From an uncultured Acidobacteriota bacterium (lineage in GTDB: Bacteria; Acidobacteriota; Terriglobia; Terriglobales; Acidobacteriaceae), in the NCBI GenBank assembly GCA_903851035.1, contig CAINND010000002.1, positions 1 through 53,604 on the forward strand: a DNA stretch of 53,604 bases. The letters run 5' to 3'. A program made the position numbers and the translations under genes. How positions within the stretch are numbered: position 1 is the stretch's first letter; every line of letters starts with the position of its first letter. Of the stretch, positions 1 to 53,604 are shown one piece after another. The notes under the pieces were generated by a model. That model was not told the DNA's origin. It made no database searches and saw only the letters and a list, made by a program, of their open reading frames with translations.

Positions 1-377
1 GCAGGTTTCCTTGCCGGGTGCCCTACCCTTCCGCCGTTCTCCGGCGGAGGGTGGGGCTGTTGACCTTGCTGTTGACCTTGCAGTTGCTCTTGCACTTGCT
101 TTTGTAGCTGTTCTTGAAGTGTCATCCTGAGCGAAGGCGGCGCGCCCCGCGCGTCGCCGCAGTCGAAGGACCCCTTGTGTAAGAGTGAAGTGCAGGTGCC
201 CCATCTCTGGCCCGTCTTTGGCCAGAGTTGGGAAGCAGAGCAGGCAGCACAGGTGCCCTACCCTTCCGCCGTTCTTCGGCGGAGGGTGGGGCTGTTGATT
301 TTGAATTTCCGGGTGCCCCATCCTAGCCGTAGTTGCTAGGGTGGGGTAGTTGACCTGGCAGCGCCCCATATTGACAG
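1..377. repeat. intergenic hairpin/hexamer repeat cluster
   Basis: No gene is seen here. The stretch holds one composite repeat in reverse orientation: hairpin at 16-56, pyrimidine-rich hexamer tract at 57-119 (CAANNN phase when read on the minus strand), and a TGTCATCCTGAGCG...GTCGAAGGACCCC element at 120-174. Three further hairpins of the GGTGCCCCAT...GTGGGG family follow at 195-233 (inner stem TCTGGCC/GGCCAGA), 252-290 (CCGCC/GGCGG) and 311-350 (CCTAGC/GCTAGG). The same modules recur near 11.7-12.3 kb, 14.3, 15.2, 22.6 and 25.7 kb. They lie beyond the 3' end of the minus-strand decarboxylase gene. Confidence 0.8.
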
Positions 378-402
378 ATGGGGGCAGGTTTCCTTGCCCT
401 TG

Positions 403-2085
403 CTACCTCGGCCCGCGCTCGCCGTAGTCGAACTCAGCCACCATGGGACCCATCCGCTTCAGTCCCTCGGGAGCGTCCAGCTTCTCCAGGTGCAGCTCGA
501 TCATGGTCATGCAGTCGGCTGTCTCCGCCTCGCTCAGCACCCGCTCCAGCTCGTCCTCGGTGGCTGCTGAAAGCGTCTTGACCCGCGCGCCGTCGCTCAG
601 CACCTCACCCAGCTTCAGGTACTGCCAGTTCTGGATTTCGTTGTACTCGGCGTGCGGTCCAAGTATCACGCGCTCAATCGTATAGCCACGATTGTTCAAG
701 ATGAAGATGATGGGCTTCAACCCCTGCCGCAGCATTGTGGAAATCTCCTGCGCCGTCATCTGCACGCTGCCATCGCCAATGAACAGCAACTGCCGCCGCT
801 CCGGAGCCGCCAGCAGCGAACCCAGCAGCGCCGGCAGTGTGTAGCCAATCGAGCCCCACACTGACTGCCCGATGTAGTTCGTATTGGCCGGCAGCCGCAC
901 CCCGGCCAGCCCTGCCTGCGAGCAGCCATTCTCGGCCACCACCACGTCGCCTTCGCGCAAAAAGCGCCTCAGCCTGGGCCACAGCCGCGCGTGGGTCAGC
1001 CCGCGCCCTGCCTCCGGAGCGGCTATCGCATCGGCCTCTCCAGTCCCCGCACCCTTCCCCAGCTCCAGCTCGCGCTTTGGCAACTGCTCGCCCAGTCTGG
1101 TCAGCACCTCGTTGGCGCAAATGCCTTCGAACACACGCCCGTTGATGACCGCTCGATACGGCTCCAGCACGATCGTCTCCGGCGTGGGGATGCGCTGGCT
1201 GAAGTATCCGGTCGTCGCGTCGAAGAAGCGCACGCCCACCGTTATCAGGCAGTCGGAATCCTCAATCGTCCGCAGGGCCTCGGCCGAGCTCGCCCTGCCC
1301 GCGTAAATGCCGCGATACTGCGGATGCTGCTCGTTAAAGACGCTGCGGCCGCTGCTCATGCTGCAAAAGGGCATTCCGGTGCGCTCGCCCAGGGCGCAAA
1401 TCAGCTTGCGCAGGCCAAATCTCTGCGCGTCGGCATCCACCAGCAGCGCGGGCTGCTTCGCTTGCCGGATGCGCTTGGCCAGCAACTCCACCACGCGCTC
1501 GGTCTGCACCGCGTCGCCCGTGGGCAGCACGTTGGCCAGCGCCTCGCCCGGCGGATCGATCTCCAGATGGGTAATGTCGCTCGGCAGTTGCAGATACACC
1601 GGACGCCGCTCGCGCAGGCAGGTCAGCAGCAGGCGGTCAATCTCGATCCTGGCGTTCGCCGGTGTCAGCCTTGATTGTGCCGCCGTGAACTGTGCCAGGC
1701 AGGTCATCACGTCCTCAAAGTCGCCGGTGCCGCTGGTGTGGTGCAGCACCTCGCGCCGCAGTATGGCATTCAGCGGAGGCACACCGCTGATGATGACCAC
1801 CGGAACGTGCTCTGCGTTAGCCCCGGCAATGCCGTTCAGCGCGCTCAGGTCGCCCACGCCGTAGGTCAGCAGCAGCGCGCCCACGCCCCGGATGCGGGCG
1901 TAGCCATCGGCGGCGTAGGCTGCATTCAGCTCGTTGCAGCAGCCCACCCAGCGCACACCCTCGCAGGCCATGACCTGCTCCAGAAAGGCCAGGTTAAAGT
2001 CGCCCGGCACGCCGTGCAGATGGCTGATGCCCAGCTCCTGCAGCCGTACCAGCAGGTAGTTGCCAATGGTGATCTTAGTCGCCAC
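403..2085 (-). CDS. thiamine diphosphate-dependent 2-oxo acid decarboxylase (pyruvate/indolepyruvate decarboxylase family)
   Basis: Cytoplasmic non-oxidative decarboxylase that would convert a 2-oxo acid (pyruvate, indolepyruvate or similar) to an aldehyde plus CO2. The N-terminal pyrimidine-binding domain has GVPGDFNL and the cofactor-activating Glu52 (NEL). The active-site pair His115-His116 (LHHTSG) is that of the PDC/IPDC branch rather than of acetolactate synthase. A C-terminal TPP/Mg motif runs from GDGS to the NN pair. At 560 residues it has the usual family length. I chose the GTG at 2085 because GAGG lies just upstream and the protein then starts as relatives do; an in-frame GTG at 2118 is the alternative. 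It stands alone, divergent from the pilin operon. Substrate cannot be decided from sequence. Confidence 0.9.
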   Translation of the reverse strand: MATKITIGNYLLVRLQELGISHLHGVPGDFNLAFLEQVMACEGVRWVGCCNELNAAYAADGYARIRGVGALLLTYGVGDLSALNGIAGANAEHVPVVIISGVPPLNAILRREVLHHTSGTGDFEDVMTCLAQFTAAQSRLTPANARIEIDRLLLTCLRERRPVYLQLPSDITHLEIDPPGEALANVLPTGDAVQTERVVELLAKRIRQAKQPALLVDADAQRFGLRKLICALGERTGMPFCSMSSGRSVFNEQHPQYRGIYAGRASSAEALRTIEDSDCLITVGVRFFDATTGYFSQRIPTPETIVLEPYRAVINGRVFEGICANEVLTRLGEQLPKRELELGKGAGTGEADAIAAPEAGRGLTHARLWPRLRRFLREGDVVVAENGCSQAGLAGVRLPANTNYIGQSVWGSIGYTLPALLGSLLAAPERRQLLFIGDGSVQMTAQEISTMLRQGLKPIIFILNNRGYTIERVILGPHAEYNEIQNWQYLKLGEVLSDGARVKTLSAATEDELERVLSEAETADCMTMIELHLEKLDAPEGLKRMGPMVAEFDYGERGPR

Positions 2086-2351
2086 GCTCTTGCCCTCGCT
2101 TCCTGCCAATCGTCGCACACCCGGCCGTGCCGCCCGCCGTCCTCACCATCTTAACGGCACGGCAGGCAAAATCCCTTTTCGCCCTCTAAATCGGAGTGCT
2201 TTTGCGGCCCTCTTCCGCGCCCCTTACCACAGTCCTCCGGCCTTCCTCGCCGGGCGTGTATATCTTTGATTCCCTAAGCGGTAATCCCCCTTGCATTACC
2301 ACTCCTGATTACTAAAGATAGGGTACCTGCGTTGTCAGCAGGGTTCCCTTA

Positions 2352-2380
2352 TTGTGCCAACGCCCGAAGTGCATTATATG
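2352..2380 (+). promoter_or_regulatory. candidate promoter for the minor-pilin operon
   Basis: TTGTGC at 2352-2357 and TATATG at 2375-2380 are separated by 17 bases and lie about 120 bases upstream of the first pilin start. The rest of the 2086-2498 gap between the two divergent genes shows no gene. Prediction by eye only. Confidence 0.3.
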
Positions 2381-2498
2381 TACACTGTTGCGCAGCAGTA
2401 TGGGGCCCCCGCACCCTTTGCCGGGTGCATGGAATTTTCTTGAAAATCAGCCGCTAGTTGAAATAGCGCGCCGCGCTGAAAGGTTGGCAGGTGGCGTT

Positions 2499-3026
2499 AT
2501 GAGTTGTAACCGGGCCCACAATCCGAGCGCACCGCCACCTAGCCACATTGGCCGGGCAGGCTTTACCATGCTCGAACTTATTGTTGTGATCGCCGTTTTC
2601 GCCATCATGATGGCCATCGCCCTGCCCATCATCAACAACACTCTGATCAGCATGCACGTCACCTCGGCGGCCTCCTCGCTCTCCGGAGCCATCCAGGCAG
2701 CGCGTTACCAGGCCATCAGCACCGGCTGCCCCGTGCAGTTCACTACTCTTCCGGCATCGAACTCCTATCAGCTCGCCACGGAGGCCGTTAGCGGTACGCC
2801 TCCCGCCTGCGCCACTACTTATACCAACCTCGGCAACCCGGTGCCCTTTGCCAATTCGGATGTGACCGTCCCCTCGGTGACCTTCCTGCTCAATCCCGGC
2901 GGAACTGTCACCAGCACCAGTGTGGTCACCTCGCCGGCCAGCTTCAGCATGCAGCTTAAAAACGTCAACGTCAGCAAGACCGTCACGGTCAATGGAGTCG
3001 GCAATGTCACGATCACCGCGCCGTAG
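2499..3026 (+). CDS. GspH/FimT-type minor pilin
   Basis: Small pseudopilin or minor pilin of a type IV pilus / type II secretion apparatus. The prepilin peptidase site is visible: a short basic leader ending in Gly, then FTMLELIVVIAVF with Glu at +5 and a hydrophobic helix to about residue 45. The remaining 125 residues form a Thr/Ser/Asn-rich ectodomain with two cysteines. The ATG at 2499 follows AGGTGG and leaves a leader of normal length; the frame is open further upstream, but that would make an implausible leader. First gene of four overlapping cistrons (this one, PilV-, PilW- and PilX-like), so minor-pilin assembly is the likely role. Confidence 0.85.
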   Translation: MSCNRAHNPSAPPPSHIGRAGFTMLELIVVIAVFAIMMAIALPIINNTLISMHVTSAASSLSGAIQAARYQAISTGCPVQFTTLPASNSYQLATEAVSGTPPACATTYTNLGNPVPFANSDVTVPSVTFLLNPGGTVTSTSVVTSPASFSMQLKNVNVSKTVTVNGVGNVTITAP

Positions 3027-3657
3027 CGGACGCCGCTCGCGCGGCTTCACCATCATCGAGGTTCTGATTGCCACGGCAATCCTCATCATCGCCGTCAGCG
3101 CCATGGCGGCCCTGGCGGCCATCATGCTCACCCGCGGACGCCAGTCCCGCTACATGAACGTGGCCGAGGCGCTGGCCAGCGAAAAGCTCGAGGATCTCAA
3201 CCGCTGGAACATGTATGCGCCCAACATCTGCATTCAAACCGGAGACACCACCGAGGGCAGCCTGACCACAAACGTCACCTCCAACATCACCTGCCCCAAT
3301 GGAGTCGCCACCGGCACCGTCTCCTACTATGACGATGTCAGCATCGACTTCACCAACGGTGGCACCTGCGCCAACGCCAGCTTCGGCTGCTTTTCGGAGA
3401 CCGTCTCCGGCACCAGCGGTGGCAACAGTGGATACTTCACCACCTATCACGCGCCCACCGGGGTCATCCCCGGCAACGCCGACGGCACGCCGGTCTTCAC
3501 CACCACGGCGCCCACCAACCTGGTCTTCCACCGCAGTTGGCTGATTGAGGCCAACACGCCCGTCACCAACGTGCGGCGCATCACCGTGCGCGTCACCCTT
3601 ACCGATCAGTCGGTCAAGCCCGGCGTCACAACGCAGATGAGCCTGGTTCGCCAATGA
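3004..3657 (+). CDS. pilV: PilV-like minor pilin (type IV pilus modification protein)
   Basis: The basic leader (SRSPRRSGRRSRG) is followed by FTIIEVLIATAILIIA, a class III signal with Glu+5 and a single transmembrane/coiled helix. The roughly 170-residue ectodomain is rich in Asn, Thr and Gly and has several cysteines that could form disulphides. The start at 3004 overlaps the end of the preceding pilin gene by 23 bases, which implies translational coupling; the frame is also open upstream of this. PilV-type proteins prime or cap pili together with PilW and PilX, which fits the gene order here. The exact subclass is inferred mainly from position in the operon. Confidence 0.75.
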   Translation: MSRSPRRSGRRSRGFTIIEVLIATAILIIAVSAMAALAAIMLTRGRQSRYMNVAEALASEKLEDLNRWNMYAPNICIQTGDTTEGSLTTNVTSNITCPNGVATGTVSYYDDVSIDFTNGGTCANASFGCFSETVSGTSGGNSGYFTTYHAPTGVIPGNADGTPVFTTTAPTNLVFHRSWLIEANTPVTNVRRITVRVTLTDQSVKPGVTTQMSLVRQ

Positions 3658-4865
3658 TGCTTCCCTGCTCCAATTCGATCCCTGCCGCACGGCGCAGCCA
3701 GCGTGGCACCAGCCTGATGGAGATGCTGGTCGCCCTCGCCGTCTTCATGATCGTCGCAGGCGCGGCCTTCACGCTCTTCCAAAATCAGCAGAACGCGAAC
3801 TCCAGCTTGCAGGGGCAGGTCGGCCTCAGCCTGGCTTTGCGCAATGCCACCTCTCAGTTGGAACTCGACCTGGCCAACGCCGGCAACGGATATTACCCAA
3901 ACGCCAACATTCCCTCCTGGCCCGTGGGTGTGACCATTGTCAACAACTGGGTCGCCCCCGGCTCCTCCTGCTACAGCAGCGGCGCTTACCAGTCCAACTG
4001 CTTTGACCAGATCAACATCATCACTGCTGATCCCGCCCTCTACCCGGCGCTCACCTTTACGGACACAACGGGTGCCCCTGCGCCCGCCACCTGCCCCGGC
4101 ACCTACAACGGCAGCCCCGGCGCAGCCACCACCATCTATGCCCTGCCCGCCTCGGGTTTCACCTCGGCGCAGACGGCGGCCAAGTACTTTTCCGGCGACC
4201 AGCTGCTTTTCATGAGCAACAGCGGCAAGGTCATCTCCACGGCCATTATGAGCGGCAATGCGACGGCCTACAGCACCTCGGTCGTTGCCCTGCCCATCTA
4301 CCAGACCAACAGTGACGGCAGCAACTCCCTGACCAACGATCCGCTGGACATTACTGCCTGTGACAACAACCAGCCCTGTCCGCCGCCGCCGCCGGTCACC
4401 GTGCCCGTCACTCCGCCCAGCGTCTACTTCGGCACCAGCTTCTGCCCCGGCGGATACATCATCAAGCTCTCGCCCATCGTCTATTCGGTGCAGGCCAACT
4501 CTGATCCCAACAATCCCTGGCAACTGGTGCGCACGCAGAACCAAAACAGCAACGTCGTCATGGACCAGATCATCGGCTTCAAGGCCGGCGCGGCCACATG
4601 GGGCTCCGACATCACCAGCGGTTCCAGCACGCCCTACTACAACTACCAGGCCTCGACTTACACCATTGGCAGCACTGCGGCCGCGTGGAACTACAGCTTG
4701 ATCCGCTCGGTGCGTGTTTCCATCATTGCCCGTACGGCGCCCAACAACAGCGCCGCCTATACATTCCGCAATAGCTTCGATAACGGACCCTATCAGGTCC
4801 AGTGGATGGCCATCGTGGTCAATCCCCGCAACCTTAGTATGAGCGACGACCAGTCACTGCCATGA
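3654..4865 (+). CDS. pilW: PilW-like minor pilin
   Basis: A 403-residue prepilin-like protein whose leader ends ...RRSQRG and is followed by TSLMEMLVALAVFMIVAGAA, with Glu at +5. The first helix continues into FQNQQNANSS, typical of PilW. The long ectodomain has a Pro-run (CPPPPPVTVPVTPP) around residues 245-255, scattered cysteines and a C-terminal region resembling the PilW domain (RSVRVSIIAR). Its ATG overlaps the upstream TGA (ATGA), so the gene is translationally coupled. It is longer than the 200-350 residues usual for the family because of Asn/Thr/Ser-rich inserts. Confidence 0.75.
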   Translation: MMLPCSNSIPAARRSQRGTSLMEMLVALAVFMIVAGAAFTLFQNQQNANSSLQGQVGLSLALRNATSQLELDLANAGNGYYPNANIPSWPVGVTIVNNWVAPGSSCYSSGAYQSNCFDQINIITADPALYPALTFTDTTGAPAPATCPGTYNGSPGAATTIYALPASGFTSAQTAAKYFSGDQLLFMSNSGKVISTAIMSGNATAYSTSVVALPIYQTNSDGSNSLTNDPLDITACDNNQPCPPPPPVTVPVTPPSVYFGTSFCPGGYIIKLSPIVYSVQANSDPNNPWQLVRTQNQNSNVVMDQIIGFKAGAATWGSDITSGSSTPYYNYQASTYTIGSTAAAWNYSLIRSVRVSIIARTAPNNSAAYTFRNSFDNGPYQVQWMAIVVNPRNLSMSDDQSLP

Positions 4866-6898
4866 ACATGAAAATGAAAAAGCCGTCCACAATCCGGATT
4901 GCCCGTTTGCCCTTCGGCCGTGTTCGCAGCTTGCCTCCGGCCAGCGGAATCGCGCTCATCACCGTGCTTTTCCTTACCATCCTGATGAGCATCCTGGCCC
5001 TGACCATGATGGTCTCGGTCAACTCCGACATGTTCATCAATGGCTACTACGGCAACACCCGCGCCGCCTACTACGCCGCCGATAGCGGCATGAACGTCGC
5101 GCGCCAGAATCTGGTCAACGAGCTCAAGCTCAGCATCAATCAGCATCCCTGCCTCGGCTGGGGAGCCAATGCCAGTGACAGTGCCTGCATTCCCGCGCCG
5201 CTCGATCAGGTGGGCGCTCCCGCCACCGCGCTCAGCTATCTGCTCTCCACCTACAACTCGCTCAGCGGAGGCCAGGTAAACAGCGGCAGCGCCAGTGCCA
5301 GTTGGCCCAGTTCCTTCCTCATTACCAACACCGCCAACTGCACCAACAGCTTTGCCGCCGCCGCCGGCAGCCCGGCCATCACCCAGACGGTGGTCAACAC
5401 AATTTCGCTCAACACCCAGTACACCTTCACCTTCAACTACACCCTCTGCGCCACCGGCACGGCCACGGCCAACACCAACACGGCCTTGCAGCGCTCCACC
5501 ATCCGCGAGATGGGAACCATCATCATGTCCGTCAAGAGCGTGGACATTCCGCCGCCGACCTTTGCCGGCTATGGAACCTTCATTGACAAATACACGCCGT
5601 GCTTCGCCCCGTTGACTCCAGGCATCTTCAGCGGCCCGTCCTTCACCAACGGCGCGTGGCAGGTCTCCAACCGCGGACAGTTCATCTTCACCGATCACGT
5701 CGGGCAGGCGAATCAATACCTGGATTACTGGATTGGCAGCACTTGCAACCAGTCCACTTCCACTACCTATCCCGGCGTCAACGTCACATGGGAGCAGGGC
5801 ATCTCGGTTGGCCAGCCCACCATCGCGCTGCCTACCAACAGCTACTCGCAGCAGTGGGCAATCGTGGATGGCTACGGCTGTGGCGAAACCAGCGGCCCCA
5901 ACTGCACCAGTGCCAGCACCACTGGCTCGAAGCCCAACTTCGCCACCTATCTCAAGGACATCAACCAAAACGCCTATAACGCCACCGCCACCAGCGGCGT
6001 GTACTTCCCCTGGACGCCCGGCGCCAACACTTATGGCAACACCGTCTCCACCGGCAGCGGCCTCACCACGGGCTACGGCGGCGGCTTCTACATTGAGGGC
6101 AACGCCAACATCGTGTTGACTCCCGGCAGCGACGGCTCGGGCAATCCAACGCAGATCTACACCATCACACAGGGAGCCACGACCACCACCATCACGACAG
6201 ACGTCGTGGCCAACACTACAAATATCGTGCAGGGCGGCACCAGCAAGACGCTCACCGGCGTTCCGGCCAACCTGGTCAGCAGTCCGGGTACGGCTACCCC
6301 CGGCACGCTTCTCTACGTGGATGGCACCGTCACCGGCCTTTCCGGCCCCGGCGAGGGACAGGCCGCCATCCAGTACAACTCCATGGTCACCGTCGTCGCC
6401 AAGAATGACATTGATATCACCGGCGACATCCGCTACACCGTCGAGCCCGTCACGGTGAACACCGCCGACACCATCGTCTCCCCCACCTACAATGCGTCGG
6501 CCGTCAACGTCTTCGGAGCCTACACCTGCGCCGGCAACATCGTGCTCAGCAGCCCCTACTCCGACAAGAATCTTGAAGTAGACGGCTCGCTCGCCGCCAT
6601 CGGCGCCATGACCACCGATAATCCCCCCGGGTATTGCACGAGCTCTACCTGCGGCTTTACCGTCAACGGCAGTATCAACACCTTTACCAACGTCGGTGGA
6701 CAGTCGCAGACACACATATTCGTCGAAGCAGTGAACACGCAGAACGTTTACTTCGACCGCCGCTACACCGTCTGGGGCAACGGCTTTGCACCGCCCTGGT
6801 TCCCCGGAATCGCCAACAGCGGCAGCTACTCGGCATCAGTACCCACCATCACTCCCACGCAGCAGCGCACAAGCTGGGCCTGGATCGCGCAGCAGTAG
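4862..6898 (+). CDS. giant PilX-like pilus assembly protein
   Basis: The N terminus matches PilX-type minor pilins: basic leader, SGIALITVLFLTILMSILAL as membrane helix (about residues 27-52), then GNTRAAYYAADSGMNVARQNL, the AA-AD-G-ARQ pattern seen in PilX/GspK-like N-terminal domains. Unlike typical PilX (about 150-200 residues), it continues to 678 residues with a Thr/Asn/Gly/Ser-rich, beta-looking region containing many cysteines. This suggests a surface-exposed adhesin-like tip. The start overlaps the PilW-like stop (ATGA). No pilY1-like gene follows, so this extension may take that role; that is inference. A terminator lies just downstream. Confidence 0.75.
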   Translation: MNMKMKKPSTIRIARLPFGRVRSLPPASGIALITVLFLTILMSILALTMMVSVNSDMFINGYYGNTRAAYYAADSGMNVARQNLVNELKLSINQHPCLGWGANASDSACIPAPLDQVGAPATALSYLLSTYNSLSGGQVNSGSASASWPSSFLITNTANCTNSFAAAAGSPAITQTVVNTISLNTQYTFTFNYTLCATGTATANTNTALQRSTIREMGTIIMSVKSVDIPPPTFAGYGTFIDKYTPCFAPLTPGIFSGPSFTNGAWQVSNRGQFIFTDHVGQANQYLDYWIGSTCNQSTSTTYPGVNVTWEQGISVGQPTIALPTNSYSQQWAIVDGYGCGETSGPNCTSASTTGSKPNFATYLKDINQNAYNATATSGVYFPWTPGANTYGNTVSTGSGLTTGYGGGFYIEGNANIVLTPGSDGSGNPTQIYTITQGATTTTITTDVVANTTNIVQGGTSKTLTGVPANLVSSPGTATPGTLLYVDGTVTGLSGPGEGQAAIQYNSMVTVVAKNDIDITGDIRYTVEPVTVNTADTIVSPTYNASAVNVFGAYTCAGNIVLSSPYSDKNLEVDGSLAAIGAMTTDNPPGYCTSSTCGFTVNGSINTFTNVGGQSQTHIFVEAVNTQNVYFDRRYTVWGNGFAPPWFPGIANSGSYSASVPTITPTQQRTSWAWIAQQ

Positions 6899-6919
6899 CT
6901 TTGACGCATCATCTCCTCA

Positions 6920-6949
6920 CGGCGCGGCCTTACGGTCGCGCCGCTTTTT
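6920..6949 (+). terminator. rho-independent terminator of the minor-pilin operon
   Basis: CGGCGCG at 6920-6926 and CGCGCCG at 6937-6943 form a 7-bp stem with a 10-base loop, followed by CTTTTT. It sits 21 bases after the last pilin gene. Confidence 0.8.
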
Positions 6950-6953
6950 GCGC

Positions 6954-6991
6954 GCACGGCGCCGCGCACGGCTCCGCACGGCGCCGCGCAC
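6954..6991. repeat. short tandem repeat
   Basis: GCACGGCGCCGCGCAC occurs twice (6954-6969 and 6976-6991) separated by six bases. It lies between the pilin terminator and the convergent DUF2252 gene. No function apparent. Confidence 0.6.
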
Positions 6992-7024
6992 GCATCATCT
7001 CTTACTCTCTGTTGGATTTCGTTC

Positions 7025-8377
7025 TTACCTGGCAGCTTTCTTCGCCGCCTTCGTCTTAACCGCGCGCGCCTTCTTCAGGCTCTCCCAGTCCTTTTCCATC
7101 TGCTGGGCGTAGGCCACGGCAAATTTCTCCACCGCCTGCACAAATCCGCCGCCGCCGCCAATGTAGCCCGCAATCATCTGCACGTCTCCGCTGCGCGCGT
7201 GGCCTCGCGCCAGCAGTTCGCCGCACAGCTCGGCGTAGGCCGTCAGCCCCGCGCCCTTCAGGTCGGTTACTTCAATCGATGCCTTGTGGTCGTTAAGCTG
7301 CCGCACCAGGTACTGGCGCCCTTCCACGCTCGTCCAGCCCAGCAGTGGATCGCTCTGCATCTGCATTTTGCGTTGACCTTCGGCCACCGCCCGCCCGCAG
7401 TGAACTTTTGCCGCCCGCTTCACATACGGCAAATACGCCGAGCCCGGCTCCTCCTTGATTTGCAGGAACAGCGGGTCGTCCGTGCCATTGCCCTGCATGT
7501 ACACGCAGTAATCGCGCGTGCCCACGCTGCCCGTGCCCACCACCTTGAAGCACACATCCACCGCGCGGTACTGGTCCAGCATGTGCTGCCGCTCCGGCAA
7601 CAGGCTCCGCCGGTATTGCACCAGCGAGTCCAGCACCGGCCGTGCCTCCGTGTCGCTCAGCCGCCACAAGATCGGCTTGTTCTCTTTGAACTTTCTCGAC
7701 CCGCCCGCCGCCACCGTCAGCGACTCCAACGTGTGCAGCGGCGTTGCCCGCTCGGCCTTGCGCAGCACTCCGTCCACCGGCTCGGTCTTCATCAGCCGGT
7801 GAACCTGGTAGCGTGCCACCTCCAGCACCGGCATTTCGGCAAACTTGCGGACCCACAGGTGATAGCACGCCAGAAAGGCCTCAACCGCGCTCCGCGCCGC
7901 CGCATCCCGATCCCCGGCCTCGCGAGCCGCCAGAATCAGGCTCGTCGCCAGCCGCTTCAGGTCCCACTCAAACGGAGCCCGCACCGTCTCGTCAAAGTCG
8001 TTGATGTCGAAGACCAGGCGTCCATCCGGCGCGGCATAGGCTCCCAGGTTGCGCACATGCGCGTCGCCGCAAATCTGGTTCAGGATGCCCGTGTTGCGCA
8101 ACAGAGAAAGGTCGGCGGCCATCACCGGCACCGCGCCGCGAAAGTATCCAAAGGGCGAGGCCGTCATGCGCTCGTACTTGATGGGCACCAGCTCCGGCAC
8201 CCGTCCCTTCATGCTGGCGGCCATCAGCTTTAGCGGATCGTGCTTGCGCAGCTTCGCATCCCACAGCGCGTGCTGCTGCCGCTTCACTGCCTTGCGCCGT
8301 GCCTGTCCCGCCGCGCGCCGCTCTTTGCTCGTGGGTATCTCTGCGGATTTCGTTGGCATCGCTTTTCCATCACTCAT
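7025..8377 (-). CDS. DUF2252 domain-containing protein
   Basis: Matches the DUF2252 family, whose members are about 400-480 residues; this copy is 450 from the chosen start. Visible family features are the R-M-SPFGYFRG motif near the N terminus, GDAHVRNLGAY and VFDINDFDET (kinase-like acidic motifs), and TGSVGTRDYCVY and LQIKEE in the middle. The fold is thought to resemble aminoglycoside phosphotransferase-like kinases; the biochemical role is not established. The basic N-terminal (KERRAAGQARRKAVKRQQ) and C-terminal (KKARAVKTKAAKKAAR) tails are notable. The start at 8377 is chosen over 8440 because residues before it do not look family-like; ATG at 8359 is also possible. Confidence 0.85.
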   Translation of the reverse strand: MSDGKAMPTKSAEIPTSKERRAAGQARRKAVKRQQHALWDAKLRKHDPLKLMAASMKGRVPELVPIKYERMTASPFGYFRGAVPVMAADLSLLRNTGILNQICGDAHVRNLGAYAAPDGRLVFDINDFDETVRAPFEWDLKRLATSLILAAREAGDRDAAARSAVEAFLACYHLWVRKFAEMPVLEVARYQVHRLMKTEPVDGVLRKAERATPLHTLESLTVAAGGSRKFKENKPILWRLSDTEARPVLDSLVQYRRSLLPERQHMLDQYRAVDVCFKVVGTGSVGTRDYCVYMQGNGTDDPLFLQIKEEPGSAYLPYVKRAAKVHCGRAVAEGQRKMQMQSDPLLGWTSVEGRQYLVRQLNDHKASIEVTDLKGAGLTAYAELCGELLARGHARSGDVQMIAGYIGGGGGFVQAVEKFAVAYAQQMEKDWESLKKARAVKTKAAKKAAR

Positions 8378-8495
8378 GATGGCCCAAACCATACACCGCC
8401 TCGCACCGCTCCTCCAAGTGCTTTTGATTGACCATGCCACGGCCTTCCTTCGGCCGCAGTGTCCCTTGCGGCTTCATCCGTGACACAATGGATGC

Positions 8496-8645
8496 ATGAA
8501 GAACAAAAACCTCCGCGATCTGCAAAAGCAGTGGGCCACCAAACAGAAAGAGTCCGTCAAGGCGCCCCAGCCCTCCACCAGCAAAAGCCGTGCCGACCGC
8601 AACCAGGCGGCCATCGAGCGCGCCAAAAAGGCCGCCGGGAACTAA
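8496..8645 (+). CDS. small basic hypothetical protein (49 aa)
   Basis: An ATG frame encoding 49 residues beginning MKNKNLRDLQKQWATKQKES and ending IERAKKAAGN. It is Lys/Arg/Gln-rich, with no hydrophobic segment and likely helical. It is divergent from the DUF2252 gene and lies upstream of the DUF1161 gene. Codon use (GC-rich third positions, e.g. CGC GAT CTG) resembles neighbouring genes, which favours a real gene, but I recognise no family and see no strong ribosome binding site. Confidence 0.45.
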   Translation: MKNKNLRDLQKQWATKQKESVKAPQPSTSKSRADRNQAAIERAKKAAGN

Positions 8646-8786
8646 GCGCCCTCCACGGCAGCCATCCCGCGCCAGCCCTCCATGTGTTAAAGCTGCCCTG
8701 CAAAATATCCCGTCAACATCGCTGTGCAAGCCATCCATGTTTTGCAATCCTCTCCGCCGTGCCTGCCACGCAGGCCAGGAGAGAGC

Positions 8787-9062
8787 ATGATGAAACGGTT
8801 GGCTGCTGTTCTGCTGCTCGGTATGTTTTCGTTGAGTGGCCTCGCCTTCGCCGGCGTTCCCTGCGAGGAAGTGAAGGCCGATATCGCCAAGAAAATTGAG
8901 GCCAATGGCGTAAAGGCCTACACCCTGGAAGTCGTCGCCAAGGATAAGGAAGCCGAAGGCAAAGTTGTCGGCACCTGCGGCGGCGGAGCCAGCAAGATTG
9001 TTTACACCCGCGGCGCCGCCAAGGCTGAAAAGCCAGCCGCAAAAGCCCCCGAGAAGAAGTAG
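8787..9062 (+). CDS. DUF1161 domain secreted protein
   Basis: A 91-residue protein with a clear Sec signal peptide (MMKRLAAVLLLGMFSLSGLAFA). The mature part starts GVPCEEVKADIAKKIEANGV and contains GKVVGTCGGG...KIVYTRG, the pattern of DUF1161 periplasmic proteins with two conserved cysteines. The tail is Ala/Lys/Pro-rich (AKAEKPAAKAPEKK). The ATG at 8787 follows CAGGAGAGAGC, a good ribosome binding site; the next codon is also ATG. Function of the family is unknown. The gene is monocistronic and is followed by a terminator. Confidence 0.8.
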   Translation: MMKRLAAVLLLGMFSLSGLAFAGVPCEEVKADIAKKIEANGVKAYTLEVVAKDKEAEGKVVGTCGGGASKIVYTRGAAKAEKPAAKAPEKK

Positions 9063-9105
9063 CCTCCGCCTCTCCTTCCACCGGAGAGTGCATTGGCTGC
9101 AACCA

Positions 9106-9158
9106 TGCAGCGAGGAAGCGCGCGTCTCATCGCCACTTCCTCGCTGCACTCGCTTTTT
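9106..9158 (+). terminator. rho-independent terminator after the DUF1161 gene
   Basis: TGCAGCGAGGAAG at 9106-9118 pairs perfectly with CTTCCTCGCTGCA at 9136-9148 (13 bp, 17-base loop). TTTTT follows at 9154-9158. Confidence 0.75.
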
Positions 9159-9349
9159 ATGTGGGACGCGCCCTCGGCCCCGCCACATCCGCGCCTGCCC
9201 GCACTCATCGCCTTTTCTGACGGCATTAGTTTTCACGATTGGCATTGACAATTTCGCCGCCGATGGCAGAGCATCGAAGGTAGATAAAGCGGTCGTGCCG
9301 GCCGGTTTTCATATCCCAATCAAGGTTAGATCCCCAGAAGGAGCCTCCT

Positions 9350-10366
9350 TTGGCCACTATCTTTTACGCGAAAGACGCTCATCCCGAGGCGTTGCAGGGC
9401 AAGACCATCGCCGTCTTCGGCTATGGCAGCCAGGGCCAGGCCCAGGCCTTGAATCTGCGCGAGAGCGGATTCAACGTCATCATCGGACTGGACCCGACAC
9501 GCCCCACCGCCAAGCGCGCCCAGGAAGAAGGCTTTGAAGTTGTGCCCGTGGCCGAGGCGGCCAAGCGCGCCGACTATTTGCAGATTCTGACGCCGGATGA
9601 GACCCAGGGCGATATGTACGAAGAGTCGATCAAGCCGCATCTGACGAAGGGCAAAGCACTTGCCTTCTCGCACGGCTTCGCCATTACCTTCAAAACCATC
9701 GTGCCTCCGCCAGACGTGGATGTGATCATGATTGCGCCCAAGGGACCGGGCCATTTGGTGCGCCGCCAGTACACGGAAGGCCGTGGTGTGCCGGCACTTA
9801 TCGCCATTCACCAGGACGCCAGCGGCAAGGCTCACGAGCTGGGTTTGGCCTATGCCTACGGCATTGGAGCCACCAGGGCCGGTGTATTGCAGACCACCTT
9901 CAAGGAAGAAGCCGAGAGCGATTTGTTCGGCGAGCAGACAGTGCTGTGCGGCGGTCTCAGCTCGTTGATTAAAAAGGGCTTCGAGACCCTGGTGGAAGCC
10001 GGATACCAGCCGGAAATCGCCTACTTCGAGTGCTGCCACGAGGTCAAATTGATTGTGGATTTGATTTATGAAGGCGGCCTGGAGCGCATGCGCTACTCGA
10101 TTTCCAACACGGCCGAGTACGGCGATCTTACTCGTGCAGAAGTAGTTGTGGGCGATGAGACGAAAACGGCGATGAAGAAAGTGCTGAAGCAGATCCAGGA
10201 CGGCGACTTTGCCCGCGAGTGGATTGCCGAGCACAAGAGCGGCAACAAGAACTTCAACGCATTGAGAGCAAAGGAGAACGCTCACCAGATTGAGAAGGTT
10301 GGCAAGGAGCTGCGCAGCATGATGGACTGGCTTCCGGACGCAACCAAGAGCACGGTGAAGAAGTAA
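9350..10366 (+). CDS. ilvC: ketol-acid reductoisomerase (NADP+)
   Basis: Second common step of valine, leucine and isoleucine synthesis: isomerises and reduces acetolactate or acetohydroxybutyrate to the dihydroxy acid, using NADPH and Mg2+. The N-terminal Rossmann motif is [13 protein letters not shown]. The knotted C-terminal domain holds the metal and catalytic residues in DLFGEQTVL and [17 protein letters not shown], and SISNTAEYG. At 338 residues it is the short class I form. The start is TTG at 9350 after AGAAGGAG with 6-base spacing. A TTGACA hexamer at 9245 could be a -35 element, but no convincing -10 is seen. No other ilv/leu genes are adjacent. Confidence 0.97.
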
Positions 10367-10392
10367 GGCTCTTAAAGCAGAAACAAGTTAAG

Positions 10393-10424
10393 CCGCGCAT
10401 TCCCAAGGGGATGCGCGGTTTTTT
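10393..10424 (+). terminator. rho-independent terminator of ilvC
   Basis: CCGCGCAT at 10393-10400 pairs with ATGCGCGG at 10411-10418, followed by six T. Confidence 0.9.
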
Positions 10425-10727
10425 GTGCGCGGAATTCGATGATGGCGAATTTGCGCGCGCACGGTGGGTTTTTGCGTGAGTTTTTTGCGTGGTGGGGCGG
10501 ACGGAGGGGCCGTCGAGGGTGCAAATTGCGCGCGGGCGGGCAATTATTGCTTCAAAGACTGTGTGCCGCGACAGGGTTTGAAGGCGTTTGGCTTGAGTCG
10601 GGGCTTCGCTGGCCTTTTTGGTGAGAAAACCTGCACGGGAAACAGGAAAAATCTGAAGTCGGCGCGATTAAGGGGGCAGAGGGGAGATTCTCTGCGAAAA
10701 CTGGTAATTGGGGCAGGGTTTGGAGTG

Positions 10728-10763
10728 CCCACACAAGCCAACAGAGGGCTTGTATGGGCCACA
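10728..10763. repeat. hairpin repeat of the CCCAC...ATGGG family
   Basis: CCCACACAAGCC and GGCTTGTATGGG flank a short loop; the only unpaired position is the C:A pair seen in other copies. The remainder of 10425-10823 holds no convincing gene. The copy sits just upstream of the low-GC gene at 10824. Confidence 0.6.
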
Positions 10764-10823
10764 CTACGAACAGATAATGAATCAAAGAAGATTTTCTAAG
10801 TTAAGGCGAGGAGAAGCTGACCG

Positions 10824-11339
10824 ATGAATATTGAACAAATCAAAACACTACTTGAAATTGGTTATTATTCAGCAGGTATTGTGATTTGCATAGTTTCGAT
10901 CATTGGCCTCAATCAATTAAATCTTTTGAAACACGATATATTAATTCGCAATCAGCGTGCTGCTGCTGAGAAAGCTATTGAATACAATGTACGGTTTACC
11001 ACTATTTGTATTCCGCTCATTAATGCTTGGGACAAATGGCGTATCGACAATCAAATCCCGTCTTATTCCGGCTCTATTGGTAAATTTTCTTTTGATGAAC
11101 TCACCATAGAACAAAAGAAAACTACTTTGAACCGAGTCCATTCAGAAACATGGACACCTGTTTTTAATGAGCTCGGAGTTATCGCTGACGCATTTCTATC
11201 TGGTGTCGCGGATGAGAAAATTGGTTTCCAAAGTTTTGGTATTTGTTATTGCAAGACGATTGAATCGATGTACGACACACTTTGTTTTGCATATTCAGAT
11301 GAGGTACTACCTGAACTTCCCGTGACACCCCTACAATAA
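10824..11339 (+). CDS. hypothetical membrane-anchored protein, apparent C-terminal frameshift
   Basis: 171 residues as read. One N-terminal membrane helix (about residues 10-32, YYSAGIVICIVSIIGL) is followed by a soluble, helical region starting RNQRAAAEKAIEYNVRF. The outline resembles small DUF4760-type membrane proteins, but I am not certain of the family. Base composition is strikingly AT-rich against its surroundings and codon use differs (ATT, AAT, TTT), indicating recent transfer. The frame stops at 11339 right after a CCCC run at 11328-11331; one more C would join it to an open, charged frame to 11497. This is either a real frameshift or a sequencing error. Flanked by intergenic repeats. 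Confidence 0.6.
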   Translation: MNIEQIKTLLEIGYYSAGIVICIVSIIGLNQLNLLKHDILIRNQRAAAEKAIEYNVRFTTICIPLINAWDKWRIDNQIPSYSGSIGKFSFDELTIEQKKTTLNRVHSETWTPVFNELGVIADAFLSGVADEKIGFQSFGICYCKTIESMYDTLCFAYSDEVLPELPVTPLQ

Positions 11340-11497
11340 GAAGTCTCTATAATTTATGGGCACCTCGGATCAAAGCCAATAAACTTCGAATTCAAGAAAG
11401 AACGGCACATGAAAATCTATTATCTCGTCAAAAAGAGAAGGATGCCGCACTAGAAGACTTGAAGTCCCGCCCCCCGATTAAACCGATTGGCACATGA
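11340..11497 (+). pseudogene. frameshifted C-terminal continuation of the 10824 gene
   Basis: In the frame reached by adding one C at 11328-11331, the sequence continues SLYNLWAPRIKANKLRIQER and then a Lys/Glu-rich helix, ending KPIGT before TGA at 11495. Composition matches the upstream part. It has no start codon or ribosome binding site of its own. Confidence 0.5.
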
Positions 11498-11682
11498 ATA
11501 ACTAGAACCCTCCGCCTTACTTTCTCCTTTTCAGCTTTCACACCCGGCTATATCTATCTTGATAAGTACCGATAGGGTTTTCGATACTTATCAAGTGGCC
11601 GGGAGTTGGCATTGTGTCACCTCTAAGGAAATAATTTACTTGGTTCCCCTTCAACTGCTCATCTCTACACGGTCCACTTGCT

Positions 11683-12331
11683 TCCCACCTTAGCCGCGAC
11701 AGCGGCGGCGAAGGTGGGGCACCCGTCTTCACTCTGATATTAGGGGTTCTTCGACTGCGGAGGCGCTCGGCGCGCCTCCTACGCTCAGGATGACAGTGTG
11801 TAGCTTCTTGGTTGGTGACCTGGGGCGGAGCGGATGGTGTCTGCCGCGCGGGGTTCCTTCGGCTACGCTTCAGGATGACACTGCAGAAACAAGAGCAAGA
11901 ACAAGGACAAAATCAAAAGCAAAACCAAGAGCAAAGGCAAAAACAAAATCAAGAACCACTTCCCCACCCTAGCAACAACGGCTAGAGTGGGGCACCCAAG
12001 AGTGCAACAACAAATCCAAAGACAACTACCCCACCCTCCGCCAAAGGACGGCGGAAGGATGGGGCACCCGCTTGTGTGGAGCACTCGCTAACGTGGACTC
12101 CGCGTTTCCCACGTTTGGCCAAGGACGGGCCTGACATAGGGCACCAGACTTTTCTGGTTGTTTGATCGAGGGGCACATGCAACTGCAACTGCAACTACAA
12201 ACTCAAGATCCACTACCCCACCCTCCGCCAAAGGAGGGCGGAAGGATGGGGCACCGCTTGTGTGGGGTACCCGCTAACGTGGAGCGCGCGCTTCCCACGT
12301 TTGGCCAAGGACGGGCCAGACATAGGGCACC
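11683..12331. repeat. dense intergenic repeat field
   Basis: The 11498-12359 interval has no gene that I can support. It contains hairpins at 11683-11724, 11962-11997, 12029-12070, 12108-12145, 12215-12256 and 12294-12331. TCCTTCGACT/AGGATGACA-type elements lie at 11743-11796 and (degenerate) 11848-11881. CAANNN hexamer tracts lie at 11885-11956 and 12178-12210. Segment 12029-12145 and segment 12215-12331 are similar to each other in order and sequence, so part of the field is a local duplication. The tracts give spurious low-complexity reading frames (for example near 11790-11972). Confidence 0.8.
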
Positions 12332-12359
12332 AACTAAGATGGGGTCAACTTGCTGCGGA

Positions 12360-12533
12360 TTACTCCGCGGAGGTGGCGGCTTGCGAGGGAGCGTTGCCGC
12401 GAAGGTAGGCGATGGCCACTCCCACGGCCGTGCCCGCGAACATACCGATGATGGAATGGTGGTTGCAGAGCGCTCCGATGGCGGCGCCGATGTTGAATGA
12501 AACAGCCACCCAGAAGATATATCGCTTGAGCAT
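12360..12533 (-). CDS. small two-helix membrane protein with glycine-zipper character
   Basis: 57 residues: MLKRYIFWVAVSFNIGAAIG, then a His-His turn (CNHHS) and a second hydrophobic, Gly-rich stretch (IIGMFAGTAVGVAIAYL), ending in a short polar tail. Small-xxx-small spacing (G..A..G) suggests packed helices. ATG at 12533 is preceded by GAGG. It is divergent from the fumarase gene. Family and function not recognised. Confidence 0.55.
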   Translation of the reverse strand: MLKRYIFWVAVSFNIGAAIGALCNHHSIIGMFAGTAVGVAIAYLRGNAPSQAATSAE

Positions 12534-12685
12534 CGGGGAATCCTCGTTGATTTTCCATAGTAACGCAAGAGGGCCGCTGGGGAGGAGCCGGAAAGTGCCG
12601 GCTGTGGGCGAAAGCTGTGGCCTGCGGCGGGCGGTTTGCAGGATAATAGTCAGTTGTTTTGACACCTCAGAGGGAAAAGGCACTC

Positions 12686-14200
12686 ATGACGATTATTAAG
12701 CAGGAAGACCTCATCCAGAGCATTGCCGACGCGTTGCAGTTCATCAGCTACTACCATCCGGTGGATTTCATCAAGAGTCTGGCGGCGGCCTACGAGCGCG
12801 AGCAGGCTCCGGCGGCGCGCGACGCCATTGCGCAGTTGCTGATCAACAGCCGGATGTGCGCCGAGGGGCATCGTCCCATTTGCCAGGACACGGGGATCGT
12901 AAGCGTGTTTTTGAAGATTGGGCGCGAGGTGCACTTTGAGGGTGCGCTGCCGCTGGAAGAGATGGTGAACGAGGGCGTGCGGCGGGCCTACCTGCTGCCG
13001 GAGAACAAGCTGCGGGCCAGCGTGCTGAGCGATCCGGCGGGGGCGCGGAAGAACACCAGGGACAACACTCCGGCGGTGCTGAATGTGAGCATTGTAGAGG
13101 GCGACAAGCTGGACGTGATTGTTGCGGCGAAGGGCGGCGGGAGCGAGGCGAAGAGCAAGTTCGCCATGCTGAACCCGAGCGACAGCATTGTGGAGTGGGT
13201 GCTGAAGACGGTGCCGACGATGGGCGCGGGATGGTGTCCGCCGGGAATGCTGGGCATTGGCATTGGCGGCACGGCGGAAAAAGCCATGCTGCTGGCCAAG
13301 GAATCGCTGATGGACCCGATTGACATACAGGCGTTGCAGGCGCGCGGAGCAAAGAACCGCGCGGAAGAGCTGCGGCTGGAGTTGTACGAAAAGGTGAACG
13401 CGCTGGGCATTGGCGCGCAGGGGTTGGGCGGGCTGACCACGGTGCTGGATGTGAAGGTGAAGGACTATCCGACGCACGCGGCGAACCTGCCGGTGGCGAT
13501 GATTCCGAATTGCGCGGCGACCAGGCACGCTCACTTTGTGCTGGATGGCACGGGGCCGGTGGCGCTGAAGCCTCCATCACTGGAGGATTGGCCGAAGCTG
13601 ACGTACAGTCCGCAGAACGCGCGGCGGGTGAACCTGGACACGGTGACGCGCGAGGATGTGCAGACGTGGAAGCCGGGCGAGGTGATCCTGCTGAATGGAC
13701 GGCTGCTGACGGGACGCGACGCGGCTCACAAGCGCATGACCGACATGCTGAACCGGGGCGAAAAGCTTCCGGTGGACTTTACGAATCGGTTCATCTACTA
13801 CGTGGGGCCGGTGGACCCGGTGCGCGAAGAGGTGATGGGGCCGGCGGGTCCGACAACGGCGACACGCATGGATAAATTTACGCGTCAGATGCTGGAGCAG
13901 ACCGGGTTGCTGGGCATGGTGGGCAAGGCGGAGCGCGGTCCGGTGGCGATTGAGGCCATCAAGGACAACAAGGCCGTGTATCTGATGGCCGTGGGCGGCG
14001 CGGCATACCTGGTGGCAAAGGCGATTAAGAAATCTCGCGTGCTGGCCTTTGAGGACCTGGGCATGGAAGCCATCTACGAGTTTACGGTGGAGGATATGCC
14101 GGTGACGGTGGCGGTGGATTCCAAGGGAACGAGCGTGCACCAGACGGGTCCCGCGGAGTGGCAGGCGAAGATTGTGCAGATTGAGAAGGCGAAGAAGTAA
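12686..14200 (+). CDS. fumA: fumarate hydratase, class I (iron-sulfur)
   Basis: Converts fumarate to malate in the TCA cycle using an oxygen-sensitive [4Fe-4S] cluster. At 504 residues it is the fused alpha+beta form. Cluster cysteines are visible in CQDTG (about residue 73), GWCPPGMLGIGIGG (about 185) and PNCAATRHAHF (about 280). The beta part begins near PPSLEDWPKL and carries GEVILLNGRLLTGRDAAHKR and YYVGPVDP. The start at 12686 (MTIIKQEDL) follows AAGG with 5-base spacing and is preferred over an in-frame start at 12659. Monocistronic. A related tartrate dehydratase activity cannot be excluded. Confidence 0.93.
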   Translation: MTIIKQEDLIQSIADALQFISYYHPVDFIKSLAAAYEREQAPAARDAIAQLLINSRMCAEGHRPICQDTGIVSVFLKIGREVHFEGALPLEEMVNEGVRRAYLLPENKLRASVLSDPAGARKNTRDNTPAVLNVSIVEGDKLDVIVAAKGGGSEAKSKFAMLNPSDSIVEWVLKTVPTMGAGWCPPGMLGIGIGGTAEKAMLLAKESLMDPIDIQALQARGAKNRAEELRLELYEKVNALGIGAQGLGGLTTVLDVKVKDYPTHAANLPVAMIPNCAATRHAHFVLDGTGPVALKPPSLEDWPKLTYSPQNARRVNLDTVTREDVQTWKPGEVILLNGRLLTGRDAAHKRMTDMLNRGEKLPVDFTNRFIYYVGPVDPVREEVMGPAGPTTATRMDKFTRQMLEQTGLLGMVGKAERGPVAIEAIKDNKAVYLMAVGGAAYLVAKAIKKSRVLAFEDLGMEAIYEFTVEDMPVTVAVDSKGTSVHQTGPAEWQAKIVQIEKAKK

Positions 14201-14241
14201 GCTGCCTGCACTGAGTTGGGCGACGTTAGCAAAGTCAACTG

Positions 14242-14277
14242 CCCCACCCTAGCAACAACGGCTAGGATGGGGCACCC
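14242..14277. repeat. hairpin repeat (CCTAGC/GCTAGG type)
   Basis: CCCCACCCTAGC and GCTAGGATGGGG around a short loop, followed by CACCC. Immediately precedes the first 166-bp direct repeat. Confidence 0.75.
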
Positions 14278-14280
14278 ACA

Positions 14281-14446
14281 CCCGAGCTTCACTCTGGGAC
14301 AAGGGGTCCTTCGACTGCGGAGGCGCGGGGCGCGCCTCCTACGCTCAGGATGACAGTTCAAAAACAAGAGCAACATCAATAGCAAGAGCAAGTACAAGAG
14401 CAAAATCAAAGTCAACTACCCCACCCTAGCAACAACGGCTAGGATG
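14281..14446. repeat. 166-bp direct repeat, copy 1
   Basis: Composite repeat: CTTCACTCTGGGACAA spacer, TCCTTCGACT...AGGATGACAG element (14303-14356), CAANNN hexamer tract (14360-14417) and hairpin (14418-14453). It differs from copy 2 (15120-15285) at 6 of 166 positions. The two copies bracket the SnoaL-like gene. Confidence 0.9.
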
Positions 14447-14465
14447 AGAACCCGGCAGGGTAAGG

Positions 14466-15107
14466 ATGATGAAGATGTCGCGCCTGAAGTCAGCCATACG
14501 TGCAGTCCTTCTGACGCTGCTCATCTCTACAACCTTTGTTGCAGCGCAGTGGAGCATGGCGGCGGTGCCCACGCAAATACCGGCCGCAGCGGCACAGCCA
14601 CTTGCGGAGCGGAATCGCGCGGTCGCGCTGCGCGTGTTCGATGAGTTATTCAACCAGCGACGTCCCGAGGTGGCCGCAGAGATTTACGCGCCGAACTTCC
14701 GCAATCATGGGCTGCACAAAGATGCCACGCTCGAAGTGGATCAAGGCTGGGCGCGCGGTGAGCTGCATGCCTTCCCCGATTTGCACATGACGGTGTTGAT
14801 GACGGTGGCTGAGGGCGATTTAGTCACCATACTTTGGGTATTCAAAGGCACGCACGCGCGGAGCGGATACGGCAGCTTTCCCCCGACGGGCGCGGTGATG
14901 GAGTTCCGCGGGATAACGATCTTCCGCATTGTGGACGGTCGCATTGTGGATGAGTGGACGACCTTCAATCAAATGAGCGCTTATTCACAGGCCTTTCAGC
15001 ATCTGCGCTGGTGGATACTGGCCGCCGTGTGCCTGTTCCTGCTGGGGTGGATGTATGTAGGGCATGTCGTCTTCAGGTGGATTGTGCGCACTCGACTTCA
15101 TAGTTAG
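14466..15107 (+). CDS. SnoaL-like (NTF2-fold) ester cyclase-type protein, membrane-anchored at both ends
   Basis: 213 residues. A signal peptide or anchor (residues 8-33) is followed by a SnoaL-like domain: NRAVALRVFDELFNQRRPEV, YAPNFRNHG, FPDLHMTVLMTVAEGDLVTI, GITIFRIVDGRIVDEW. A C-terminal membrane helix (WWILAAVCLFLLGWMYVGHVVF) is unusual for this normally soluble fold. Family members include polyketide cyclases and many uncharacterised proteins; no substrate can be named. The gene is bracketed by near-identical 166-bp direct repeats. The ATG at 14466 may be replaced by the second ATG (14469). Confidence 0.75.
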   Translation: MMKMSRLKSAIRAVLLTLLISTTFVAAQWSMAAVPTQIPAAAAQPLAERNRAVALRVFDELFNQRRPEVAAEIYAPNFRNHGLHKDATLEVDQGWARGELHAFPDLHMTVLMTVAEGDLVTILWVFKGTHARSGYGSFPPTGAVMEFRGITIFRIVDGRIVDEWTTFNQMSAYSQAFQHLRWWILAAVCLFLLGWMYVGHVVFRWIVRTRLHS

Positions 15108-15119
15108 TACTGCCAACTA

Positions 15120-15285
15120 CCCGAGCTTCACTCTGGGACAAGGGGTCCTTCGACTGCGGAGGCGCTGGCCGCGCCTCCTACGCTCAGGATGACAGGTCAA
15201 ATACAAGAGCAAAATCAATAGCAAGAGCAAGTACAAGAACAAAATCAAAGTCAACTACCCCACCCTAGCAACAACGGCTAGGATG
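15120..15285. repeat. 166-bp direct repeat, copy 2
   Basis: Same order of modules as copy 1: element at 15142-15195, hexamer tract about 15199-15256, hairpin from 15258 to 15293. Two of the six differences fall in the loop-side bases of the GGAGGCG...CGCCTCC stem. Confidence 0.9.
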
Positions 15286-15322
15286 GGGCACCCGAGCCAT
15301 TTTTCTTCAACTTGATTCAGTT

Positions 15323-15362
15323 TCCCACCTCTGGCCAAAGGAGGGCCAGAGATGGGGCACCC
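15323..15362. repeat. hairpin repeat (CTCTGGCC/GGCCAGAG type)
   Basis: CCCACCTCTGGCC and GGCCAGAGATGGGG flank an AAAGGAG-type loop, then CACCC. The inner stem differs from the CCTAGC type 30 bases upstream, but the outer ends are the same. It lies 12 bases beyond the motB stop. Confidence 0.75.
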
Positions 15363-15373
15363 GCGCTTAGGAA

Positions 15374-16225
15374 TTAATGATGCTCGGCGGCAGTGGGCTT
15401 GGATTCAGCGGCCGATCGCCCTGCACTTCCTACACCCTTGGTGTCGGATTTTGATTCCCCACCGTTAGCCGCGCTCTCTTTTTCGGCCTTGTCGTCCATG
15501 GCGCTGGTGGGTGCGATGTACTGCACGATGACGGTGATGCGGCGGTTGGCTGGGTCGTCCGGGGTGGTGTGCTCGCGGGGGCTTTGGTCGGCGAAGCCGC
15601 GCACCTGGCTGAGCTGGCCCTCGTGCAGGCCGCTGCTTTGCATGATGCGGCGGGCGGTGTTGCTGCGGTCCACGCTGAGTTCCCAATTGCTGTAGCCGCT
15701 TTGGCCTCCGGAGTAGGGCTTGCTGTCGGTGTGGCCCTCGATGCTGACGTGGTTTGGCATGGTGCCAAGTTCCTTGGCGAGGGCCTCCAGCAGCTCCTTG
15801 CAATCGAGGCTGGGGCGGGCGGAGCCGAGTTCGAAGAAGGTTCCCTTTTCGCCTTCGGTGAGCTCGATGCGGAGGCCTTCGGCGGTGATGGTCATCTCGA
15901 TGTGACTCTTGATTTTTTCAAAGTCAGGCAGGGCCTTAATCTGTTTTTCCAGCGCCTCCTTGATTTTGCTCATGTCCTCCTTGGTGAGGGAGAGGTTTTG
16001 TCCGGCGCCGCGCATGGTGCTGCCCACCATTTTGGAGTTGCCGCTGGGGTCCTTGAAGTATCCGCCGACGGCCTCCTGCACCTGCTTGCTGGTGTTGAGC
16101 AGCCAGAGGACGATGAAGAGCGCCATCATGGCGGTGACGAAGTCTGCATAGGCCACCTTCCACGCGCCGCCGTGGTGGCCGCCGTGTCCGCTGACCTTTT
16201 TGATGATGATGGGCGGGGTGGGCAC
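15374..16225 (-). CDS. motB: flagellar motor stator protein MotB
   Basis: Peptidoglycan-anchored stator subunit. After a His/Gly-rich start, the single membrane helix carries the proton-binding aspartate, Asp28, in YADFVTAMMALFIVLWLL. The plug/linker is followed by the OmpA-like peptidoglycan-binding domain with VSIEGHTDSKPY and LSVDRSNTARR. A 45-residue Ser/Lys/Glu-rich tail is extra. The start is GTG, sharing one base with the motA stop (TAGTG), so the two are translationally coupled. No other flagellar genes lie in the window. A non-flagellar MotB-like stator is possible, though both proteins look like orthodox motor subunits. Confidence 0.93.
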   Translation of the reverse strand: MPTPPIIIKKVSGHGGHHGGAWKVAYADFVTAMMALFIVLWLLNTSKQVQEAVGGYFKDPSGNSKMVGSTMRGAGQNLSLTKEDMSKIKEALEKQIKALPDFEKIKSHIEMTITAEGLRIELTEGEKGTFFELGSARPSLDCKELLEALAKELGTMPNHVSIEGHTDSKPYSGGQSGYSNWELSVDRSNTARRIMQSSGLHEGQLSQVRGFADQSPREHTTPDDPANRRITVIVQYIAPTSAMDDKAEKESAANGGESKSDTKGVGSAGRSAAESKPTAAEHH

Positions 16226-17100
16226 TACTGGCCTCCGGCGGGCGCGGCACCGCCATTTTTGCAGCTTTTTTCCATCTCGTTAAAGCCGGGGCGGACGTTG
16301 GCGGGGATGGCGCGGCGGCCGAACTCGAGGGCCTGGATGGGCGCGGCTCCCTTGATGAAGCTGATGAGCACGACGCGCAGGACGTAGACGAAGGCGTGCT
16401 CGTCCTCTCCGATTTTTGCCATGCTGGCCGCCAGCGGGCCGACGAAGCCATAGCACAAGAGAATGCCGAGGAAGGTTCCGACCAGTGCGGCGGCGACCTT
16501 GTGACCGATCTCCTCCGGCGGGCCGCCGAGGGAGCCCATGGTGATGACCACGCCGAGGACGGCGGCGACAATGCCGAGGCCGGGAAGCGAATCCGCCATG
16601 GTGCTGAGAGCAGTGATGGGCGCGGAGGCTCCGCGGTGCGAGACCTCCATGTCGAGATCCATCATCTGGTCGAGATCGAAGGGATCGATGCCGCCGGTGA
16701 CGGCCATGCGGAGGGTGTCGCAGACGAAGTCACGCAGGTGATGGTCCTTGAGAAACTTGGGGTATTTGCTGAAGACGGGGCTTTTGTCGGGCTCCTCGAT
16801 GTCGTTTTCAATGGCGAGCAGGCCATCCTTGCGGGCCTTGTTGAGAATCTCGTAGCACATCTTGAGAGTTTCCAGGTAATAGGCCTTGGTGAAAGGCGAG
16901 CCCTTGAGGGCGCCGAGGATGCCGGCGATGATCTTTTTGATGACGTGCAGGGGGTTGCCCACCAGCACGGTGCCGAGGGCCGAGCCTCCGATGATGATGA
17001 GTTCGGCGGGCTGGATGAGGACCTTGATGTTGCCGTGCTCCATGAGGTAACCGCCGACGATGGAGCCGAGAACGACAAGGAAGCCGATGATGATGAACAT
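16225..17100 (-). CDS. motA: flagellar motor stator protein MotA
   Basis: Proton-channel stator subunit working with MotB in the inner membrane. 291 residues, normal for the family. Helices 1-2 are at about 1-20 and 30-55 (MFIIIGFLVVLGSIVGGYLM; AELIIIGGSALGTVLVGNP). The cytoplasmic loop has the family's charged residues (RDFVCDTLRMAVTGGIDP). Helices 3-4 are in SLPGLGIVAAVLGVVITMGSL and VAAALVGTFLGILLCYGFVGP, including the conserved Pro residues. Start ATG at 17100. The PAS/GGDEF-like gene ends 4 bases upstream, so all three genes appear to form one operon. Confidence 0.93.
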   Translation of the reverse strand: MFIIIGFLVVLGSIVGGYLMEHGNIKVLIQPAELIIIGGSALGTVLVGNPLHVIKKIIAGILGALKGSPFTKAYYLETLKMCYEILNKARKDGLLAIENDIEEPDKSPVFSKYPKFLKDHHLRDFVCDTLRMAVTGGIDPFDLDQMMDLDMEVSHRGASAPITALSTMADSLPGLGIVAAVLGVVITMGSLGGPPEEIGHKVAAALVGTFLGILLCYGFVGPLAASMAKIGEDEHAFVYVLRVVLISFIKGAAPIQALEFGRRAIPANVRPGFNEMEKSCKNGGAAPAGGQ

Positions 17101-17104
17101 GGGG

Positions 17105-17977
17105 CTACCCTTTCCGATCGGCGGCCTGCTTGAGTTCGAGTTCGAGCAGGTGGATGAGGGTTTCGGAGTTTTCGGCGGGATCGACGAGGCGGGCGGCCAG
17201 GCGCATGCCGATGGTGATGCGATCTCCCCACCACTTGACGGCGCAGGAGCTGCCGACCTGCGCGAGGGTGGCGCGTAGCTGTTCCAGGCGCTGGGCATTG
17301 CACTCCGGCACGATGGCCAGGAGACGCCAGTCATTCCAACAGCCGACGTAGTTGCGGGCGGGCAGCAGGCCGGCGACGGTGCGGGCCAGCACGCGGATGG
17401 CCTGATGCAGCATGGGCGCGCCACCGTGCTGGAGGATGGACTCGCGCTCGGTCATTTCAATGAGCAGGAGGGCGCTGCTGGCGGCGGCGCGGGAGAGCAG
17501 AAGGGTGCGGAGCTGGTCGCGGCTTTCATCGACGGCAGGAAGGCCGGTGGCCATCTCGAATTCGCGGTCGGAGTGGCCGAGCCAGGTGGAGCTCTCCTGA
17601 CGGGGCTGTGCGGGCTCGAAGATTTCTCCCACGGCGCGGAGGTGGCCCTGGGCGTCGCGCAGGGGGAAGGCAAAGACGCGCAACGGCAGGCGGTGACCCG
17701 CCTTGTGGCGGAGAAAGAGATCGGCGGAGACGGAGGTGCCGTCGCGCAAAACATCCTGCACGGGGCACTTGTTGGCCGCGCCGGAGGCTCCGGGAGAGGA
17801 CTGGACGAGGAGATCGCCACGGTAGGGGCGGCCCAGGACATCGTGACGGTGATAGCCGGTAATGCCCTCGGCGGCGGCATTCCAGTAAAGGATTTTGCCC
17901 TGCAGATCGACCAGGCAGGCGCCAAAGGGCATGGCGTCGGTGAAGTCCTGGAAAAGCTCGGGGGTGATTTCCGACAT
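17105..17977 (-). CDS. PAS domain protein with degenerate GGDEF domain
   Basis: An N-terminal PAS domain (about 10-125) has MPFGACLVDLQGKILYWNAA, GYHRHDVLGRPY and VFAFPLRDAQGHLRAVGEI, followed by a C-terminal module shaped like a diguanylate cyclase: TGLP start (144-147), VGCW then NDWRL (215-219) where GGDEF should be, and ITIGMRLA where ISIG-A is expected. The catalytic signature is therefore lost, so cyclase activity is unlikely; a sensing or protein-binding role is more plausible. It is placed first in the operon with motA and motB (4-base gap), suggesting a link to motility control. The start at 17977 follows AGGAG. Confidence 0.75.
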   Translation of the reverse strand: MSEITPELFQDFTDAMPFGACLVDLQGKILYWNAAAEGITGYHRHDVLGRPYRGDLLVQSSPGASGAANKCPVQDVLRDGTSVSADLFLRHKAGHRLPLRVFAFPLRDAQGHLRAVGEIFEPAQPRQESSTWLGHSDREFEMATGLPAVDESRDQLRTLLLSRAAASSALLLIEMTERESILQHGGAPMLHQAIRVLARTVAGLLPARNYVGCWNDWRLLAIVPECNAQRLEQLRATLAQVGSSCAVKWWGDRITIGMRLAARLVDPAENSETLIHLLELELKQAADRKG

Positions 17978-18093
17978 CGGGAGCGCTCCTGTGGGGCACA
18001 TCGGCAGGGGGGGTAGGGCACTTGAACGGGGGGTGCGAGGATTAGTGCTTCCCTGCCGGGAGGATTTCCTATATCTTGTCCCGATACAGAGAA

Positions 18094-18107
18094 TGAATGG
18101 TCATTCA
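18094..18107. promoter_or_regulatory. FadR-type operator-like palindrome
   Basis: TGAATGGTCATTCA is a perfect inverted repeat (TGAATG/CATTCA, 2-base centre), with a further half-site GGAATGAAC at 18112. TGAATG...CATTCA arms are those known for TetR-family fatty-acid regulators such as Bacillus FadR. It lies 25 bases before the TetR-type gene and in the divergent gap with the PAS gene. Confidence 0.5.
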
Positions 18108-18131
18108 GTGGGGAATGAACGACAGAGTCTG

Positions 18132-18782
18132 ATGAGGGTGAGGGGCAGTGTGAAAAAGGCATCCCCGAAAAAACAGCCCGCCAAGATACCGGCGCGGACA
18201 CGGGCACTGGGCGACAAGTATCAGCGCATCCTGGATGGCGCGGTGGCGGTGTTTGCCGAAAAAGGCTTTCACAACTCGCGCGTCAGCGACGTGGCGGAGC
18301 GCGCGGCGGTGGCCGACGGGACCATCTACCTGTACTTCCGGAACAAGGAAGAGCTGCTGATGACGGCCATCAACACGGCCTTTGACGCCTTTATGAGCCG
18401 GGCGCGGACGGAGCTGGAGGCAATCAGCTCTCCGCCGGAAAAGCTGCGGCGGCTGGCGCAACTGCACCTGCAAGCCTTCCACGACAACCGCAGCCTGGCC
18501 GTGGTTTTCCAGATGGAGCTGCGGCAGAGCGCGCGCTTTCTTGCGCCCTTCAGCCACGACCACATGGTGGAGTACTTCGGGCTGGTGCGGGCAGCCATAC
18601 GTGAAGGGCAGTCGCAAGGCATCTTCCGTGCCGAGCTGCGGGAGAAGATTGCGGCCAACTGCTTTTTCGGCGCGCTGGACGAAATGGTGACGAGCTGGGT
18701 GCTGGACGAGACGAACTATCAACTGGCCGATGTGGCCGACGCTGTAACGGACATCCTGCTGAACGGCTTTACGAAGAAGTAG
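18132..18782 (+). CDS. TetR/AcrR family transcriptional regulator (FadR-like)
   Basis: 216-residue repressor-type protein. The N-terminal helix-turn-helix is clear: RILDGAVAVFAEKGFHNSRV, then VAERAAVADGTIYLYFRNKEELL. The C-terminal ligand domain (FHDNRSLAVVFQMELRQSARF) resembles regulators of fatty-acid degradation (YsiA/FadR type). An N-terminal Lys-rich extension precedes the domain. The ATG at 18132 is chosen; the frame is open upstream and an ATG at 18093 is inside the palindrome, so an earlier start is less likely. It lies 35 bases upstream of a long-chain acyl-CoA ligase gene with which it probably forms an autoregulated operon. Confidence 0.85.
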   Translation: MRVRGSVKKASPKKQPAKIPARTRALGDKYQRILDGAVAVFAEKGFHNSRVSDVAERAAVADGTIYLYFRNKEELLMTAINTAFDAFMSRARTELEAISSPPEKLRRLAQLHLQAFHDNRSLAVVFQMELRQSARFLAPFSHDHMVEYFGLVRAAIREGQSQGIFRAELREKIAANCFFGALDEMVTSWVLDETNYQLADVADAVTDILLNGFTKK

Positions 18783-18817
18783 CCCGGCGCCGTGGGGGCG
18801 CGAGGACACAAGCATCT

Positions 18818-20629
18818 ATGGATGAGAGCAAGAAACCACGCACGCTTGCGGACGTGTTTTACCAGGTAGTGGAACGCGACCTGCCACGCGTGATGATGTA
18901 CGAAGAAGACGGCCAGTGGAAGACAATCAGCAGCCGTGAACTGTACACGCGCGTGATGGGCGTGGTGATGGAGCTGCGCCGTCGCGGCATACAGAAGGGC
19001 GACCGGGTGGCCATCCTGGCGGAGAACCGTCCGGAGTGGCAGATTGCGGATTTCGCCATCCTGCTGAGCGGCGCGGCGACGGTGCCGATCTACGCCACGC
19101 TGACGGGAGAACAGATCAGCTTTTTGCTGCGGCACAGCGGCGCCCGGACGGCCTTCGTCAGCACGGCAGAGCAGTTGGCAAAGCTAAGGTCGATCCAGCA
19201 GCAGACGGCGATTGAAAGCGTGCTGCTGATGGACGCTCCGGCCGAAGGCTGCGGGTCTGCCAACGAAGTAGTGAGCATGGCCGAGGCCATGGCCGGCGGG
19301 CCTGCGGAGCGCGTGGCGGAGTTGGACGCGCTGCGCGAGAAGATACAGCCGGAAGATCTGGCGACATTGATCTACACCAGCGGAACGACCGGCGTGCCGA
19401 AGGGCGCGATGCTGACGCATGGCAACATCGCCAGCAACCTGTCGGTGTCACTGGACGAATTTACGCTGGAGGCGGGCGACGACCTGGCGGTGAGCTTTTT
19501 GCCGCTGTCGCACATTACGGCCAGACATGTGGACTTTGCCGAACTCTACCGCGGCGTGACCATTGCGTATTGTCCGTACCTGGAGGATATGCCGCGCATC
19601 ATGCGCGAGATGAAGCCAACTTTCTTTGTAGCCGTGCCGAGGGTGTACGAAAAGATTTACAACGGCGTGCTGCAAGGCGTGAGCAAGGGTTTCAAAAAAG
19701 AGATTTACCGCTGGGCGATGAGCGTGGGCTGGGCGCACATGAACCAGATTGTGGCCGGTAAAAGGCCGAAGCGACTGGTGTGGAAGCTGGCCAACGCAAT
19801 CTTCTTCAGCAAGGTGCTGAAGGCGATGGGCGGACGGGTACACACATTTATCAGCGGCGGAGCTCCGCTGGGGCGCGAACTGGCAGAGTGGTACGCGCAG
19901 ATCGGACTGGTAATCCACGAAGGCTACGGGCTGACGGAGACCTCTCCGGTGATTGCCGTGAACAGCCCGCGTGCGCGCAAGCTGGGCACGGTAGGCAAGC
20001 CGCTGCCCAACGTGCAGGTACACATTGCGGGCGACGGCGAACTGCTGGTGCGGGGTCCGAGCGTCTTTAAGGGCTACTGGAATATGCCGGAGGAAACGGC
20101 GGCGGCCTTTGAGGAAGACTGGTTCAAGACGGGCGACATCGCGATGATGGACACGGATGGCTTCCTGACGATTACCGACCGCAAAAAGGATTTAATCAAG
20201 ACGAGCGGCGGAAAGTTTTTGGCACCACAGCCGATTGAGAACTCGCTGAAGACGAACGCGCTGGTGGCGGAGGCAGCGGTCATCGGCGAACGCAGGAATT
20301 ATCCCTCGGTGGTCATTATTCCGGCGTTTACGGCACTGGAGGCGTGGGCGGCACAGAACGGCATCGTCTATGCCAACCGCGCGGAGCTGACGGCCAGCCC
20401 AAAGGTGCAGGCGCTGTACGAGGAGATTGTGGCCCAGGTGAACGAGAACCTGGCGCGCTTTGAGCGCATGAAAAAAGTGTTTGTGGCTCCGGCCGAACTG
20501 AGCATTGAAAACGGCACGCTGACGCCCACGCTGAAGCTGCGGCGACGCAACGTGGAGACACTGTACAAGGCGCAGCTCGACCGAATGTATGCGGAGAGCG
20601 CGAGCTCGCTGGCGACAGAGCGGGCCTGA
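18818..20629 (+). CDS. fadD: long-chain fatty acid-CoA ligase
   Basis: Activates fatty acids to acyl-CoA via an acyl-adenylate. Motifs in order: YTSGTTGVPKGAMLTHGN (P-loop-like AMP motif, about 188-205), GYGLTETSPV (about 369-378), WFKTGDIAMMDTDGFLTITDRKKDLIKTSGGK split across the hinge, and a C-terminal lid. 603 residues, close to the FACS subfamily that includes AMP-forming synthetases of the FadD15 type. Follows the TetR gene by 35 bases, matching a regulated fatty-acid uptake unit. Substrate chain length is inferred only from family. Confidence 0.92.
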   Translation: MDESKKPRTLADVFYQVVERDLPRVMMYEEDGQWKTISSRELYTRVMGVVMELRRRGIQKGDRVAILAENRPEWQIADFAILLSGAATVPIYATLTGEQISFLLRHSGARTAFVSTAEQLAKLRSIQQQTAIESVLLMDAPAEGCGSANEVVSMAEAMAGGPAERVAELDALREKIQPEDLATLIYTSGTTGVPKGAMLTHGNIASNLSVSLDEFTLEAGDDLAVSFLPLSHITARHVDFAELYRGVTIAYCPYLEDMPRIMREMKPTFFVAVPRVYEKIYNGVLQGVSKGFKKEIYRWAMSVGWAHMNQIVAGKRPKRLVWKLANAIFFSKVLKAMGGRVHTFISGGAPLGRELAEWYAQIGLVIHEGYGLTETSPVIAVNSPRARKLGTVGKPLPNVQVHIAGDGELLVRGPSVFKGYWNMPEETAAAFEEDWFKTGDIAMMDTDGFLTITDRKKDLIKTSGGKFLAPQPIENSLKTNALVAEAAVIGERRNYPSVVIIPAFTALEAWAAQNGIVYANRAELTASPKVQALYEEIVAQVNENLARFERMKKVFVAPAELSIENGTLTPTLKLRRRNVETLYKAQLDRMYAESASSLATERA

Positions 20630-20638
20630 AGGTAGGCA

Positions 20639-20667
20639 GTCCCGCGCCGCGCAAGGCGGCGCGGGAC
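20639..20667 (+). terminator. strong hairpin between fadD and thiG
   Basis: GTCCCGCGCCGC and GCGGCGCGGGAC form a perfect 12-bp stem with a 5-base loop, 10 bases after the fadD stop. No T-run follows (GATTTACA), so it may attenuate or stabilise the transcript rather than terminate it. Confidence 0.5.
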
Positions 20668-20683
20668 GATTTACAATATCTGC

Positions 20684-21469
20684 ATGGAAACGCATTCAAA
20701 AGACACGCTGGTGATTGCAGGCAGGAGCTTCCACTCCCGCCTGCTTGTGGGCACGGGCAAGTATAAAGACGGCGCGCAAACCGAGGCCGCACTGGCCGCA
20801 AGCGGCGCGGAAGTTGTGACGGTGGCGGTGCGGCGCGTCAACCTGGACCGCAGCAAGGAATCGCTGCTGGACTTTATCGACACAAGTAAATATTTCCTGC
20901 TGCCCAACACCGCCGGGTGCTACACGGCGGAAGACGCCATTCGCACCGCCAGGCTGGGGCGCGAGGTGGGGCTGAGCGACTGGGTGAAGATCGAGGTGAT
21001 CGGCGACCAGAAGACGCTCTACCCGGACGTGGCGGCCACGGTGGAAGCCACCCGGGTGCTGGTGAAGGAAGGCTTCACCGTGCTGCCCTACACGAGCGAC
21101 GATCCGGTGGTGGCCATGCGGCTGGTGGACGCCGGTGCGGCGGTGGTGATGCCGCTGGGCGCGCCCATCGGCAGCGGACTGGGTATCCAGAACGTGGCGA
21201 ATTTGCGCATCCTGCGCGAGTTGATTACGTCGGTGCCGCTGATTGTGGACGCGGGCGTGGGCGTGCCGAGCGACGCGGCTCTGGCCCTGGAGTTGGGTTA
21301 CGACGCGGTGCTGATGAACACGGGCATTGCGGGGGCGAACGATCCGGTGCTGATGGCGAGTGCGATGAAGCACGCGGTGATTGCCGGGCGCGAGGGCTAC
21401 CTGGCTGGCCGGATGCCGCGCAAGCTGTACGCCACGGCCAGTTCGCCGGTGGAAGGAATCAGCCGCTAG
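20684..21469 (+). CDS. thiG: thiazole synthase
   Basis: Forms the thiazole phosphate moiety of thiamine from deoxyxylulose 5-phosphate, dehydroglycine and ThiS thiocarboxylate. A TIM barrel of 261 residues. Key motifs: [29 protein letters not shown], the [11 protein letters not shown] segment, the Schiff-base lysine in [23 protein letters not shown] and [14 protein letters not shown]. No thiS, thiO/thiH or thiC gene is adjacent and no TPP riboswitch is visible in the 54-base leader. The 3' end overlaps the start of an acyltransferase gene by one base (TAGTG). Confidence 0.96.
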
Positions 21470-22575
21470 TGGACGCGGCGGCCACGGAGCGCGCGACGGT
21501 GGGACCTCCGGCATGGCTGCCGGCGTTTATCCCATCGTTTGACGGGCTGCGCGGCGTGGCCATATTGGCCGTGGTGCTGTACCACTGCGAAACGCGGCTG
21601 GCAGGCACATTCGTCGAGCGCTTTATCGTGTGGGGATGGAGCGGGGTGAGCCTGTTCTTCGTGCTCTCGGGGTTCCTCATCACGGGAATTATTCTGGATG
21701 CGGGCGCGACGAAGCGGTTTTACGCGAACTTTTACGCGCGGCGTTTTTTGCGCATCTGGCCGGTGTACTGGCTGCTGCTGTTTCTCTTCTACTTCTTCTT
21801 CCCTTTTTGGTTTAGCGGCTGGCGGTGGATGCTGCACGAGGTTGTGCGGGCTCCGTGGCTGTACATGCTGCTGTTTGTGCAGAACCTGTGGGCGGTGGCG
21901 CTGCCGGGGGCGATTGGGCCGACGTGGAGTCTGGCCATCGAGCAGCAGTTCTACCTCTTCTGGACTCCGATTGTGCGGAGGGTGCCGGCGCACTGGGCGC
22001 TGCTGCCGGCGGCGCTGATGCTGGCCTTGTCTCCCATGGTGCGCCTGTACTGGGGCAACCACTTTACACCGACGCACACGCTGACGCATTTGGACGGTCT
22101 GGCCGTGGGCTCGATGATTGCCATTGGGCTGCGTATTTTGCCCTGGACGCAGCGGGCGTGGCGCTGGGTGGCGCGCGCGGCGTTACTGATTGGCGCGATC
22201 GGCGTGGCTTTGATGCTGCATCATGGATCGCCGTTTACGGACACTCTGCTGGCGGCGGGCTTTGGCGGCATGCTGCTGACGGCTCTACTGGACCAGGCGG
22301 AAACCAGGCCATCGCTGTACGTGCGGGCGCTGACCTGTCGTCCGCTGCTGTTTGTAGGCAAGGTGAGCTACGGGCTGTACGTGATGCACATTCTGGTATT
22401 CACCGTGATTTACAGCTACGTGGAATTACCGATTGAAAAGCTGCACTGGGGCGTGGCGGGCAACCTGCTGATTGTGGCCGTGCGGGTGGCGGCGGCGATT
22501 GGCGCGGCCGGGCTGATGTGGTTCAACTTTGAGAAGCCTATCCTCGGGCTGAAGCGAAAGTTCGCCTTCGCTTGA
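21469..22575 (+). CDS. acyltransferase 3 family membrane protein (OafA/YrhL-like)
   Basis: 368-residue integral membrane O-acyltransferase. The N-terminal motif FIPSFDGLRGVAILAVVLYHC, with its conserved Arg and the catalytic-type His, and FFVLSGFLITGII identify the family. About ten hydrophobic segments follow, ending YVMHILVF and WFNFEKPIL. Family members acetylate or succinylate polysaccharides, peptidoglycan or lipids; the acceptor here is unknown. The start is GTG at 21469, sharing a base with the thiG stop and preceded by GGAAGGAA, so it is coupled to thiG although the two functions are unrelated. Confidence 0.88.
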   Translation: MDAAATERATVGPPAWLPAFIPSFDGLRGVAILAVVLYHCETRLAGTFVERFIVWGWSGVSLFFVLSGFLITGIILDAGATKRFYANFYARRFLRIWPVYWLLLFLFYFFFPFWFSGWRWMLHEVVRAPWLYMLLFVQNLWAVALPGAIGPTWSLAIEQQFYLFWTPIVRRVPAHWALLPAALMLALSPMVRLYWGNHFTPTHTLTHLDGLAVGSMIAIGLRILPWTQRAWRWVARAALLIGAIGVALMLHHGSPFTDTLLAAGFGGMLLTALLDQAETRPSLYVRALTCRPLLFVGKVSYGLYVMHILVFTVIYSYVELPIEKLHWGVAGNLLIVAVRVAAAIGAAGLMWFNFEKPILGLKRKFAFA

Positions 22576-22628
22576 TCGTGAAAAGCAAAACACCCACACA
22601 CTGAATACTGATAGCTGCTGATGACACT

Positions 22629-22728
22629 AGGGGTCCTTCGACTCCGCTGCGCTGCGCTCAGGATGACAGAGCAAAAACAAGAACGAAAACAAAAAACAAG
22701 AACAAAAACTAGATCAGGAGCAAAAGAA
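22629..22728. repeat. composite repeat without its hairpin module
   Basis: GGGGTCCTTCGACTCC...CTCAGGATGACAG (22629-22668, short form) is followed by a CAA-rich hexamer tract to 22728. The usual hairpin is missing and the tract runs into the terminator of the FtsB-like gene. Confidence 0.75.
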
Positions 22729-22753
22729 AAGCCGCCCTGTGGTGAGCGGCGGC
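22722..22753 (-). terminator. rho-independent terminator of the ftsB-like gene
   Basis: On the minus strand GCCGCC (22753-22748) and GGCGGC (22736-22731) form the stem, followed by TTTTCTTTT. It lies about 55 bases after the minus-strand stop at 22808. Confidence 0.7.
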
Positions 22754-22807
22754 CTGTAATGCAACAGAAAAACTCTGCGTGAGATTTGTGTGCGTAACTT
22801 TTGTGCG

Positions 22808-23212
22808 CTACTTGCGCGCGTTCTGCGTGGGCTGGGGCGGCGGCGGCGTGCTGCGCTGCGGCACCGCGTAGATGACCTCGCCGGGCCTGGCGTAGCGGAA
22901 CTGCTCGCGGGCTTCGCGCTCGATGGCCCGCGGATCGGTCTTGAGGGCCTGAATCTCCTGATCGAGGCGCTGATTCTCCTCGTTCAGACGCTGCATCTCC
23001 AACTGAAGGCGCTGGTACTCGGCTTTCTTCTGGCGATAGTTCATCCAGCCATTGGGGCTGAAGATGGCGTAGTTGAGCAGCAGCGCGGCGACCATGCCGA
23101 AGGCCGAGGTGGCTATCCAACTGCGCCGCCGGAGCAGCGCTTCGCCGAATTGATGCAGCCGGTTCACGATTGCCGCAAAACCCTTTCCTGACGACAACTG
23201 AAAGCCAATCAC
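22808..23212 (-). CDS. ftsB: FtsB/DivIC-type septum formation initiator
   Basis: 134-residue bitopic protein. Cytoplasmic basic N-terminus, one membrane helix (about 32-50, IATSAFGMVAALLLNYAIF), then a periplasmic coiled coil (YQRLQLEMQRLNEENQRLDQ) and the FtsB/DivIC signature ending AREQFRYARPGEVIY. A Pro-rich tail is specific. Members join FtsL and FtsQ in the divisome. Start GTG at 23212 directly abuts the upstream phosphohexomutase stop (TAG-GTG), implying one operon. The eno-ftsB arrangement common elsewhere is not seen. Confidence 0.85.
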   Translation of the reverse strand: MIGFQLSSGKGFAAIVNRLHQFGEALLRRRSWIATSAFGMVAALLLNYAIFSPNGWMNYRQKKAEYQRLQLEMQRLNEENQRLDQEIQALKTDPRAIEREAREQFRYARPGEVIYAVPQRSTPPPPQPTQNARK

Positions 23213-24622
23213 CTAGCCGATCACCCAATCATGGGCGGCGGCGCTGAGCTGGCGCAGACCGTCCTGGCTGCGCGCCTCGGTGTAAGCCCGCACGACGGGC
23301 TCCGTGCCGCTGACGCGATAACAGACCCAGGAACCATCCTCCAGCACAAGCTTGAGGCCGTCGGTGCGCACAATTTGCGCCACCTTGCGGCCGGCAAAGT
23401 CGGAAGGATTGGTCTCCAATTTGCTAGTGAACTTCGTCTTGGCCTCCGGGGTCAAGCGGAAGTTCTGCCGCTCGGGGTAGAAGGAACCAACTTTGACAAA
23501 TAGCTGCGCCAATTGTTCGCCCAGGGTGAGTCCGCGGGCGGCCACCATCTCACAGATGAGCAGCCCGGCGAGGACACCATCTTTTTCCGGAACGTGGTGG
23601 CGAATGGTGAGTCCGGCGCTCTCCTCGCCGCCGATGGCGATCTTATCCTGCATGATGAGCTCGCCGATGTACTTGAAGCCAACAGGGGTTTCGAAGAGTT
23701 CGATTTTGTGATGCGCGGCGACGGCGTTGATGAGGTTGGTGGTGGCCACGCTCTTGGCCACTCCGTTGCGCCAGCCGCGGGTTTCGACAAGGTAATCGAA
23801 GAGTAGCGCGATGATGTAATTTGGCGAGACGTAGGTGCCATCGGCATCCACGATGCCGAAGCGGTCGGCGTCACCATCGCAGGCGATGCCGATGCCGGCA
23901 GAGGTCTCCTTCATTTTGGCGCGAAGGTCGTCGAGGAGTTCGCCATCAGGCTCCGGCGAGTGGCCGCCGAAGAGGACGTCGCGGGTATCGTGCACGACGG
24001 CGCAGTGGATTCCCTCCTCGTTAAGCAGCACGTTGCTGTAACCTCGCGAGGCTCCCCACATGGGATCAAAGGCAATCTTGAGATTGGCGGCGCGGATGGC
24101 GTCGAAGTTGACGATCTCGCTGAGGCGGCGCAGGTAGCGCTCACGAATGTCTATGACCTGGCGATGCACGGGCACGGTGCCGGGCTTGGGCGCGCCGCCA
24201 TCGGAATCGGCGGCGAGGATGGCGGCCTCAATCTGACTGGTAACCTCGGGCAGCGCGGGCGCGCCATCCGGCGTGGAAAACTTGATGCCGTTGTACTCCG
24301 AGGGATTGTGCGAGGCGGTGAAGTTGATGGCTCCGGCGGCCTTTTGCTGCACCACCTCGTAGGCGATGGCCGGGGTGGGCGCAGGTTCGGCGACGACGAG
24401 CGGCGTGATGCCGTAGCTTTCCAAGATGGAGGCGGCGACATCGACGAAGGTCTCGCCCATATAACGCGGGTCGCGGCCCACGACGAGGCTGGGATTGGGG
24501 CGGCCGGTGCTGACGACATAACGCGCAATGCCCGTAACGGCGCGGCGCACGTTGACCAGGGTGAATTCGTCGGCGACGATTGCACGCCAGCCGCTGGTGC
24601 CAAACTTGATGATGGTTGCCAT
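23213..24622 (-). CDS. phosphoglucomutase/phosphomannomutase family protein
   Basis: Cytoplasmic alpha-D-phosphohexomutase of 469 residues. It has FGTSGWRAIV at the N terminus, the phosphoserine loop TASHNPSEYNGIKFS (about 100-115), the Mg-binding CDGDADRFGIVD (about 240), the sugar-binding GGEESAG and the C-terminal phosphate-binding SGTEPVVRAY. These support interconversion of hexose 1- and 6-phosphates; glucose, mannose and glucosamine substrates cannot be separated by eye. ATG at 24622 after GAGAGG is preferred to an in-frame codon at 24637. Confidence 0.92.
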   Translation of the reverse strand: MATIIKFGTSGWRAIVADEFTLVNVRRAVTGIARYVVSTGRPNPSLVVGRDPRYMGETFVDVAASILESYGITPLVVAEPAPTPAIAYEVVQQKAAGAINFTASHNPSEYNGIKFSTPDGAPALPEVTSQIEAAILAADSDGGAPKPGTVPVHRQVIDIRERYLRRLSEIVNFDAIRAANLKIAFDPMWGASRGYSNVLLNEEGIHCAVVHDTRDVLFGGHSPEPDGELLDDLRAKMKETSAGIGIACDGDADRFGIVDADGTYVSPNYIIALLFDYLVETRGWRNGVAKSVATTNLINAVAAHHKIELFETPVGFKYIGELIMQDKIAIGGEESAGLTIRHHVPEKDGVLAGLLICEMVAARGLTLGEQLAQLFVKVGSFYPERQNFRLTPEAKTKFTSKLETNPSDFAGRKVAQIVRTDGLKLVLEDGSWVCYRVSGTEPVVRAYTEARSQDGLRQLSAAAHDWVIG

Positions 24623-24674
24623 GTTTGCCTCTCGCACAAATAAAGAAGTGAATCAAATTTTCTAAATAAAAACT

Positions 24675-25133
24675 TTAGGGCAGCGTGTACTCAAAATCGT
24701 ATGAGTGTTTGCCGCCCTCAATCCTGATGACGAATGTGCCGGTGAGGCCCTTAAGCTCGCCGGTGCCGGAGCCGGGCGTGACAATGATGTTCATGTGCTG
24801 GCCCGTGGCATCCATGGTGGCCGTGTGCTGCAGGGCGAAGCTGCCGCGGCGGCCATCGAGCGTGCCGGTGACGACTTCGATGGCGACGTATCCGGCCGTG
24901 CCCTGGCGCGGGTCGCCGGCGGAAAACATTTCGCCCTGGCTGGTGGCCTCCAACTGGCCGTGGAGCTGCTTGTTGATGGAGTAGCGCGCGACGCCCTCGG
25001 CGGGCGTGGGAGTGAGCGGCTTGACGTCCACGGTAAAGATGCCGGTGGCGTGATGGGGCAACTGTGCCTCCTTTACGGGCGCGGCCTGCAATGTGAGCGT
25101 GAGTGCCAGAGCGATGGGAGCGAGCCAATGCAT
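24675..25133 (-). CDS. DUF3224 domain secreted protein
   Basis: 152 residues with a probable Sec signal (WLAPIALALTLTLQAAPV), followed by a DUF3224 domain of the allene-oxide-cyclase-like barrel type: G-F-VDVKPL, SINKQLHGQLEATSQGEMFS, GYVAIEVVTGTLDGRRGSFALQHTATM, GTGELKGLTG, GKHSYDFEYTL. DUF3224 proteins are mostly cytoplasmic and uncharacterised; the signal peptide is a difference. Start ATG at 25133. It lies 52 bases upstream of the phosphohexomutase gene on the same strand, with an AT-rich spacer. Confidence 0.8.
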   Translation of the reverse strand: MHWLAPIALALTLTLQAAPVKEAQLPHHATGIFTVDVKPLTPTPAEGVARYSINKQLHGQLEATSQGEMFSAGDPRQGTAGYVAIEVVTGTLDGRRGSFALQHTATMDATGQHMNIIVTPGSGTGELKGLTGTFVIRIEGGKHSYDFEYTLP

Positions 25134-25270
25134 ATCTCGACCATCATACTGCACTGGGAAGCGGTGGGAAATGCATGGAAAGGTTCGCGGAAGAGGCTTG
25201 CCTGCAGGCCCGGGGCGGAGTACGTTATTGGCGGCCCAATCATCCTTATGGCAGGCGGCACTCAAAGCAC

Positions 25271-25594
25271 ATGACCGATAAGCGACTGTATATTTCCACG
25301 GCGCCGACGCGCGAAGAGGCCAACACGCTGGCCAGCGAAATGGTGGGCCGACGGCTGGCCGCCTGCGTCAATATACTGGGGCCCGTCGCCAGCGTGTACC
25401 GCTGGCAGGGCGAGGTGGAAAACAGCGAGGAGTTCCTGCTGCTGATTAAATCCACCGAGGAGTGCGGCGCGGCCATCCAGCAGGTGCTGACGGAACTGCA
25501 CAGCTACAAGGTGCCGGAGCTCATCTGCCTGCCGATTGAGGGCGGACTGGAGAGCTACCTGAGTTGGATTGCGGCCAGCGTGAAGAAGGGCTGA
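25271..25594 (+). CDS. cutA: divalent cation tolerance protein CutA
   Basis: 107-residue trimeric signal-transduction-like protein with the CutA1 pattern: STAPTREEANTLASEMVGRRLAACVNI, VYRWQGEVENSEEFLLLIK, HSYKVPELICLPIEGG..SYLSWI. Linked to copper and other divalent metal tolerance in E. coli, though the exact role is unclear. ATG at 25271 removes an upstream extension that does not belong to the family. Confidence 0.93.
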   Translation: MTDKRLYISTAPTREEANTLASEMVGRRLAACVNILGPVASVYRWQGEVENSEEFLLLIKSTEECGAAIQQVLTELHSYKVPELICLPIEGGLESYLSWIAASVKKG

Positions 25595-25627
25595 GGGCTC
25601 CCCTGCGGGATCCAACGTAAGATCAAC

Positions 25628-25800
25628 ATCCCCACCCTGACAACAACACCGGAGTGGGGCACCCGTGTTCACCGGAAGAGTTGCGCGATGGTAGGGGTCC
25701 TTCGACTCCGCTGCGCTGCGCTCAGGATGACACCTAAAAACAAAAAAAATCAAAATCAACTACCCCACTCAAGCCAAAAGATGGCTTGAATGGGGCACCC
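25628..25800. repeat. composite intergenic repeat
   Basis: A degenerate hairpin at 25630-25664, short-form TCCTTCGACTCC...AGGATGACA element at 25693-25732, short A-rich hexamer tract at 25735-25757 and hairpin at 25763-25800 (CCCCACTCAAGCCA / TGGCTTGAATGGGG). It lies between the convergent cutA and methyltransferase genes. Confidence 0.75.
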
Positions 25801-25818
25801 GGCAGACAATCCCATAGC

Positions 25819-26589
25819 TCAGGCGCGGGCGCGCACCGTCAGGCGGACGTAATCGTAGATGTAGGCGCCGTGCTCGGCGAATGCACGCTGCGAGAGCAGA
25901 TGCAGAAACTGCGGGCGCAGATCCTCGGGCAGGCCGGCCATGATGTTGCGCAGGATGACCGTCCCGGCAAAGGCCTCGAAGCGCTCACGACGCTCAAAGC
26001 GGGGAAAAACCTGGTGCACACGCGCCGTGATCTGAGTGAATCCCGCGGCCTGCATGCGAGCTACGGTTGCAGGCTCATCCTCAAAGTGCTGGCCGCCGTG
26101 GGCACCGGAGATGTACTGGCGAAAGGGCGGTTGTTCGGCGATCTCCGCTGCCCAGCCGATGGTTTGTTTCAGGTTGCCCTGGCCGCCGAACTGCGCCACC
26201 AGAAAGCCCGTGGGGCGCAGCGCCGCGTGCAGCGCGCGGAACATGCGGTCATGATCCGGAACCCAATGCAAAACCGCGTTGCTGAAGATGCCATCCACGG
26301 GTTGCGCGAGTTGGAAGCTCTCCAGACTGGCCTGGACGAAGCTGACGCGGGGGTTGCCGGCAAATCGCGCGCGCGTCTGCTGCAACATGGCGGGAGAAAC
26401 GTCGAGGGCGATGACGTGGCCGTTGGGCAGGCGGCGAACGAGCTCTTCGGTGAAGCGTCCGCTGCCGCAACCGGCGTCGAGAATTGTTTCGTCGCCGCGC
26501 AGGGGAACCGTCTCCAGCACGGCGAGGCCCCACTCAAACATGGGATCGCTGAGATCGTCGTAGGCTACGGCGTTCCAGTCCACGGTCAT
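25819..26589 (-). CDS. SAM-dependent methyltransferase (trans-aconitate methyltransferase-like)
   Basis: 256 residues, class I methyltransferase. It has WNAVAYDDLSDPMFEWGLAVL before the SAM site ILDAGCGSGRFTEELVRRLP (motif I), VIALDVSPAMLQQTRARF (motif II) and VDGIFSNAVLHWVPDHDRMF (motif IV/V region). This layout is that of trans-aconitate 2-methyltransferase and related enzymes; the substrate is not certain. ATG at 26589 follows GGAGAGA. Last gene of the long minus-strand run, 64 bases after the cystathionine-type gene. Confidence 0.85.
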   Translation of the reverse strand: MTVDWNAVAYDDLSDPMFEWGLAVLETVPLRGDETILDAGCGSGRFTEELVRRLPNGHVIALDVSPAMLQQTRARFAGNPRVSFVQASLESFQLAQPVDGIFSNAVLHWVPDHDRMFRALHAALRPTGFLVAQFGGQGNLKQTIGWAAEIAEQPPFRQYISGAHGGQHFEDEPATVARMQAAGFTQITARVHQVFPRFERRERFEAFAGTVILRNIMAGLPEDLRPQFLHLLSQRAFAEHGAYIYDYVRLTVRARA

Positions 26590-26653
26590 CGGAATCTCTC
26601 CAGAAAAGAAGTGAGCCAGGCGCGCCCGGCTCACTGCGTCCACAGAAAATAGT

Positions 26654-27808
26654 TTAGATGGCGGCCAGGGCCTGATCGAGATCGGCGAGGATGTCGTCCA
26701 CGTCCTCGATGCCGACGCTGATGCGTACCATGCCATCGGTGAGTCCGATTTTGGCGCGGCCTTCGGCGCCGATGGCGGCGTGCGTCATGCTGGCCGGGTG
26801 AGAGATGAGCGTCTCTACACCGCCGAGCGATTCAGCAAGGGTGCAGATGCGCACGGCCTTGAGCACCTTTGCGGCGTTATCGAGCGAGCCGGTGTCGAAG
26901 GTGATCATGGAGCCGAAGCCGTGCTGCTGTCGTTTGGCAAGCTCGTGCTGCGGGTGGCTGGCGAGCCCGGGATAAAGCACGCTGATGACCTTGGGATGCG
27001 CGGCGAGAAATTCCGCGACGCGTCGACCGTTGAGGTCGTGCTGCTTCATGCGCACGGCCAGCGTTTTTACGCCGCGCAGGATGAGCCACGCCTCAAAGGG
27101 CGAAAGGATGGCTCCGCTGGCCTTTTGGATGAAGGCCAGGGCCTCAGCCTGCTCCTTCGTTTTACAGACGATGACGCCGCCAAGACCGTCACTGTGACCA
27201 TTGAGGAACTTTGTAGTGGAGTGCAGGACCATGTCGGCGCCAAGCTCCAGCGGACGCTGAAAGTAAGGCGACATGAAGGTGTTGTCCACAATGACCTCGG
27301 CTCCGGCGGCGTGCGCCACCTTGGAGACGGCGGCAATGTCGGTAAGGGCCATCAGCGGATTAGTCGGTGTTTCCAGATAAACGTAGCGTGTGTTGGGCTG
27401 CAAGGCGGCCTGGACGTTGGCCGGGTCGCGTGTATCGACGTATGTAAATGTAACGCCGAACTTGGCCATCACCTGGTTGAAGAAGCGCGGCGTGCCGCCG
27501 TAGAGGTTGTCCCCGGCGACTACGTGATCGCCGGCCTTCATCATCTGGCAGAAGGCGGTGACGGCGGCCATGCCGCTGCCAAAGACGCGGGCCGCGATGC
27601 CGCCTTCCAGCGAGGCGAGGTTTTCCTCCAGACGGTCGCGCGTGGGGTTGCTGACGCGGGCGTACTCATAGCCCAGGCGCGGCTTGCCCAGCTCATCCTG
27701 CTGATAGGTGCTGGTGGCGTAGATGGGCACGCCGACCGCTCCGGTCAACGGCTCCGGCTGCTGGCCATCGTGAATCGCGCGAGTGGAAAATCCCTTGTGC
27801 TCTGCCAT
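26654..27808 (-). CDS. metB: cystathionine gamma-synthase/gamma-lyase (PLP-dependent transsulfuration enzyme)
   Basis: 384-residue Cys/Met-metabolism PLP enzyme. N-terminal STRAIHDGQQPEPLTGAVGVPIYATSTY, tyrosine-rich YEYARVSNPTRD, GSGMAAVTAF, VDNTFMSPYFQRPLELGADMVLHSTTKFLNGHSD with the PLP lysine, and the C-terminal ESLGGVETLISHPASMTHA motif. Whether it makes or cleaves cystathionine cannot be told from sequence; the neighbouring cysK suggests sulfur-amino-acid interconversion. 74 bases separate it from cysK on the same strand. Symbol given as the most likely of metB/metC/mccB. Confidence 0.87.
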   Translation of the reverse strand: MAEHKGFSTRAIHDGQQPEPLTGAVGVPIYATSTYQQDELGKPRLGYEYARVSNPTRDRLEENLASLEGGIAARVFGSGMAAVTAFCQMMKAGDHVVAGDNLYGGTPRFFNQVMAKFGVTFTYVDTRDPANVQAALQPNTRYVYLETPTNPLMALTDIAAVSKVAHAAGAEVIVDNTFMSPYFQRPLELGADMVLHSTTKFLNGHSDGLGGVIVCKTKEQAEALAFIQKASGAILSPFEAWLILRGVKTLAVRMKQHDLNGRRVAEFLAAHPKVISVLYPGLASHPQHELAKRQQHGFGSMITFDTGSLDNAAKVLKAVRICTLAESLGGVETLISHPASMTHAAIGAEGRAKIGLTDGMVRISVGIEDVDDILADLDQALAAI

Positions 27809-27882
27809 GTGTACTGCCCTTTCGATGAATCCTGCTGCTGCTTAATGCGCCGCTACTATACGCACGGATTAATTACACGCCG

Positions 27883-28824
27883 TCACGGACGCGGCTTGTA
27901 ATGGAAGATATCCTTGGAGAGATAACGCTCGGCGGAGTCGGGAATGATGGTGACGACGCGCTTGCCCGCACCGAGACGCACGGCCAGGCGGATGGCACCC
28001 ACGACGTTGACGCCGGAGCTGGAGCCGCCGAGGATGCCCTCTTCCACGGCCAGGCGCTTGACCATGGCAAAGGCCTCGGCATCGGTGACGATCGGTGTTT
28101 CGTCGCAGACCGTGGGGTCGAAGGTATCGGGGATAAAGCTGGCGCCGACACCTTCCACATCATGCGTGCCGGGCTTCTGGCCGCTGTACATGGAGTTCTC
28201 CGTATCGGCGATGGCGGCGATGATCTTGGGGTTGCGCGACTTGAGCGCCCTGGCCACGCCGGTGAAGGTTCCCGCGGTGCCTGCGCCGCAGATGAAGGCA
28301 TCGATGCGGCCCTCCATCTGCTCCCAGATTTCGCGTCCCGTTGTCTGCTCGTGAATCCAGGGGTTGCCGGGGTTGGCGAACTGCGCGGCGAACCAGTGGC
28401 GAGGGTTCTTTTCCGTTAGTTCGCGGGCCTGGCGGATGGCCTCTTCCATGCCGAGTTCGGTGGGGGTGCGATGCACGATGGCGCCGAAGCTCTCCATGAG
28501 CATGACTTTCTCTTTGCTGAACTTTTCCGGCACGTAGAAGACGACCTTGTAACCCTTTTGCACGCCGACCAGCGCCAGGCCGACGCCGGTGTTGCCGGCC
28601 GTGGCTTCGACGATTGTGTCGCCGGGATGCAGCAGCCCCTCCTGCTTGGCCTTCTCGATCATGCCGAGGGCGGCGCGGTCCTTGATGCTGAAGCCGGGAT
28701 TGAAGGCCTCCAGCTTGACCCAGATTTCTGCGGCGCCGGGGGGCACCACACGGTTGAGACGAACCATGGGAGTGGAGCCGATCAGCTCCAGCACGTTGTT
28801 GGCTACACGCATCGGGGATTGCAT
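27883..28824 (-). CDS. cysK: cysteine synthase A (O-acetylserine sulfhydrylase)
   Basis: Makes cysteine from O-acetylserine and sulfide with PLP. 313 residues. The PLP lysine is in NPGFSIKDRAALGMIE, the Asn loop in VEATAGNTGVGLALV, the phosphate-binding loop in CGAGTAGTFTGVAR, and GGSSSGVN near the end. Starts at ATG 28824 or the ATG four codons later; neither has an obvious ribosome binding site. Lies upstream of the metB/metC-type gene in a probable sulfur operon. No SAM riboswitch or other leader motif was recognised in the 97-base gap upstream. Confidence 0.94.
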   Translation of the reverse strand: MQSPMRVANNVLELIGSTPMVRLNRVVPPGAAEIWVKLEAFNPGFSIKDRAALGMIEKAKQEGLLHPGDTIVEATAGNTGVGLALVGVQKGYKVVFYVPEKFSKEKVMLMESFGAIVHRTPTELGMEEAIRQARELTEKNPRHWFAAQFANPGNPWIHEQTTGREIWEQMEGRIDAFICGAGTAGTFTGVARALKSRNPKIIAAIADTENSMYSGQKPGTHDVEGVGASFIPDTFDPTVCDETPIVTDAEAFAMVKRLAVEEGILGGSSSGVNVVGAIRLAVRLGAGKRVVTIIPDSAERYLSKDIFHYKPRP

Positions 28825-28921
28825 CTGAGGGAAACCTGCACTCTTTCACAGACTGGATGACCCATCAGCCTACGGCTTTCATGGCAGGCGGTCAACCCCG
28901 GGCAATCAGGCACGGCAGGGT

Positions 28922-30031
28922 TCAGCGCGTGGTGGCCTGTGCTCCGGCATAGTAGCCGCTGCGGGTGCGCACTTGGAGCTTTTTTTGCCCCGGGGCGCGG
29001 GCCACCACCTTGACCTGGTGGAAGCCGTTGGCGGGGCCAGCCTCCGGCGGCTTGTAGCTGATGGTGTACTGGTTGCGGATATCCTTGGCGATCTGCTGCG
29101 AGATTTCCTCGACCTGGCTGAGGTCAGAGGGGAAAAACGCCACGCCGCCGGTCTGGCGAGTAATCTGCTCGAGCGCCTTGCGCGCCTTGTGCTCGCCGGT
29201 GCCGAGGATGGCGATGGCATAGACCGTTGGACCGCCGTTGACGCTGAGCGCGCGCACGGTCTGCTCCAGGTTGTAGCTGCTGATAGTGTCTTCGCCATCG
29301 GTGACGACGAGGATGATGCGCTTTTTGAGATGCGCGGACTGCATCAGGTGGTCGCTGGTGGCGATGAGCGCGTCGTACAGACCGGTACCGCCGCGAGCTT
29401 CAATGTGCTCAAGCGCGCGGGCCAGCAAATCGACGTTGCCGGTGAAGTCCTGATCGAGATAGTACTGGTCGTTGAAGTTGACGACGCAGACTTCGTCCTG
29501 CGGATTGCTGGCCTTGACCAGATTGATGGCGGCCGTGTTGACGCTGGGACGCTTACTGCGCATGCTGCCGGAGTTATCGATGACAATGCCGAGGGCGACG
29601 GGAACATCGTCGCGGCGGAAGGCCGCAATGCGCTGCGACTTGTTGTCTTCAAATACCTGAAAGGCCTCGCGGCCAAGCGTGCTGACCAGGTGGCGATGCT
29701 CGTCCACCACGGTGGCATGCAGAGTGACCTCCTCCACCTCCATGCGTAAGGTGAAGACGCCCTGCGCGTCTTTTTCCGGCTGGTCACTTTTTTGCTGCGT
29801 GGAGGTACTTTGCGGCGCGGGCGCGGGCTGTGCGTTGTAATCAGGTTGCGCCGCAGGCGTTACGCCAGGGGGAGCGTCCGATGGCGGCGGTGGCGGCGTG
29901 AGCGGCGCGGGCTGCTGCGCAAAGGCCGTGGCGCAGGCGAGGAGCAGCATGCCGAGGAGCAGCCGGGCGGCGCGTGCTGGCCGTGGCGCAGGGCGAGTGC
30001 TTTTTGTGCGAGATGGCCAAGCGAAGATCAT
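28922..30031 (-). CDS. VWFA-related Acidobacterial domain protein, secreted
   Basis: 369 residues. Signal peptide or anchor (RLLLGMLLLACATAFA), then a Pro/Gln-rich linker (about 40-95) and a von Willebrand A domain with an intact MIDAS: DNSGSMRSKR (DxSxS), the TGLYDA loop and VTDGEDTIS. The C terminus carries the beta-rich tail typical of the acidobacterial subfamily (YTISYKPPE, RTRSGYYAG). Members are numerous in Acidobacteria and of unknown function; metal-dependent protein binding outside the cytoplasm is the reasonable guess. ATG at 30031 gives a normal signal peptide; the frame is open further upstream. Confidence 0.87.
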   Translation of the reverse strand: MIFAWPSRTKSTRPAPRPARAARLLLGMLLLACATAFAQQPAPLTPPPPPSDAPPGVTPAAQPDYNAQPAPAPQSTSTQQKSDQPEKDAQGVFTLRMEVEEVTLHATVVDEHRHLVSTLGREAFQVFEDNKSQRIAAFRRDDVPVALGIVIDNSGSMRSKRPSVNTAAINLVKASNPQDEVCVVNFNDQYYLDQDFTGNVDLLARALEHIEARGGTGLYDALIATSDHLMQSAHLKKRIILVVTDGEDTISSYNLEQTVRALSVNGGPTVYAIAILGTGEHKARKALEQITRQTGGVAFFPSDLSQVEEISQQIAKDIRNQYTISYKPPEAGPANGFHQVKVVARAPGQKKLQVRTRSGYYAGAQATTR

Positions 30032-30174
30032 CCGGCTCCTGCGGTGCAGTGCAGAGGCGCTGCGAAACACTAATGTACCCGGCGCGGGCGCGGGCGGCAA
30101 CGTTTGCGTACTGCACTCCAGCTTACGGCGCTTATTGGGGATGCGCTGTTTCATGACGGGAATCAAAGGGCGAA

Positions 30175-30597
30175 TCAGGGATTGAGGCGGCGATGCTCCT
30201 TGAGGATGCAGCGGTCCATCACCACGCGGAGTCCGGCGCGGCGGGCTTTTTCGGCGGCGGCCTGGTGCACCACGCCCTCCTGCAACCAGAGCGCGGGCAG
30301 GCCAAGTGCGATGGCCTCATCGACGATTTCCGGCACGGCGTCGGAGCGGCGGAAGACATCGACGAGGTCGATGTCTTCGTGACGGGCGGCCTCGGTGAGC
30401 GTGGGATAACAGCGTTCGCCGAGAGCTTCCTTCAGCGTGGGATTGACGGGAACGATGCGGTATCCAGCGCGCTGCATGTAGGCCGAAACGCCGTGGCTGG
30501 GGCGCGCGGGATCCGCGGAGATGCCGAGGACGGCGATGGTTTTGGCGTGCAGCAGGATGTGGCGAATGTCGTGTGGCAAGCAATGACCTCTGGCCAA
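30175..30597 (-). CDS. CoA-binding domain protein (YccU-like)
   Basis: 140-residue Rossmann-fold protein of the CoA_binding_2 type. KTIAVLGISADPARPSHGVSAYMQRAGYRIVPVNP, then DLVDVFRRSDAVPEIVDEAI and LPALWLQEGV with a conserved cysteine in MDRCILKEHRR. Cofactor binding is known for the family but not the physiological role. The start is uncertain: TTG at 30597 or, better supported by AGAGGT upstream, TTG at 30579 (134 residues). Confidence 0.85.
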   Translation of the reverse strand: MARGHCLPHDIRHILLHAKTIAVLGISADPARPSHGVSAYMQRAGYRIVPVNPTLKEALGERCYPTLTEAARHEDIDLVDVFRRSDAVPEIVDEAIALGLPALWLQEGVVHQAAAEKARRAGLRVVMDRCILKEHRRLNP

Positions 30598-30681
30598 TAA
30601 GATGCGCCGGGCATGAGCGGGGATGCAGCGGTGCGGGCGGCCAGGAGTTTGCCGGCGGTGGATGCGGCCGGGGCGCGCGCC

Positions 30682-31755
30682 TCAGTCCCTTTTGCGTTCC
30701 GTCTTGAGCCGCCACAGGCGCAGGGCGGACTTGCGCACCGTCTCATTCACGTTCTTGTTGACGGCCAGCGAGCGCTGATCCTTGACGAGCAGGTGCTGGA
30801 TGAGCGGAAGAGAAACGTCAATCGGCGTCTTGGGATTGTTGACCAACGTCCGCAGTACGCCATAGTTCTTCATGCACTGGCGCTTGCCGGCAATGGCGCG
30901 GAGCACGCTCTCCTGCACGTTTTTCATGGCGGCAAAGCTCTCCATCTCGGCATCGTTGACCTTGGGCGAATCGAGCACGGCGAGGGAGACGAGCTTGGAG
31001 CGGTCGCGGACGAGCACCATGCGCTCCTCGCGGTTGCCGCGCATGGCCAGCTTGATGCGCTCGCCGACCCGGAGGCGTCCGATGCGCTGGAGCAGCGAGA
31101 GGTGCTCGGCCTCTTCCGGAGTATCGGCCGTGGCGTCACCCTTTTTGACCTTCAGCATCAGCTTGTCGAGAGCGTCATCCTCGCCATGCGTGCTGGCGGT
31201 GAGTTCGAAGGGATGGCCCTCCTCCTGGGCAACCTCCTCGGCGTGGCGGACCAGGTAGTGGGCGGCGGCCTCGTCGGCGTCGCGGCCTTTGGCCGAGGCC
31301 AGAAAGTCATTGAGGCGGGGGCGGGCGGCATCTTCGTTGGCGCTGGCGGAGAGGCGATCCATCAGGCGGCTGGAGCTGCGCATGCGCGCGCTCTGCATCA
31401 TGGCGTCCAGCATGGGCGGCGGCGCCTGGCGGGCACAGGATTCGATCTCCGCCATGGGCAGCGATGGGTTTTCACAGAGGGTGACGACCAGCGACGGGCG
31501 CGCCGCGGGATGATGCAGCAGATGGCGCAGGATGTGCAGCGGCGTGGCGGGATCGGCGGCGACCGAGCAGATGGTTGGTTCGTCGATACGGGCCAGGGTC
31601 TGGGCGGCGGCGGCGGCATATTCAGCGATACCGCAGAGGTGGACGAGGATTTCAACGGCCTCCGCTGGAGGCACGGCGAGGTCGCCACCGGCGGCGCGTC
31701 GAATCATCGAGGGCGGTGCGTCGCCGCGCAGAATCATGTCGGCGAGGCGATCCAT
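30682..31755 (-). CDS. HEAT-like repeat protein of unknown function
   Basis: 357 residues, all-helical. The N-terminal half has irregular helical repeats (VSIL-type units such as ADPATPLHILRHLLHHPAARP and CENPSLPMAEIESCA); a charged linker follows (about 190-225). The C-terminal third shows regular units (MRGNREERMVLVRDRSKLVS, VLDSPKVNDAEMESFAAMKN, LVNNPKTPIDVSLPLIQHLL). Such 'N-P-x-x-P/LV' arrays are seen in uncharacterised proteins of Acidobacteria and Deltaproteobacteria. Its ATG overlaps the stop of the SpoT-type hydrolase gene by one base (TAATG), so the two are coupled and may work together. Confidence 0.65.
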   Translation of the reverse strand: MDRLADMILRGDAPPSMIRRAAGGDLAVPPAEAVEILVHLCGIAEYAAAAAQTLARIDEPTICSVAADPATPLHILRHLLHHPAARPSLVVTLCENPSLPMAEIESCARQAPPPMLDAMMQSARMRSSSRLMDRLSASANEDAARPRLNDFLASAKGRDADEAAAHYLVRHAEEVAQEEGHPFELTASTHGEDDALDKLMLKVKKGDATADTPEEAEHLSLLQRIGRLRVGERIKLAMRGNREERMVLVRDRSKLVSLAVLDSPKVNDAEMESFAAMKNVQESVLRAIAGKRQCMKNYGVLRTLVNNPKTPIDVSLPLIQHLLVKDQRSLAVNKNVNETVRKSALRLWRLKTERKRD

Positions 31756-32360
31756 TATGGCAAGTCCTTCATGCGGCGCACGCAGCGGGCCAGCTCATCG
31801 TAGAGGATGGGCGAAAGCTGGCGGTCAAAGACCTCCAGCAGCGACTGGTAGTACCACAGGGTGCGCTCGCGGCTGACGCTGAAGCGCTCCCACAGGGCGG
31901 AGCCGATGCGGCGATGGTCGGCCAGGATGGAGCGCGAGTTGTAAACCTTGTCGGCCAGCATGATGAGCTGGGCCTCGCGGTCTGCCATGGGGATGGCCGC
32001 CAGGTGATGGTGCTTGCGCTCCTCCCATGCGGGCTTGGGCTTGACCAGCGTGTCGCTGGCCTGGCGCACCCAGCGGGCCACGTCCTCACCAAAGGCTCGG
32101 CGAATGCCACTGAGCGTCTCTTCCCCGCCCTGATCCTCAGCGGCGTCGTGCAGCAGGGCGGCGATGGCAACGTCCTCGGCGGCGCCTTCTTCCAGCACCA
32201 GCGAGGCCACGCCGAGCAGGTGCGCCACATAGGGCACGCCGCTGGCCTTGCGGAGCTGCCGGCCGTGCAGGCGGCAAGTCAGTTCGAGCGCCTGCTCAAA
32301 GCGCTCGCCGAGCGGCGCAGAGGACTGCGATAGCGGACTGCCGTCGTAGCTCAGCGGCAT
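31755..32360 (-). CDS. HD-domain (p)ppGpp hydrolase-like protein (MESH1/SpoT-type)
   Basis: 201 residues, a free-standing HD domain. Metal-site residues are visible: His47 (PYVAHLLGV), His71-Asp72 (ALLHDAAED) and the later Asp in LIMLADKVYNSRS; RKASGVPY is the segment that binds the guanine nucleotide in SpoT-like enzymes. No synthetase, TGS or ACT domain is present, so it would be a small alarmone hydrolase or a hydrolase of a related nucleotide. ATG at 32360 begins the plausible protein; the open frame upstream overlaps prfB. Coupled to the downstream HEAT-like gene. Confidence 0.75.
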   Translation of the reverse strand: MPLSYDGSPLSQSSAPLGERFEQALELTCRLHGRQLRKASGVPYVAHLLGVASLVLEEGAAEDVAIAALLHDAAEDQGGEETLSGIRRAFGEDVARWVRQASDTLVKPKPAWEERKHHHLAAIPMADREAQLIMLADKVYNSRSILADHRRIGSALWERFSVSRERTLWYYQSLLEVFDRQLSPILYDELARCVRRMKDLP

Positions 32361-32421
32361 GGGCTGCCTCCCTACAAGAAAGGATAAGGCCATTGCTGCA
32401 ATCTGACTACTGTTTGTGCGC

Positions 32422-33529
<1,108 letters not shown>

Positions 33530-33592
33530 GGTGAGTCCTTTGCGGTAAAACCTGAGAAACGAAAAGCTTATTGTCTTTAACCCTTTAAAAAA

Positions 33593-35236
33593 CTATACGG
33601 GCACGGGCTGCGTAATGTGGTCGGCGGCGCGATCACGCCACAGCAATCCTGTGATTGCAATTATGGCACAGAGCAGGGGGAACCAATCGCCATAGCTGGT
33701 GTAGATAGTCTGGTCGCTCTCCAGTCCGTAGGGGGCGTCAAGGGAGAGGCGCTGGTTGCGCGGCACACTGGCCACCACGCGGCCCAGGGGGTCGATGCTG
33801 GCGGTGATGCCGGTGTTGGTGGAGCGCAGCAGCCAGCGATGGTTTTCCACGGCACGCATGCGCGCCATGTTCAGATGCTGCCAGGCGGCTCCGCTCTCTC
33901 CATACCAGCCGTCGTTGCTGATGTTAATGAAGACCTCGGCGCCGTGCGCGGCGAACTGGCGAACCTCGTGGGGAAAGACGCTCTCATAGCAGATGAAGAC
34001 GCCGTAGCGGTGCGCGCCAATGTCGAGGGGCTGGCGCTCGCGTCCGCCGCTGGTGAAGACGCCGACCTCATGCGTCAAAGCCTTGGCGAAGCCGAAGGCC
34101 CAACTGAAGGGCACGTACTCTCCCCAGGGGACGAGGTGAACCTTGTCGTAGCGCTGTGTGGCCACGCCCGAGGGGGTCACCAGCACGGCGGAGTTGAAGA
34201 TGAGCTGCTCTTCACCCGGATGCGCGGGGTTTTGCAGCGCCGTGGCTCCGGCCAGCAGCCACGAGTTCTGCTGGCGCGCCAGATCGCGCGTGGTGGAGAC
34301 GAAGACACGGTCACCGGCGACAAAGGGCGCGGGCGACTCCGGCCAGACGATGAGCGATGCCAACGAGGGGTCATGTCCGGCCTGCGAAGTCGATCCCGGC
34401 GGCGGAGCCGATGACATCGGCGCGTGGCTGATGGCCGCCAGCTCCGAGGCCAGCTTGCGGTATTCCTCGTAGCTCCACTCGCGCACGATGGGGACGTTCT
34501 GCTGCACCAGCGTGGCATGGCCCTCGGCGGAGGCAGGCTCAAAGCGAACCAGCGCGGTGGATTGCAAGGCGATGGCGGCGGTGAGAGCGGCCGTAATCAG
34601 CGGACGGCGCTGGCGCACAGGCATGAGCGCGGCGGCGGCAAAAACCGTGTTGACCACCGCAATCTCAAAGCTGATGCCGTAGACGCCGGTGACACTCGCC
34701 AATCTGGCCAGCGGGAGATTATCAATCTGCGTGTAGCCCAGCAGGTCCCAGGGGAAGCTGACCAGGTAGGCGCGGAGGAGTTCCACGGCGACCCAGAGGA
34801 ATGGCGCCAGCAGCAGGGCACGGCGCGGGCTGCTGCCGTGGCGCGCGGCCAGGGCAATCAGCACTCCAAAGAGGGCGTGGTGCAGGCCGATGTAGAGCGA
34901 GAAGAGCACGAGGAGCAGCAGGCTGATGGACTTGGGCAATCCGCCAAAAAGGTGCATGACGGGATAGACCCAGTAGCAACTGCCCAGGTAAAAAATGGTG
35001 CCGCTCAGCCATCCCAGCCAAAAGCCCTGCCACACGCGCGCGGGAGCCAGCGGCGAGTGCGAGTCGGCGTGCAGGAGTTCCGCGGCGTCGGCGCGGCGGG
35101 CGCGCAGCAGGGCCACCAGCAGCGGCGCCAGTGCCACCCAGCAGAGCCACACCAGATTGGGCCGGGGAAAGATGAGCACCTGCAACAACCCGCTAAGGGC
35201 CGCCAGCAGCCATGCGCTCTTGCAAATGGACTTCAC
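33593..35236 (-). CDS. lnt: apolipoprotein N-acyltransferase
   Basis: Last step of lipoprotein maturation in the inner membrane: N-acylation of the lipoprotein cysteine. Six to seven membrane helices in residues 8-230, then a nitrilase-fold periplasmic domain with the triad Glu300 (VWPESP), Lys365 (YDKVHLVPWGEYVPF) and Cys416 (FICYESVFP), and a final helix near 525-540. 547 residues, near the family's usual 510. Starts at ATG 35236, 10 bases after the RibD-like gene, so probably co-transcribed with it. Presence implies a diderm envelope. Confidence 0.95.
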   Translation of the reverse strand: MKSICKSAWLLAALSGLLQVLIFPRPNLVWLCWVALAPLLVALLRARRADAAELLHADSHSPLAPARVWQGFWLGWLSGTIFYLGSCYWVYPVMHLFGGLPKSISLLLLVLFSLYIGLHHALFGVLIALAARHGSSPRRALLLAPFLWVAVELLRAYLVSFPWDLLGYTQIDNLPLARLASVTGVYGISFEIAVVNTVFAAAALMPVRQRRPLITAALTAAIALQSTALVRFEPASAEGHATLVQQNVPIVREWSYEEYRKLASELAAISHAPMSSAPPPGSTSQAGHDPSLASLIVWPESPAPFVAGDRVFVSTTRDLARQQNSWLLAGATALQNPAHPGEEQLIFNSAVLVTPSGVATQRYDKVHLVPWGEYVPFSWAFGFAKALTHEVGVFTSGGRERQPLDIGAHRYGVFICYESVFPHEVRQFAAHGAEVFINISNDGWYGESGAAWQHLNMARMRAVENHRWLLRSTNTGITASIDPLGRVVASVPRNQRLSLDAPYGLESDQTIYTSYGDWFPLLCAIIAITGLLWRDRAADHITQPVPV

Positions 35237-35245
35237 CAGACGAGT

Positions 35246-36112
35246 CTAACAAATGCCGTCGCGCAGGCGGCGGTAACGGTGGAACTGATAGTCCTCCAGC
35301 TTGCGGCAGCTAAGCCAGTGCCAGCGGATGGCCTCATCGCGACGGAGGCCGACCTCCGGCAGCATGGTGGGGCGCAGGCCCTGTGGGATGCGCTGCCCGG
35401 CCTCGATGGGCGCCACGGTGACGAACTTTTCATCCATCAGCCCGGCCAGCAAAAGCTGGGAGTAGAGCGAGGGTCCACCTTCGTAGAGTAGATAGTTAAT
35501 CCCGTAGCGATTGTGGAGCACGCTCATGGCCACGTGCAGGTCCACACCGTCGCCGGATGGGTCCACGCCGAGGATGTCCACCTTGGGGTTGCGCTCACGC
35601 TGATGCGCCAGCAGGCGCGCGCCCTCGTGGGTAGTCAGGATGGTCACATCCACGGCGTTGTCATCAGAGTCAGGGGTATCAAAAATGGCGAAGTCGCTCA
35701 TCTGGAAGTCGCCGCGGGCGCTGACCAGAATGTTGCGCTCGCGGCGCGGACGAAGGCGCTGGCGCAACTGCTGCATGGCGGGGTCGACGATGCGGAAGAC
35801 GGGGCCGCGCGGACGCGGACGGCCGAGGCGCGTCTCCTCGCGCAGGGTGTTCATGCCCACCATGACGGCATCGGCGTGGGCGCGCAGCAGGTCCATCAGC
35901 CAGCGGTCTTCGGCCAGGCGGGCAATGTCTCCGCCTCCGGATTCGTCGCCCAGCAGGCTGACCAGTCCGTCCATGGTGACGGCGAAGTTGGAGAATATCC
36001 ATGGGCGCGAGCCGCGGCAGGGTGGAAAACCCAGCTTGCCGTAGCGCGCCATCTCCGGCTCCAGCAGGGCGGAGCGTTCACCGTGATCGAAGAGTACCTG
36101 GAAGTCGCGCAT
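35246..36112 (-). CDS. RibD C-terminal / dihydrofolate reductase-like protein
   Basis: 288 residues. The RibD_C domain is recognisable: RPWIFSNFAVTMDGLVSL, AHADAVMVGMNTLREETRLG, NILVSARGDF and NYLLYEGGPSLYSQLLLAGLMDEKFVTVAP. No deaminase domain is present, so this is a free-standing pyrimidine reductase-like NADPH enzyme; riboflavin synthesis is possible, but many stand-alone members have no known role. A roughly 35-residue N-terminal part (FDHGERSALLEPEMARYGKLGFPP) is not typical of RibD. Placed between lpxD (40-base gap) and lnt (10-base gap). Confidence 0.8.
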   Translation of the reverse strand: MRDFQVLFDHGERSALLEPEMARYGKLGFPPCRGSRPWIFSNFAVTMDGLVSLLGDESGGGDIARLAEDRWLMDLLRAHADAVMVGMNTLREETRLGRPRPRGPVFRIVDPAMQQLRQRLRPRRERNILVSARGDFQMSDFAIFDTPDSDDNAVDVTILTTHEGARLLAHQRERNPKVDILGVDPSGDGVDLHVAMSVLHNRYGINYLLYEGGPSLYSQLLLAGLMDEKFVTVAPIEAGQRIPQGLRPTMLPEVGLRRDEAIRWHWLSCRKLEDYQFHRYRRLRDGIC

Positions 36113-36152
36113 CGCGTTCCCACTTCCCTTATTCGCTACTTACTGCCCCGGC

Positions 36153-37166
36153 TTACTTCTTCTTCGTCAGCCGACTGAGCGTTGCCAGTTCCTTCAGATA
36201 TTCGCCGATGGGCCGCGCCGGCGTTCCCCAGAACAGCCCCTTGCCGCGAATGACCTTCTTGGTCGGCACTCCAGCCTGCGCGCCCAGAATGACGCCGCTG
36301 CCGATGACGACATGATCGGCGATGCCCACTTGCCCGCCGATGATGACTCCGTCTTCGATGACCGTGCTGCCGCTGATGCCGGTCTGCGAGGCGACGACCA
36401 CGTTATGGCCGATGCGCACGTTGTGGCCCACCTGCACCAGGTTATCCAGCTTGACGCCGCTGCTGATGATGGTGGCCTCCAGCGCGCCGCGGTCGATGGT
36501 TGTGTTGGCGCCAATCTCCACGTCGTCGCCAATTTCCAGGCGGCCAATCTGCGGAAACTTGTGGTACTTCCCTGTCGCCGGGTCGGGCACAAAGCCAAAG
36601 CCATCTCCGCCGAGCACGGCTCCGGCCTGCACGATGACGCGCTCGCCGAGCGTGGTGCCGCTGTACACCGTGACGCGGGCGACGAGGTCGCAATCCGCGC
36701 CAATCACCACGTCCGCTAATACAACGCAGCCGGGGCCGATGCGGGTGCGCGGGCCAATCTTTACGCCTGCGGCGATGACCACCAGTTCGCCGATGGAGGC
36801 CGTGGGGTCAAGCTCGGCAGAGGCATCCACCACGGCGGAAGCGTGCACGCCGGGAGTGTGCGGCTGGGCGCGGCGCAGCTCGTCGGCGGCGCGGGCAAAG
36901 GCCAGCCGCGGATTGGCCGAGCGCAAAATGGCTTTGCCCTGCCCCTCGCTTAGAACATCCGGCGAAATGGCAAGCGCCTCCGGAACGATGACCGCCCCGG
37001 CATCGCTGATGAGGGCCGCGTCCAGAAAGCGCTCCTGCTCCACAAAGACGACGCTCTGCGGGCGGGCCTGGGCGAAGCTGGTGACATCGCTGACCTCGCG
37101 GTCATTACTGGCGGAAGCGGATTCAAGGCGGGCGGCGATGCGCTCCGCCAGTTCACTGATCTTCAT
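36153..37166 (-). CDS. lpxD: UDP-3-O-(3-hydroxyacyl)glucosamine N-acyltransferase
   Basis: Third step of lipid A synthesis. 337 residues: an N-terminal uridine-binding domain (1-100; [27 protein letters not shown]), then a left-handed beta-helix of hexapeptide repeats (about 105-310) with the catalytic His in [19 protein letters not shown] and [23 protein letters not shown], the lipid-binding stretch. It ends with a helix. Neighbouring lipid A genes (lpxA, lpxC) are absent here; an LpxL-like gene lies 5 kb away on the other strand. Confidence 0.95.
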
Positions 37167-37247
37167 GGCCTAAGTTTGTATCATTTTCCGCGCTCCAGGG
37201 GCGAGTGTTCCGCGCCGCCCGGTGCGCGGTCAGCCAGACCTGCATGG

Positions 37248-37664
37248 CTACAGCGGCAGCGACATGTGCTCGTGGAAGATTTTGAGCTGGCCATCGGGGT
37301 CAAGGGCGAAGACCTGGGTGCAGCGCCCGTGCTGGATGTGCTCTGCCTCGCCGCCGGCGGTTGCGTTCTGCTCGGCGTGGAACTCGAAGATGTAGCTGGC
37401 GACTGCGGCCGAATCGCCCAGCAGCACCACCTCAATGGGGCCGCATTGCGCCCGCAGGACGCAGCGCGGGCCGAAGTACTCTCGTATGCGGCGCGCGGCG
37501 GCCAGGCGGCCGGGCTCCGGGCGGCGGCTGAGCGAGCCGAAGACGCTGCTCTCCGAGGCGTAAAAAGCGCTGAGCTCCTCGCCGTGCTTGCCGATAAAAG
37601 CGTTCCAGTAGCGCGCCACCTCGGCACGCACCAGCTCCGAACTGAGACTCTTCAACTGCGTCAT
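37248..37664 (-). CDS. NTF2-like/SnoaL-like hypothetical protein
   Basis: 138 residues with the cone-shaped NTF2 fold pattern: VARYWNAFIGKHGEELSAFY, RIREYFGPRCVLRAQCGPIEVVLLGDSAAVASYIFEFHAE, TQVFALDPDGQLKIFHEHMS. Resembles DUF4440/ketosteroid-isomerase-like proteins; no catalytic set can be assigned. First gene of the minus-strand run, 82 bases from lpxD. Confidence 0.65.
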   Translation of the reverse strand: MTQLKSLSSELVRAEVARYWNAFIGKHGEELSAFYASESSVFGSLSRRPEPGRLAAARRIREYFGPRCVLRAQCGPIEVVLLGDSAAVASYIFEFHAEQNATAGGEAEHIQHGRCTQVFALDPDGQLKIFHEHMSLPL

Positions 37665-37784
37665 TGCGAGTTACAATGTAGCACCAGTGCGCGCCGGTTG
37701 GATTGAGGATTTCATCCACGGCCGCCTGACGAGCACAGTCCCGGAGCGTGCAAGCCCGGGCCATCCCGAGGGTGAAGGAGCGTT

Positions 37785-38075
37785 ATGCAGAAGTGGAAGA
37801 AGGTGCTGGTATGCACCACGGTGGGCGCTGGAGCCTATCTGGCCCTGAATGGACGGCGCAACCTCGGCGTGCTTGCCGCCACCGCCGGCCTGGCCATGCT
37901 GGCCAGCGAGTATCCCGAGCGCTTTGAGAGCATCTGGGAGTCGGCGCCGGAGTACATCAGCCGCGCCACGCTCATCTTTGGCACCCTCAGCAAGATCAGC
38001 GAGAAGTTTGCCGAAGAGGCCGAGCGGCGCTCGGTTACTGCCTACGGCCACCCCGCGGAAGAGTACGTGGAATAA
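37785..38075 (+). CDS. small hypothetical membrane-associated protein
   Basis: 96 residues. Basic start (MQKWKKVLV), a hydrophobic region (VGAGAYLALN to LGVLAATAGLAMLAS) forming one or two short membrane segments, then an acidic amphipathic tail (ESIWESAPEYISRATLIF, EKFAEEAERR). ATG at 37785 follows AAGGAG. Not recognised beyond this; it lies divergent from the NTF2-like gene. Confidence 0.6.
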   Translation: MQKWKKVLVCTTVGAGAYLALNGRRNLGVLAATAGLAMLASEYPERFESIWESAPEYISRATLIFGTLSKISEKFAEEAERRSVTAYGHPAEEYVE

Positions 38076-38192
38076 GCCGCCCTGCCCCCGCAGCAGAGCG
38101 GCGGCACACCGCCCGGCCCGTAACTGGAAGACGTAACTGGAAGGCAATGCCCTTGCGGCGGGGTAACCACCGGCATGGACGATCCGACCACT

Positions 38193-38204
38193 GTCCTTAA
38201 GGAC
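38193..38204. promoter_or_regulatory. palindrome upstream of the LuxR-type gene
   Basis: GTCCTTAAGGAC is a perfect 12-base palindrome, followed by GTGTCC that repeats the arm. It is 71 bases before the start at 38275. It could be an operator or a small hairpin; no regulator is known. Confidence 0.3.
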
Positions 38205-38274
38205 GTGTCCCTGCGTACATGGTCGAATGTCAAGATTTATGGGAATTTGCCGTGCGCACGAGTATCCTAGGGCC

Positions 38275-39009
38275 ATGGTGCAAGCTCATACAAAACACAC
38301 GCCCGCTTCCTCCTCCGCTCCGGCCAAGAAGAAGGCCAGTGAGCTGAACGAGACCTCGAAGTCCGCACAGCCACGCGAAATCATCAAGATCGCCGTGGTC
38401 GAAAGCGACCCGCTGCGCTTCATCGGTTTTCGCGCACTCTTCGACAACGAGCCCGACATGGAGCTGTTCTCCGCCAGTGCGGCCGACATTGCCAGCAACG
38501 CCACGGCCGACCTCATCCTGCTGGGCAGCCGCGGCAATCAGAACCTGTTCGACGTGATGGCCGGCCTGAAGGCCCAGCGCCCCGACCTGCGCATCCTGGT
38601 GACGGGCGCGGGCGCCGACGACGAGATGATCCTGAAGGCACTGGCTGCCGGAGCCAAAGGCTACGTGGACGAGGCCGCCAGCCCGGCGGAGTTCACCATG
38701 GCCATCCGCATTGTGCACCAGGGCTCGGTGTGGGCGCCGCGGCGCGTGCTCTCCACGTTTATTGAGCGCGTCACCAGCTCGCCGGGAAGAATCTTCCCCG
38801 CCGGCCGCGTGACCTTTACCGACCGTGAAAAGGAAGTGCTGGAACTGCTGGTGGCCGGGCGCAGCAACAAGGAGATCGGCTCCGCGCTGGGCATTGAGGA
38901 GCGCACGGTGAAGGCGCACGTGGCCAAGCTGATGCGCAAGGTAGGCGTGCAGAACCGCATCGCCCTCAGCGTGCACGCCATCACGCACTCGCTGGTCAGC
39001 AGCCGGTAG
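38275..39009 (+). CDS. LuxR-family regulator with an atypical receiver domain
   Basis: 244 residues. A Ser/Lys/Ala-rich N-terminal tail (1-35) precedes a receiver-like fold (IKIAVVESDPLRFIGFRALF; AGLKAQRPDLRILVTGAG) and a C-terminal LuxR helix-turn-helix (FTDREKEVLELLVAGRSNKE, RTVKAHVAKLMRKVGVQNR). The phosphoacceptor Asp is replaced by Gly84 (LILLGSRG) and the conserved Lys by Glu133 (GYVDEAAS), so phosphorylation control is unlikely. Thr110 and the first acidic pair remain partly. Regulation by ligand, partner or level is inferred. Terminator follows. ATG at 38275 chosen; codons before it are not receiver-like. Confidence 0.85.
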   Translation: MVQAHTKHTPASSSAPAKKKASELNETSKSAQPREIIKIAVVESDPLRFIGFRALFDNEPDMELFSASAADIASNATADLILLGSRGNQNLFDVMAGLKAQRPDLRILVTGAGADDEMILKALAAGAKGYVDEAASPAEFTMAIRIVHQGSVWAPRRVLSTFIERVTSSPGRIFPAGRVTFTDREKEVLELLVAGRSNKEIGSALGIEERTVKAHVAKLMRKVGVQNRIALSVHAITHSLVSSR

Positions 39010-39022
39010 AGTTAAATTACGC

Positions 39023-39054
39023 AAGCCGCCTCCGATGGCCGGGGGCGGCTTTTG
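39023..39054 (+). terminator. rho-independent terminator of the LuxR-type gene
   Basis: AAGCCGCC at 39023-39030 and GGCGGCTT at 39044-39051 form the stem, followed by TTGCTT. Confidence 0.7.
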
Positions 39055-39085
39055 CTTGCGCGTTTATTAGAGTGAATGATGAATG

Positions 39086-39217
39086 AAGGCCTCCCATATG
39101 GGAGGTTTTTGCCGTGCAGCGGAGTTTGCGCTTGAGGCCGCGCGGCGGGGTGCCTACACTGTTTGCGAGGAACGTCCCCCACTCAAGCCAAAGGAGGGCT
39201 TGAATGGGCCACCCGCC
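39086..39217. repeat. 132-bp direct repeat, copy 1
   Basis: Begins with the palindrome CCTCCCATATGGGAGG (39090-39105) plus TTTTT, and ends with a hairpin of the CCCAC...ATGGG family (AAGCC/GGCTT stem) and CACCCGCC. Differs from copy 2 (40123-40254) at 4 positions. The remainder of 39010-39337 is the gene remnant and the leader of the next gene. Confidence 0.9.
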
Positions 39218-39312
39218 TAGGCCAGAATGGGATATGGTCCTTTCAGGTCACGATTGGTGGCGGCGTCGCAGTTAGCGGCACTGGCGCGGTGACGGACACA
39301 ACGGTTAAGTAA
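39217..39312 (+). pseudogene. possible C-terminal gene remnant
   Basis: Directly after the repeat, the frame LGQNGIWSFQVTIGGGVAVS continues GTGAVTDTTVK and stops at TAA 39310-39312. The Thr/Gly/Val-rich ending looks like the last strand of an exported beta-rich protein, and there is no start codon. It could be the tail of a gene cut by the repeat, but it is too short to be sure. Confidence 0.3.
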
Positions 39313-39337
39313 AAGAACTAACAGAGAGGAACATAAC

Positions 39338-39724
39338 GTGTACCCAACATCAAGGAAGAACTCAGACGCCTCGTCGCGATCAGCTCCCGGTCCCTATGCC
39401 TCTGCTTGGCGCGCGTACAGGAGGCGGGTTGTTCTACCCTGGTTGTTCATTTTGGCGTTTATCGTACTGCCTTATCCTGCAGTGTTGCTTTTGCGCGCTG
39501 GCACGCCGGCAGGGATGCTAATTGCGTTGTTCGTCGCGATCCTGATTGGAATTCTGATTTCATACTTTCGTATGTGGTTTTTTTTATGCCCGCGGTGCGG
39601 CCAACTCTTTCGGAAGCCCTGGAGATGGTACGGTTCGCGATGTGTGCATTGTTCTTTGCCGAAATGTGGTCAGTCAGATACAGACGGATCGGTGGGTAAT
39701 TCAGATCATCCGCGCGTGTCATAA
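39338..39724 (+). CDS. hypothetical membrane protein with zinc-ribbon-like tail
   Basis: 128 residues. A Ser/Arg-rich N-terminus, two membrane helices (VVLPWLFILAFIVLPYPAVLLL; TPAGMLIALFVAILIGILI) and a cytoplasmic-type cysteine motif CPRCGQLF...CVHC with a further CG, suggesting a metal-binding ribbon. GTG start at 39338 follows AGAGGAA. Lies between the two 132-bp repeats and has mildly lower GC than its neighbours, so it may be an accessory gene. No family recognised. Confidence 0.55.
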   Translation: MYPTSRKNSDASSRSAPGPYASAWRAYRRRVVLPWLFILAFIVLPYPAVLLLRAGTPAGMLIALFVAILIGILISYFRMWFFLCPRCGQLFRKPWRWYGSRCVHCSLPKCGQSDTDGSVGNSDHPRVS

Positions 39725-39958
39725 TCCACAGCCCATTCCAGAGCGGGTGGCTCGTCGGCTTTGTCGTTGCGATGAAGTTCTTTAGCCACCGTTGTCGGGG
39801 GAAAAGACCCTTCGGTGCTTCGCACCGGGTGTAGTGGGGGATACGTCACCCCTGGGAGGGTTGCTGCGGGGTAACGGCAAGTTATCGCCGGGTAACTGGT
39901 TGAAAACAGAAACGATGAAGGGGCTGGTGGCCCACGTTTCAAATAAGTAGAAAACACT

Positions 39959-39999
39959 GGTGCCCCATGTCTGGCCTGCTGTTGGCCAGACGTGGGATG
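39959..39999. repeat. hairpin repeat (GTCTGGCC/GGCCAGAC type)
   Basis: GGTGCCCCATGTCTGGCC, a 7-base loop, then GGCCAGACGTGGGA. In this orientation the variable position pairs as U:G in RNA. The surrounding 39725-40122 has no gene that I can support. Confidence 0.7.
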
Positions 40000-40122
40000 C
40001 AGGACATTTCATTACGGGGGATGCTAAGTGCGCGGAGAGCCCAGCGCTACCCCGCCAGCAGCCAGAAAGTTCTAAAATCGTCTGCTAAGGCCGGCCATTT
40101 CCTTCCGCAAATTTTCTGAATT

Positions 40123-40254
40123 AAGGCCTCCCATATGGGAGGTTTTTGGCGTGCAGCGGAGTTTGCGCTTGAGGCCGCGCGGCGGGGTGCCTACACTGTT
40201 TGCGAGGAATGTCCCCCACTCAAGCCAACAGAGGGCTTGAATGGGCCACCCGCC
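40123..40254. repeat. 132-bp direct repeat, copy 2
   Basis: Same order as copy 1: palindrome at 40127-40142 with T5, a GC-rich middle (GAGGCCGCGCGGCGGGG), and a terminal AAGCC/GGCTT hairpin ending in CACCCGCC. It lies 56 bases before the start of the next gene, as copy 1 lies upstream of the 39338 gene. Confidence 0.9.
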
Positions 40255-40309
40255 AGTTTTCCTATTCATGTGCATTTACAGATTGGATTCAAGGAGGTTG
40301 CCGCCAGCA

Positions 40310-40909
40310 ATGAATACCGTATCGAAGTTTGCCATTCTCATTTTCGTATGTGTAGCAGGAGGCTTTGCTGGAGGGCTACTGGGCATGGCATTTTATGTCC
40401 ACCATATTTCTAACAATCAAACAAAAGTCTTGCGTACGCAGAGAGTCGAAGTGCTTGATGAACATGGGCGAACCAGAGGAATTATTGGATCAGATAAGGA
40501 AAGCGTTTTCTTCAGGCTTGTAGCACCGGATGGACAACCAGAGGTTACGGCTTCTGTTCCTAATGAAACACAAAGAATCAAAATAGATGGTCGAGGGAAT
40601 GAACCTGACGGAACCAACACAATCCTGCCGGGGATTGTTGTCGCAAACGAGGCAAAGAATGGTGAAGTGAGAATTGAGGTAGGACGTGACGGCAACGGCC
40701 GCGTTGCCCTTGGGACAGATCCCAACTGGGAGAGGGTTACTCTAGGCCATTTCTCAATCGGGGATTTGCAGCCAGATCCTCTGCACTATGGAGGTTGGGG
40801 GCTACAAGTATTAGGAAGAGGAAAAAATGGTGTGCATTTGGCAACCGGGCTTGGAATATCGACGCAAAATGGTGTGGATGATTCGTACTTGTCTCCGGTA
40901 GCGAAATAA
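40310..40909 (+). CDS. hypothetical membrane-anchored beta-repeat protein
   Basis: 199 residues. One N-terminal membrane helix (FAILIFVCVAGGFAGGLLGMAF) anchors an extracytoplasmic domain with recurring beta units: RTQRVEVLDEHGRTRGIIG, VFFRLVAPDGQPEVTAS, RIEVGRDGNGRVALGT, GWGLQVLGRGKNGVHLATG. Such 'x-V-x-D-x-G-R-x-R' units occur in uncharacterised bacterial exported proteins. ATG 40310 follows AAGGAGG at 40291 with 12-base spacing. Lower GC than the flanks. Function unknown. Confidence 0.65.
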   Translation: MNTVSKFAILIFVCVAGGFAGGLLGMAFYVHHISNNQTKVLRTQRVEVLDEHGRTRGIIGSDKESVFFRLVAPDGQPEVTASVPNETQRIKIDGRGNEPDGTNTILPGIVVANEAKNGEVRIEVGRDGNGRVALGTDPNWERVTLGHFSIGDLQPDPLHYGGWGLQVLGRGKNGVHLATGLGISTQNGVDDSYLSPVAK

Positions 40910-41053
40910 CATTTGTTGGACCTTTGAGGCGGGTGGCCCGTACAACCCTTACTTAGGTTTCTGGTTTGTGAATCCTCTCTCTCCGACCTGACAGTTGCCC
41001 GCCCCCGGGGTATGATTCCTCTATACGGCCATCACTCGGCCGGAAGGAGAACC

Positions 41054-41725
41054 ATGAAGAAGATAATCGCTTCGCTCGTTCTGCTCTTTGCCGCCACCTG
41101 CGCCTTTGCCGGCGACCGCGCCGATGACCTGGACCGCCTGCGCAGCGGCTCGCTGGTTATCAAGGAGATCATGGCCGCCCCCGATAAGGGCGTGCCGGAG
41201 GAGATCATCTCCAACGCCAAGTGCATCGCGGTCATCCCCAGCATGGTGAAGGCGGCCTTTGTGGTGGGCGGCTCCTATGGCAAGGGCGTGGCCAGTTGCC
41301 GCACCGAGCGCGGCTGGAGCGCTCCGGCCTTCTTCAGCCTGAAGGGCGGCAGCTTCGGCTTCCAGATTGGCGGCCAGGCGGCGGATATCGTCATGCTGAT
41401 CATGAACGACGAGGGCATGAACAACCTGCTGGAGGCCAAGTTCAAGCTGGGCGCCGATGCCAGCGTGGCCGCCGGTCCCGTGGGGCGCCACGCCGACGCC
41501 AGCACGGACTGGAAGATGCGCGCGCAGGTGCTGACCTATAGCCGCGCCCGTGGCGTCTTTGCCGGAATCTCCCTGAACGGCGCGGTGGTGAGCGAGCACA
41601 AGGAGGACACGCGCGACTTCTACGGCCGCATGGTGCCCTTCAAGACCATTCTGCGCGGCAACATTGCCAGCCCGCCGGAGGCGGCGCTGTGGCATGACAC
41701 GCTGGTAAAGTACGCGGGCAAATAG
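41054..41725 (+). CDS. SYLF domain lipid-binding protein (Ysc84-like), secreted
   Basis: 223 residues. A Sec signal peptide (MKKIIASLVLLFAATCAFA) then the SYLF/Ysc84 domain: VIKEIMAAPDKGVPEEIISNAKCIAVIPSM, FVVGGSYGKGVASCR, WSAPAFFSLKGGSFGFQIGGQA, DIVMLIMND and GISLNGAVV. SYLF domains bind phosphoinositide-type lipids in eukaryotes; the bacterial exported form has no settled function. ATG at 41054 follows GGAAGGAGA. Monocistronic with its own terminator. Confidence 0.9.
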   Translation: MKKIIASLVLLFAATCAFAGDRADDLDRLRSGSLVIKEIMAAPDKGVPEEIISNAKCIAVIPSMVKAAFVVGGSYGKGVASCRTERGWSAPAFFSLKGGSFGFQIGGQAADIVMLIMNDEGMNNLLEAKFKLGADASVAAGPVGRHADASTDWKMRAQVLTYSRARGVFAGISLNGAVVSEHKEDTRDFYGRMVPFKTILRGNIASPPEAALWHDTLVKYAGK

Positions 41726-41744
41726 CCTGCGGCGTCAAATATCC

Positions 41745-41776
41745 GCCCGCCCTGGACGCTCCGGGGCGGGCTTTTT
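41745..41776 (+). terminator. rho-independent terminator of the SYLF gene
   Basis: GCCCGCCC at 41745-41752 pairs with GGGCGGGC at 41764-41771, followed by TTTTT. Confidence 0.9.
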
Positions 41777-41853
41777 GCTGTCAACCTGCGGCGCAAACCC
41801 GCGTCTAATGGTTTGACCCTGCTCGCCCGTTTTGTTACGGTCAACACTCGCCC

Positions 41854-42753
41854 ATGCGCTACTGGTTGGAGTATCTGCCGGTCCGGTTGATTGCCTTCAC
41901 CATGCGCTGGCTGCCACGTCCGGCGGCCCGCGCCTGCGGAACGGCCATCGCCATCCTCGCCTACTGGGCGCTGCCCCGGCTGCGCGCGGTTGGGCTGCGC
42001 AACCTGGAAATGGCCTTCCCGGAGAAGTCGCCGCGTGAGCGCGAGCACATCCTGAAGGGCGAATACCTCTCGCTGGGTCGCCTGCTGGCCGAGGTTCCGA
42101 AGTTCCCCACCTACACAAAACAGAACGTCGAACGCATCGCCATCTACGACGGGCTGGAGAATTACCAGCAGGCCTCCGCCCGCGGCAAAGGCGTGCTGCT
42201 GATGACGGCGCACATGGGCGGCTGGGAGATTGGCAGCTTCGTCCACAGCCTGCACGGGCAGTGGCTCAACATCATCGTGCGCAACCTGGATAATCCCCTG
42301 CTGGACCGCTGGGTGCGCCAGACGCGGGAGATGCACGGCAACCGCACGCACGACAAGAACGAGTTTGCGCGCGGCATGCTGCAGGCCATGAAGCGCGGTG
42401 AGACCGTGGGCGCATTGATGGACACCAACATGACGCCGCCGCAGGGCGTCTTCGTAAACTTTTTTGGCATACCGGCCTGCACTGCCGCCGGGCTGGCGCG
42501 CGTGGCCCGCCATACCGGAGCCGCCGTGGTTCCCGCCTTTACCATCTGGGACGAAAAGCTGGGCAAGTACCGCATCCGCTTTGAGCCGGCCATCCCGCTG
42601 GTGACGACCGAAGACGCCGAGGCCGACGCCATCAGCAACACGCAGAACTACACGGCGGCCATCGAAGCGGCCATCCGCCGCAACCCCGAACAGTGGCTGT
42701 GGGTGCATCGCCGCTGGAAGACGCGTCCGCCGGGCGAGGCGCTGCTGTACTAA
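41854..42753 (+). CDS. lysophospholipid/lipid A acyltransferase (LpxL/HtrB family)
   Basis: 299 residues, membrane-associated acyltransferase. An N-terminal hydrophobic anchor (PVRLIAFTMRWL... CGTAIAILAYWAL) is followed by the catalytic HX4E motif, His120 and Glu125 in LLMTAHMGGWEIG, then GETVGALMDTNM, FFGIPACTAAGLARVARHTGA and the family ending WLWVHRRWKTRP. LpxL-type enzymes add secondary acyl chains to Kdo-lipid A. Whether this one acts on lipid A or another acceptor is not decided. It has its own start 78 bases after the SYLF terminator. Confidence 0.87.
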   Translation: MRYWLEYLPVRLIAFTMRWLPRPAARACGTAIAILAYWALPRLRAVGLRNLEMAFPEKSPREREHILKGEYLSLGRLLAEVPKFPTYTKQNVERIAIYDGLENYQQASARGKGVLLMTAHMGGWEIGSFVHSLHGQWLNIIVRNLDNPLLDRWVRQTREMHGNRTHDKNEFARGMLQAMKRGETVGALMDTNMTPPQGVFVNFFGIPACTAAGLARVARHTGAAVVPAFTIWDEKLGKYRIRFEPAIPLVTTEDAEADAISNTQNYTAAIEAAIRRNPEQWLWVHRRWKTRPPGEALLY

Positions 42754-42898
42754 TCCCGGCTTAACGTCCGCAAACATTCCGCCAGAACACTTCCGCAAGC
42801 TGCGATTGCCCATACTCCGCCGAGGGGTTCGACACTGCCCGCGGCCAGCCTGTACACTCGTCTGTTCGGGGGCCGCAACAGGCCTCCACGGAGGCAAG

Positions 42899-44425
42899 AT
42901 GACCCGTAGCAAGGCCTATCTAACACTGCTCGCCGTGCTGCTCTGCCTGTGGCAGGTGGCAGCGGCGCAGGACCTGGCATCGTTTGAAAAGCGCGTGCAT
43001 GTTAAGACGCTGCCCAACGGACTGACCGTGCTGCTGCTGCAACGTCCGCAGGCGCCCGTCTTCAGCTTCTACACGGTTGTGGACGCCGGTGGCGCGCAAG
43101 ACCCCCTCGGCAAGACCGGCCTGGCTCACATGATGGAGCACATGGCCTTTAAGGGCACGGAAAACATCGGCACCACTGACGCCGCGGCGGAAAAGATCGC
43201 GCTGGCCAAAGTAGAAGTGGCATACGCCGCCTACGACCGCGAGAACCAGCGCCAGGTGGGCCGCGACCCGTCCAAGGTGGCCGAGTTGAAGGCCGCCTGG
43301 GAGAAGGCTCGCGCGGAGGCCGACCAGTTCGTCATTAAGAACGAGTTTGGCGAGATTGTGGAGCGCAACGGCGGAGTGGGCCTGAACGCCAGCACCGCGC
43401 TGGACAGCACGCAGTATTACTACAGCCTGCCCGCCAATCGCCTGGAGCTGTGGGCATACCTCGAAAGCGAGCGCTTCCTCAACCCCGTGCTGCGCGAGTT
43501 CTACAAGGAGCGCGACGTGGTGATGGAGGAGCGCCGCATGCGCACCGACAGCTCGCCCATCGGACGCCTGATCGAACAGTTCCTCAGCGTGGCCTATGAC
43601 GGCAGCCCGTACCACCGTCCGGACGTTGGCTACGCCAGCGACCTGCGCCACTTCTCGGCCAGCGACGCCGAGCGCTTCTTCCGCACCTACTATGTGCCCA
43701 GCAACACGATCATCGCGCTGGTGGGCGATCTCGATCCCGAGCCGACATTCGCCACCGTGGAGCGCTACTTTGGGCGCATCCCGAGCGGCCCCAAGCCCGA
43801 GGAGTACGTCACCGAGCAGACGCCGCAGACGGCCGAGCGCACAGTGGTTCTGAAAGACCCCTCGCAGCCCTTCTACATTGAGGGCTACCAGCGGCCGAAC
43901 TATCGCGATAAAGACAACGAGGTGTACGCGGTCATCAGCAGCGTGCTCAGCGACGGCCGCACCTCGCGGCTGTATCGCGGGCTGGTGCGCGACAAGAAGA
44001 TCGCCGTGGCCGCCGCCGGCTTCAGCGGCTTCCCCGGAGACAAGTATCGCAACCTGTACGCCATTTACGCCGTGCCCTCGCGCGGACACAACGGCGCGGA
44101 GATGGCCTCGGCCATTCACGAGATCATCGCCAAGTTGAAAAGCGATGGCCTGACGCCGGAGGAGTTGAAGATGGTAAAGACGCGCTCGCGGGCCAGCCTG
44201 CTGCGCGGCTTGGCCAACAATCAGGGACTGGCCGGCAGCCTGGCCAACAATCAGCTTCGCCACGGCGACTGGCGGGAGATGTTCCGCCGCCTGGATCGCA
44301 TTGACGCCGTGACCAACGACGACGTTAAGCGCGTGGCCAATCAAATCTTTGTGGAGACGAATCGCACGGTGGGCATCACGGAAAATCAAAACGCGGCAAA
44401 GAACGCAAACAAGGGAGGCAAGTGA
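42899..44425 (+). CDS. M16 family zinc metallopeptidase, active subunit
   Basis: 508 residues with a Sec signal peptide (about 1-24, LAVLLCLWQVAAAQ). The inverted zinc motif HXXEH is intact at His77-Glu80-His81 (GLAHMMEHMAFKG); the distal glutamate is expected near 215 (RDVVMEERRMRTD fits). A C-terminal non-catalytic domain of M16_C type follows. Working periplasmic peptidases of this family often act in a pair with an inactive partner, exactly as here: the next gene overlaps by one base (TGATG). ATG at 42899 after GGAGG; residues upstream are excluded. Confidence 0.9.
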   Translation: MTRSKAYLTLLAVLLCLWQVAAAQDLASFEKRVHVKTLPNGLTVLLLQRPQAPVFSFYTVVDAGGAQDPLGKTGLAHMMEHMAFKGTENIGTTDAAAEKIALAKVEVAYAAYDRENQRQVGRDPSKVAELKAAWEKARAEADQFVIKNEFGEIVERNGGVGLNASTALDSTQYYYSLPANRLELWAYLESERFLNPVLREFYKERDVVMEERRMRTDSSPIGRLIEQFLSVAYDGSPYHRPDVGYASDLRHFSASDAERFFRTYYVPSNTIIALVGDLDPEPTFATVERYFGRIPSGPKPEEYVTEQTPQTAERTVVLKDPSQPFYIEGYQRPNYRDKDNEVYAVISSVLSDGRTSRLYRGLVRDKKIAVAAAGFSGFPGDKYRNLYAIYAVPSRGHNGAEMASAIHEIIAKLKSDGLTPEELKMVKTRSRASLLRGLANNQGLAGSLANNQLRHGDWREMFRRLDRIDAVTNDDVKRVANQIFVETNRTVGITENQNAAKNANKGGK

Positions 44426-45915
44426 TGGGGCAATTAATCAAACGCCACAGTCTATCGGTGACTACCATCCTGCTGGCCATCACTTGCGCGCCGCTGCTGG
44501 CGCAAACCGCAACCACGCCGCAGCCGCCGGCCACAAGCTGGAAGCAGGTGGCGATTCCGCCGTTGCCGCCCTTTAAGCCGCAGCCGCCCAAGCGCATTGT
44601 GCTGGCCAACGGCATGGTGGTCTTCCTTACGGAAAACCACGAGCTGCCCTTCATCAGCGGCAACGCCATGATCCGCGGCGGCGCCGACAGTGAGCCCGCA
44701 TCGAAGACCGGCCTGGTGGAAATCTATGGCGAGACGTGGCGCACCGGCGGCACGGAAAAGCTCACGGGCGACCAGTTGGACGATCTGCTGGAGGCCCGCG
44801 CCGCCAAGGTGGAAACCAGCGGCAGCGAAGCCAACACGACGATCAACTTCAACTGCCTGAAGGGCGACTTTGACGACGTCTTCGGCGTCTTCACGGAGTT
44901 GCTGCGCCACCCGGCCTTCCGCGAGGAGAAGCTGGCGCTGGCGAAAAAGCAGATGGACAGCAGCATCAGCCGCCGCAACGATGAGACCGATGAGATTGCC
45001 AACGCGCAGCAGGAAATCCTCGGCTACGGACGCCAGAGCGCGCTGGCCCGCCAGCCGGAGTACTCGACGGTGGCGGCCATCACGCGCCAGGACCTGCTCG
45101 ACTGGCACAAGCAGCACACGGCGCCGAACAACATCATCCTCGGCCTGGTGGGCGACTTTGACAGCCGCGCCATGGAAGCCACGCTGCGCAAAGCATTCGG
45201 CGAATGGCCAAAAGGCGCAAAGGTCGTGGAGGCAAAGCCCGTGATTGCGCCGGAAAAAACCGGCATCTACCTGGTGGATAAAACCGACGTCAACCAGAGC
45301 GAGATTCGCATGATCGCCCCCGGCATCGAGCGCCGCAATCCCGATTACTACGCGCTGAAGGTGATGAATGAGATCTTCGGCGGCGGCTTCAGTTCGCGGC
45401 TCTTCAGCAACCTGCGCACCAAGGCCGGACTGGCCTACAGCGTGGGCGGCGGCGTGGGCGCGGAGTGGAACCATCCCGGCCTGACCGCGTTGCAGATCGG
45501 CACCAAGACGGAGACCACGATCGACGCCATTCGCGGACTGTGGGAACAGATCGACCTGCTCAAGCAGCAGCCGCCCAGCGAGGAGGAGCTGAAGCGCGCC
45601 AAGGATGCCATCCTGAACAGCTTCATCTTCCTCTTTGACACGCCGGGCAAGGTTCTGCGCGAGCAGCAGACCTACGAGCTCTATGGCTACCCGGCCAACT
45701 TCCTCGAGTCCTATCGCGCGGGCGTGGAGAAGGTGACCACGGCCGACGTGGCGCGCGTGGCTGGCCAGTACCTGCACCGCGACCAGATGCGCGTGCTGGT
45801 GGTGGGCAACTCCAGCGAGTTCAGCAAGAAACTGGCGGAACTTGGCCCGGTCACCACGCTCGATATCAGCATCCCCGAGCCACCCGAGGCCAAGGCGGCT
45901 GCACCGGCCAAATAG
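44425..45915 (+). CDS. M16 family peptidase-like protein, probably non-catalytic partner
   Basis: 496 residues with a signal peptide (LSVTTILLAITCAPLLAQ). The M16 fold is clear (RIVLANGMVVFLTENHELPF, GGGFSSRLFSNLRTKAGLAYSVGGGVG), but the zinc motif is lost: the HXXEH place reads GLVEIYGETWRTG without the histidines. Arg/Tyr residues of the partner's substrate site (R and Y in KAGLAYSVG) are kept. It would form a heterodimer with the product of the preceding, overlapping gene. ATG at 44425 follows GGGAGG; a GTG one base earlier in another register of the overlap, at 44422, is the alternative. Confidence 0.88.
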   Translation: MGQLIKRHSLSVTTILLAITCAPLLAQTATTPQPPATSWKQVAIPPLPPFKPQPPKRIVLANGMVVFLTENHELPFISGNAMIRGGADSEPASKTGLVEIYGETWRTGGTEKLTGDQLDDLLEARAAKVETSGSEANTTINFNCLKGDFDDVFGVFTELLRHPAFREEKLALAKKQMDSSISRRNDETDEIANAQQEILGYGRQSALARQPEYSTVAAITRQDLLDWHKQHTAPNNIILGLVGDFDSRAMEATLRKAFGEWPKGAKVVEAKPVIAPEKTGIYLVDKTDVNQSEIRMIAPGIERRNPDYYALKVMNEIFGGGFSSRLFSNLRTKAGLAYSVGGGVGAEWNHPGLTALQIGTKTETTIDAIRGLWEQIDLLKQQPPSEEELKRAKDAILNSFIFLFDTPGKVLREQQTYELYGYPANFLESYRAGVEKVTTADVARVAGQYLHRDQMRVLVVGNSSEFSKKLAELGPVTTLDISIPEPPEAKAAAPAK

Positions 45916-45960
45916 CCGCAACCCCGGGGGTGATTCCGCTCCCGGGAAAGCCATACACCG

Positions 45961-45995
45961 GCGCGCGTTCTTCTACGGGACGCGCGCTTTTTTTT
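45961..45995 (+). terminator. rho-independent terminator of the M16 pair
   Basis: GCGCGCGT at 45961-45968 pairs with ACGCGCGC at 45980-45987, followed by eight T. Confidence 0.9.
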
Positions 45996-46096
45996 ATGTT
46001 ATTCTGCCCCATCCGTCGGCGTGGGGCCGATTGAGCTTTGTGGGGCACCACCAAACATTTTTGTGGATTGCTTATTGTGCTTCTAAGGAGGAACAC

Positions 46097-47317
46097 TTGC
46101 TTCGACTTGCCAAATTTGTCTCGCTCGTCCTGCTGATTCTGGCCATTTCGGCCGCGGCCATGGCATCGGCCGCCCCCAAGAATATCAGCGGCGCGTCTTA
46201 CACCGGAAACCTCAGCGACGGCTCCCATTGGGAGATTGACCTGCCTTCGGAGTGGAATCACCAGTTGGTGATTTACGCCCACGGCATTGTGGACCCGCAG
46301 GCGCCCGTGGCCCTGCCCAGTGACAGCGCCTTCGAGCAGTTCCGCGGCTTGCTGCTGGAGTATGGCTTCGCCGTCGGTTACTCCAGCTATGCCAGCAACG
46401 GCTTCGCCGTGCAGCAGGGCATCTACGACACGGACCAGGTTCGCGTGCTCTTCAATCAGATTGTCGGCAAGCCGACGTACACCTACCTGGTTGGCGTCAG
46501 CCTGGGCAGCGCCATCGTCACCGATCTGGCGGAGAACAATCCGAAGAACTACTCCGGCGTGCTGCCCATGTGCGGACTGATAGGCGGCAGCGCCCTGGAA
46601 GTGAACTATGTAGGCAACGCGCGCGTTCTGTTTGACTACTACTTCCCCGGCGTCATCCCGGGCACACTGCTGAACACTCCGCTGCTTACCTACGATCCCA
46701 CGCCGGGTGACCCCGCCAACATCGGGCAACTTGTGGCCTACGATCTTGAGGTCGGCGCACAGTCCAGCGGCACGCCCACCATCGAGTTGGGCACGGCGTT
46801 GCAGATTGAGGCCGCCAATGGGCCAGAGCTCGTCGAAGGCCTGATCTACGCGCTGGGCTTTGACGTGCGCTACATGAACGACCTGCTGAGCCGCACCGGC
46901 GGTTCCAGTCCTTACTCCAATACCTCCACGCACTACGTTGGCACCACCAACGACGCGGCGCTCAACAAGGGTGTGGAACGCGTGAAGAGCGGCTACGCGG
47001 GCCAGGTTTATATGGGCGAGTACTACCAGCCCTCGGGCAACATTCAGATCCCGATGGTTACCCTGCACACCTCGCGCGATCCGCTGGTTCCCTACTGGCA
47101 TGAGGGCTTCTACCTGAGCTATGCCACCAGCAAGCACCGCACCAACAACCTGGTGCAGCAGGTGGTCAACCGCTGGGGCCACTGCGCCTTTGCGGGAGAA
47201 GAGGTCGCCAACGCCTTCTTCGGACTCGTCGGCTGGGTCACCAACGGCACCAAGCCCGCGGGCGGCAACGTAACGGTGGAAGAAGCTGTAAAGCCTGCCC
47301 CGCTGAAGATTTACTAA
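46097..47317 (+). CDS. exported alpha/beta hydrolase
   Basis: 406 residues. Signal peptide (LAKFVSLVLLILAISAAAMASA), then an alpha/beta hydrolase core: LVIYAHGIV (oxyanion-side strand), nucleophile elbow GVSLGS (GxSxG), acid candidate in TSRDPLVPYWHEGF and the His in NRWGHCAF. Substrate unknown; esterase- or lipase-like activity outside the cytoplasm is likely. The start is TTG at 46097, supported by AAGGAGG five bases upstream; the ATG-starting frame further up runs through the previous gene's terminator. Followed by a terminator shared with the convergent gene. Confidence 0.85.
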   Translation: MLRLAKFVSLVLLILAISAAAMASAAPKNISGASYTGNLSDGSHWEIDLPSEWNHQLVIYAHGIVDPQAPVALPSDSAFEQFRGLLLEYGFAVGYSSYASNGFAVQQGIYDTDQVRVLFNQIVGKPTYTYLVGVSLGSAIVTDLAENNPKNYSGVLPMCGLIGGSALEVNYVGNARVLFDYYFPGVIPGTLLNTPLLTYDPTPGDPANIGQLVAYDLEVGAQSSGTPTIELGTALQIEAANGPELVEGLIYALGFDVRYMNDLLSRTGGSSPYSNTSTHYVGTTNDAALNKGVERVKSGYAGQVYMGEYYQPSGNIQIPMVTLHTSRDPLVPYWHEGFYLSYATSKHRTNNLVQQVVNRWGHCAFAGEEVANAFFGLVGWVTNGTKPAGGNVTVEEAVKPAPLKIY

Positions 47318-47339
47318 TCAACAATCGCTGCAATGAAGA

Positions 47340-47373
47340 ACGGTGCGGATTCAATCCGCGCCGTTTGTTTTTG
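47340..47373 (+). terminator. terminator of the hydrolase gene
   Basis: ACGGTGCGGA at 47340-47349 pairs with TCCGCGCCGT at 47355-47364 (one G:T), then TTGTTTTT. Confidence 0.8.
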
Positions 47374-47386
47374 CTGTAACTTTCGC

Positions 47387-48664
47387 TTACGACTTCTGTA
47401 CGGCCTTGGGTTCGTACACGCAGAAGGGCTCTTCCGCCATGTAGTTTCCGTTGGCGGCGTAGGCGCGGGCGCGGCAGCCCATGCAGACGTTGCGGAACTC
47501 GCAGCAACCGCACTTGCCTTCCAGCTTGTCGGTGTCGCGCAGGTCGTTGAAGACCTTGCTGTCGTTCCATATCTCCGCAAAGGGCTGCTTCTTCAAATCG
47601 CCGGCAATCGCCGGCAGGTAGCCGCAGGGGAAGACCTCGCCGTCGAAGCTGATAAAGCAGACACCCGTGCCTGCCAGGCAGCCCTTGGTCATGGCGTTCA
47701 TGGCATTGGGGTCGCCGCCGGGATGCCCGTGAGGATGCGGCATGCCATCGTGGCGCAGGCCGCTCTTGCCGAACTTCTCGTAGTCGGTCTTGAAGGCGAT
47801 GCCGGTGGTGCCGGGCATGGTCATCTCGGTGGGACCGATGCTACCGGGGTGTCCACCGGGATGCCCTGCGGCCTCGACGGTCTCCGGCTTGGCCGGACTG
47901 ATGCCCAGGCGCTCGTCCTTGCGCTCTGCGGCACGGCGCTGGCGCACCACGCGGAAGTAGTGCGGCGCGCAGGTGGCCTTCAGTTCGATGTCACCCGTGG
48001 CAGCCTGGTCGTAGAACCAGTTCAGGATGCGCTCGTACTCCTCCGGGGCGACCATCTGCGACTCTGCGATATCCACGCCGCAGCCCACGGGCACCAGCAG
48101 GAAGGTGTGCAGGGCGTCGGCGCCCAGACCCTTCACCATCTCCAGAACCTTGGGCAGCTCCACCGCATTGTGCTTGGCGATGGTCATGTTGATCTGCACC
48201 GGCATGCCCAGCTCTTTCAGGTTGCGGAAGCCGGTGATGGCCGCGTCAAAGGCTCCGGGAATGGCGCGGAAGCTGTCATGGGTCTCGGCGTTGGCGCCGT
48301 CGAGCGAGATGCTGACGCGCTTGACGCCGGCATCGACGATCTTCTTGGCGACTTCCTTGGTGACCAGCGTGCCGTTGGTGGCCAGGGCGACGCGCAAACC
48401 CTTGTCCGTGGCGTACTTGGCCAGGTGGAAGATGTCGGGGCGGTAGAGCGGTTCGCCGCCGCTGAGCACCAAGATGGGGTTGGCGAAGGCGGCAATCTGG
48501 TCGATGATGTTGAGGGCCTGCGCGGTGGGAAGGTCGCTGGGCGAGGCCAGCTCGGTGGCCGTGGCGCGACAGTGGACGCAGCGCAGGTTGCAACCCTTGG
48601 TGACTTCCCAAAATACGAGGCGCGGCTTGTGCTGCATGGCGCCAATCACAGAATTTGTACTCAT
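47387..48664 (-). CDS. radical SAM/SPASM protein, AhbD/NirJ-like, with His-rich insert
   Basis: 425 residues. The radical SAM cluster motif is Cys25-Cys29-Cys32 (CNLRCVHC) after LVFWEVTKG, with GGEP at 69-72. A C-terminal SPASM region has Cys329, Cys336, Cys347 and a dense cysteine group (GKCGCCEFRNVCMGCRARAYA) for extra Fe-S clusters. LVFWEVTKGCNL and the layout resemble the haem-synthesis enzymes AhbC/AhbD and NirJ; haem use fits the multihaem cytochromes nearby. Residues 268-319 are His/Gly/Pro-rich (GHPGGHPG; PHPHGHPGG), which is unusual. The exact reaction is unproven. Confidence 0.8.
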   Translation of the reverse strand: MSTNSVIGAMQHKPRLVFWEVTKGCNLRCVHCRATATELASPSDLPTAQALNIIDQIAAFANPILVLSGGEPLYRPDIFHLAKYATDKGLRVALATNGTLVTKEVAKKIVDAGVKRVSISLDGANAETHDSFRAIPGAFDAAITGFRNLKELGMPVQINMTIAKHNAVELPKVLEMVKGLGADALHTFLLVPVGCGVDIAESQMVAPEEYERILNWFYDQAATGDIELKATCAPHYFRVVRQRRAAERKDERLGISPAKPETVEAAGHPGGHPGSIGPTEMTMPGTTGIAFKTDYEKFGKSGLRHDGMPHPHGHPGGDPNAMNAMTKGCLAGTGVCFISFDGEVFPCGYLPAIAGDLKKQPFAEIWNDSKVFNDLRDTDKLEGKCGCCEFRNVCMGCRARAYAANGNYMAEEPFCVYEPKAVQKS

Positions 48665-49274
48665 TATGACTCCAAGGCCGGGCTTGATGCTCCGGCCACG
48701 CTATTTACGATACGGTGCGGGCAAACATGGGGCGAGGATTTTAGTCACAGGTAGGGTGTGACGCGCGTCACTCCCATGGGGACCTGGAAGCATCCCCCAC
48801 TCCCCCCTATATTTCCCGCCAAAAATCTGAAAAGGCAAGGGATAGAAGGTTTCAAGGTTTCAAGGCTGAACGGCAAAACCCTTGAAGCCTCTGGCCCAAT
48901 TCCTGACCAAAACCCGTGATGCTTGCCTCTGCGATTTACCTCTGCTACCAGCATAGCAACTTCCGTAGGGGATTCCATCAGCGGGAGCGAAACTCTATTT
49001 GCCGCTGGGTCAGCGACTTGGCGGGATGTGGCGGAAAAGAGCTCTTGACAAGGAAATCTGCGGGCAATTTGGGGGCGGTTTGGGGCGCGGTAGGGACGAT
49101 TTTCGGGCGGGCGCGGGATGCGCTCCCGGGGCTGAGTTGTTTTTGATGCGGCAGCGGTAATCAGCTCTGCCGGTAATTCGCCCCAGAGCTGGCAGGGCAC
49201 CAACTCTGGGGCACGCGGCTGCTAGCGCAGCGTTACAACATGATCCGGCCGAACAAAAGTCTGAGATACCTTGT
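48665..49274. other. gene-free interval
   Basis: No convincing gene. It contains a doubled GGTTTCAA (48849-48865), a segment at 49115-49144 (GGGATGCGCTCCCGGGG...) that resembles the terminator region at 50321-50350, and an inverted repeat GCCCCAGAG/CTCTGGGGC around 49180-49212 ending GCAC, possibly a decayed hairpin repeat. A minus-strand reading frame here (48745-49203) has no family features. Confidence 0.55.
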
Positions 49275-50117
49275 CTATAGTCCCTCGGGGATGGCCAGGC
49301 TATTCACCACTCGATGAACGCCTTCGACGGATTTAGCCGTCAGCTCCGCCAGCAATTGTTCCGCACGGTTGGAGACCGCACCGGTCAAGGTGATGATGCC
49401 GTCGCTGGCGCGGATTTGAATTGCCTTCAACGGAATTGCCTTTGTGGAATAGAGCTCAAACTCCACACGATGGGCCAGTTTGTCGTCGGCACTCTCCGGC
49501 ACATTCTGGGCATCGGAGACGATCAGGTTGTCGGCGAGTCCGTGGACGCCCGGCACCTGCCATGCGATCTGGTCGGCTGTGTGCTTCTGACCGATGTTCT
49601 GGACCGTTCCGCTGAGAGTGACAACCTGCGCACTGACTTCCGTGGCGATGTGTTTATCCGCCAGCTCTGCGTTTTTCGATATCCCGTCGCTGACCAGGGT
49701 TTTGATTTCGAGGTCCGCCACGCGCTCACTGAGGTGCTCCCTGTCCGGGTTGCGCCCGATTGCAGGGTTGACGGCCAGATTGTTGTGCAGCTCTTTCACG
49801 CTCGAAGTATCCAGGGCGATGACGCCGGCCATGTTTTTGATCTGCTCCGTCGGCACCTGGCCCTCCAGGCTGACCACGCCTTGTGTTGTCTGCACCTTGA
49901 TGTCGAAGGGAGACAACTGTTTGGAAAGGAGCAGAGCCGTGCGCACCCTGGAGGAGGTGGCCGCATCCTGCGTTGATTCCTGAATGGAGTGAAAGGCGTT
50001 GGTAAGCTGCGAGTTGTGCGTGTAGATGTAGTAGCCGCCTCCCACTACAAGCAGCAGAAGGACGACCATCGAAATCAGCTTGCTGGTACCATTTTCATCT
50101 TGTCTGAAGGAATTCAC
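49275..50117 (-). CDS. BON-domain protein, membrane-anchored
   Basis: 280 residues. A short cytoplasmic start, one membrane helix (ISMVVLLLLVVGGGYYIYT) and three BON domains of the OsmY type: VRTALLLSKQLSPFDIKVQT..GVVSLEGQVP; IKTLVSDGISKNAELADKH..VVTLSGTV; VEFELYSTKAIPLKAIQIRASDGIITLTGAV. BON domains bind phospholipids or are linked to envelope stability and osmotic stress. GTG at 50117 is chosen because GAGGAG lies six bases upstream; a GTG at 50174 is an alternative. Separate from the cytochrome genes. Confidence 0.85.
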   Translation of the reverse strand: MNSFRQDENGTSKLISMVVLLLLVVGGGYYIYTHNSQLTNAFHSIQESTQDAATSSRVRTALLLSKQLSPFDIKVQTTQGVVSLEGQVPTEQIKNMAGVIALDTSSVKELHNNLAVNPAIGRNPDREHLSERVADLEIKTLVSDGISKNAELADKHIATEVSAQVVTLSGTVQNIGQKHTADQIAWQVPGVHGLADNLIVSDAQNVPESADDKLAHRVEFELYSTKAIPLKAIQIRASDGIITLTGAVSNRAEQLLAELTAKSVEGVHRVVNSLAIPEGL

Positions 50118-50301
50118 ATATCTCTCCTCGGACCCGTCTTCGTCGCGCCCCCCGGATGAGTTTGGGTCCAACACGGTTCAGAGTAGGAGAGGAGGAGATA
50201 AGTTACTGTCTCTTATTGAACACCTTTGACTGTTCTCGCCAGACGTTTACTGATGGTGCGAAAAAGATGGAACGCCCGACTGCAGTGATAAATTGATCAC
50301 A

Positions 50302-50340
50302 AGAGAAAAGAAAAAGCCCCGGGGATGCGCTCCCGGGGCT
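50302..50340 (-). terminator. rho-independent terminator of the cytochrome operon
   Basis: Read on the minus strand, AGCCCCGGGA and TCCCCGGGGCT-type arms (50340-50331 and 50324-50315) are followed by TTTTTCTTTTC. It lies 26 bases after the stop at 50366. Confidence 0.9.
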
Positions 50341-50365
50341 GAATTGTTTTAGCTCGAAGTGCGGT

Positions 50366-51898
50366 TTACGGACCCACTCCGCCGTTGTGGCAATCGGAGC
50401 AGTTCACCGAGGTCAAGTCGCCCAGTTCCACCGGGTGCTTGAAGAACGGTGTCGCGTCGGCCACGGCCGAAGGCAGAACGCCTTCTTCCTGGCCCAGCAC
50501 GGTGTGGCAGCTATTGCAATCCTTGCTGATGACCTTGCCGTCTTTGCTGACGTGGCTGCCGTCGTGGCAGCGGAAGCAGCCGTTGAAGTAGTAGTGGCCC
50601 ACGTTGTCAGGATGCGTGCGCCAATCCACCTTCATCTCCGGGAAGATGTTTTCCTGGTAGATGGCGGCCAGCGCGTCGCTCATGTTCTTGATGTCGCCGG
50701 AGCGGGTGCTGACCAGTTGCGGGTACTTCTCCTTGTAGAAGGCGTTGACGCCCTGCTGGATGGCCGCGATGGCCTGCGGCGTGGTCTTGTACTCCGCGGT
50801 GAGCAGGGTGACGCCCTGCTGCTTGGCAAAGGGCAGGGTGGGGCTGATGCGTCCACCGGCCAGAGCCTGGTCCACGGCGCGATCCGGCGGCGTGTAAACG
50901 TGCGTGGGACGGTTGTGGCAGTCCACGCAGTCCATGCGGCGGTCGGTCATGCTGGCCATGGCCTTGGCGTCGGCGGCGGTGGACTGATACTCCGTGACCT
51001 TGCCGTTGCGGTCGGTGATGCGCACCCAGGGAATGTTCTGGCGCTTGGCGTCGCTCTTGTACTCCACCTTGTTGGCGATGTTCATGTGCCAGTGGATGCC
51101 GGCCTGTCCGCCGGTAGAGGGGTCTCCGCCGCCGACCTTGATGAGCAGGCGAAGCTGGCGCGGGGTGTTCTGCTCGTCACTGCCGAAGTGGTTGAAGACC
51201 TTGAGCTGGGCTCCCCAGAAGCGGCGGGGCCAATGGCACTGCTCGCAGGTTTGCGCCGCCGGGCGAAGGTTGGCCACGGGCGACTCGATGGGACGCGGAT
51301 AGGTGTTCAGTATGGTCTTGACCACCTGGCGCGCGCCGCTGAGCTTGGATTTGACGTACCAACCGGCGCCGCTGCCGACGTGGCACTCCACGCAACTGAC
51401 GCGGGCGTGCGCGGAGTGATCGTGCGCAACGTGCTCAGGATGCATGACGGTGTGGCAGAGCTCGCCGCAGAAGGTAGTGGAGTCAGTGAACTCGTAGGCG
51501 CGGTAGCTGCCCACGGCGCTCAACAGCACGAAGACCACTACGAAGCTGACGAAGACGGCCAGGCGGCTGCGCTGCCCGGGCTGGTTGAGATCGATGCGCG
51601 GCAGCAGCGGAGCACCGGGAACGGCCTCCAGGCGGCGGCTGCGCTCGCGCCAGGCACCGAAGGCGGCCAGGGCAAGGCCGCCCAGCAGGAATCCCGGCAG
51701 GATCATATAGGCCAGGATGCCGGTGTAGGGGCTGGGCACGGCGGAAGTGATATCGATGATGAACAGGACGATGATGTTGGCCAGCGCAATGCCGGCGAGT
51801 GCGAGTCCCGTGAGGCTGATGTAATTCTTCAGCAGGGAGCGGTACGAGAAACCGTCGTCCTGCGGAGTGCTGGGCATGTTCGGCCCGGGGTCGGTCAT
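50366..51898 (-). CDS. multihaem cytochrome c (NapC/NirT/NrfH-like)
   Basis: 510 residues. Three N-terminal membrane helices (about 24-50, 57-83, 112-132) and a periplasmic domain with seven haem-attachment sites: an unusual CX3CH at 144-149 (CGELCH), then CXXCH at 169-173 (CVECH), 218-222 (CEQCH), and CVDCH, CFRCH, CNSCH and CSDCH further on. The FCGELCHTVMHPE and HARVSCVECHVG segment is that of NapC/NrfH-type quinol-oxidising cytochromes. It is extended C-terminally relative to NrfH (about 160-200 residues). Third gene of the module, 83 bases after the cytochrome b gene. Role: electron transfer from quinol to the periplasm. Confidence 0.9.
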   Translation of the reverse strand: MTDPGPNMPSTPQDDGFSYRSLLKNYISLTGLALAGIALANIIVLFIIDITSAVPSPYTGILAYMILPGFLLGGLALAAFGAWRERSRRLEAVPGAPLLPRIDLNQPGQRSRLAVFVSFVVVFVLLSAVGSYRAYEFTDSTTFCGELCHTVMHPEHVAHDHSAHARVSCVECHVGSGAGWYVKSKLSGARQVVKTILNTYPRPIESPVANLRPAAQTCEQCHWPRRFWGAQLKVFNHFGSDEQNTPRQLRLLIKVGGGDPSTGGQAGIHWHMNIANKVEYKSDAKRQNIPWVRITDRNGKVTEYQSTAADAKAMASMTDRRMDCVDCHNRPTHVYTPPDRAVDQALAGGRISPTLPFAKQQGVTLLTAEYKTTPQAIAAIQQGVNAFYKEKYPQLVSTRSGDIKNMSDALAAIYQENIFPEMKVDWRTHPDNVGHYYFNGCFRCHDGSHVSKDGKVISKDCNSCHTVLGQEEGVLPSAVADATPFFKHPVELGDLTSVNCSDCHNGGVGP

Positions 51899-51980
51899 TT
51901 CCTCTCCTCAAAAAACTGGTGAAACGTGTTTGCTTTCTGCGCACTCGCCTGCCGCGATGCCGCCGGGCGAGAGCCGCAAT

Positions 51981-52889
51981 TTATCTGTACGCGAAAATCA
52001 TAGCGTAAATGATGCCGATTACGATGCTGAAACCGACGGCCAGCGCGCACCAGGCAAAGGCGCGGATCATCTTGACCACGACCTCGGGATGGGGCTCGGC
52101 GAGTTTGCCTTTGAGTTCGCCGCTGTGCAGCAGGTTGTCATACTCCATCGGCTTGTCGCGCTTCAACTCCGCCAGCGGCATTTGACCGGTGAAGATCACC
52201 ACGTCCATGGGAAACTTTTCCGGGCGCAGGTGGGTGTTGAAGAAGTGCACGGTAAAGATGAAGCCGGTGGCCAGCAACGCCTCATCACTATGGATGATGG
52301 TGGCGAGGTTGATGCACCATCCCGGCAGGATGCGGGTGAACGTAATGGGGAACCACAGGGTCAGGCCCGTGGAGCCGATGATGAATATGCCCCAGAAAAC
52401 GGCGAAGTAATCGAACTTCTCCCAGTAGGTCCAGCGCGAATACTTGGGGCGCGGCCCCTTGCCGAGGAACCACTTCATGGTGGCCACGAACTCACGGCCG
52501 TCCTTGAGGGTGGGCAGCATGGAGTTGGGACCGAGGATCATGTTCGTCCAGGAGGGGTACTTCTCCTTGCGCAGGTTCTTCAACGAAACCAGGTGGGTGA
52601 CGAAGACGATGAACATGCAGACGGCGGCAAAGCGGTGGATGTAGCCCGCCGTCTGGAATCCGCCGAGGAAGTGCGACAAGACGCGCGCCCAGGGCGTGTA
52701 GCTGAACTTGAGCGACATGCCGGTGGCGGCCAGGCTGAGGAATGAAACCACCATGGTGGCATGCAGCGCCCGCTCCAGGGGACGGAAGCGCACGAACTCC
52801 TTGTCAGGATGGTGCGGTGCTCCCCCCGTGGCGGAAGATTGGGCAACGTTATCGGGCAGGTTGGGATTCCTATTATCCGGACTCGACAT
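51981..52889 (-). CDS. cytochrome b subunit (formate dehydrogenase gamma-like/cytochrome b561-type)
   Basis: 302 residues with four to five membrane helices: HATMVVSFLSLAATGMSL, GYIHRFAAVCMFIVFVTHLV, FDYFAVFWGIFIIGSTGLTL, HSDEALLATGFIFTVHFF and a final WCALAVGFSIVIGIIYAMIF. Haem-b ligand histidines are present in LERALHATMV, YIHRF, and TVHFFNTH/IHSDE. The N-terminal part is Asn/Pro-rich. Its ATG overlaps the upstream cytochrome c stop (TAATG), so it is translationally coupled. It probably passes electrons between quinone pool and the c-type haems. Confidence 0.87.
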   Translation of the reverse strand: MSSPDNRNPNLPDNVAQSSATGGAPHHPDKEFVRFRPLERALHATMVVSFLSLAATGMSLKFSYTPWARVLSHFLGGFQTAGYIHRFAAVCMFIVFVTHLVSLKNLRKEKYPSWTNMILGPNSMLPTLKDGREFVATMKWFLGKGPRPKYSRWTYWEKFDYFAVFWGIFIIGSTGLTLWFPITFTRILPGWCINLATIIHSDEALLATGFIFTVHFFNTHLRPEKFPMDVVIFTGQMPLAELKRDKPMEYDNLLHSGELKGKLAEPHPEVVVKMIRAFAWCALAVGFSIVIGIIYAMIFAYR

Positions 52890-53604
52890 TATTGTTCCTT
52901 TTCCTTCCCGGAAGCGGCTTCGGCCTCGGCCAGCAGCGCGGCTTCCTCCTCGGCCTCGGCCTTCTTGAGTTCGCGACGCATCTCAAAGGCGCGCGGCAGC
53001 CACAGCAGGGTATGCACGCCGCCGATGATGAACGTTCCCACCAGCAGGCCGGTCATGGCCCAGAACGCGTAGAAGAGGATCGGATACTTCTTCGGGTCGT
53101 GGTGGGTGGCATGGGTCAGGTAGCCGGCAAAGCGCCGGGTGGCGTTGGCATGGCACTTCTGGCAGGTCTGCACCACGTGGTCACGGCTGAGGTGAGAACG
53201 CGGATCGGCGATGCGGGCAATGTCATGCGAGCCATGGCAGTCAAAGCACTTGGCTGCCTTGGTGTAACCGAGTCGCGAGACCTTGCCGTGGTAGGTCTCG
53301 AAGTAGCTCTTGGCGATCTCGTCATGGCAGCGGCCGCAGGTGGTCATGATGCCCAACTGGAAGCCGGTCTCATCCGTGCGCTTGATGGTATGCGCGGAGT
53401 GACAGGTGCTGCAGACGGGCAGTTCCTTGCTGGTCTTGGTGACGGTGGGCGAGTGCACGCTGTTGACGAACTGCTCCTGGATGCCGTTGTGGCAGCGTCC
53501 GCAGGTGGCAGGCACGTTCTTCACGTTCACCGTGGAGTTGGGGTCCTTGGCGGGCAGGATGCGGTGCGCCGTGTGGCAGCCGGTACAGGTGGCCGTCACG
53601 GTCA
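52889..53604 (-). CDS. multihaem cytochrome c3-like protein, 5' end outside the window
   Basis: Visible part of about 238 residues, open at the window edge, so the N-terminal signal and possibly further haem sites are missing. Six CXXCH sites are seen: CTGCH, CGRCH, CSTCH, CGRCH, CFDCH and CQKCH, with additional histidines (TAHR, SAHT, GSHD, THATHH) as sixth ligands. A C-terminal membrane helix (FYAFWAMTGLLVGTFIIGGVHTLLWL) and a Lys/Glu-rich tail follow. First gene of the three-gene electron-transfer module (c, b, NapC-like). Confidence 0.88.
   Translation of the reverse strand, partial: TVTATCTGCHTAHRILPAKDPNSTVNVKNVPATCGRCHNGIQEQFVNSVHSPTVTKTSKELPVCSTCHSAHTIKRTDETGFQLGIMTTCGRCHDEIAKSYFETYHGKVSRLGYTKAAKCFDCHGSHDIARIADPRSHLSRDHVVQTCQKCHANATRRFAGYLTHATHHDPKKYPILFYAFWAMTGLLVGTFIIGGVHTLLWLPRAFEMRRELKKAEAEEEAALLAEAEAASGKEKEQ

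Follow-up and report, generated by a model that had tools for sequence, protein, structure and literature searches.

The repeat that recurs in the analysed stretch of 53,604 nucleotides (the window) from an uncultured Acidobacteriota bacterium is predicted to be a chain of single-strand hairpins rather than a single mobile unit, and this is regarded as the best explanation overall, with a probability of about 0.6. The orientation of the chains follows the GC-skew strand, taken here as the replication strand, and points away from origin-type skew jumps. In addition, the chains gather at several chromosomal sites at which the skew changes sign in the manner usual for a replication origin. As contig C2, the window belongs to a genome of 3.26 Mb (121 contigs, 98.9% complete); its features are listed in Table 1. 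Skew was measured as GC skew at third codon positions, corrected for gene strand. The leading strand is usually G-rich, and the replication strand was named on this basis, from GC skew only.

An earlier note on this DNA had described the repeat as a composite of three fixed modules, namely an element (a), a tract of hexamers each beginning with CAA (b) and a hairpin (c), and all six of its instances were found at the places given and with the module order given. The modules occur beyond chance, since genome-wide patterns gave 18 matches for a, 61 for c and 105 overlapping matches for (CAANNN)4CAA, and the reversed controls gave 0. With a wider exact pattern, 40 copies of a were found in the genome; at least two CAANNN units followed within 80 bp downstream in 33 of them and at least three in 24, while none of the 40 had at least three units upstream, and a same-strand c lay within 150 bp downstream of 23. 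Looser patterns, applied to 529 kb of the genome, yielded 49 a and 113 c (two more c matches were put aside as 'other'), and none of these c had an a in opposite orientation within 150 bp. Neighbouring c hairpins no more than 300 bp apart faced the same way in 47 of 48 pairs and opposite ways in one. The modules are thus not shuffled, and the a-b-c order and orientation are real genome-wide.

The list of six copies was incomplete, as the window holds 14 further c-type hairpins and one more a (11744-11795). The statement that the repeat is intergenic only was nearly correct, with 108/113 c, 48/49 a and 43/43 b (runs of at least four units) outside the genes called by a home-made gene caller on the draft assembly. 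The spacer described upstream of a was confirmed as CTTCACTCT, present at 11727-11735, 14287-14295 and 15126-15134, two of these directly behind a c hairpin; a further piece that recurs behind c hairpins is GTTGGTGACCT. In a wider contig collection the composite matched two loci, one of which is a chance match (L071) and the other real (L072, Acidobacteriota MAG_BO89), and the congener G046 carries a composite copy.

Table 1. Repeat modules and skew jump located in the window (positions from its first nucleotide)
Feature	Position	Strand	Remark
c3 hairpin	17-56	-	CCCTCCGCC stem, in reversed chain
b linker	57-116	-	CAANNN tract, 10 units (one CAG)
Module a	120-173	-	long form
c6-like hairpin	195-232	-	TGGCC stem
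c3 hairpin	252-291	-	
c1 hairpin	312-346	-	
GC-skew jump interval	8290-12690		reversed copies (16-350) on its left, forward copies on its right except c6 at 39959 (-)
c5 hairpin	11683-11723	+	then CTTCACTCT
Module a	11744-11795	+	long form
Module a	11852-11880	+	degenerate short form
b linker	11890-11955	+	11 CAANNN units
c1 hairpin	11962-11996	+	
b linker	12005-12028	+	joins two c hairpins
c3 hairpin	12029-12068	+	
c6 hairpin	12107-12145	+	
b linker	12180-12209	+	
c3 hairpin	12216-12255	+	
c6 hairpin	12293-12331	+	
c1 hairpin	14242-14276	+	ahead of composite
Module a	14304-14355	+	long form
b linker	14359-14418	+	10 units, CAACTA last
c1 hairpin	14419-14453	+	degenerate 3' foot
Module a	15143-15194	+	long form
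b linker	15198-15257	+	10 units, CAACTA last
c1 hairpin	15258-15292	+	
c6-like hairpin	15323-15361	+	
Module a, then CAA-rich tract	22631-22668	+	without c
Degenerate c hairpin	25630-25663	+	
Module a	25695-25732	+	
b linker	25733-25762	+	short, irregular, CAACTA last
c2 hairpin	25763-25799	+	variant flanking the C92 transposase gene
c2' hairpin	39177-39213	+	without CAA tract
c6 hairpin	39959-39997	-	
c2' hairpin	40214-40250	+	without CAA tract

Module c is not one fixed hairpin, as the earlier note had it, and comprises six or more stem families whose ends are shared (c1 24, c2 21, c2' 7, c3 38, c4 3, c5 9 and c6 11 among the 113 copies in 529 kb). At least five of seven stem pairs are kept in 48 of 51 distinct 37-mers from this genome and its relatives, with 22 different arm pairs, and the stems thus vary in paired fashion. 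A CAANNN unit stands directly 5' of the hairpin in 20/24 c1, 18/21 c2, 29/38 c3 and 3/3 c4 and is rare in the other families (c5 0/9, c6 2/11, c2' 1/7); the exact form NAACTA precedes 9 c1, 15 c2, 22 c3 and 3 c4 hairpins.

Only two Y1_Tnp genes (Pfam) were found in the genome, on contigs C92 and C37, and both are flanked by inverted copies of c (c2 at C92, c3 at C37; elements of 658 and 680 bp). Both proteins lie above the cut-off of 80 for NCBIfam NF047646 (REP_Tyr_transpos), at 111.8 and 110.2 bits. Among solved structures, TnpA-REP (4er8, E 1.3e-14) comes closest to the C92 protein, the sole protein searched. Three of the four ends of these transposons contain CAACTA or a near form (CAACTA/GAACTA). 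Among 62 Y1 loci of the genome and its relatives, 53 were tested for terminal inverted repeats (TIRs), nine being too short, and the score was above ten shuffles in 45 (one barely) and not in 8. About 19 of these 45 have c-type ends by eye, the others having different kinds of TIR. The Y1 genes of the relatives are flanked by stems like c2', c3, c5, c6 and, loosely, c1, and no c4-type stem was seen beside a Y1 gene in the genome or in the relatives' loci. Module c is therefore a transposon end, namely the terminal hairpin of small Y1 (HUH) elements of the REP-associated tyrosine transposase (RAYT) kind, and a separate transposase probably exists for every stem family.

The likeness to RAYT/REP systems (REPtrons and REPINs; NF047646, E. 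coli TnpA-REP 4er8) lies in a Y1 HUH gene flanked by an inverted hairpin that is also dispersed between genes, and single-strand chemistry is expected in both. The differences are that many stem families coexist here and that the 5' GTAG guide is missing: by eye neither GTAG nor GGAG was seen at the 5' hairpin foot, which reads CAACTA or similar, and GTAG occurs 3' of the hairpin on the opposite strand. REPINs, moreover, are inverted pairs, whereas the present hairpins form same-orientation chains with CAA linkers. TIRYT elements (TIRtrons; Di Nocera 2013, PMC3733652) are similar in having a transposase with TIRs, some of which form repeat families, and the available text of that source places them in Acidobacteria including K. 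versatilis. Since acidobacterial transposases with TIRs are already published there, the c elements represent a new set of members and not a new kind. They differ in that GGGGWSAS, the motif given for the majority of TIRs in PMC3733652, was absent by eye from the TIRs here, which read GGGGTAGTTG / GGGGCACC, and the available part of that source gives neither CAA linkers nor an orientation by replication. The available text on triplex repeats (PMC4666352) holds nothing on the a-b-c element, and among the matches listed for the module sequences in the literature, the titles concerned unrelated subjects.

Module a, read in reverse, is TGTC-ATCCTGAGCG...CGAAGGA and, judged by sequence, resembles the CGTC/TGTC-tagged REP superfamily; the module is widespread in the family. 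According to the available text of PMC3733652, CGTC-tagged REPs apparently have no dedicated transposase, their tag is often TGTC, and their stem of 8-9 bp starts with two A-T pairs. TGTC is present in 40/40 exact copies of a, being fixed by the construction of the pattern, and the first stem pair, read by eye, is A-C (GGACC) in this genome; further differences are that longer forms of a carry an inner GC hairpin and that a is chained to c. Of 150 family genomes, 119 matched the pattern of a, eight of which also have the CAACTA-c pattern, the only form of c covered by that search, and this distribution speaks against a and c being one unit. Genomes rich in a had no Y1 match (G034 with 94 copies, G019 with 58 and G139 with 53), and module a taken alone showed no orientation lock in G127 (12 copies in agreement with skew vs 9). 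For both reasons a c-type transposase does not explain a. A dedicated transposase for a is suggested by one locus, L095 (also L186), a Y1 element on contig C71 of G026, a genome of another genus, whose TIRs carry the core of a between c-type ends. This was the sole such case among the 58 of 62 Y1 loci scanned. The three genomes just named speak against such a transposase, and on the whole the data agree with PMC3733652. Many solo copies of the hybrid hairpin occur in G026, a hint that the a and c repeats share an ancestry.

As for orientation, 39 of 43 clusters agree with the local corrected third-codon GC skew (p 3e-8). Where |skew| exceeded 0.1, agreement was 33/34 with a 6-kb window and 30/31 at 10 kb; a 15-kb skew window gave 38/43 clusters, and coarser 20-kb regions 23/28. 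By family, the ratio of agreeing to disagreeing elements was 44:5 for a, 24:0 for c1, 18:3 for c2, 5:2 for c2', 35:3 for c3, 1:2 for c4, 8:1 for c5 and 8:3 for c6. The median |skew| grew with element density from 0.105 to 0.361, and the AT skew was weak (signed mean 0.027, agreement 58%). In G026, which carries mostly solo hairpins, 26/33 agreed in 20 regions selected by hand from 73 listed places, with 19/19 at |skew|>0.1 and 7/14 below. The weak-skew agreement in G026 thus equals chance and, together with that of c4 (1/3), counts against the orientation model. In small samples, elements of G046 (L182), G021 and two stretches of G132 agreed with strong skew; for another G132 element (L185) the surrounding skew is weak and mixed, and skew is near 0 at that of G103 (L188).

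An orientation that recapitulates replication direction is known for IS200/IS605 elements (PMC5371812), and for IS608 and ISDra2 the available texts attribute it to use of the lagging-strand template (PMC5371812, PMC6006769). The present repeats share this orientation, with replication direction derived from GC skew, and differ in being mostly solo end hairpins in chains instead of complete insertion sequences. In Pseudomonas fluorescens SBW25, tandem REP arrays run forward at one place and in reverse on the opposite side of the chromosome (PMC3116915), a similar arrangement, with two chromosome sides in the available description and many local sign changes here.

By analogy with IS608 and ISDra2, the transposases would act on the single-stranded lagging-strand template, so that new copies would be inserted, and would build up, in a single orientation with respect to the moving fork. 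CAACTA, at the 5' foot of the hairpin, may occupy the place of the guide sequence of the family. The least certain step concerns the linkers, which would have grown locally by slippage beside the hairpins and would stay unpaired to let adjacent hairpins fold on their own. A bias of insertion towards the lagging strand does not by itself account for strong skew being found mainly near the clusters.

The skew itself changes sign sharply. In the window, raw GC skew is -0.19 to -0.23 at 2-8 kb and +0.17 at 12-14 kb, and the corrected gene skew passes from -0.36 (gene ending at 8287) over +0.03 (9350-10366) to +0.45 (gene from 12686). The survey, which covers 1.35 Mb and 849 scored genes (41% of the genome, partly picked for repeats), contained nine sharp upward jumps above 0.25 and no downward one below -0.25; among 639 steps, 42 exceeded +0.3 and none fell below -0.3, and 60 exceeded +0.2 with 10 below -0.2. 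Repeats lie within 12 kb of eight of the nine jumps. The jump on C91 was counted as having none because its sole nearby copy (a, 42217) had been assigned to a gene by the gene caller and was dropped. One upward step with no repeat near it (C94, at about 5 kb) came from a smaller 19-kb scan, and fine mapping added a tenth jump on C99, close to the contig end. Between jumps the skew declines gradually, as on C89 (115 kb, Spearman -0.80). Of nine stretches tested, six have slopes between -0.041 and -0.058 per 10 kb and that on C2 has -0.086, whereas the slope is not significant for C24 beyond 21 kb and C37 beyond 92 kb. Within 40 kb of the ten jumps, which were located on the same skew data as used for element direction, 103 of 110 elements point away; four of the seven exceptions are no more than about 1.1 kb from the estimated position of the C79 jump, and another is an end of the C37 transposon. 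Genes within 20 kb of jumps point outward in 123 of 195 cases and at 25-40 kb in only 33-39%.

The contig carrying dnaA (C85) has no strong skew jump, and DnaA boxes (at most one mismatch) in the nine jump intervals numbered 8 vs about 4.7 expected, with no clear cluster (at most three, on C79). With E. coli K-12 as a yardstick, 0/119 steps went beyond 0.25 either way, and in the oriC stretch no upward step occurred at oriC, the largest (+0.10) being some 16 kb away. The measure therefore gave no false jumps there, yet it is insensitive, as it missed oriC. Among relatives, G127 had five steps up and three down beyond 0.25 and none beyond 0.35, G026 had 0/54 beyond 0.25 and seven stretches of four other relatives 0/16; one stretch of G046 (L181) runs from about -0.25 to about +0.2. 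A comparable upward-only pattern was thus absent from the samples of E. coli and of the relatives.

The orientation of the chains along the skew strand would also be expected if selection kept them as polar motifs whose orientation is read in replication, segregation or repair, as with KOPS or Chi, or as initiation sites, with transposition having only supplied the hairpins. The enrichment of clusters near jumps (17 of 35 within 15 kb, vs 20% of the sequence, p 1.8e-4) and the constant CAA phase amid varying remaining bases fit this explanation as well. However, the pattern CAACTACCCCAC..GGGGCACC occurs 33 times here against 3, 1 and 0 times in congeners, which is unlike an essential signal, and a transposase with the same hairpins is present, so that selection for a polar motif is considered rather unlikely.

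Between hairpins, module b forms a linker, (CAA-V-D-D)n, that is almost without base pairs and in which the CAA phase is constant and the other three bases vary. In 31 tracts of at least five units, totalling 261 units, C, A and A stand at positions 1-3 in 259, 256 and 255 units, figures that lean towards CAA because a unit was selected on at least two of these three letters; the free positions shun T at 4 (6/261), C at 5 (1) and C at 6 (4). When 15126-15296 was folded as DNA, each of the two strands gave a better fold than its shuffles (z -3.0 and -3.6), and b took part in one 2-bp helix in each DNA centroid and in none in the RNA fold. The linker also joins c to c, and it precedes c in the congeners G046 and G132 and in G021, of another genus. 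A coding role was rejected: in some copies b is in frame with an ATG by eye, yet stops are not avoided, as T at position 4 creates a stop codon in five of the six units that have it.

The linkers bear directly on the claim that the composite is one unit. No run of five consecutive hexamers was common to any two dispersed tracts of at least five units, and shuffled hexamers shared none either; the three tract pairs that do share five are local tandem copies on C37. Long linkers were therefore not carried by transposition and must have been made or rewritten at each locus with the phase kept, possibly by local slippage beside the hairpins together with selection for an unpaired spacer, an origin proposed with low confidence. 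Short linkers behind a GGTTTC tract look alike across loci. A single non-autonomous composite a-b-c that jumps whole would account for the fixed order and orientation and for the 96% likeness of 14280-14446 and 15119-15285 over 167 nt (7/10 linker units in common between the tracts at 14359 and 15198), but this pair lies only 839 bp apart and may be a local duplication. Among 86 c1-c4 hairpins, only 31 have an a within 150 bp upstream and 39 have neither an a nor another c there, and one copy compared with plasmids gave no match. A single mobile composite was thus rejected as the main reading because long linkers differ at dispersed loci, and it is now improbable; mobility as suggested in the earlier note holds for the c part, as a RAYT-type transposon end hairpin, and not for the whole, in which a and c also occur alone.

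Several side observations concern these tracts. The longest b tract (L049, 3881-3976 on C24) has 16 units, CAACGG/CAAGAG/CAAAAG, with no a or c directly attached and a GGTTTC tract upstream. This second kind of tract, (GGTTTCNRA)n, consists of 9-mers (L049, L051, L052, L057, L062, L066) and precedes a short b and a c hairpin in 9 of the 16 tracts listed, in copies without a; in G021 an 8-9-mer tract (GAGCTRCT) takes its place.

A role in RNA was also weighed, in which a hairpin, an unstructured A-rich tract and a second hairpin would form an element of gene 3' ends, for example a landing site for Hfq or Rho. Of the occupied gaps that lie between two called genes (n=51), 17 are convergent and 4 divergent, compared with 19 and 48 among all gaps of at least 150 bp (n=162), and the fold of 15126-15296 as RNA has a z of -3.0. 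Against this, tandem gaps carry the elements with transcription in 15 cases and against it in 14, the local coding strand is matched by just 84 of 162 elements, and orientation follows skew instead. No Rfam family matched the window at gathering score (two sub-threshold matches were to eukaryotic families, E<=1). An orientation-specific RNA role is therefore not favoured, and an RNA element is very improbable as the explanation of the chains.

Many inversions or misjoins between clusters in a single-origin chromosome, with the elements only marking breakpoints, would fit the enrichment near jumps, the several contigs that end in or near clusters and an assembly in 121 contigs, but such events should yield equal numbers of upward and downward borders and no gradual declines, against nine vs none here and gradual declines on seven of nine stretches tested, so that they are the least credible source of the pattern and local initiation or another site-centred process is the simplest one.

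Sharp minus-to-plus jumps followed by near-linear declines are the pattern of multi-origin chromosomes and count in favour of multiple initiation. Tentatively, the chromosome may thus be copied from many initiation sites, with the chains recording fork direction or helping to start replication, a reading that as a whole remains doubtful. Since the nick made by an HUH enzyme provides a primer end, the chains could conceivably help initiation. The idea that the elements cause skew by nicking, downstream only, was not adopted, since strong skew also lies 5' of minus-strand elements (this window and C115).

Read as chains of single-strand hairpins, the repeats would preserve the identity of the strand that served as lagging-strand template, and this record and the GC skew do not fit one origin per bacterial chromosome. 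We know of no bacterium with several confirmed initiation centres, and the present one would be the first if replication profiling confirmed it. Double origins have been proposed in very few cases, according to the available text of PMC4403523. Even without multiple initiation, the replication-locked orientation of IS200/IS605 is extended here to solo RAYT-type hairpins, several hairpin families are tied to transposase genes, and a periodic linker is described that has no ready explanation.

Two minor features of the window were also observed. Beside the jump lies an ORF of 171 aa (10824-11339) in a 2-kb bin of 48% GC, compared with 58-66% in the other bins; this ORF looks foreign. Further downstream, a direct repeat of 138 nt (39080-39217 and 40117-40254, 96% identical) terminates in c2' hairpins that lack a CAA tract.
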